DNA from: a virus
Virus record (IMG/VR): IMGVR_UViG_3300013131_000241
Span: 1-24,356 of that record
Length of the DNA stretch: 24,356 nt
Strand: one strand, 5' to 3'
Shown here: in pieces, positions 1-24,356 of the stretch
How positions within the stretch are numbered: the stretch's first letter is position 1
Layout of the letters: each line of letters opens with the position of its first letter
Program-made: the position numbers and the translations under genes
Notes under the pieces: generated by a model
Told to the model about the DNA's origin: nothing
Seen by the model: only the letters and a program-made list of their open reading frames with translations
The model's database searches: none

Positions 1-565
1 CATATTGTTTTGTTGCAGCGTGTAATGCATTGACTGGGTCAGCATGTAATGTCAAGAAATTAGTCATCGTATCGCCAGAGATACTTACTGAAGTATTATC
101 GACATATTGTTTAGTTGCTGCTTGAAGTGAAGTGGTGGGGTCAGCATGTAATATCAAACCACCAGTAAGAGTTCCACCAGTGAATGGGAGTTTCGTATCG
201 GCATATTGCTTTGGAACTGCATGAAGAGCATTTGAAGGGTTTCCAGATAATGTCAATAAACCAGTCATCGTATCTCCAGCAAGTTTTACGTAATATGTAT
301 CAGCAGTTGTTTTGTTTAGTTTCAAATTGATTTGATAATCGATTGCATCACGAATTTGAGTAGTTGAACCATAACTTGGAGTTAATGTCCCCCATTCAAT
401 AATTGCCCGTGTTTCATCTATCAAATCATTTAAAAATTCCTTGGTAACAACTGTTGCTTTAATACCAAGTGCCAAATCTTGGTCTCGGAAATAACCGATG
501 TTGCCTATTGCATCATTTGTTGGTCGAGTTATGACCGCTGTTGAGTGTTGAATTTTTCCTAACAT
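1..565 (-). CDS. Tail fibre protein, N-terminal part (runs off left edge)
   Basis: The start codon is ATG at 563-565; 188 codons are visible and the 3' end lies outside the window. The first 90 or so residues have no recognised domain. From about residue 97 there are three copies of a roughly 27-33 residue repeat: a GDTMTG-like turn, a short LLTL or LILH strand, a N/DP turn, then A(A/V)xKQYxD. This repeat is typical of phage tail fibre shafts and is thought to form a trimeric beta structure. The gene follows the gp48-like baseplate gene, the position of the fibre gene (gp49/S) in Mu. It is probably a baseplate-attached receptor-binding fibre. The fibre assignment is fairly sure; the receptor is unknown because the C-terminal tip is missing. 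Confidence 0.8.
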   Translation of the reverse strand, partial: MLGKIQHSTAVITRPTNDAIGNIGYFRDQDLALGIKATVVTKEFLNDLIDETRAIIEWGTLTPSYGSTTQIRDAIDYQINLKLNKTTADTYYVKLAGDTMTGLLTLSGNPSNALHAVPKQYADTKLPFTGGTLTGGLILHADPTTSLQAATKQYVDNTSVSISGDTMTNFLTLHADPVNALHAATKQY

Positions 566-589
566 TTAAAATCCTTATTTGATGAAGTT

Positions 590-1141
590 TTACCAAGTTT
601 TAGTTGTAACTGGGTTATATGTTACGTACGTGTGTGCTGGTTTAAGACGGTTAATTAAACAATGTACGAAAGTGTCATTGGTAAGTTGAAGATGTTCTCC
701 AGCAGTTGATAAACCTGCTCGAAAGAAAGTCGTATGAGTATCGACATAGTTGACTAAGAAAGTATGCGTGTTGGGTGAAGATTCAACTATTTGCACGTCA
801 TATCCGTATAAAGTACACATGTCTTGTAGAAACTTGAGTGTTGCTCCTCCTTGAAGATTCCAAATAGCAACTACTTCTGCTAATTTCTCTTGAAATGTTT
901 CTGGTTCTCCGCGACATGGATCAGGTAATCCTGCTTCATCACGTCTAACTTGTAACATCTGTGCCATAGTAAGGGGATTTGCTTCAGCAACTAACGCTTC
1001 TGCTGAGTTGTGAACTCGTTCAAGTTCAGCACCCAATCCTTTCAATAATGAGTCAAGATTGGAACCGGGCAGAGCGGCAAACGCTAAACCTGGAGGTAAC
1101 AATTTCTTTAGGAGTTGGTCATATTCAAGTATTAGGCCCAT
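590..1141 (-). CDS. Baseplate protein, Mu gp48-like (DUF2313/YmfQ family)
   Basis: This 184-residue protein matches the Mu gp48 family in size, order and composition: a helical N-terminus (LILEYDQLLKKLLPPG), a central E/A-rich helix, a conserved LPDPC turn near the middle, and a C-terminal CxxxxxxxPAHT-like segment (HCLINRLKPAHTYV). In Mu-type tails it completes the baseplate wedge after gp47. The reading frame opens upstream at 1255, but ATG at 1139-1141 is the likely start: it follows GGAG at a 7-nt spacing and overlaps the gp47-like stop by only 10 bp, whereas the longer version adds a Cys-rich extension that lies across the gp47 gene. The family call is strong; the detailed role rests on Mu. 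Confidence 0.85.
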   Translation of the reverse strand: MGLILEYDQLLKKLLPPGLAFAALPGSNLDSLLKGLGAELERVHNSAEALVAEANPLTMAQMLQVRRDEAGLPDPCRGEPETFQEKLAEVVAIWNLQGGATLKFLQDMCTLYGYDVQIVESSPNTHTFLVNYVDTHTTFFRAGLSTAGEHLQLTNDTFVHCLINRLKPAHTYVTYNPVTTKTW

Positions 1142-2199
1142 GTGATAACTCCGAGTACTGGAATTTGCCCAGTGGTGTATGTCACATCGGCACTTGGTGA
1201 AGTAACTCGATGGTAGTCGGTACCTGTTGCAAGTGAGATAGCATCCCATATCCAACTCAATCGAATAGTTCCACCCGGTTGGCCTTTTCTTTTCAACATT
1301 TCCGTTATTTCAGCAATTGCATTGTTTTTTACTTCAGTCGTATTAGGAGATAAACCAGTGACTGTGATATTCAATGAAACTGGAGTTGGAGCAGCGGCAA
1401 CAACAGTGGCAGTAATTGGTTTCACGGTATTCAAATAGGTTTGCATACTTGTGACATCACCAGAAACTGGAATTCCGTTTGAATAAGTTTCATCCATTAC
1501 AAAACGAACCGTGACAGTTCCAGCACCTCCTTCAAGTGGATAACTCCAAGCACGAGTTACACCCGGTTGGGATAAGGCCCATTGAATATAATCAGTTTTA
1601 TTGCCACCCATTGGAGGATTTTGGATGCGCAACTTGATACGTGCTCGATATTCATCATCTGTCTCAGCTGATGTCCCACCAAAAGTACTAATAACAGTAA
1701 CTGCTGTGTTGATGCCACTTAGACTTGATACAAGTGATAAAGAGGTTCCGGCCGAATAGTTATAATCTACACCGACATCAAGTGCTTTTACGTTTGCAAC
1801 GACTGACCCAGCACCAATCACATAACTTGCAGTCGTTGCAAACTGAAGACCTGATGCCGATTGAACGACTGTGCCTGCTGGAATAGGTGAAGCGGCTAAA
1901 CCACTGAAAGTGACTGTGCCGGATGCATAAGTAGGAATTTTACGAATAATTCCAAAAGTATTGCCCCATTTGTCGAGGTTTTCGTCTTCACAATCGAGAA
2001 CGTTTGTCTGACGAGCAATGAATTCTTGAAACCCATAAAGTTCGTATACTGAACCAATAAGTGCTTGTGCCAATGCATTTAGAGGTGTGAATCGAATTGA
2101 TGCGTTTTGACCGGGTAGAGCGTTATTAATGTCACTTAAAACCCGTTGTTCTATTTCAGAAATAGTGGGTGTAGTAAAACCACGATATCCGTTTGCCAT
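1132..2199 (-). CDS. Baseplate wedge protein, Mu gp47 / baseplate J-like
   Basis: This 355-residue protein is a baseplate J-like protein (Mu gp47, P2 gpJ, T4 gp6 relatives), which forms the ring of wedges around the hub and transmits the signal for sheath contraction. Visible support: an N-terminal helix near residues 11-28 (TISEIEQRVLSDINNALPG), a conserved LDKWGNTFGI segment near residue 75, a beta-rich middle (PIPAGTVVQSASG), and a TDDEYRARIKLRIQNPPMGGNKTDYIQWAL-type stretch near 180-210, the most recognisable part of the family. It starts 4 nt after the gp46-like stop, with GAGGGA upstream, and its end overlaps the gp48-like start. Length and order fit Mu closely. Confidence 0.93.
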   Translation of the reverse strand: MANGYRGFTTPTISEIEQRVLSDINNALPGQNASIRFTPLNALAQALIGSVYELYGFQEFIARQTNVLDCEDENLDKWGNTFGIIRKIPTYASGTVTFSGLAASPIPAGTVVQSASGLQFATTASYVIGAGSVVANVKALDVGVDYNYSAGTSLSLVSSLSGINTAVTVISTFGGTSAETDDEYRARIKLRIQNPPMGGNKTDYIQWALSQPGVTRAWSYPLEGGAGTVTVRFVMDETYSNGIPVSGDVTSMQTYLNTVKPITATVVAAAPTPVSLNITVTGLSPNTTEVKNNAIAEITEMLKRKGQPGGTIRLSWIWDAISLATGTDYHRVTSPSADVTYTTGQIPVLGVITWA

Positions 2200-2203
2200 A
2201 AAG

Positions 2204-2617
2204 TTAATCCCTCATATGTTGCCATAAATCCTCAAATCTCATATTAAGAGAATATCCATCGTTTTTGTTAATTGAAATATTGCATTTGATTTTGTCGAAT
2301 TCTTGCCACACCATTACTTCAACACTTCGACATATTTTGTCAGTAATTAGCCATTCCAGTGCTTCCTGGAGTATTTGTTGAATACGTGGTAATGTTTTAG
2401 GTAATATCTTTGCTCGCATTTGTGTCCATAATTTAGAACCAACATTATCTGCCCACCATCCATAACGAATCCCACCTTCTGCTTCAGCAGAAGTACCGCG
2501 TGACCAACAAAATATTGACATCAAGATTGCTGAAGATAGCGGATCACCTTCGGTAAAATTAATGTCACACGTACCAAATGCTGCGTGATCTATGTCTGAA
2601 ATGTAATTGAGATACAT
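2204..2617 (-). CDS. Baseplate protein, Mu gp46-like (gpW/gp25-related role)
   Basis: This 137-residue protein resembles Mu gp46. It carries a DPLSSAILMSIFCW segment near residues 25-38, then RYGWWAD and GSKLW around residues 51-65, which are family hallmarks, and a C-terminal beta strand region. In Mu the equivalent protein links the central spike and hub to the gp47 wedges, the role played by gp25 in T4. It lies directly before the gp47-like gene, as in Mu, with 4 nt between them. In Mu it would directly follow gp45; here more than 6 kb of fibre genes and another gene separate the two. Confidence 0.87.
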   Translation of the reverse strand: MYLNYISDIDHAAFGTCDINFTEGDPLSSAILMSIFCWSRGTSAEAEGGIRYGWWADNVGSKLWTQMRAKILPKTLPRIQQILQEALEWLITDKICRSVEVMVWQEFDKIKCNISINKNDGYSLNMRFEDLWQHMRD

Positions 2618-2625
2618 ATATTTCC

Positions 2626-3216
2626 TTATGTTGCTTTTAATAATTCAGCCATCATCATTGATTCAAAATCGACAGACTGAACTGTTGAAATAATAATATT
2701 AAAGAAATCAAGATAAGGCGCCTCATCATAGGAGGTGGTTTTTTCGAAATCGTAAACCAATTGAATTTCTCCACCTTTTAATTTCTTCCAAATTCCTTTT
2801 GTTCCATTTATTTCTTTATAAAAATATCCACGTTTAAGTGATAAAGCAGAAGGTTTTTGTGACTTGGTAATTCTTCCAGATTTACCTCGTGCTGCGTTAA
2901 TTGGAACAGCAATATTATTTGAACTAATCGGTTTACGAACTCCACCTTCAACCAATCGTTCACCAAATTTCACTCGTTCCAATAATCCAATTTCTGCTTG
3001 AAGATTTGATTTACGTGCTGGTTCAACTTGGGTTGAATTCTTTAGGAAATTAGTCGTATTATTCAAGTCAGTTTGAATTTTTTGTTGAACTGCCATACGA
3101 GCGGCAAATGTCACTTTATTTAAAGCACGACTTGCTGCAAATGGATACTGCTTTAAAAACTCTTTTGATAGCAAATTTTGAAGACCGTTATCGGTTAACT
3201 CGATTTTAATTGACAT
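2626..3216 (-). CDS. Possible gpZ-like minor tail / tail completion protein
   Basis: With the start at ATG 3214-3216 (MSIKIELTDNG) the product is 197 residues. The frame is open to an ATG at 3271-3273, which would add a hydrophobic 19-residue leader, but that stretch reads like chance extension into the palindrome-bearing gap. Neither start has a good Shine-Dalgarno sequence. The N-terminal third (QYPFAASRALNKVTFAARMAV, then a Q/K-rich helix) resembles minor tail protein Z-like proteins of the lambda gpZ group, followed by a basic loop (RGKSGRITKSQK) and a mixed alpha/beta end. Such proteins usually lie near the head-tail joining genes; here it sits among baseplate genes, so the location is odd and the call is moderate. 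Confidence 0.5.
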   Translation of the reverse strand: MSIKIELTDNGLQNLLSKEFLKQYPFAASRALNKVTFAARMAVQQKIQTDLNNTTNFLKNSTQVEPARKSNLQAEIGLLERVKFGERLVEGGVRKPISSNNIAVPINAARGKSGRITKSQKPSALSLKRGYFYKEINGTKGIWKKLKGGEIQLVYDFEKTTSYDEAPYLDFFNIIISTVQSVDFESMMMAELLKAT

Positions 3217-3279
3217 ATGACTATTTATTATTTTTACAAAATTCCCAAAAACGAGCACCAATTTAAAAAACAATGTTTA

Positions 3280-3340
3280 ATTCTGGTAATAAACTTTTAG
3301 TTATTATTATAGAAAACAACTAAAAGTTTATTACCAGAAT
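3280..3340. repeat. Perfect 23-bp inverted repeat with 15-nt loop
   Basis: Positions 3280-3302 and 3318-3340 are exact reverse complements; the left arm begins ATTCTGGTAATAAAC. The 15-nt loop is 3303-3317. The stem is AT-rich and is not followed by a T-tract on either strand, so it is not a standard intrinsic terminator. Read on the minus strand, the loop contains TATAAT (3306-3311), a possible -10 box for the gene starting at 3216, but I see no good -35 box. It could be a protein-binding palindrome, the trace of a mobile element, or an mRNA-stabilising hairpin between fibre and baseplate genes. Confidence 0.9.
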
Positions 3341-3375
3341 GCCTCAAAAAAGCACTATTAGATAAGAAAATGCGT

Positions 3376-3398
3376 TTATATCAAGATATGTGATATAA
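3376..3398. repeat. Short 8-bp inverted repeat
   Basis: TTATATCA (3376-3383) and TGATATAA (3391-3398) flank a 7-nt spacer. It lies in the same non-coding gap as the 23-bp palindrome. It is short and AT-rich and could arise by chance; an operator-like site is possible but not supported by anything else. Confidence 0.4.
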
Positions 3399-3409
3399 CT
3401 AACTACTCC

Positions 3410-3423
3410 AAAGTTTATTACCA
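3410..3423. repeat. Third, partial copy of the palindrome arm (direct repeat)
   Basis: The 14-nt AAAGTTTATTACCA at 3410-3423 is identical to 3323-3336 inside the right arm of the 23-bp inverted repeat, 87 nt away. With the left arm this makes three copies of the core in a 145-nt stretch just beyond the end of the 842-residue fibre gene. Confidence 0.85.
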
Positions 3424-3444
3424 AGTTGAGAAATTTGTCATCGA

Positions 3445-5973
3445 TTATTGATCGATGCCAGATATGTTTTGAATATCAGTGTTGGTCAATCGTTTTGGCC
3501 AGTAATACAATCTATTTATAGTTCCATTTAGGAAGGCATCCGTGTTATTGCTATTACCAATAGTCAATCGTTTTGGATTACTTATCAATGTCACTGATGC
3601 ATCAGTGGCAACAGTGGATCCATTCACAGAATAAGCACTATCATTTGTTTTATACCCAAATACTGCACTTGACATTGAACCACTTGTAATAACTGTGCTT
3701 GTAAATGAACTTGATGCACCATTTGAAACATTATCAATAGCAATACCCGTCAATGAGTTTGGATAATGTAAAACCATTCTATCGGTAACTGTGCTCAAAC
3801 CTTGTAGTTCAAAAACTCGTGGATATGTTCCGCTTGCAATAACTTTCTTTTTACAAGTAGCAAATAAAGTACCTTCAGGTTGATTGAACCAAGTCCCTAC
3901 ATCAATAGAACACACGTCTGCTTGACGTGTAGTGGCTGCACTTGAAATTACATCTGCTGACCTTGTTGCAGTTGAACCATAAGTAGGAATATAACTGGTC
4001 AAATTACCCATTTCTAACTGACATCCCCATACATAGAAGTTATCAGTTACTGCTCCAACATAACTTGGTGCTCCGGAGACGCCACAAAAATGAAGTCTAA
4101 AATAACGAGACGTATCACTTGATGAATTGAAGGTAATAGTTTGGGAAATACGAAACCAACCATTTCCATAAGGCACTATTGAATATCTTTGTGTTGCGTT
4201 TGCTTGACCAGATAAAACAATAGAACCACTTGCTAAGTCAAAAACCACATATCCATTATTTCCAGTAGTTGGTGATGAATATGAAGAAATACGGACATAT
4301 CGTTGATTTCCCCTTTTGACAAACCAACTTGCTGTCGATGTGTTATTTGACCCAGTTGAAACGACTGCTTCAAAATAATGTTCGACTGATGATGTAGTAT
4401 TGATAGCCAATAAGTCAGCAGTATATGACCCGTCAGGTGCAGGTGCTTGATTTGCAGTGGCAGTACAATTGGTTTTTGTCCAGTAAGCATTATCTATTGC
4501 TTGAGAATAAGTAATAAGATTAGTTGCAGCAGGTTCAGCAAGTACCCCATTATTAACTTTTGAATAAGCATTATAATGAGGTCGAGTTCCACCTGTGGTC
4601 AAAGCAGTTGTAGTAGTCGTTGAATATGTTTGAAGAGGGCCAATGTTTGCTTGAGCACCCCAGATATAAGCACCTGAAGTTCCATTTCCTGTGTAGGTTG
4701 AAGTAGAACCATTATTCAATCGCACTTCAGCAAAATATGAACCGGTATTAGTGGCAGTAAATGATAATGAAACTCTTGACCATCCAAAACCAGCATCTTC
4801 TACTGAATAAAACACCTGTCCAGTATTAAGACCGGATAATTGAAGAGTTGCCGTTTTATTCACTAAATTAACCGGATTGAGTGTGCAGTAGTTTGTTCCA
4901 GTGTAAACCAAGATTGAAAGATTGTTTCTTTCAGCTGATTTTACATAAACCGAGAATGTATAGAATTCACCAGCAACTTGATTGAATGCCTGTTTAACCA
5001 TATGTGGGTTAGTTGTAGTATCTTCAACTAATTTTGTTCCAGTCAATGTTCTATCAGGTGCTAATGTGATATTAGCCAATGAACCAGTTGAACTGAATGC
5101 AAGTAAATTAGTTTTAGTCCAAGCAGCATTAGTAAAGTCTTGAGAATACGTCAGTAAGTTGGTTGGAGTAGTTTTTAGAATACTATCAGTGCTATCAAAA
5201 TATGTAGCTGAACTTGCACGAGAAGTAAAAGTATCAGTGCTTGGAATATAAGTAGTCGCAAATTCACCTTGCTCTAATTGATATCCCCAAACATATAAAC
5301 CTGAAGTTCCGTCCCCGGTATAGGTGTTTGACGTTCCATTATGTAATTGAATGCCACCTGCTCCAGAACCTGAACCTGTCACGGTTGCAGTAGCAGTAAC
5401 TGCTATTTTATACCACCCGTTTCTATAAGCAGTAATTGAATAAGTTGGAGTCCCTAAAAGAACTGAAGCGGTTCCTGCTGATGCGTCAAAAAGGATGTAA
5501 TGACCTGGAGCACCAAAATAAGTTGAGTCCAATCCAAAAATACATTTTGTTCTTTCCCCCGCTTTGACAAAGATACTTGTTGTATATGTCAGTCCCGAAG
5601 TAATTGATGAAACCTGGCTCAACCAATGATTGACAGAAGCAGTTGCAGTTTCGACTATTTTTGTTCCAGTATAAGTTCCATCAGGTGCCAACACCCAATT
5701 TGGAACTATTGACAGATTTCCTTTTGCCCATGCAGCATTGTCAAACTTCTCTGAATAAGTATGAAGATTAGTTCTGCTTTCTTCAATCAACAAACCTTCG
5801 GAGTCACCTGTAACAGTGTCATGTGTAAAACGAGCAGTATTATTAGGTGCATATTGAATATAACCTGAACTATCAACATAAGTAGCAGGTGATGCACGAT
5901 TGAATGTCAATGATTGTGGAAGTCGTTTTGTTCTTCCAAACTCATAAACTAATGTTGGATTGGGTAATGTCAT
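3445..5973 (-). CDS. Putative receptor-binding protein with three carbohydrate-binding-like repeats and LamG-like end
   Basis: This 842-residue protein opens with a segment common in phage fibre and head-spike proteins (FNRASPATYVDSSG, then GLLIEESRTNL, residues 24-70). Three tandem domains of about 180 residues follow at roughly 68-246, 271-450 and 484-664. Each begins TNLxTYSxxxxNAAWxK, has an APDxTxTGTKxVE-like strand (weaker in the third), a GWxRx or GWYKI strand, and ends YxWGxQxExG. These resemble carbohydrate-binding jelly-roll modules. The end (about 685-842) looks like a concanavalin A/LamG-type domain, with a closing INRLYYWPKRLT motif common in that group. It probably binds a surface glycan. 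No hydrolase motif is obvious. SD-like AGGA lies 9 nt before ATG 5973. Function is inferred from domain type and fibre context. Confidence 0.72.
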   Translation of the reverse strand: MTLPNPTLVYEFGRTKRLPQSLTFNRASPATYVDSSGYIQYAPNNTARFTHDTVTGDSEGLLIEESRTNLHTYSEKFDNAAWAKGNLSIVPNWVLAPDGTYTGTKIVETATASVNHWLSQVSSITSGLTYTTSIFVKAGERTKCIFGLDSTYFGAPGHYILFDASAGTASVLLGTPTYSITAYRNGWYKIAVTATATVTGSGSGAGGIQLHNGTSNTYTGDGTSGLYVWGYQLEQGEFATTYIPSTDTFTSRASSATYFDSTDSILKTTPTNLLTYSQDFTNAAWTKTNLLAFSSTGSLANITLAPDRTLTGTKLVEDTTTNPHMVKQAFNQVAGEFYTFSVYVKSAERNNLSILVYTGTNYCTLNPVNLVNKTATLQLSGLNTGQVFYSVEDAGFGWSRVSLSFTATNTGSYFAEVRLNNGSTSTYTGNGTSGAYIWGAQANIGPLQTYSTTTTTALTTGGTRPHYNAYSKVNNGVLAEPAATNLITYSQAIDNAYWTKTNCTATANQAPAPDGSYTADLLAINTTSSVEHYFEAVVSTGSNNTSTASWFVKRGNQRYVRISSYSSPTTGNNGYVVFDLASGSIVLSGQANATQRYSIVPYGNGWFRISQTITFNSSSDTSRYFRLHFCGVSGAPSYVGAVTDNFYVWGCQLEMGNLTSYIPTYGSTATRSADVISSAATTRQADVCSIDVGTWFNQPEGTLFATCKKKVIASGTYPRVFELQGLSTVTDRMVLHYPNSLTGIAIDNVSNGASSSFTSTVITSGSMSSAVFGYKTNDSAYSVNGSTVATDASVTLISNPKRLTIGNSNNTDAFLNGTINRLYYWPKRLTNTDIQNISGIDQ

Positions 5974-5989
5974 TTATTTAGTCCTATTA

Positions 5990-6463
5990 TTAGAGTGTCC
6001 ATGTATGATTTCCAATTTCTGCTAATGAAGTGGCATTTCGTATTTGCTCACAAAAAACGTTCGATTGATTTCTAATTCCTTTTATCCAATCCCAATTATC
6101 AAGTAAATTGTTGAACTCGGTTTCTTCCTCAGGTGTTAGTGTATTCATTTGTAGTTCAATTACACGGGCCAACATATTATTTTGTTTCCAAAGAGGAAAG
6201 GCATTGAGAATAATGCTACTTGCTTCATTATTGATTAGTTCTATTTGCTTTTCTATATAATCAGGTGTAAGTATTTCTGCATCAGTTTTTTGAACAAATA
6301 TTCCATCAATTAGTTTGTATTTACTTATTTCACTAATTGGAATAGTGCATATAGCATAAGCAATATCTATTTCATTGAGTTGTAATTCAACTTCATCTTC
6401 GGATAAAGATATGACCTTAGTAATATTGCCATTTATGTCTGAGTAAGCGTAAGTATTATGCAT
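5990..6463 (-). CDS. Unknown protein between fibre genes, possible fibre chaperone
   Basis: I do not recognise this 157-residue protein with confidence. It is acidic and has no signal peptide or membrane segment. Residues 1-65 look beta-rich (AYSDINGNITKVISL, then YKLIDGIFVQK); residues 70-157 are mostly helical, with IILNAFPLWKQNNMLARVIEL near 84-105 and two Trp residues in the DNWDWIKGIR stretch. The start ATG overlaps the end of the 941-residue fibre gene by 8 bp (translational coupling), and the 842-residue protein follows 16 nt later. Small genes placed like this often encode fibre assembly chaperones or caps, which is the best guess from context only. Confidence 0.5.
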   Translation of the reverse strand: MHNTYAYSDINGNITKVISLSEDEVELQLNEIDIAYAICTIPISEISKYKLIDGIFVQKTDAEILTPDYIEKQIELINNEASSIILNAFPLWKQNNMLARVIELQMNTLTPEEETEFNNLLDNWDWIKGIRNQSNVFCEQIRNATSLAEIGNHTWTL

Positions 6464-9281
6464 ATGTGTCCATGACTGTTAGATTTACTTCAGTTGCGGT
6501 TTTATTTGAACCTGAACTCTGTGAGATACAAAAATGAATGTTTATAGTTCCACTTACAACAACAATATGTCCAATATAAGTATATATGTCAGAAAATGAT
6601 GGGTTGTAAGCGACTATTCTTGATATAGTCGCTGAAGTGTTTTGTGAATTATTATTTACCGTACTATAGTAAGATAATAATCCAATTTCCCTTGATACCG
6701 ATACATCTCTAGTTGTTGGTAGTGATACATAATTACCTGCTCCAGAATTCCAATAATATGCTACTGCACCACCAGATTTTTCTACTGAGAAACCTATTTG
6801 TCTATTTGAAACAGAACCTGCACCACAACTCCCAGTCATATTCAAAATCAAAATATCGCCGTCATCTCTATGAGTAAATGTTTTTGCCAACGATACTGCT
6901 GAGCTAAATGTTGCATTAGTCAATGTCCCACCTGTTGCGGCAAATGCATATGAGTATTTATTCAATGAATTATTGACTATCTTACTTGCAGTGAGAGTTT
7001 TTGCTTGGATTTTAGATGCGTTCAAACTACTAATATAGACATCAGCAATAGCGCCGGTTCCCACATATGTAGAAGCATTAGTTGAAGTTATTTTTTGATT
7101 AGCACTGGTTCCTTCACTCCATGGCGATGGAATAGTTTGATTAGCTGACATTTCACCAACAAATGGCATTGTCGCAAATGCATAACTATCAATTTGACCT
7201 GCATTAGTTGGTTGCTTTACAACTACCATCCTTACTGTTGCAGCATTAGCAGGTGCTTTAGAGAAATAATAAATTCTCTTGTAACCAGATAAACTTGTTC
7301 CACCTGAATGAGTAGCTGCATTTAAATTATCATAAGCAGCTGCCCAATCACCACCACCTAATGATGTTCCTGCTGCATCAAAATATTGATGATGACAATA
7401 TACTGTACATCTATGAGCACCTGTATAAACCGAGCATTCATAGTTTTTCCCAGGTTCAACATTTATTCTATGAGTGTCATCGTTGTATAAGTATTTGCTA
7501 ACTCCATCCGGAGCACCTTGACTAATCCAAAGTGTTCCCACATTGGTAGTTGAACGGATATTCCAACCACCTAAGTCTAAACTCCAAGTATCCCACCATC
7601 CATCATGTCCTAATGACCAACTTGCATTGAAGCACTTATTATTTCCTGTTCCGGTTTTGTTATTGACTTTTGCCCATTCGACACCAGCATTAGCACCAGT
7701 TGATAAAACTATATTTCCTGAAGTATCTCTTATCTCAAGACTACCATAAGTAAGAATGTTTCCGTTTCTATCAATATTCCAACCAGTATAAGAACCGGCA
7801 TTGAAGTTATAACTTGAGATATTTTGACGAATAGCCGCCGATTTGATAACTGTCGTTCCACCAACTATTTCAAATGGGCAATTTGCAGCAGGTGGAGTAG
7901 TTCCTGCTGTGTAATTGACTACCGGGTCAACGACTGCAAATTTATCAGCAGCAATAACGACTGCAGTCGTTGGTGTGCCTCCATTCGATGCACCAGTTGA
8001 ATTCAATACAATGCCTGATATGGAACCATTGTTATTAACAGTAACCCCCCAGCGAGCATTCAGCCCGTTTGTGGTCGAGGTTAAAGTTGATATTGAAGTA
8101 GTATGTCCACCTACTGTCGTTGATAATGTTGTTATTGAACTCGCATTAGCACTATCCCCATTTGCACGGGCGGTTGCTTCAGTAGTAATTGCTGCAGCGT
8201 TAGTTGCTATTCTTGTATCAGATGATTCCGTCCAAGAACTTCCATCCCAATACTTAACGATATTTCCGTTGGAAGTATCAATCCACACATCTCCCACAGC
8301 AGAAGCAGTAGGTGCTGTTCCTTGTTTGAATGTCCTGTTCTTTGTATTGACAGTCGCTGTTAGGTTGCTAATAGAAGTTGCATTAGCACTGTCTCCAGTA
8401 GTTACAGTTGTTGCCAAATTAGAAATAGTGGCATTAGTGCTAATGTTATTTGCTGTGAAATTACTTTCAAGTTTCTCAAGATGTTGAGCAGTTTGACTAT
8501 TAGCATCAACCAACACTAATAAGTTGTCAGTTAGGTTTGCCGATGCAGCACCAAAGTTGGACTCGATTAGGTCGATTTTGGCTGAAAGTTTGTTATATGA
8601 TTGAACTGATGCTGCGGCTGAAGTAGCAGCATTTCCAGCACTTGTTGAAGCACTTGTTGCAGAGTTAGCCGCTGCAGTTGCACTATTACCTGCCGCACTT
8701 TCTGATGCTGCAGCAAGGTCCGCTTTTGATTGTGCTAATGCTGCACTATTACCTGCATTGGTTGCATATGTTCCTGCTGAATTGGCAGAAGTTTGAGCGG
8801 CTGTTGCCGAGTTACCTGCTCCGGTTGCAGAATTAGCCGCATTGGTTGCACTTGTTGCAGATTGACTTGCAGAACCTGCTGCCTCTCCTGCTTTGGCAAC
8901 TGCATCTATCTTTGCTTGAATAGCATCATTCATTGCATTGACTGCATCTATCTTTGATTGAGCAGCTGTCAATGCTGATGTTGCAGAATTAGCTGCCGAT
9001 AGTTCAGCAGTTTCAAGAATAAGGTCGTTATATTCTTGTGCTCTGGCTAATGCTGCAAGTTCATTTGAGAGATTACCTAATTCGTTTTCAAGTAATTTCT
9101 GTTTAGTAACTAGTCGATTGAGAGGTTCATTAGTTACTACGCCGGTGATATGAACATCACCTGAAATTGAAAGACTGCCTCCAACAAACAAATCTTTTGC
9201 AATGCCAACTCCACCTAAAGTGACTAACGCACCAGTTGATGTGCTTGTTGAATTAGTTGTACTTTGGATAGTAGTAGCCAT
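6456..9281 (-). CDS. Large chimeric tail fibre with lambda J-like (DUF1983) region
   Basis: This 941-residue protein appears built from parts. Residues 10-50 carry STGALVTLGGVGIAKDLFVGG, a beta motif common in fibre proteins of marine myoviruses. Residues 95-235 form a long Ala/Ser/Asn repeat region, probably helical or coiled-coil. Around 330-355 is GDVWIDTSNGNIVKYWDG, and 355-450 contains TVNNNGSISGIVL followed by AADKFAVVDP, the pattern of the DUF1983 region in lambda gpJ-type tail tip proteins. Later comes a Trp/Cys-rich beta region and an SSLNASKIQAKTLTASKI stretch, also J-like, then a beta-rich tip. It follows the gp45-like spike gene, with AAGGA upstream of the start. It is probably a central or side receptor-binding fibre. 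Confidence 0.72.
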   Translation of the reverse strand: MATTIQSTTNSTSTSTGALVTLGGVGIAKDLFVGGSLSISGDVHITGVVTNEPLNRLVTKQKLLENELGNLSNELAALARAQEYNDLILETAELSAANSATSALTAAQSKIDAVNAMNDAIQAKIDAVAKAGEAAGSASQSATSATNAANSATGAGNSATAAQTSANSAGTYATNAGNSAALAQSKADLAAASESAAGNSATAAANSATSASTSAGNAATSAAASVQSYNKLSAKIDLIESNFGAASANLTDNLLVLVDANSQTAQHLEKLESNFTANNISTNATISNLATTVTTGDSANATSISNLTATVNTKNRTFKQGTAPTASAVGDVWIDTSNGNIVKYWDGSSWTESSDTRIATNAAAITTEATARANGDSANASSITTLSTTVGGHTTSISTLTSTTNGLNARWGVTVNNNGSISGIVLNSTGASNGGTPTTAVVIAADKFAVVDPVVNYTAGTTPPAANCPFEIVGGTTVIKSAAIRQNISSYNFNAGSYTGWNIDRNGNILTYGSLEIRDTSGNIVLSTGANAGVEWAKVNNKTGTGNNKCFNASWSLGHDGWWDTWSLDLGGWNIRSTTNVGTLWISQGAPDGVSKYLYNDDTHRINVEPGKNYECSVYTGAHRCTVYCHHQYFDAAGTSLGGGDWAAAYDNLNAATHSGGTSLSGYKRIYYFSKAPANAATVRMVVVKQPTNAGQIDSYAFATMPFVGEMSANQTIPSPWSEGTSANQKITSTNASTYVGTGAIADVYISSLNASKIQAKTLTASKIVNNSLNKYSYAFAATGGTLTNATFSSAVSLAKTFTHRDDGDILILNMTGSCGAGSVSNRQIGFSVEKSGGAVAYYWNSGAGNYVSLPTTRDVSVSREIGLLSYYSTVNNNSQNTSATISRIVAYNPSFSDIYTYIGHIVVVSGTINIHFCISQSSGSNKTATEVNLTVMDTYA

Positions 9282-9287
9282 ATGTCC

Positions 9288-9902
9288 TTATAGATTTACG
9301 TTTGGTGCTGAAAGATTGATAGTTGAAGAACTTGAGACGTTGACTGTGCCAGAACCTGATATATTTATTGTTCCAGCAGAAATAGTGATTTGATTCCCAT
9401 TCAAAGTAATGGTTGCTTGTCCATTAGTTGCAATTAGAGTGGTTCCATCCATCGTAATCGAACAACCTGCTCCATTGATTAGAGTGACCTTGCCGTCTGA
9501 AGTCATCTCATACTTACAACTATTGATTTTTAGTAATGAACGAAAAGAATTGCTATCGTCGTCGGTAAAAACAAATCGTTGGGTTGATTGGTCATGAACT
9601 GCAGTCGGGGTATCATGAATTGAATAAAGTAATACGTCACCAAATGCTATTGCTCCGTTTGGTCGATAACGTTTATCATCAGTAGCTAAAACTACTTTGT
9701 GGTCTGAACCGCCTAAATCGGCAATTACGCATTCTGCACCCCGTCCATCGGATTCAACTGGAACGATGTGACTCGTAAACCCAAAATTTTGATAGCGCTC
9801 CACTTTTGAATCAACTTCACCTGCCAAACCTTCAACTTGAACTTGTTGAGTTTTGTTGAATGGCCCATCGACATAATTAATCACGCCTTTACGAATTTTC
9901 AT
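9288..9902 (-). CDS. Baseplate spike protein, Mu gp45-like (gpV family)
   Basis: This 204-residue protein is a Mu gp45-type baseplate assembly/membrane-piercing spike. The N-terminal 100 residues (KGVINYVDGPFNKTQQVQVEG, then VPVESDGRGAECVIADLGGSDHKVVLATDDKRYRP) match the OB-fold part of the family. Residues 135-204 are repetitive beta strands (TITLNGNQITISAGTINISG), the expected trimeric beta-helix spike. The C-terminus ends SAPNVNL and lacks the HxH iron-binding motif seen at the tip of P2 gpV and Mu gp45 spikes. The start overlaps the hub gene stop as ATGA. Length is close to Mu gp45 (about 200 residues). Confidence 0.88.
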   Translation of the reverse strand: MKIRKGVINYVDGPFNKTQQVQVEGLAGEVDSKVERYQNFGFTSHIVPVESDGRGAECVIADLGGSDHKVVLATDDKRYRPNGAIAFGDVLLYSIHDTPTAVHDQSTQRFVFTDDDSNSFRSLLKINSCKYEMTSDGKVTLINGAGCSITMDGTTLIATNGQATITLNGNQITISAGTINISGSGTVNVSSSSTINLSAPNVNL

Positions 9903-11008
9903 TCAGGGTCACCATCTTGCCAAAATTGTGGAGAAACTGATTTACCAATTTTCTTTTTAGCCTTTGATTTAGGTTTGTTTTCTGGTTTTGGGTCTTTGTG
10001 GAATGCTTCTTTCGGGTTGAATTTCAATGTGGCAATTGTTCCGTTATCATCGATTTTGAAATTGACTTCGGATAAAAGAAGAAACACCTCATTGATTCCA
10101 CAAATCGGGATACTAATTCTAACTAATGTGTTGGGTTGCCATAATTGACCTGCATTTCCATACCAATCTTGAACATCAAGTGTTAATTCGACTGCCTTTG
10201 CTGCGTTTCCTTGTGATTGGAATCTTGCTTTGCGAATTGCATCTTCTTGGTTGAGTGAGGTATCAGCGACCAAAATTGTTTTACGAGTGTTTCTTACTTC
10301 CGGGTCAATATGAGTTGCAGATACTTGAGAAGTTTTCTTTCCATACGCTTCGTCTGATGATTTATATTGACCTTTTATCGTCACTTCATGAAATCGATTA
10401 CTTTCGCTATTCATAAAACGACCACGAAGCACCTTAGTGTTTTCTGTATAACTCATTCGTATTTCGTTTAGTGATTTACCTTTGGCTGTGTTGGTTATGA
10501 GTAAGTGTCCTTCTGGGGTATCAGAAATAGTCAATTCGCGTTTTTCGACCAATCGTTCAAGTGCTTGGAATACAGTTTCGCCATTTTGATTAACTTGAAA
10601 GGATTCAATTGCATCCTCTGCTTCTCCTTTAATTTGGATACCATAAGGTTTTGCTAAATCAGTTGCTATTTGTTTGATAGTTTGATTTTTGTATGCCTTC
10701 GAATTAAGTGCTGAGCAATCAATCAGGTCTTTTGTTTTTGACCTAATTTCAAAACTGTGTTGGTGTGATGTGGCGTCAAAATCAATATCAAAGTTATCAA
10801 CGTAACCTGTTAGAACTAAAGTTTTTCCATAAAAAACCTTAACCAAGTCACCTGGGCTAACTTCAAGTGGTGATTTCTCAGCGAGTGGGTGAGGAGCGAC
10901 TGATATTGAGCAATTTGATGCTGCTTTTTCAATTGAACGATTGATGGTAACTGATTTCCAACCTATCCATTCAGTTCCGTTCAATTTAACAATAACTTTT
11001 TCACTCAC
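9899..11008 (-). CDS. Baseplate hub protein, Mu gpP (gp44)-like
   Basis: This 369-residue protein matches the Mu gp44/gpP hub family (P2 gpD, T4 gp27 relatives), the trimeric ring between tube and spike. The opening strand pattern (VIVKLNGTEWIGWKSVTINRSIEKAASNCSIS), the PGDLVKVFYG, LVLTGYVDN and KTKDLIDCSA segments in the first 100 residues, and the later TISDTPEGHLLITN (near 160) are family-typical. The C-terminus is Lys-rich (about 340-360). It lies between the gpN-like and gp45-like genes exactly as in Mu, overlapping the first by 8 bp and the second by 4 bp. Confidence 0.9.
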   Translation of the reverse strand: MSEKVIVKLNGTEWIGWKSVTINRSIEKAASNCSISVAPHPLAEKSPLEVSPGDLVKVFYGKTLVLTGYVDNFDIDFDATSHQHSFEIRSKTKDLIDCSALNSKAYKNQTIKQIATDLAKPYGIQIKGEAEDAIESFQVNQNGETVFQALERLVEKRELTISDTPEGHLLITNTAKGKSLNEIRMSYTENTKVLRGRFMNSESNRFHEVTIKGQYKSSDEAYGKKTSQVSATHIDPEVRNTRKTILVADTSLNQEDAIRKARFQSQGNAAKAVELTLDVQDWYGNAGQLWQPNTLVRISIPICGINEVFLLLSEVNFKIDDNGTIATLKFNPKEAFHKDPKPENKPKSKAKKKIGKSVSPQFWQDGDPE

Positions 11009-12248
11009 TCAACAACTCCAATTTTGCTCTTGAAACAAAACATGGGTTATGGATTTTATTGCGATCAACTATTTCGTTATGACGAGTTATATCTTCGTAT
11101 ACGTCATATGCAATAACTAACATTGGAACTGGGTCAAGATAATCACGATAAACGATAACTGCTAAGTTAGGAGCACGTTGTTGAATATCCGCTTGAAACA
11201 AACCACGTTGGGTACGAAGTTCAATATATGAATTGGTATCATTGAATTCCGTTGCAAGACCAATTACCTTGTCGTAACTACTTAGTACTTGGTTCCAAAT
11301 TACTTGTGCTTCATTGATAGATTTATATTCAATTAAAGATGCAGCAACACCTGCTTCAATACAGCAGTAAGATTTCAAAAGTAATTCAACACGTTTACCT
11401 GCTTCAAGTTGTTCTTTTTGAGAATTAGTATAAGGAGTTAAATGCGCCAGTTTTACATTTACAATATTAATATATGTTTGAAGTGCTATTCTTGCGTCAA
11501 TCGTATTAGTTTGAAGTGTTTCATCTGGTATTTCTGAAATATATTTATTATTTTCATATTTCAATATAGACCCTTTATTGGAAAAGTCATTTAAAAAAGA
11601 AGCAGTAAATGCAGATGATAAAACTGGAAATTGCCAAGGTAGAGTTATATCACCATTCATCAAATCGTTTATTGTATTTGATACAGCTAAAATTGAATAA
11701 GGGTTATAAATGCCAGTCATTTCCCCAACGAAATTCATGACGTAATCAGTCGCATATTGAGGTAATTGAGTTATTTTGTATAGTGCTTTGAATGCATCAG
11801 CAAGTTTGAATTTTCCACTTGAAGCAGCATCCTGAATAGCACTAATAGTATTTTCCTGTATTGACGGAAAACCTTCTTCAGTAGTTTCATAAAATACTAA
11901 TGAGAAATCGGCACGTCTTGCTTTATTTTGTTTGTCTTCGGTTACTTCACAACTTCCGACTTGAACAAGCATTTCACCCAAGTCAGGATGAACTAAAATA
12001 CCTGAGCCAATTTCTTTACATACTTTGATTAGTTTGTCACGGTCTGCTTCCCAATTATCACCTGTTACCCAAGCATTCAGTTTGATGGCATCTTGTAATT
12101 TGCCCATGTCTTCCGAATATGGTTTGTCATATTGTGGGAATTCATGATTGGCAACTCGGCGACCAAAAGTGAGCGATGCTGCTTCACAGAAGAAACTTAC
12201 ACCTTTGAAACTTGGTTTAATAAATCTTTTTTGTAATTCTGCTGCCAT
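11001..12248 (-). CDS. Mu gpN-like DNA circularisation / baseplate protein
   Basis: This 415-residue protein carries the N-terminal DNA circularisation domain of Mu gpN (gp43) in about residues 10-125: FKGVSFFCEAASLTFGRRVANHEFP, a WVTGDNWEADRDKL helix, and HPDLGEMLVQV followed by RRADFSLVFYE. In Mu-type phages gpN is a tail/baseplate protein between tape measure and hub, and it has also been linked with keeping injected DNA circular. The rest is mostly helical and poorly conserved; the C-terminus contains a YRDYLDPVPMLVIAYDVYEDITRH segment common in the family. It starts 2 nt after the tape measure stop. Confidence 0.88.
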   Translation of the reverse strand: MAAELQKRFIKPSFKGVSFFCEAASLTFGRRVANHEFPQYDKPYSEDMGKLQDAIKLNAWVTGDNWEADRDKLIKVCKEIGSGILVHPDLGEMLVQVGSCEVTEDKQNKARRADFSLVFYETTEEGFPSIQENTISAIQDAASSGKFKLADAFKALYKITQLPQYATDYVMNFVGEMTGIYNPYSILAVSNTINDLMNGDITLPWQFPVLSSAFTASFLNDFSNKGSILKYENNKYISEIPDETLQTNTIDARIALQTYINIVNVKLAHLTPYTNSQKEQLEAGKRVELLLKSYCCIEAGVAASLIEYKSINEAQVIWNQVLSSYDKVIGLATEFNDTNSYIELRTQRGLFQADIQQRAPNLAVIVYRDYLDPVPMLVIAYDVYEDITRHNEIVDRNKIHNPCFVSRAKLELLSE

Positions 12249-12250
12249 AA

Positions 12251-13885
12251 TTATTTAGAAGTCCTTCTTGATTGACCTGTGTTGGTATTAATAATTGGTT
12301 TGGCGCCACTTGATGACGAAGAAGCATTTGTTGATGCTGTGCCATTTGTAACGCTTGTGTCAATATTATTTGTAATATGAACAACTGGGGCAGGATTATT
12401 TAATATTGATTGTTTATTTAATAAAGGTGATGATTTAGTACTATTTAAGTTATCAACTTGTGATGTATTATTTAACCTTGCAGATAATGAAGCACCAATA
12501 ACCGGAATGCTTGATAATAAATCTGAGAATTTTGTAAGTAACCAACTTTTAAAGGTTTCCCATTTATTTGATATACCAGTTTGGAAATTGATAACTAATT
12601 GACCACCTAAATTAACCCATTCAGTTACCCAATTAGTGATACCCATTACAAAACCAGAAAATAGATTATAAATATAATCCATTCCTATTTTAAAACCTTG
12701 TTTTACATCTTCCCAATTTGTTACAATATATAATAATGCAGCACCTACAGCAGCAATTAATAATCCCAATGGAGAAAATAAAGCAGTTACCGCTGCTAAT
12801 ACTGTTCCCAATCCACTAATTACAGCAGTTAATATAAAAATTGAACCACCAAGGATACCCAGTACAGGTATTGCAATTAATATGGCATTTGTTAAGGTTT
12901 CATGCTGTTTTGCAAAATCAATAAGGGGTTTAAGTAATTTAGTAACTTCAACGCCAATTTTAGGTAAGGCAGTAGTAATTAAATCAAGTTTTTCAGCATA
13001 TAATTGAACAAGTCCAGATTGTTCTGCAAAGTTGATTGAGACACCTGATAACGCATCTCCGACATTTGATTCTTTGCCAGAAATTGTTTTCATATATTCA
13101 TCAGTTGAACCGGCATACTTCTTATTGCCTAACTGAGAAATAAACTTCAGAACATCAGCTGGATTTTTGAATACTGTTTCTTTCCCTGTTGCAACATCAG
13201 TAAGTTTTGTTTTTCCTTTATCAGAACCTGCTTTTAGTCCAAACTTTTTGAATAAATCGACATCATTACCACCAGCACCCGCTTGAAGTGCCCGAATGAA
13301 CTCCCCATCGAACTTTTCACCTATTGCAGAAGAGATATTCGTAAAACCTTTGAGTAAGTCGAATGAACCTTCTAACCCAAAGTTTTTGGTCATCGCCCTT
13401 GCTTCAGCAAAGTCTTGAACAGCACCTGGAAGTCGTGTTGCCATATCTTGAGTTTTTGCAAACTCTGCTTCGCCTAACTTTGCTTTTTCTTCAGAGGATT
13501 TACCTTGCCCGTAAAGGGTTCCAAAACGAGTAACGACGGATTGTTTTTCTCGTAAAGGGTCAAGTCCTTTATAGACTGCATATCCAGCACCTGCACCGGC
13601 TGCTCCAATACCTGCAGCAGTTTGTCCAAGGTCTTTTATATGACCGCCGATGTTTTTGATTTGAAACTTCAGTCTATTGAAGTTGATATTGTTGAACGCA
13701 GACCTTATTTTTGATACAGCAGATTGAGCAGCAGTTGCAGTTGAATGAAATGCGGTGTTAGCTGAAGAGGAAGCAGTTTTAGTCGCTTGTGCAAACTGAC
13801 TAATTGACTGCGTCATTTGTTTAACTGGAGCAGACAACTTATTGACTGCTGTAAATACTGCTGATATGTTAAAGGATCTTGCCAT
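12251..13885 (-). CDS. Tail tape measure protein
   Basis: This 544-residue protein has tape measure features: an N-terminal Ser/Ala/Gln-rich helical region (residues 20-65), a glycine/alanine hydrophobic stretch (86-106), a long helical middle, and a strongly hydrophobic segment at about 331-390 able to span a membrane two or three times, followed by an amphipathic part and a Ser/Asn-rich end. Tape measures fix tail length and enter the host membrane during DNA injection. At 544 residues it predicts a fairly short contractile tail, shorter than that of Mu. The ATG (13883-13885) overlaps the stop of the frameshift product as TAATG, and AAGGA lies 6 nt upstream. Confidence 0.88.
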   Translation of the reverse strand: MARSFNISAVFTAVNKLSAPVKQMTQSISQFAQATKTASSSANTAFHSTATAAQSAVSKIRSAFNNINFNRLKFQIKNIGGHIKDLGQTAAGIGAAGAGAGYAVYKGLDPLREKQSVVTRFGTLYGQGKSSEEKAKLGEAEFAKTQDMATRLPGAVQDFAEARAMTKNFGLEGSFDLLKGFTNISSAIGEKFDGEFIRALQAGAGGNDVDLFKKFGLKAGSDKGKTKLTDVATGKETVFKNPADVLKFISQLGNKKYAGSTDEYMKTISGKESNVGDALSGVSINFAEQSGLVQLYAEKLDLITTALPKIGVEVTKLLKPLIDFAKQHETLTNAILIAIPVLGILGGSIFILTAVISGLGTVLAAVTALFSPLGLLIAAVGAALLYIVTNWEDVKQGFKIGMDYIYNLFSGFVMGITNWVTEWVNLGGQLVINFQTGISNKWETFKSWLLTKFSDLLSSIPVIGASLSARLNNTSQVDNLNSTKSSPLLNKQSILNNPAPVVHITNNIDTSVTNGTASTNASSSSSGAKPIINTNTGQSRRTSK

Positions 13886-14342
13886 TATATGTCCTTATTT
13901 TCTATCTCCGATATGCGTTGTGCTTGAGTCATGAATAATTCAATTTCCTCGGCAGTAGAGTTTAATAATTCGTCCTTTCCCCACCCCCAAAAACGGGCAA
14001 CATCAAAACAGTTATTAGTTACTGTTCCGGTGTCTGTGTCGAGGGGATGACAAAATCCAAAAAACTACTGAGTTCTCCGGCAATTTCAAATGCTATTTCT
14101 GGTTCAAGCATTTCAATTTCTATATCATTTAAATTTGCCATTTTGCGTAACATTCGCTGAACAACTTCAATTTCTGAAGGATTTCGCCAAATTACTTCAA
14201 GTGACTTGGAGAATGGATTTTTTTCTGCTATTGGTTTACCAAAAGCAACAAAATCTTTAAAAGTGGGTTTTGTGATATTTAAGGTTGTGGTTAGATTTCC
14301 ATCAACCAAAATAGGTTTAGATATTTTAATAGTATCTGTCAT
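13885..14342 (-). CDS. Tail assembly chaperone, -1 frameshift fusion product (gp41-gp42-like)
   Basis: Reading 95 codons of the gp41-like gene from 14342 and shifting -1 at the heptamer at 14058-14064 enters a frame open for 57 more codons, to TAA at 13885-13887. The extra segment starts GFCHPLDTD and contains ARFWGWGKDELLNSTAEEI; the Trp-rich start and acidic helical tail resemble the C-terminal part of longer tail assembly chaperones such as P2 gpE'. The total is about 152 residues. In the -1 frame a TAG stands just upstream of the heptamer, so the extension has little reach beyond the slip site and no start codon at its beginning. The stop overlaps the tape measure ATG. The frame was worked out base by base; the shifting itself is inferred. 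Confidence 0.85.
14019..14342 (-). CDS. Tail assembly chaperone, Mu gp41-like (unshifted product)
   Basis: This 107-residue protein matches the Mu gp41 type of tail assembly chaperone: opening strands ending in PILVDGNLTTTLNITKPTFKDFVAFGKP, then an acidic helical segment with MAGL-like repeats of Leu/Ile (RMLRKMANLNDIEIEMLEPEIAFEIAGELSSFL). Such proteins coat the tape measure during tube assembly and are absent from mature virions. Its place between tube and tape measure genes is diagnostic. The last dozen codons overlap the -1 frame used by the fusion product. AGGA lies about 10 nt before the start. Confidence 0.87.
   Translation of the reverse strand: MTDTIKISKPILVDGNLTTTLNITKPTFKDFVAFGKPIAEKNPFSKSLEVIWRNPSEIEVVQRMLRKMANLNDIEIEMLEPEIAFEIAGELSSFLDFVIPSTQTPEQ
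14058..14064 (-). promoter_or_regulatory. TTTTTTG slippery heptamer for -1 frameshifting
   Basis: On the minus strand the gp41 frame reads AGT TTT TTG GAT, giving T TTT TTG, which fits X XXY YYZ; both tRNAs can re-pair after a -1 slip. The same heptamer is used for the chaperone frameshift in phage P2 (established knowledge). A -1-frame TAG lies immediately 5' of it, so the heptamer is the first place where a shift can enter the downstream frame. Confidence 0.85.
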
Positions 14343-14373
14343 TGAGAATTATTCCTAAGAATTGTGAATAGTG

Positions 14374-14393
14374 AAGAGGGCGAACACCCTCTT
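14374..14393. repeat. Hairpin between tube and chaperone genes
   Basis: AAGAGGG (14374-14380) and CCCTCTT (14387-14393) are complementary, with a 6-nt loop. On the minus strand the RNA can form 7-8 pairs around a UGUUCG loop but is not followed by a U-tract, so it is more likely an mRNA end-protecting or attenuating hairpin after the highly expressed tube gene than a strong terminator. Confidence 0.65.
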
Positions 14394-14396
14394 AAC

Positions 14397-14404
14397 TATT
14401 TATA
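14397..14404 (-). promoter_or_regulatory. TATAAATA box (T4-late-promoter-like), tentative
   Basis: The minus strand reads TATAAATA in the short gap between the tube stop (14423) and the chaperone start (14342). This equals the T4-type late promoter core. The sequence is AT-rich, so chance occurrence is likely, and no gp55-like sigma factor is visible in the window. Confidence 0.25.
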
Positions 14405-14422
14405 TATTTTTAAGAATGACTC

Positions 14423-14788
14423 TTATAACCAGGTTCCATCACCGCTAAATTCAAAGTCGAAAGTACCTTCTTTCGTGCTGATTTTACCGTCACCAGTATA
14501 ACCCGCTCTTGATAGTACGAAAGTGGTTCCATTCGCCAATTGAATGGTAATAGAAACATTTGTTGCAAGAACTAAAGGTTCTGGATCAAACCCTGGATTG
14601 GTTGTAATAGAACCAGATACTTTATCGAATTCAGGTTGCTCTGAATAAGTATTTGTGCCATCTGATGCTTTTTGAAATTCCCTTTTAACACCACCTAAGT
14701 AAGTAATATCAAAGTTACCATCCGCTGGTTGTGAATAATTCACCCCGTCGATTTTGAAGTGGGCGACACCTCTTACTAATTTTGCCAT
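14423..14788 (-). CDS. Tail tube protein, Mu gpM-like
   Basis: This 121-residue protein is the Mu gpM-type tail tube protein, which stacks in rings to make the inner channel. The opening (VRGVAHFKIDGVNYSQPADGNFDITYLGGVKRE) and the closing GYTGDGKISTKEGTFDFEFSG are family-typical, as is the small all-beta composition. The gene directly follows the sheath gene (3 nt gap), as in Mu, and its length is close to Mu gpM. A hairpin lies downstream. Confidence 0.92.
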   Translation of the reverse strand: MAKLVRGVAHFKIDGVNYSQPADGNFDITYLGGVKREFQKASDGTNTYSEQPEFDKVSGSITTNPGFDPEPLVLATNVSITIQLANGTTFVLSRAGYTGDGKISTKEGTFDFEFSGDGTWL

Positions 14789-14791
14789 TTA

Positions 14792-16273
14792 TTATGCTCC
14801 TGTGTTCAAATAGAACTCTGTTTTAATTGCTATAACTCGAAGGTTATTCACAAGATAAGGTGCGAATAGGATATTCACGCGATTTGGATCATTCCCGTCA
14901 AGTTCTACAAATGATTTTTCTTTGAACTTTTTCATTTCTTGAACCAATCCATCTCTTTCCCATTCTGCATATTGAGCAACCAATTCTGCGAATATGTCTT
15001 TAGGCGTAACAACTGCTTGACCGAAACCGAACTTTGTTCCGTCTGCAGCAAGTTTCATTCGCGGAAATTTTTGAGTAAAACGATATGTCAATGCTTTTTG
15101 CAAATATGCCAACGTGGTTAAGGTTTCTACATCCAAATACGATGGGTCTGCTTGTGAGTATGAGTTCTTCTGATAAGTCGTAATAGAACGTTCAATTTGA
15201 ACAGCAGATACGTTATATTTCAGAGTGGCAATGCCATTCCAAAGAAGAATATTACGCGTAGTTGAAGTAAATCTATCTGCTTCTTTTGCTGCAATAATTC
15301 CTTGAAGAACCAAAGTTTGAACAGTTCTTGCTGGGTCATTATTTAGTGCGTTCGATACTTGACCCAAGATTGCTCCAATTACATCAGTTGATGCATTTGG
15401 TACGCCGGTTTCATATCCAAACAATGATTGATGTTGGTCGTTAATTGCATTCCCAAGTGTTACCAGAGCACTTGATGTATCTGCTTTGCAAGTCCAGGCG
15501 TGACCATACTGGGCCTTCAATGGACTCCAACGACCAGTTGTATCATTTAGGAATGCTGTCAGAGCGGCAATATTCGAAGTATCAGCATAAGGATGACCAT
15601 AAAACATAAATTCTTGGTCACCTAATAATGATAATTTAGAACTAAATGATGGGTCAGTTGCACCGGCAGTGCCAGCAGCAATAGCCACTGTCACACCAGC
15701 AGGTAAAACTTCATTCGCCAATTTTCCACGGAAATTCAGGACGACAGGAATTGATGTTCCTAATGTACCTTTATTCTTAGCAGTGATAGTTACTACACCA
15801 AGTGCTGAAGTCGCTGTAAACGGAGCATCTTTGGCAGCAGTAATAGCAGCAACAGTTGCAGCCGCTTGAGTGGTTGGAGAATCTCCTATTACAACTGGAA
15901 CATTAACTACTTCACCGCCCAAATAAAATGCATGGGTGCCAGAACCTGTAGCGGTTCCAGTGAAAGTAATAGTTTTAGTCGCTGCAGTTGCGCCTGATAC
16001 GTCATTTAGTGGAAGAACCCACAATTCGGTAAAGTCGTTATTGAGTTTGAAGAATTGAACCATTCTTGCAAGTTGGGAACCAGTGCCATAAAGTGACTTG
16101 GCCTGATCTGCACTTGTTATAAGAGTTGGTTCCTCAGTAATTGCGTTGATTGATTGGCCGAAAAGTAGCGCACGAGAGTTTTCAACGAAATAACCTGCTT
16201 TTTCGTTAGAGAACTCACCAAATACTAACGGAATACGTAAGTTTTTTGAAATGTTGATGAAAGATATTGCCAT
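14792..16273 (-). CDS. Tail sheath protein, Mu gpL-like
   Basis: This 493-residue protein is a contractile sheath subunit of the Mu gpL type. Diagnostic parts are the N-terminal FGQSINAITEEPTLITSADQAKSLYG-like segment (about 37-63), the middle domain with ATKTITFTGTATGSGTHAFYLGGE, and a C-terminal region with SYLDVETLTTLAYLQKALTYRFTQKFPRMKLA (near 375-405) that forms the conserved core. It defines the virus as a myovirus. It starts 2 nt after the DUF2635 gene and precedes the tube gene. Length equals the usual 480-500 residues of the family. Confidence 0.95.
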   Translation of the reverse strand: MAISFINISKNLRIPLVFGEFSNEKAGYFVENSRALLFGQSINAITEEPTLITSADQAKSLYGTGSQLARMVQFFKLNNDFTELWVLPLNDVSGATAATKTITFTGTATGSGTHAFYLGGEVVNVPVVIGDSPTTQAAATVAAITAAKDAPFTATSALGVVTITAKNKGTLGTSIPVVLNFRGKLANEVLPAGVTVAIAAGTAGATDPSFSSKLSLLGDQEFMFYGHPYADTSNIAALTAFLNDTTGRWSPLKAQYGHAWTCKADTSSALVTLGNAINDQHQSLFGYETGVPNASTDVIGAILGQVSNALNNDPARTVQTLVLQGIIAAKEADRFTSTTRNILLWNGIATLKYNVSAVQIERSITTYQKNSYSQADPSYLDVETLTTLAYLQKALTYRFTQKFPRMKLAADGTKFGFGQAVVTPKDIFAELVAQYAEWERDGLVQEMKKFKEKSFVELDGNDPNRVNILFAPYLVNNLRVIAIKTEFYLNTGA

Positions 16274-16275
16274 AA

Positions 16276-16512
16276 TTAGTTTTTCTCCATTTGGCTGTTA
16301 GTTGGTTCCTTTTTTGACGAAGGTTTAGGTTGTTCGGTTACTTCAACTAAATCCCCTTCCGCAAGTATTCTTTGATAGTACATTTGTAAATCGAAAGGCA
16401 AAATGTCCAAATCAATAACATCATCGTCTTCATGAAATTGAAGTCTTTGTGGGTCGAATACCTTCGTAACCAGGCCATCTTTGATTTTGAATTTGTTAGG
16501 TGTGAGTTTCAT
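16276..16512 (-). CDS. Small DUF2635-like protein (Mu gp38 position)
   Basis: This 78-residue protein begins MKLTPNKFKIKDGLVTKVFDPQ and has a YYQRILAEGDLVEV segment near 46-59, similar to DUF2635 proteins whose members read roughly VRDPxTxxxLP and end WxRRLxDGDVV. It occupies the position of Mu gp38, immediately before the sheath gene. The function of the family is not known to me; a role in tail assembly is inferred from the constant position. The C-terminal 15 residues are polar and probably disordered. Confidence 0.7.
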   Translation of the reverse strand: MKLTPNKFKIKDGLVTKVFDPQRLQFHEDDDVIDLDILPFDLQMYYQRILAEGDLVEVTEQPKPSSKKEPTNSQMEKN

Positions 16513-16513
16513 T

Positions 16514-17059
16514 TTATTGGTCCAATGTTATGTCAGTAGTTAATTCAATTCGTCCATCTGGCCCTAATACTTCACCTTCTGGTAATAAATTTGGATCGGC
16601 AGCGGGTGAAATTACATCCGTGTCAATATGTATACTTTCCAATGTAATGGTAATATCTGGGATAAACTCATCTTGATATTTAAGTGCTAATTTAATTTCT
16701 GCTGATGCTTGATTTGTTTCACCTGCTTTTCCATATGCAAATTCAGTGCTGATTTCTGGATATTCAGAAAACTGTGATATCCAATCAGGATTTGTCATCA
16801 GAATAGTTTCAATTAATAAAACCACATCATCTAATAACTTGTAATAAGTATTTGGATTGGTAAGTGTTACAATTATTTCAATTACCTCATCAACATCATG
16901 ATAGCCACCGGAATCGAAATTAGTTCTTTTCTTTGAAATTGATTGAACTGATATTCCGGGTTTTGGCATTGGTGCTTGAAATGAGTCAACACGACATTGG
17001 AAAACCGAGAAAGGTAATTCTTTCAAGATATTAAATATTTCTTCTCGTTTAGTTGTCAT
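16514..17059 (-). CDS. Tail terminator / neck protein (gpU-like role)
   Basis: This 181-residue protein lies between the FII-like attachment protein and the sheath module, where tail terminators are found. A small alpha/beta region (residues 1-130) contains a strand ending EVIEIIVTLTNPN, a helix YYKLLDDVVLLIETILMTNPDW and a KIKLAL-like strand, which is the pattern of terminator proteins that cap the growing tail and join it to the head. The acidic end (about 140-181) is probably flexible. It overlaps the preceding gene as ATGA. The family is inferred from position and secondary structure pattern, not from a clear signature. Confidence 0.6.
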   Translation of the reverse strand: MTTKREEIFNILKELPFSVFQCRVDSFQAPMPKPGISVQSISKKRTNFDSGGYHDVDEVIEIIVTLTNPNTYYKLLDDVVLLIETILMTNPDWISQFSEYPEISTEFAYGKAGETNQASAEIKLALKYQDEFIPDITITLESIHIDTDVISPAADPNLLPEGEVLGPDGRIELTTDITLDQ

Positions 17060-17352
17060 TCGTTTATTAACTCAATTTTTGTAATACCAACAGTATCAGA
17101 AACTAATTCTCTAACTCTGAAATTAGTACCGTTCACATATATTGGAGATGATTGATCCAAAGATAATATATCTTGGGTTTTACAAACCAAATTAGTATCC
17201 ATTGCAATTACATTTAACATTTCATCAAATATCTTTTGGCCTTTATTAAATATCGCGACAAATTCAAATTGATTGCCAGTTTCAGCAAAAGCAGTTACTG
17301 GAACCCCAAAAGGTTCCAGTAATCCTTCTAAATCAGAGTCAGTAAATATCAT
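17056..17352 (-). CDS. Head-tail attachment protein, lambda gpFII-like
   Basis: This 98-residue protein resembles the lambda FII/attachment group: a short helix, an FEFVAIFNKGQKIFDEML stretch, then QDILSLDQSSPIYVNGTNFRVREL and a closing strand ITKIELI, matching the pattern of a beta-barrel with a DxLxIxGxxFxV core. FII-type proteins complete the head connector so that tails can attach. It follows the capsid gene after a 26-nt gap and overlaps the next gene by 4 bp, the expected location. Confidence 0.65.
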   Translation of the reverse strand: MIFTDSDLEGLLEPFGVPVTAFAETGNQFEFVAIFNKGQKIFDEMLNVIAMDTNLVCKTQDILSLDQSSPIYVNGTNFRVRELVSDTVGITKIELINE

Positions 17353-17378
17353 TTATTAACGACTAAGTTCAGTTGCCA

Positions 17379-19256
17379 TTAACCAATAATATCTTTGCAG
17401 ATAGCAAATGCTGAAAGACGTTTTATCAACATATCCCAGAAGGAGAATGAGCGGATAAAGACTTTGCTATTGTCAGCACCTGTTACGTAATCAAATTCAA
17501 CTGCGATTGATCCCCACTGTGCCACCAAAAACTCGCTCCAATCACCAAGAACTGCAGCAGTTAAATCTGTTGCGGTATGAGTTCCTTTTGCGAAATTACT
17601 TGGAACGTTTTGTGATGCGAAGTAAGGTAGCCCGGCCAAAGTTGTTTGGTCATAAGGTAAGATATAACCAGACGCGGTGTTGGCACTGTCTTTCAAAGTG
17701 GTTGAAAGAGTTTCGCGTAATTGAGAAGAAAGTACGAATTTCGCAGCATCAACATCAACTTTGTTGTTGGTTAAAACTTTACGCATATTGCTGAATAAAG
17801 CGGCACTTGCAACGCCACCGTTTGTACCAGCAGCAACAATGCCACTACCTGTAATTTCGTTAATTAAACCGTCTGTTGAAAGACCAACAGAAGCACCACC
17901 CCATGCAGCAGCATCAAGTGCTTGAGCAATTGCTTTATACAATTGATCCAAGATTTTTACTTGAACATTTGGAATGTCTTGAATTAATGACTGACGGGTC
18001 ATTTCGAATTTTGCAACCATTTCTTTAGGTGCAATTGTTTTACCAGAGGTTGTTAAACCTTGTGCAGTTGGCAAATTACCAGATTCTGTTACCCATGAAG
18101 TTGTTGCATTTGAACTGATAACTGGGATAGAGGCATTTTGTTGAAGGCCAAGCATGGTGTCGGTTCCAACTTTGTCCAACCAAGTTTTATTCCATAACGC
18201 ATCAATCAATTTATCAGGACGGTATTGGGTACCAACCAATTCAGCACCAGAACCAGCAGTTGTTGCAGTTACACCAGCACGAGTTACTTGCGCATTGGGG
18301 TCAAGTAGAACGATGTTTTGGTCATATCTTAAAAGACCACCAGATTGAATTGATCTTTCTTGACATACTTCGCGTTCGTAACCGGCGTTTGACCAGTCCT
18401 TGTTGAGTGCCGCTCTAAATGCTTTATCTGTATCGAACGAACGTTCTTGTTTAATATGAACAGCAGGTGCAGAATTTTGAATTGCGTCTTGAGGCGCCTT
18501 AACAATGTTAATTTCTGCAGAGCGTTTTTCAACTTCATTCAATACTTCAGAACGAATTTCGTCGAAGGTTTTTTCTGAATTGATAAATTCAGCAGCACGG
18601 GTTGCCATGTTCCATTTAGAGCATAGGTCATTGATAGAAACAGCACGTTGAGTTGCTTCTTTGATTGCCAATGAACGAACTTCTGCTTCGTTAAATTGTG
18701 TTTTGGTTTCTTTAATATCTTCCATTTTTATGGGTTCCTTAATAGGGGTTATAGGTTCTATTGATCTATTTATTCCGACAGTAATATCTACCGGAACACC
18801 AACACTGCTAATTTCATAGGGTTGGAATTTATATTTGAATGCTTTAATACCTTCTATCTGACCAACCAAGGTCTCGCCCCCACGGAAGTATCCCACTGAC
18901 ACGTTGGGTCTAACACCATTTTTAATATCATTGATGATGCCTTGTTTACTTTCGTCAGAAGAGAATTTAATCAGTGCCCGTCCTTTTGATCCACTAATCC
19001 AACCTTTTACTACAGCACCAATATGTGCTTCAGGGTCGTCATATTTGTGTTCAAGTACAAAGGGTACTGTTCCCGCTTCAATACGAGAGAAATCAGCATC
19101 AGCACTTTCGTGAGACAAAATCTCCCAGCCATGGGAGCGAAGGTAAGGTGCCTCAGACGAAAATGATATTTCTATGGTGTTATCAAGTTCGTTATATGTA
19201 TCTGCTTCAAATTCAGCAGATCGAATAAATTTTTGCGTTTCATCCATAATATTCAT
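17379..19256 (-). CDS. Fused prohead protease and HK97-fold major capsid protein
   Basis: This 625-residue polyprotein has a prohead protease at about residues 10-165: VLEHKYDDPEAHIGAV with putative catalytic His70, NVSVGY with putative nucleophile Ser120, and PYEISSVGVPVD, matching the U35/S78 (HK97) protease pattern. Residues 180-290 are charged and helical, like a delta/scaffold domain. Residues 335-625 form an HK97-type capsid protein (YRPDKLIDALW, then FEMTRQSLIQD and AAAWGGA, GYILPYDQTTLAGLPYF). It would build, mature and form the shell. The ATG at 19256 has AGGA only 1 nt away; ATG 19247 (residue 4) at 10 nt spacing is an alternative. A strong ribosome binding site before Met178 may give capsid protein alone. 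Confidence 0.9.
   Translation of the reverse strand: MNIMDETQKFIRSAEFEADTYNELDNTIEISFSSEAPYLRSHGWEILSHESADADFSRIEAGTVPFVLEHKYDDPEAHIGAVVKGWISGSKGRALIKFSSDESKQGIINDIKNGVRPNVSVGYFRGGETLVGQIEGIKAFKYKFQPYEISSVGVPVDITVGINRSIEPITPIKEPIKMEDIKETKTQFNEAEVRSLAIKEATQRAVSINDLCSKWNMATRAAEFINSEKTFDEIRSEVLNEVEKRSAEINIVKAPQDAIQNSAPAVHIKQERSFDTDKAFRAALNKDWSNAGYEREVCQERSIQSGGLLRYDQNIVLLDPNAQVTRAGVTATTAGSGAELVGTQYRPDKLIDALWNKTWLDKVGTDTMLGLQQNASIPVISSNATTSWVTESGNLPTAQGLTTSGKTIAPKEMVAKFEMTRQSLIQDIPNVQVKILDQLYKAIAQALDAAAWGGASVGLSTDGLINEITGSGIVAAGTNGGVASAALFSNMRKVLTNNKVDVDAAKFVLSSQLRETLSTTLKDSANTASGYILPYDQTTLAGLPYFASQNVPSNFAKGTHTATDLTAAVLGDWSEFLVAQWGSIAVEFDYVTGADNSKVFIRSFSFWDMLIKRLSAFAICKDIIG
18723..18740 (-). promoter_or_regulatory. 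Internal ribosome binding site and start for capsid part
   Basis: Inside the protease-capsid fusion the minus strand reads AAGGA (18736-18740), 10 nt, then ATG (18723-18725), encoding Met178 at the protease/delta-domain junction. Initiation here would give a 448-residue capsid precursor without protease. The site is seen; its use is inferred. Confidence 0.5.
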
Positions 19257-19275
19257 ATCCTATTTAGTTACTATC

Positions 19276-19283
19276 TATTTATA
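19276..19283 (-). promoter_or_regulatory. TATAAATA box before the capsid gene, tentative
   Basis: The minus strand reads TATAAATA across the last codons of the endonuclease gene, 19 bp before the capsid-fusion start at 19256. A T4-like late promoter here would allow capsid expression independent of upstream genes. AT-rich context makes chance likely. Confidence 0.3.
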
Positions 19284-19875
19284 ATAATTTATGTTTACAA
19301 TTTTCGCCGTGCCATCTCGTATAATTTCTATAGTCAATAGATTTATTACAATAAGGACATATATTTTTTTTTGGAATTTCACCTACATTCCAGGGTATAA
19401 TTCCAAATCTTGCTTCTCTCATTTTATTTAAGGTTTCTTCGGAATAGATATCTGTTTTCCCTGAATTCCATGCTGGTTTATTTGTTTTAACCCCTTTATT
19501 CCAAGGTATTTGACCTTTATGGATTTTACTAAATTGTGATTTAGTCGCGTCCGTATGAGTTTTCCCTCTTCGATTCCATTTTTTTGTTGAATGATGATTA
19601 TAAAGAACACCTGATTTCAAATACATTTCAATCATTTCGTCTTCCAACTTTTCTACTTCATCATCTGTTCCTTCAAAAACAATTTCCCATTCAATTTCGT
19701 TGAATATTGGTTTTACTTCTTTTGAACTGGTTTTATATTTCTTTCCGAAATCTTGTTCAGCAGTTCTATTTAATTTTACATTTGCCCATCGAGCACCAAC
19801 ATATATTTTGTCAGTTGTTGGATGATATCCAAGATAAACATATGCTTTTGGTTCTTTATAAATAATATCAGTCAT
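19279..19875 (-). CDS. Free-standing GIY-YIG homing endonuclease with NUMOD3 motifs
   Basis: This 198-residue protein carries a divergent GIY-YIG nuclease domain at about residues 10-95: AYVYLGYHP in place of GIY, KIYVGAR in place of YIG with Arg29, a helix with Glu (VEKLEDEMIEMY, residues 75-85) and LYNHH with Asn93. NUMOD3-like DNA-binding repeats follow (GKTHTDATKSQFSKIHKGQ, PWNKGVKTNKPAWNSGKT, about 104-141), and a C-terminal zinc finger CPYC...WHGENCKH at 173-195. Such genes are selfish elements that cut DNA lacking them and spread by repair. It interrupts the usual portal-to-protease order. GAGGT precedes the start, and a hairpin lies between it and the portal gene. No intron is evident, since both neighbours look intact. 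Confidence 0.85.
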   Translation of the reverse strand: MTDIIYKEPKAYVYLGYHPTTDKIYVGARWANVKLNRTAEQDFGKKYKTSSKEVKPIFNEIEWEIVFEGTDDEVEKLEDEMIEMYLKSGVLYNHHSTKKWNRRGKTHTDATKSQFSKIHKGQIPWNKGVKTNKPAWNSGKTDIYSEETLNKMREARFGIIPWNVGEIPKKNICPYCNKSIDYRNYTRWHGENCKHKLL

Positions 19876-19904
19876 TTCATTACCTCATTTAATGTTGTGA
19901 TTAG

Positions 19905-19937
19905 AAGGAGATAATCATTTGCAGTGGTTATCTCCTT
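19905..19937. repeat. Hairpin between portal and endonuclease genes
   Basis: AAGGAGATAA (19905-19914) and TTATCTCCTT (19928-19937) are exact complements with a 13-nt loop. On the minus strand the 5' arm itself reads AAGGAGATAA, a strong Shine-Dalgarno-like sequence, but it is 50 nt from the endonuclease start and no U-tract follows. It may be an attenuator or processing hairpin limiting endonuclease expression. Confidence 0.7.
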
Positions 19938-19949
19938 TGTTATGTTTAG

Positions 19950-21452
19950 TTATTTATTTTGTTGGTTTTCTTGTTGTTGAGTAAGTGCTTCAAGTTTTAA
20001 AATATCAGCCATTACAGGTAATTTAATTCCAAGTGTTTCCATTTTTTCATTTTCTTCAGCAATACTTTTAATAGTTTCATCAAAATCTACACCAAGTAGT
20101 TCAGCACTTAATTGAGATAAACTTGCAATACCTAATTGATATAGCATTATTGCAGATTTGGCTGTTTCAACTAAATTAACAGAGGCGAATCCGCGTGGTG
20201 TCCATTTAACAGAACAATACTTAGAATATTTATTTGCTGGTAATGGAATTCGATTTGTATCAAGTTGATATTTCAACCAATCCCTATATACTCGATCTAA
20301 AAAGTTATCAATAAACCACTGTTGTTTGTTTTTAAACATGGTTTGATCTTCTAAAAAACTATACTTTGCAGAACTAAAGTTAATGCTTTCTAAATCATTT
20401 GCAATTGCTGAATACGACATACATAAACCACTTGCTGCCGCTTTTAATTGTGCCTTGATAAAATCAGGCATATTTGAATTTGGTGAATTAAAGTCAACAA
20501 CTGTTGGTGTTGCTCCCATCGGTAATATGTCAGCACCACCCGGTGTTAAGTTGGTATTAATTTGACCAATGGCATCAATATCTTCCTGACTGATACCGCC
20601 TTCACCAACTGGAATTGTAAAATATAGTTGTTTAAGACTTGCCACGCGGGCCATCTCAAGTTCAGAAATGCGATAGGCATTAAGATGGTGTAAAGCAAGT
20701 ATGGCACTTACAATCCAAGGGAAACCCCTAACTTGTCCAACGTAATGTCGTTCAAATAAGTGGTAACATTGGTCAGCAGGAATTCTTATGGAAGGTGCTG
20801 TTGGGATAGCATTCGATAAAGTGGCCATTGGATTTTTTAATTGGCTACTTAACCAATAAGCAACTGGTCTTAAATTTCGGTCAAATTCAACCGATTGGAA
20901 AATTACATTTCCGTTTGAGGTGTATCCATTATATGCATGTGATAAACATTCAATTGGGATAAGGTCTAATTGAAATCCCGCTGGGCCAAATTGAGAACCG
21001 AATTTTTTAATTGCAAAAAATTCGCCATCCCTGGCGACTGACTCAATAATCAACTTATTTAGTTCGACAAAACTCATACAACCATCGGTGGTACTTATTC
21101 CGTATTTGCCCCAATCTTTCCAGGCAAGTTCAATCATTTTATTTGGGTTGTCATCCAATCGACCGTTTTGTTTAGTTGATTGAACGTGTAAATCTATTCC
21201 TGTGTTGCCAATTATATTGTTACGCCAAAGTTGAAGTGCTTTGGTAATATGTGGATCATTTTGTGCAAGTGCTCTACTTCTATTTCGAATTGTATAAATT
21301 GACGAAGTTAAATCTAAATTAATCGAATATGTTTCGTCTAAATCATCCAATCGTCCTTGGCGTGCTGCATTTAAACTTCTGATATTCTGATTTTTATATT
21401 TAATAACTTCTTTTTCTTTCGGTACTGTTTGTTGAATTCGTTTTCTCGCCAC
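19950..21452 (-). CDS. Portal protein, lambda gpB-type
   Basis: This 500-residue protein belongs to the lambda gpB portal family (Phage_portal_2). The N-terminal TIRNRSRALAQNDPHITKALQLWRNNIIGNTGIDLHVQ (about 54-92) is the family signature, along with DGEFFAIKKFG near 155, PADQCYHLFERHYVGQVRGFPWI near 222-245 and FSSAKYSFLEDQTMF near 352-366. Twelve copies form the DNA entry channel at one capsid vertex and bind the terminase. The start codon is GTG with AAGGA 6 nt upstream. It follows the gpW-containing protein, as lambda B follows W. The protease that normally comes next is displaced by the endonuclease gene. Confidence 0.95.
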   Translation of the reverse strand: MARKRIQQTVPKEKEVIKYKNQNIRSLNAARQGRLDDLDETYSINLDLTSSIYTIRNRSRALAQNDPHITKALQLWRNNIIGNTGIDLHVQSTKQNGRLDDNPNKMIELAWKDWGKYGISTTDGCMSFVELNKLIIESVARDGEFFAIKKFGSQFGPAGFQLDLIPIECLSHAYNGYTSNGNVIFQSVEFDRNLRPVAYWLSSQLKNPMATLSNAIPTAPSIRIPADQCYHLFERHYVGQVRGFPWIVSAILALHHLNAYRISELEMARVASLKQLYFTIPVGEGGISQEDIDAIGQINTNLTPGGADILPMGATPTVVDFNSPNSNMPDFIKAQLKAAASGLCMSYSAIANDLESINFSSAKYSFLEDQTMFKNKQQWFIDNFLDRVYRDWLKYQLDTNRIPLPANKYSKYCSVKWTPRGFASVNLVETAKSAIMLYQLGIASLSQLSAELLGVDFDETIKSIAEENEKMETLGIKLPVMADILKLEALTQQQENQQNK

Positions 21453-21468
21453 GGTATATCCTTATAAT

Positions 21469-22002
21469 TTAACGAACAAAGCGATATAAGTATCGCTTTG
21501 GTGCTTTATTTTTAAGTGTCATGACCTTATTTTTATAATGGTCTCGTAATTGAAGTAATTCAGTCATTGTCATACGTTGAAGCGTTTTACCGTCGATTGT
21601 CGTTAAAATATGGTCAAGTTGCCCTTTCGTTGCTCGATTTTCCATATATGCTTCAATTGCATCCAACATAATTTCTTCATGTGAACGGAGATCAATATTA
21701 CTTAACTGAATTGGATCATCCAACACCTCCAATTCACGCTGTTGAATAGTTATTCTTTCAATTCCACGCACAACATAAAATATTGCCTTATAAACTCCGG
21801 GAGTTAAGGCAGCAGTGACTGAAGTCGATAAAGTTAATACATATTCACCGGATTCAATTGTTGCCACAATATCTGCTGAACCCAATCCGCGTATTGCCAA
21901 ATGCAATTCGTATCCAAGACCAGGAGCATAATCTTTATTAATCGTAGTTTTAAAGGTGAAACTATCACCTTGAACCAACTGATTAGGAAAATTAATAATC
22001 AT
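21469..22002 (-). CDS. Head-tail joining protein: Ig-like domain plus gpW-like domain
   Basis: This 177-residue protein sits where lambda gpW lies, between large terminase and portal. The C-terminal 70 residues (HEEIMLDAIEAYMEN, then DGKTLQRMTMTELLQLRDHYKNKV, ending KRYLYRFVR) match the helix, beta-hairpin, helix pattern of gpW-like proteins, whose hairpin carries a DGR/DGK turn; gpW stops DNA leaking and makes the binding site for FII. The first 100 residues are a separate beta-rich, Ig-like region (GDSFTFKTTINKDY, GEYVLTLSTSVTAALTPGVYKAIFYV). The fusion is longer than lambda gpW (68 residues). AAGGA lies 5 nt before the start. The gpW part is inferred from pattern and position. Confidence 0.68.
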   Translation of the reverse strand: MIINFPNQLVQGDSFTFKTTINKDYAPGLGYELHLAIRGLGSADIVATIESGEYVLTLSTSVTAALTPGVYKAIFYVVRGIERITIQQRELEVLDDPIQLSNIDLRSHEEIMLDAIEAYMENRATKGQLDHILTTIDGKTLQRMTMTELLQLRDHYKNKVMTLKNKAPKRYLYRFVR

Positions 22003-22009
22003 AATATCC

Positions 22010-23905
22010 TTATTTTGCTTTTAAATTATTCCAACTACCATATTTACTTATTTTAGGTGGAGGAAGTTCTGTACTATTTATAATATTTTGAATTGCCTTT
22101 TTTTCTGGCTGTTTTGAGATAATAATTGGGGTATTTACTGGAGTTTTGGGAGAATTTAATTGTTTTTTGATGTTATATTCAGCATTCTTTTTTGCAACAG
22201 GTCTTATAATTTCGAAGGCGGCCATTGCGTAAATTCGACAGTCGAGTGCTTCATTTGGAAGATTTTTATCCTTCTTTTCGTAGTGCCAATAACGTTGACC
22301 ACGTTTATCTACAATTGATGTGCGGGTTTCAGATTGACATAACTGAATAAAATACTCCTGTTCTCTATCTTGAGGAAAAAAGCAATATCCGACTTTTGTT
22401 TCATCAGTTAATTGAAGATTGTTATAAAGTTGTTCCTTAAATACATCTACCGCCACTCGATAAAAACTTGCTCCAAATGGAGATTTGGATAAAGTTATCA
22501 TTGCACGTGGACCACCAATACCTTTAGTTGCATATATTCTTTCGTTTTTACTTAATTCACAAAACTTATAAACTGTTTTCGTGTTATAACCTGAGTCAAT
22601 TAAAGTTAACGTAACACCTAATTTGATTCCGTCTAAACGGTTATATTGTTTTAGGAGTTCAGTTTTAAATTCGTTAAAAGTAGCAAGATCTTTTGTATCA
22701 CCTTGAACCACTAAATAATCAATTGAATATGTTTGACCTTCAGCCGTGTGACCAAGTACTTCACATTCAATCCTATCTGCCTGTACGTCAGCACCGGCAG
22801 TTAATAAAATAACGTTATTTGGAATGGAATTAAGTGAATAATCAAGACCACGAGTACTTACCGATAAATCACCAACTAATTCACCTTGATATTTGAAGGG
22901 AAGACCGAGAACAGTATTGTAAAAAGGTTGGAGTTTTGAAGGTAAATTGTCAGTTGCTATGTATTCATAAACCATGTCCTTGAGTTTCGTCCAAGGAGAA
23001 ACTAAGGCATTGGTGTGGAAACCTGGAGTTCGATGACCAGGATTACGTGCTATGTACTTTCCATTGAAGGAGGCTATTAAACGTTCATTATCATTATGAC
23101 CGGCACCACAGTGTGGGCAAGTTAATAACGCATCCTCAGGTTGAATCCACACGATATGTTTCCACTCTGGATAAAAATACTCATCACAATGGATACATTT
23201 AATGTGGTAATAACGTTGATCTGAGTCGAGGAATAATGTGTGTATGTTTGACGCATCTTCAATTGTCGGAGTTGAAACTGCTACGAACTTGCTATCATGA
23301 AAGTTCTGAGAACGACGACGAACAATATCAACTGGATTCCCTTCAGTCTTTGCAGAAACCGGATAACGGTCTGTCTCGTCGAGTAAAATTACTCGTATGG
23401 GACGACCTGCCAAAGCAGTCGGTGAATTTGATCCGGCCATAGCAATAAATCCACCGGGGAAGGATTTATGCATTATCGTATTAGCGGAATCTCCGTAAGC
23501 ATCCGATTTGAACAAATTGGTCAGCACTGGAGTGTCTCGTATCATCGGTGCAATTCTTTCCTTGGAAAAAGATGCTGCTGCTCCTTCTGTTGGTTGAATG
23601 AGAAGAATTGGACTTGGTTCCTGTTCTGCGTAAAAACCCAAAACGTTTAAACAGAATTCAGTCTTACCAAGTTGAGAACTAATCATCAAAACAACACTGC
23701 TGACCGAGTCATCAGAAACTGTTTCCATAATTTCCCGCATATATGGCACTCGAGATGTGCGCCAACGCCCAGGCTCAGCGGCTGACTCCCTACTTAATCG
23801 ACGGAAGGTATCTGCCCACTGAACAAGATTAAGTTTTGACCTTGGTTTGAGAGTTTGCTGTGCAGTATTTTTTAGTAATTCATTAATTCGTGAGAGAGTC
23901 GTCAT
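22010..23905 (-). CDS. Terminase large subunit, lambda gpA-type
   Basis: This 631-residue protein is a GpA-type packaging motor. The ATPase part shows a Walker A-like SSQLGKTE (76-83), a GRPIRVILLDETDRYP Walker B stretch (167-182, acidic D176/E177) and a VSTPT coupling motif (210-213). A zinc-finger-like CIHC/CPHC pair lies at 237-266. The nuclease part has GADVQADRIE (D373), TLIDSGYNT (D437) and NEALDCRIYA (D555) as likely metal-binding acids. It cuts concatemers and pumps DNA through the portal. It overlaps the small terminase gene by 23 bp. Length fits lambda gpA (641 residues). Confidence 0.96.
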   Translation of the reverse strand: MTTLSRINELLKNTAQQTLKPRSKLNLVQWADTFRRLSRESAAEPGRWRTSRVPYMREIMETVSDDSVSSVVLMISSQLGKTEFCLNVLGFYAEQEPSPILLIQPTEGAAASFSKERIAPMIRDTPVLTNLFKSDAYGDSANTIMHKSFPGGFIAMAGSNSPTALAGRPIRVILLDETDRYPVSAKTEGNPVDIVRRRSQNFHDSKFVAVSTPTIEDASNIHTLFLDSDQRYYHIKCIHCDEYFYPEWKHIVWIQPEDALLTCPHCGAGHNDNERLIASFNGKYIARNPGHRTPGFHTNALVSPWTKLKDMVYEYIATDNLPSKLQPFYNTVLGLPFKYQGELVGDLSVSTRGLDYSLNSIPNNVILLTAGADVQADRIECEVLGHTAEGQTYSIDYLVVQGDTKDLATFNEFKTELLKQYNRLDGIKLGVTLTLIDSGYNTKTVYKFCELSKNERIYATKGIGGPRAMITLSKSPFGASFYRVAVDVFKEQLYNNLQLTDETKVGYCFFPQDREQEYFIQLCQSETRTSIVDKRGQRYWHYEKKDKNLPNEALDCRIYAMAAFEIIRPVAKKNAEYNIKKQLNSPKTPVNTPIIISKQPEKKAIQNIINSTELPPPKISKYGSWNNLKAK

Positions 23906-24302
23906 AAGATAATTCCGCTAAGATTTCTCCAACTTCCTGTTGGATAATTCTCTTGATTTCGAGTGGATCAATCAGCGGAGCGAGTACGTGAGGTAATTTG
24001 CTTTCAAGCGTTAAAAGTTTTGAACGAACCCTCGTATATTCGGTTGCAACAGCGGTGGATACTTCAATAACCGGTATGTAATTACGTTTAACAATATCTA
24101 TGTCAAGTTGAAGTTTGTCGGCCTCAAGTAATAACTTTTTAAGTCGAGCACCAACCAATGGATTACCGGATTCATCTGAGTCGACGTTATTCTTTTTATT
24201 GAGTCGTTCAATTCGACGAATTGCTTTACTTGGAAAGGATTCATTGAGTTCGTAATTGGCACTCTTTTGACCTCCCCTTGATTTTTTTGTAGTGTCTGTC
24301 AT
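23883..24302 (-). CDS. Terminase small subunit, Nu1-like
   Basis: This 139-residue protein has the central and C-terminal pattern of Nu1-type small terminases: LVGARLKKLLLEADKLQLDIDIVKRNYIP (about 49-77), ATEYTRVRSKLLTLESKLPHVLAP and a closing helix that in lambda contacts gpA. The usual N-terminal winged-helix DNA-binding domain is not apparent; residues 1-45 are basic and polar instead (TKKSRGGQKS), so DNA recognition may differ. It is the first gene of the module, directly before and overlapping the large subunit gene. No clear Shine-Dalgarno sequence precedes the ATG, which lies about 15 nt from the predicted transcript start. Confidence 0.8.
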   Translation of the reverse strand: MTDTTKKSRGGQKSANYELNESFPSKAIRRIERLNKKNNVDSDESGNPLVGARLKKLLLEADKLQLDIDIVKRNYIPVIEVSTAVATEYTRVRSKLLTLESKLPHVLAPLIDPLEIKRIIQQEVGEILAELSYDDSLTN

Positions 24303-24323
24303 ATTAGGTTAATGTAAAAAGTT

Positions 24324-24352
24324 ACTATATGACCCAGAAGTGAAGTTGTGAA
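24324..24352 (-). promoter_or_regulatory. Sigma70-like promoter before the terminase genes
   Basis: On the minus strand TTCACA (24347-24352; 5 of 6 to TTGACA) and TATAGT (24324-24329; 5 of 6 to TATAAT) are separated by exactly 17 nt. A transcript would start near 24317, about 15 nt before the small terminase ATG. It could drive the whole late operon, though genes to the right are not visible. Confidence 0.45.
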
Positions 24353-24356
24353 AACC

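Follow-up and report, generated by a model that had tools for sequence, protein, structure and literature searches.

A P2-type programmed -1 frameshift predicted in the tail chaperone gene of a Mu-type contractile tail module

The slippery site of phage lambda is G_GGA_AAG, unlike the one considered here. Lambda supplies the functional model for a short and a long tail assembly chaperone (gpG and gpGT) acting with the tape measure protein (PMC5009743), and the same work gives frameshift efficiencies in P2 and related phages that are two to three times that of lambda, as well as a -2 frameshift for phage Mu. In P2, the corresponding pair is E and E+E' (Christie et al. 2002, as cited in PMC3931495), and the Pfam description of the chaperone family TAC_7 (PF10109) covers E, 41 or 14.

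Here we analyzed a 24,356-nt stretch of a viral genome (IMG/VR record IMGVR_UViG_3300013131_000241, hereafter the window), which very probably encodes a P2 E/E+E'-type programmed -1 frameshift within a Mu-type contractile tail module, as judged by sequence comparison. The genes follow one another as sheath, tube, chaperone, tape measure, and DNA circularisation-like protein, with the following features:

14792..16273, minus strand: contractile tail sheath protein (phrog_165, E=7e-164), the basis of the comparative panel and tree
14423..14788, minus strand: tail tube protein (PF10618, E=7e-21)
14342..14019, minus strand: tail assembly chaperone (TAC), 0-frame product of the Mu gp41 / P2 E type, 107 aa, ATG to TAA
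14075..14078, minus strand: GGAG, Shine-Dalgarno-like and a possible stimulator, ~10 nt upstream of the heptamer
14064-14058, minus strand: slippery heptamer T_TTT_TTG in the chaperone frame, kept in relatives L005 and L006 and identical in P2
14058..13885, minus strand: -1 frame extension, 57 codons plus TAA, its stop overlapping the tape measure start
14342..13885, minus strand: predicted frameshift fusion (inferred), 152 aa (95 aa + 57 aa)
12251..13885, minus strand: tail tape measure protein, 544 aa (phrog_28, E=6e-16)

Elsewhere in the window, a 198-aa open reading frame between the portal and capsid genes (19279-19875, minus strand) resembles, by eye, a homing endonuclease of the GIY-YIG or HNH type.

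Between the tail tube and tape measure genes, a second frame is open across the end of the chaperone gene. The original prediction had placed T TTT TTG in the gp41-like frame and had described a -1 shift opening a 57-codon frame with a Trp-rich motif and no start codon of its own, and all of this was borne out: the first T of the heptamer occupies the third position of a codon in the 0 frame (AGT TTT TTG), fitting the X_XXY_YYZ phase, and the -1 frame runs from GGA (14058) to the TAA at 13887-13885 through a FWGWG motif, with no ATG, GTG or TTG in the extension ahead of an internal ATG at 13932. The frame ends in a TAATG junction, where the extension TAA and the tape measure ATG (13885) share one base. 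The "gp42-like" label given to the extension is a misnomer, since the Mu record uses gp42 for the tape measure. A -1-frame TAG does lie at 14067-14065, immediately 5' of the heptamer, but the suggestion that it bounds the usable region for the shift did not hold, as this TAG is missing from L005, L006, and most other relatives, and is thus incidental. In the window, the -2/+1 frame closes 129 nt short of the tape measure start, and the two nearest relatives likewise have a closed -2 frame. The window thus does not show the Mu-type arrangement, in which GGGGGCGA is combined with an extension that runs to the tape measure in the -2 frame. Profile searches linked the 0-frame product to phrog_166 (E=1.5e-5) and to PF10109 Phage_TAC_7 (E=2e-4, with 21.7 bits falling under the 25-bit gathering cut-off), and the extension to phrog_32181 (E=5e-5) and phrog_10636 (E=0.002). 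The PF06528 Phage_P2_GpE profile, which matches 3 of 20 panel members, did not match the window extension.

We infer ribosome slippage, its efficiency, and the functions of both products along the following lines. The majority of ribosomes would complete the 107-aa chaperone, while a minority would slip at T_TTT_TTG, the P-site TTT and A-site TTG re-pairing one base back as TTT TTT, and would then append 57 residues before stopping at the tape measure start. By analogy to lambda gpG/gpGT, the short and long forms may both bind the tape measure protein, with the extension recruiting tail tube subunits and both chaperone forms then leaving. Given the efficiencies reported for P2 and its relatives (PMC5009743), a modestly frequent shift is therefore expected in the window phage.

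P2 is among the closest known systems, with an identical T_TTT_TTG, an equal codon phase, an annotated -1 frameshift, and an extension that lacks a usual start of its own and reaches the tape measure start, as the original prediction had stated for the heptamer. The chaperone and extension sequences of P2 are, however, very divergent from those of the window, whose sheath falls within the Mu-type family (phrog_165). In favor of a P2-type extension, the extension profile aligned weakly to P2 E' with hhalign (37 columns, E 8e-5, probability 61%). Mu gp41 shares the gene position and the sheath family with the window chaperone, but it is extended in the -2 frame, at GGGGGCGA, and its -1 frame is closed, in agreement with the original prediction, which noted that Mu has been proposed to shift differently. 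SfV orf13, ST64B sb15, and prophages of the P. syringae group belong to the window's sheath clade and carry an in-frame T_TTT_TTN with -1 extensions sharing the FW...P...QA.RI pattern of the window, although their Z base is C or T where the window has G; the extension is unannotated in the SfV and ST64B phage records.

The two closest relatives retain this organization. In L005, the chaperone is 78% identical to that of the window, the heptamer is identical, and the extension (58 codons) is 59% identical, while L006 encodes a 100-aa chaperone barely detected by BLAST with that of the window and still has T_TTT_TTG in phase, its -1 extension stopping 6 nt ahead of the tape measure start. Beyond the chaperone stop, substitutions between the window and L005 are distributed 12/5/23 over the -1-frame codon positions, and dN/dS for this one pair of sequences is 0.055 when read in the -1 frame, against 1.4 and 2.9 for the remaining frames; as synonymous sites are near saturation, the ratio is approximate. 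By these measures, the extension is under purifying selection, evolving in a codon-like manner in the -1 frame only.

For a wider comparison, a panel was built from sheath homologues, and the tube-to-tape stretch was read in 20 phage records and 19 genome loci, with four more distant phages and P2 added later. The genome loci came from a sheath search of genome contigs, in which a single sequence found 0 loci and an alignment found 19; tblastn of the fusion against phage records returned just one weak match. In the panel, 17 representative rows, some of them from high-GC phages, combine an in-frame T_TTT_TTN in the overlap with an extension that runs in the -1 frame to the start of the tape measure gene. 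This arrangement occurs in the window group, Pseudomonas prophages, SfV, EPP-1, AH07, ST64B, PG1, DVM-2008, BgVeeders33, phiNP, BZS1, PBb002, and YPCBV-1. PPF1 likewise has T_TTT_TTT with a -1 extension, and other heptamers occur in phiKM1 (G_GGT_TTT) and in ST405-phi1.1, SuMu, and 3927AP2 (A_AAA_AAG). This comparative evidence supports the P2-like solution that had been proposed for a Mu-like tail, and a -1 solution of this kind is common in the window's sheath clade rather than special to the window phage. Four families with no listed function (phrog_32181, phrog_11318, phrog_10636, and phrog_12783) have matches among the extension peptides of the panel, and probably represent tail chaperone extensions produced by frameshifting.

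Joint conservation of heptamer and downstream frame, by which the original prediction was to be judged, was thus found in L005, L006, and the wider panel but not in Paraburkholderia phage IPK, an exception that counts against the frameshift reading. This phage has the closest named sheath to that of the window and an extension-like frame (VFDLAHFWNVSPAHIMALPM, at 4600-4860 of L034) without a reachable heptamer; its record is marked UNVERIFIED, and either re-initiation at a GTG or a sequence error is possible. The GTG lies early in the IPK extension frame, as would suit an alternative in which a small gene of its own encodes the extension and is translated by re-initiation or coupling past the chaperone stop, without any frameshift, and a separate open reading frame is indeed annotated at the extension in some records (YPCBV1_00042 and SuMu gp41). 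We nevertheless consider this alternative very improbable for the window, where the first candidate start codon of the extension falls beyond the conserved DVARFWGW motif, and where heptamer and dual-coding stretch belong to an arrangement maintained across lineages.

Taken in one sequence, the window heptamer is suggestive only, and weak evidence for a frameshift, because in-frame slippery heptamers are not rare in this AT-rich DNA. While T_TTT_TTG occurs in frame a single time among the 7,751 codons of the window (37% GC), 35 in-frame heptamers of the X_XXA_AAZ/X_XXT_TTZ types are found within these same codons, and the probability that the final 40 codons of the TAC gene hold a T_TTT_TTN, given protein and codon usage, is a non-significant 0.15. 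In GC-rich panel members, codon choice makes such a heptamer very unlikely, with the same probability at 0.0001 in YPCBV-1, 0.003 in PG1, and 0.007 in PBb002. Although base composition and the value of 0.15 for the window would allow a chance T-run, and although polymerase slippage can arise on T-runs, a fortuitous heptamer or a transition arising from transcriptional slippage at the six T is the least probable reading, as the same site is present in GC-rich phages, six T are short for transcriptional slippage (T runs longer than 8 are given in PMC3711429), and the T6 phase suits tandem tRNA slippage in all -1 T6 relatives, albeit in a scan that itself demanded that phase. Overall, the case for a programmed -1 frameshift is carried by conservation, with the homologues making the heptamer non-random.

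We also considered possible stimulators near the heptamer. The window has a predicted RNA fold downstream of the heptamer (z -2.8) with no counterpart in L005 (z +0.9) or L006 (z 0.0), and a conserved downstream stimulatory fold was rejected accordingly; SfV, PG1, and P2 have downstream folds of their own. The GGAG upstream of the heptamer ranks 3rd of 86 in-gene windows, with comparable ranks for Shine-Dalgarno-like sequences in some relatives but not all, which is suggestive only of a stimulatory role.

Nine panel members use the -2 frame instead, namely Mu, Pmp9, B23, MuM16-2, martha, Kp4866, two Actinobacillus prophages, and a Roseospirillum locus (labels L024, L026, L028, L032, L043, L045, L046, L047, and L050). 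All nine carry GGGGGCGA without variation, always in the same phase, and have their extension in the -2 frame; a literature search on this sequence found nothing. The sheath tree requires the shift direction to have changed at least three times. The sheaths of B23 (-2) and YPCBV-1 (-1) are strongly supported sisters with 56% identity, and their tubes are 43% identical, whereas BLAST shows no relation between their chaperones or between their tape measures, and the B23 chaperone is 44% identical to that of Mu. As a hypothesis, the recoding mode therefore seems to move together with chaperone and tape measure and not with the sheath, a mildly new observation. There is, in our estimate, an even chance that this one sheath family switched repeatedly between -1 (T_TTT_TTN or A_AAA_AAG) and -2 (GGGGGCGA) through cassette exchange of chaperone, recoding signal, and tape measure, with sheath and tube staying in place, a scenario based on one clear pair (B23/YPCBV-1). 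Burkholderia phage KS10 (L053) is reported to have no tail frameshift (PMC2628397). At 4834-5073 of this genome, the +1/-2 frame is open over a 185-nt overlap, and its extension-like peptide product (LQNWETLARQLSLALRCSLTSLREM...) would stop where the tape measure gene starts; no known slippery site was seen.

Taken together, the window would provide a further clean case of conserved phage recoding, of a kind already known in tailed phages, in a frameshift that is unannotated as such in the Mu-type panel records opened. The occurrence of -1 and -2 shifts inside one sheath family may offer a natural comparison for the co-exchange of recoding signals and the proteins they serve.
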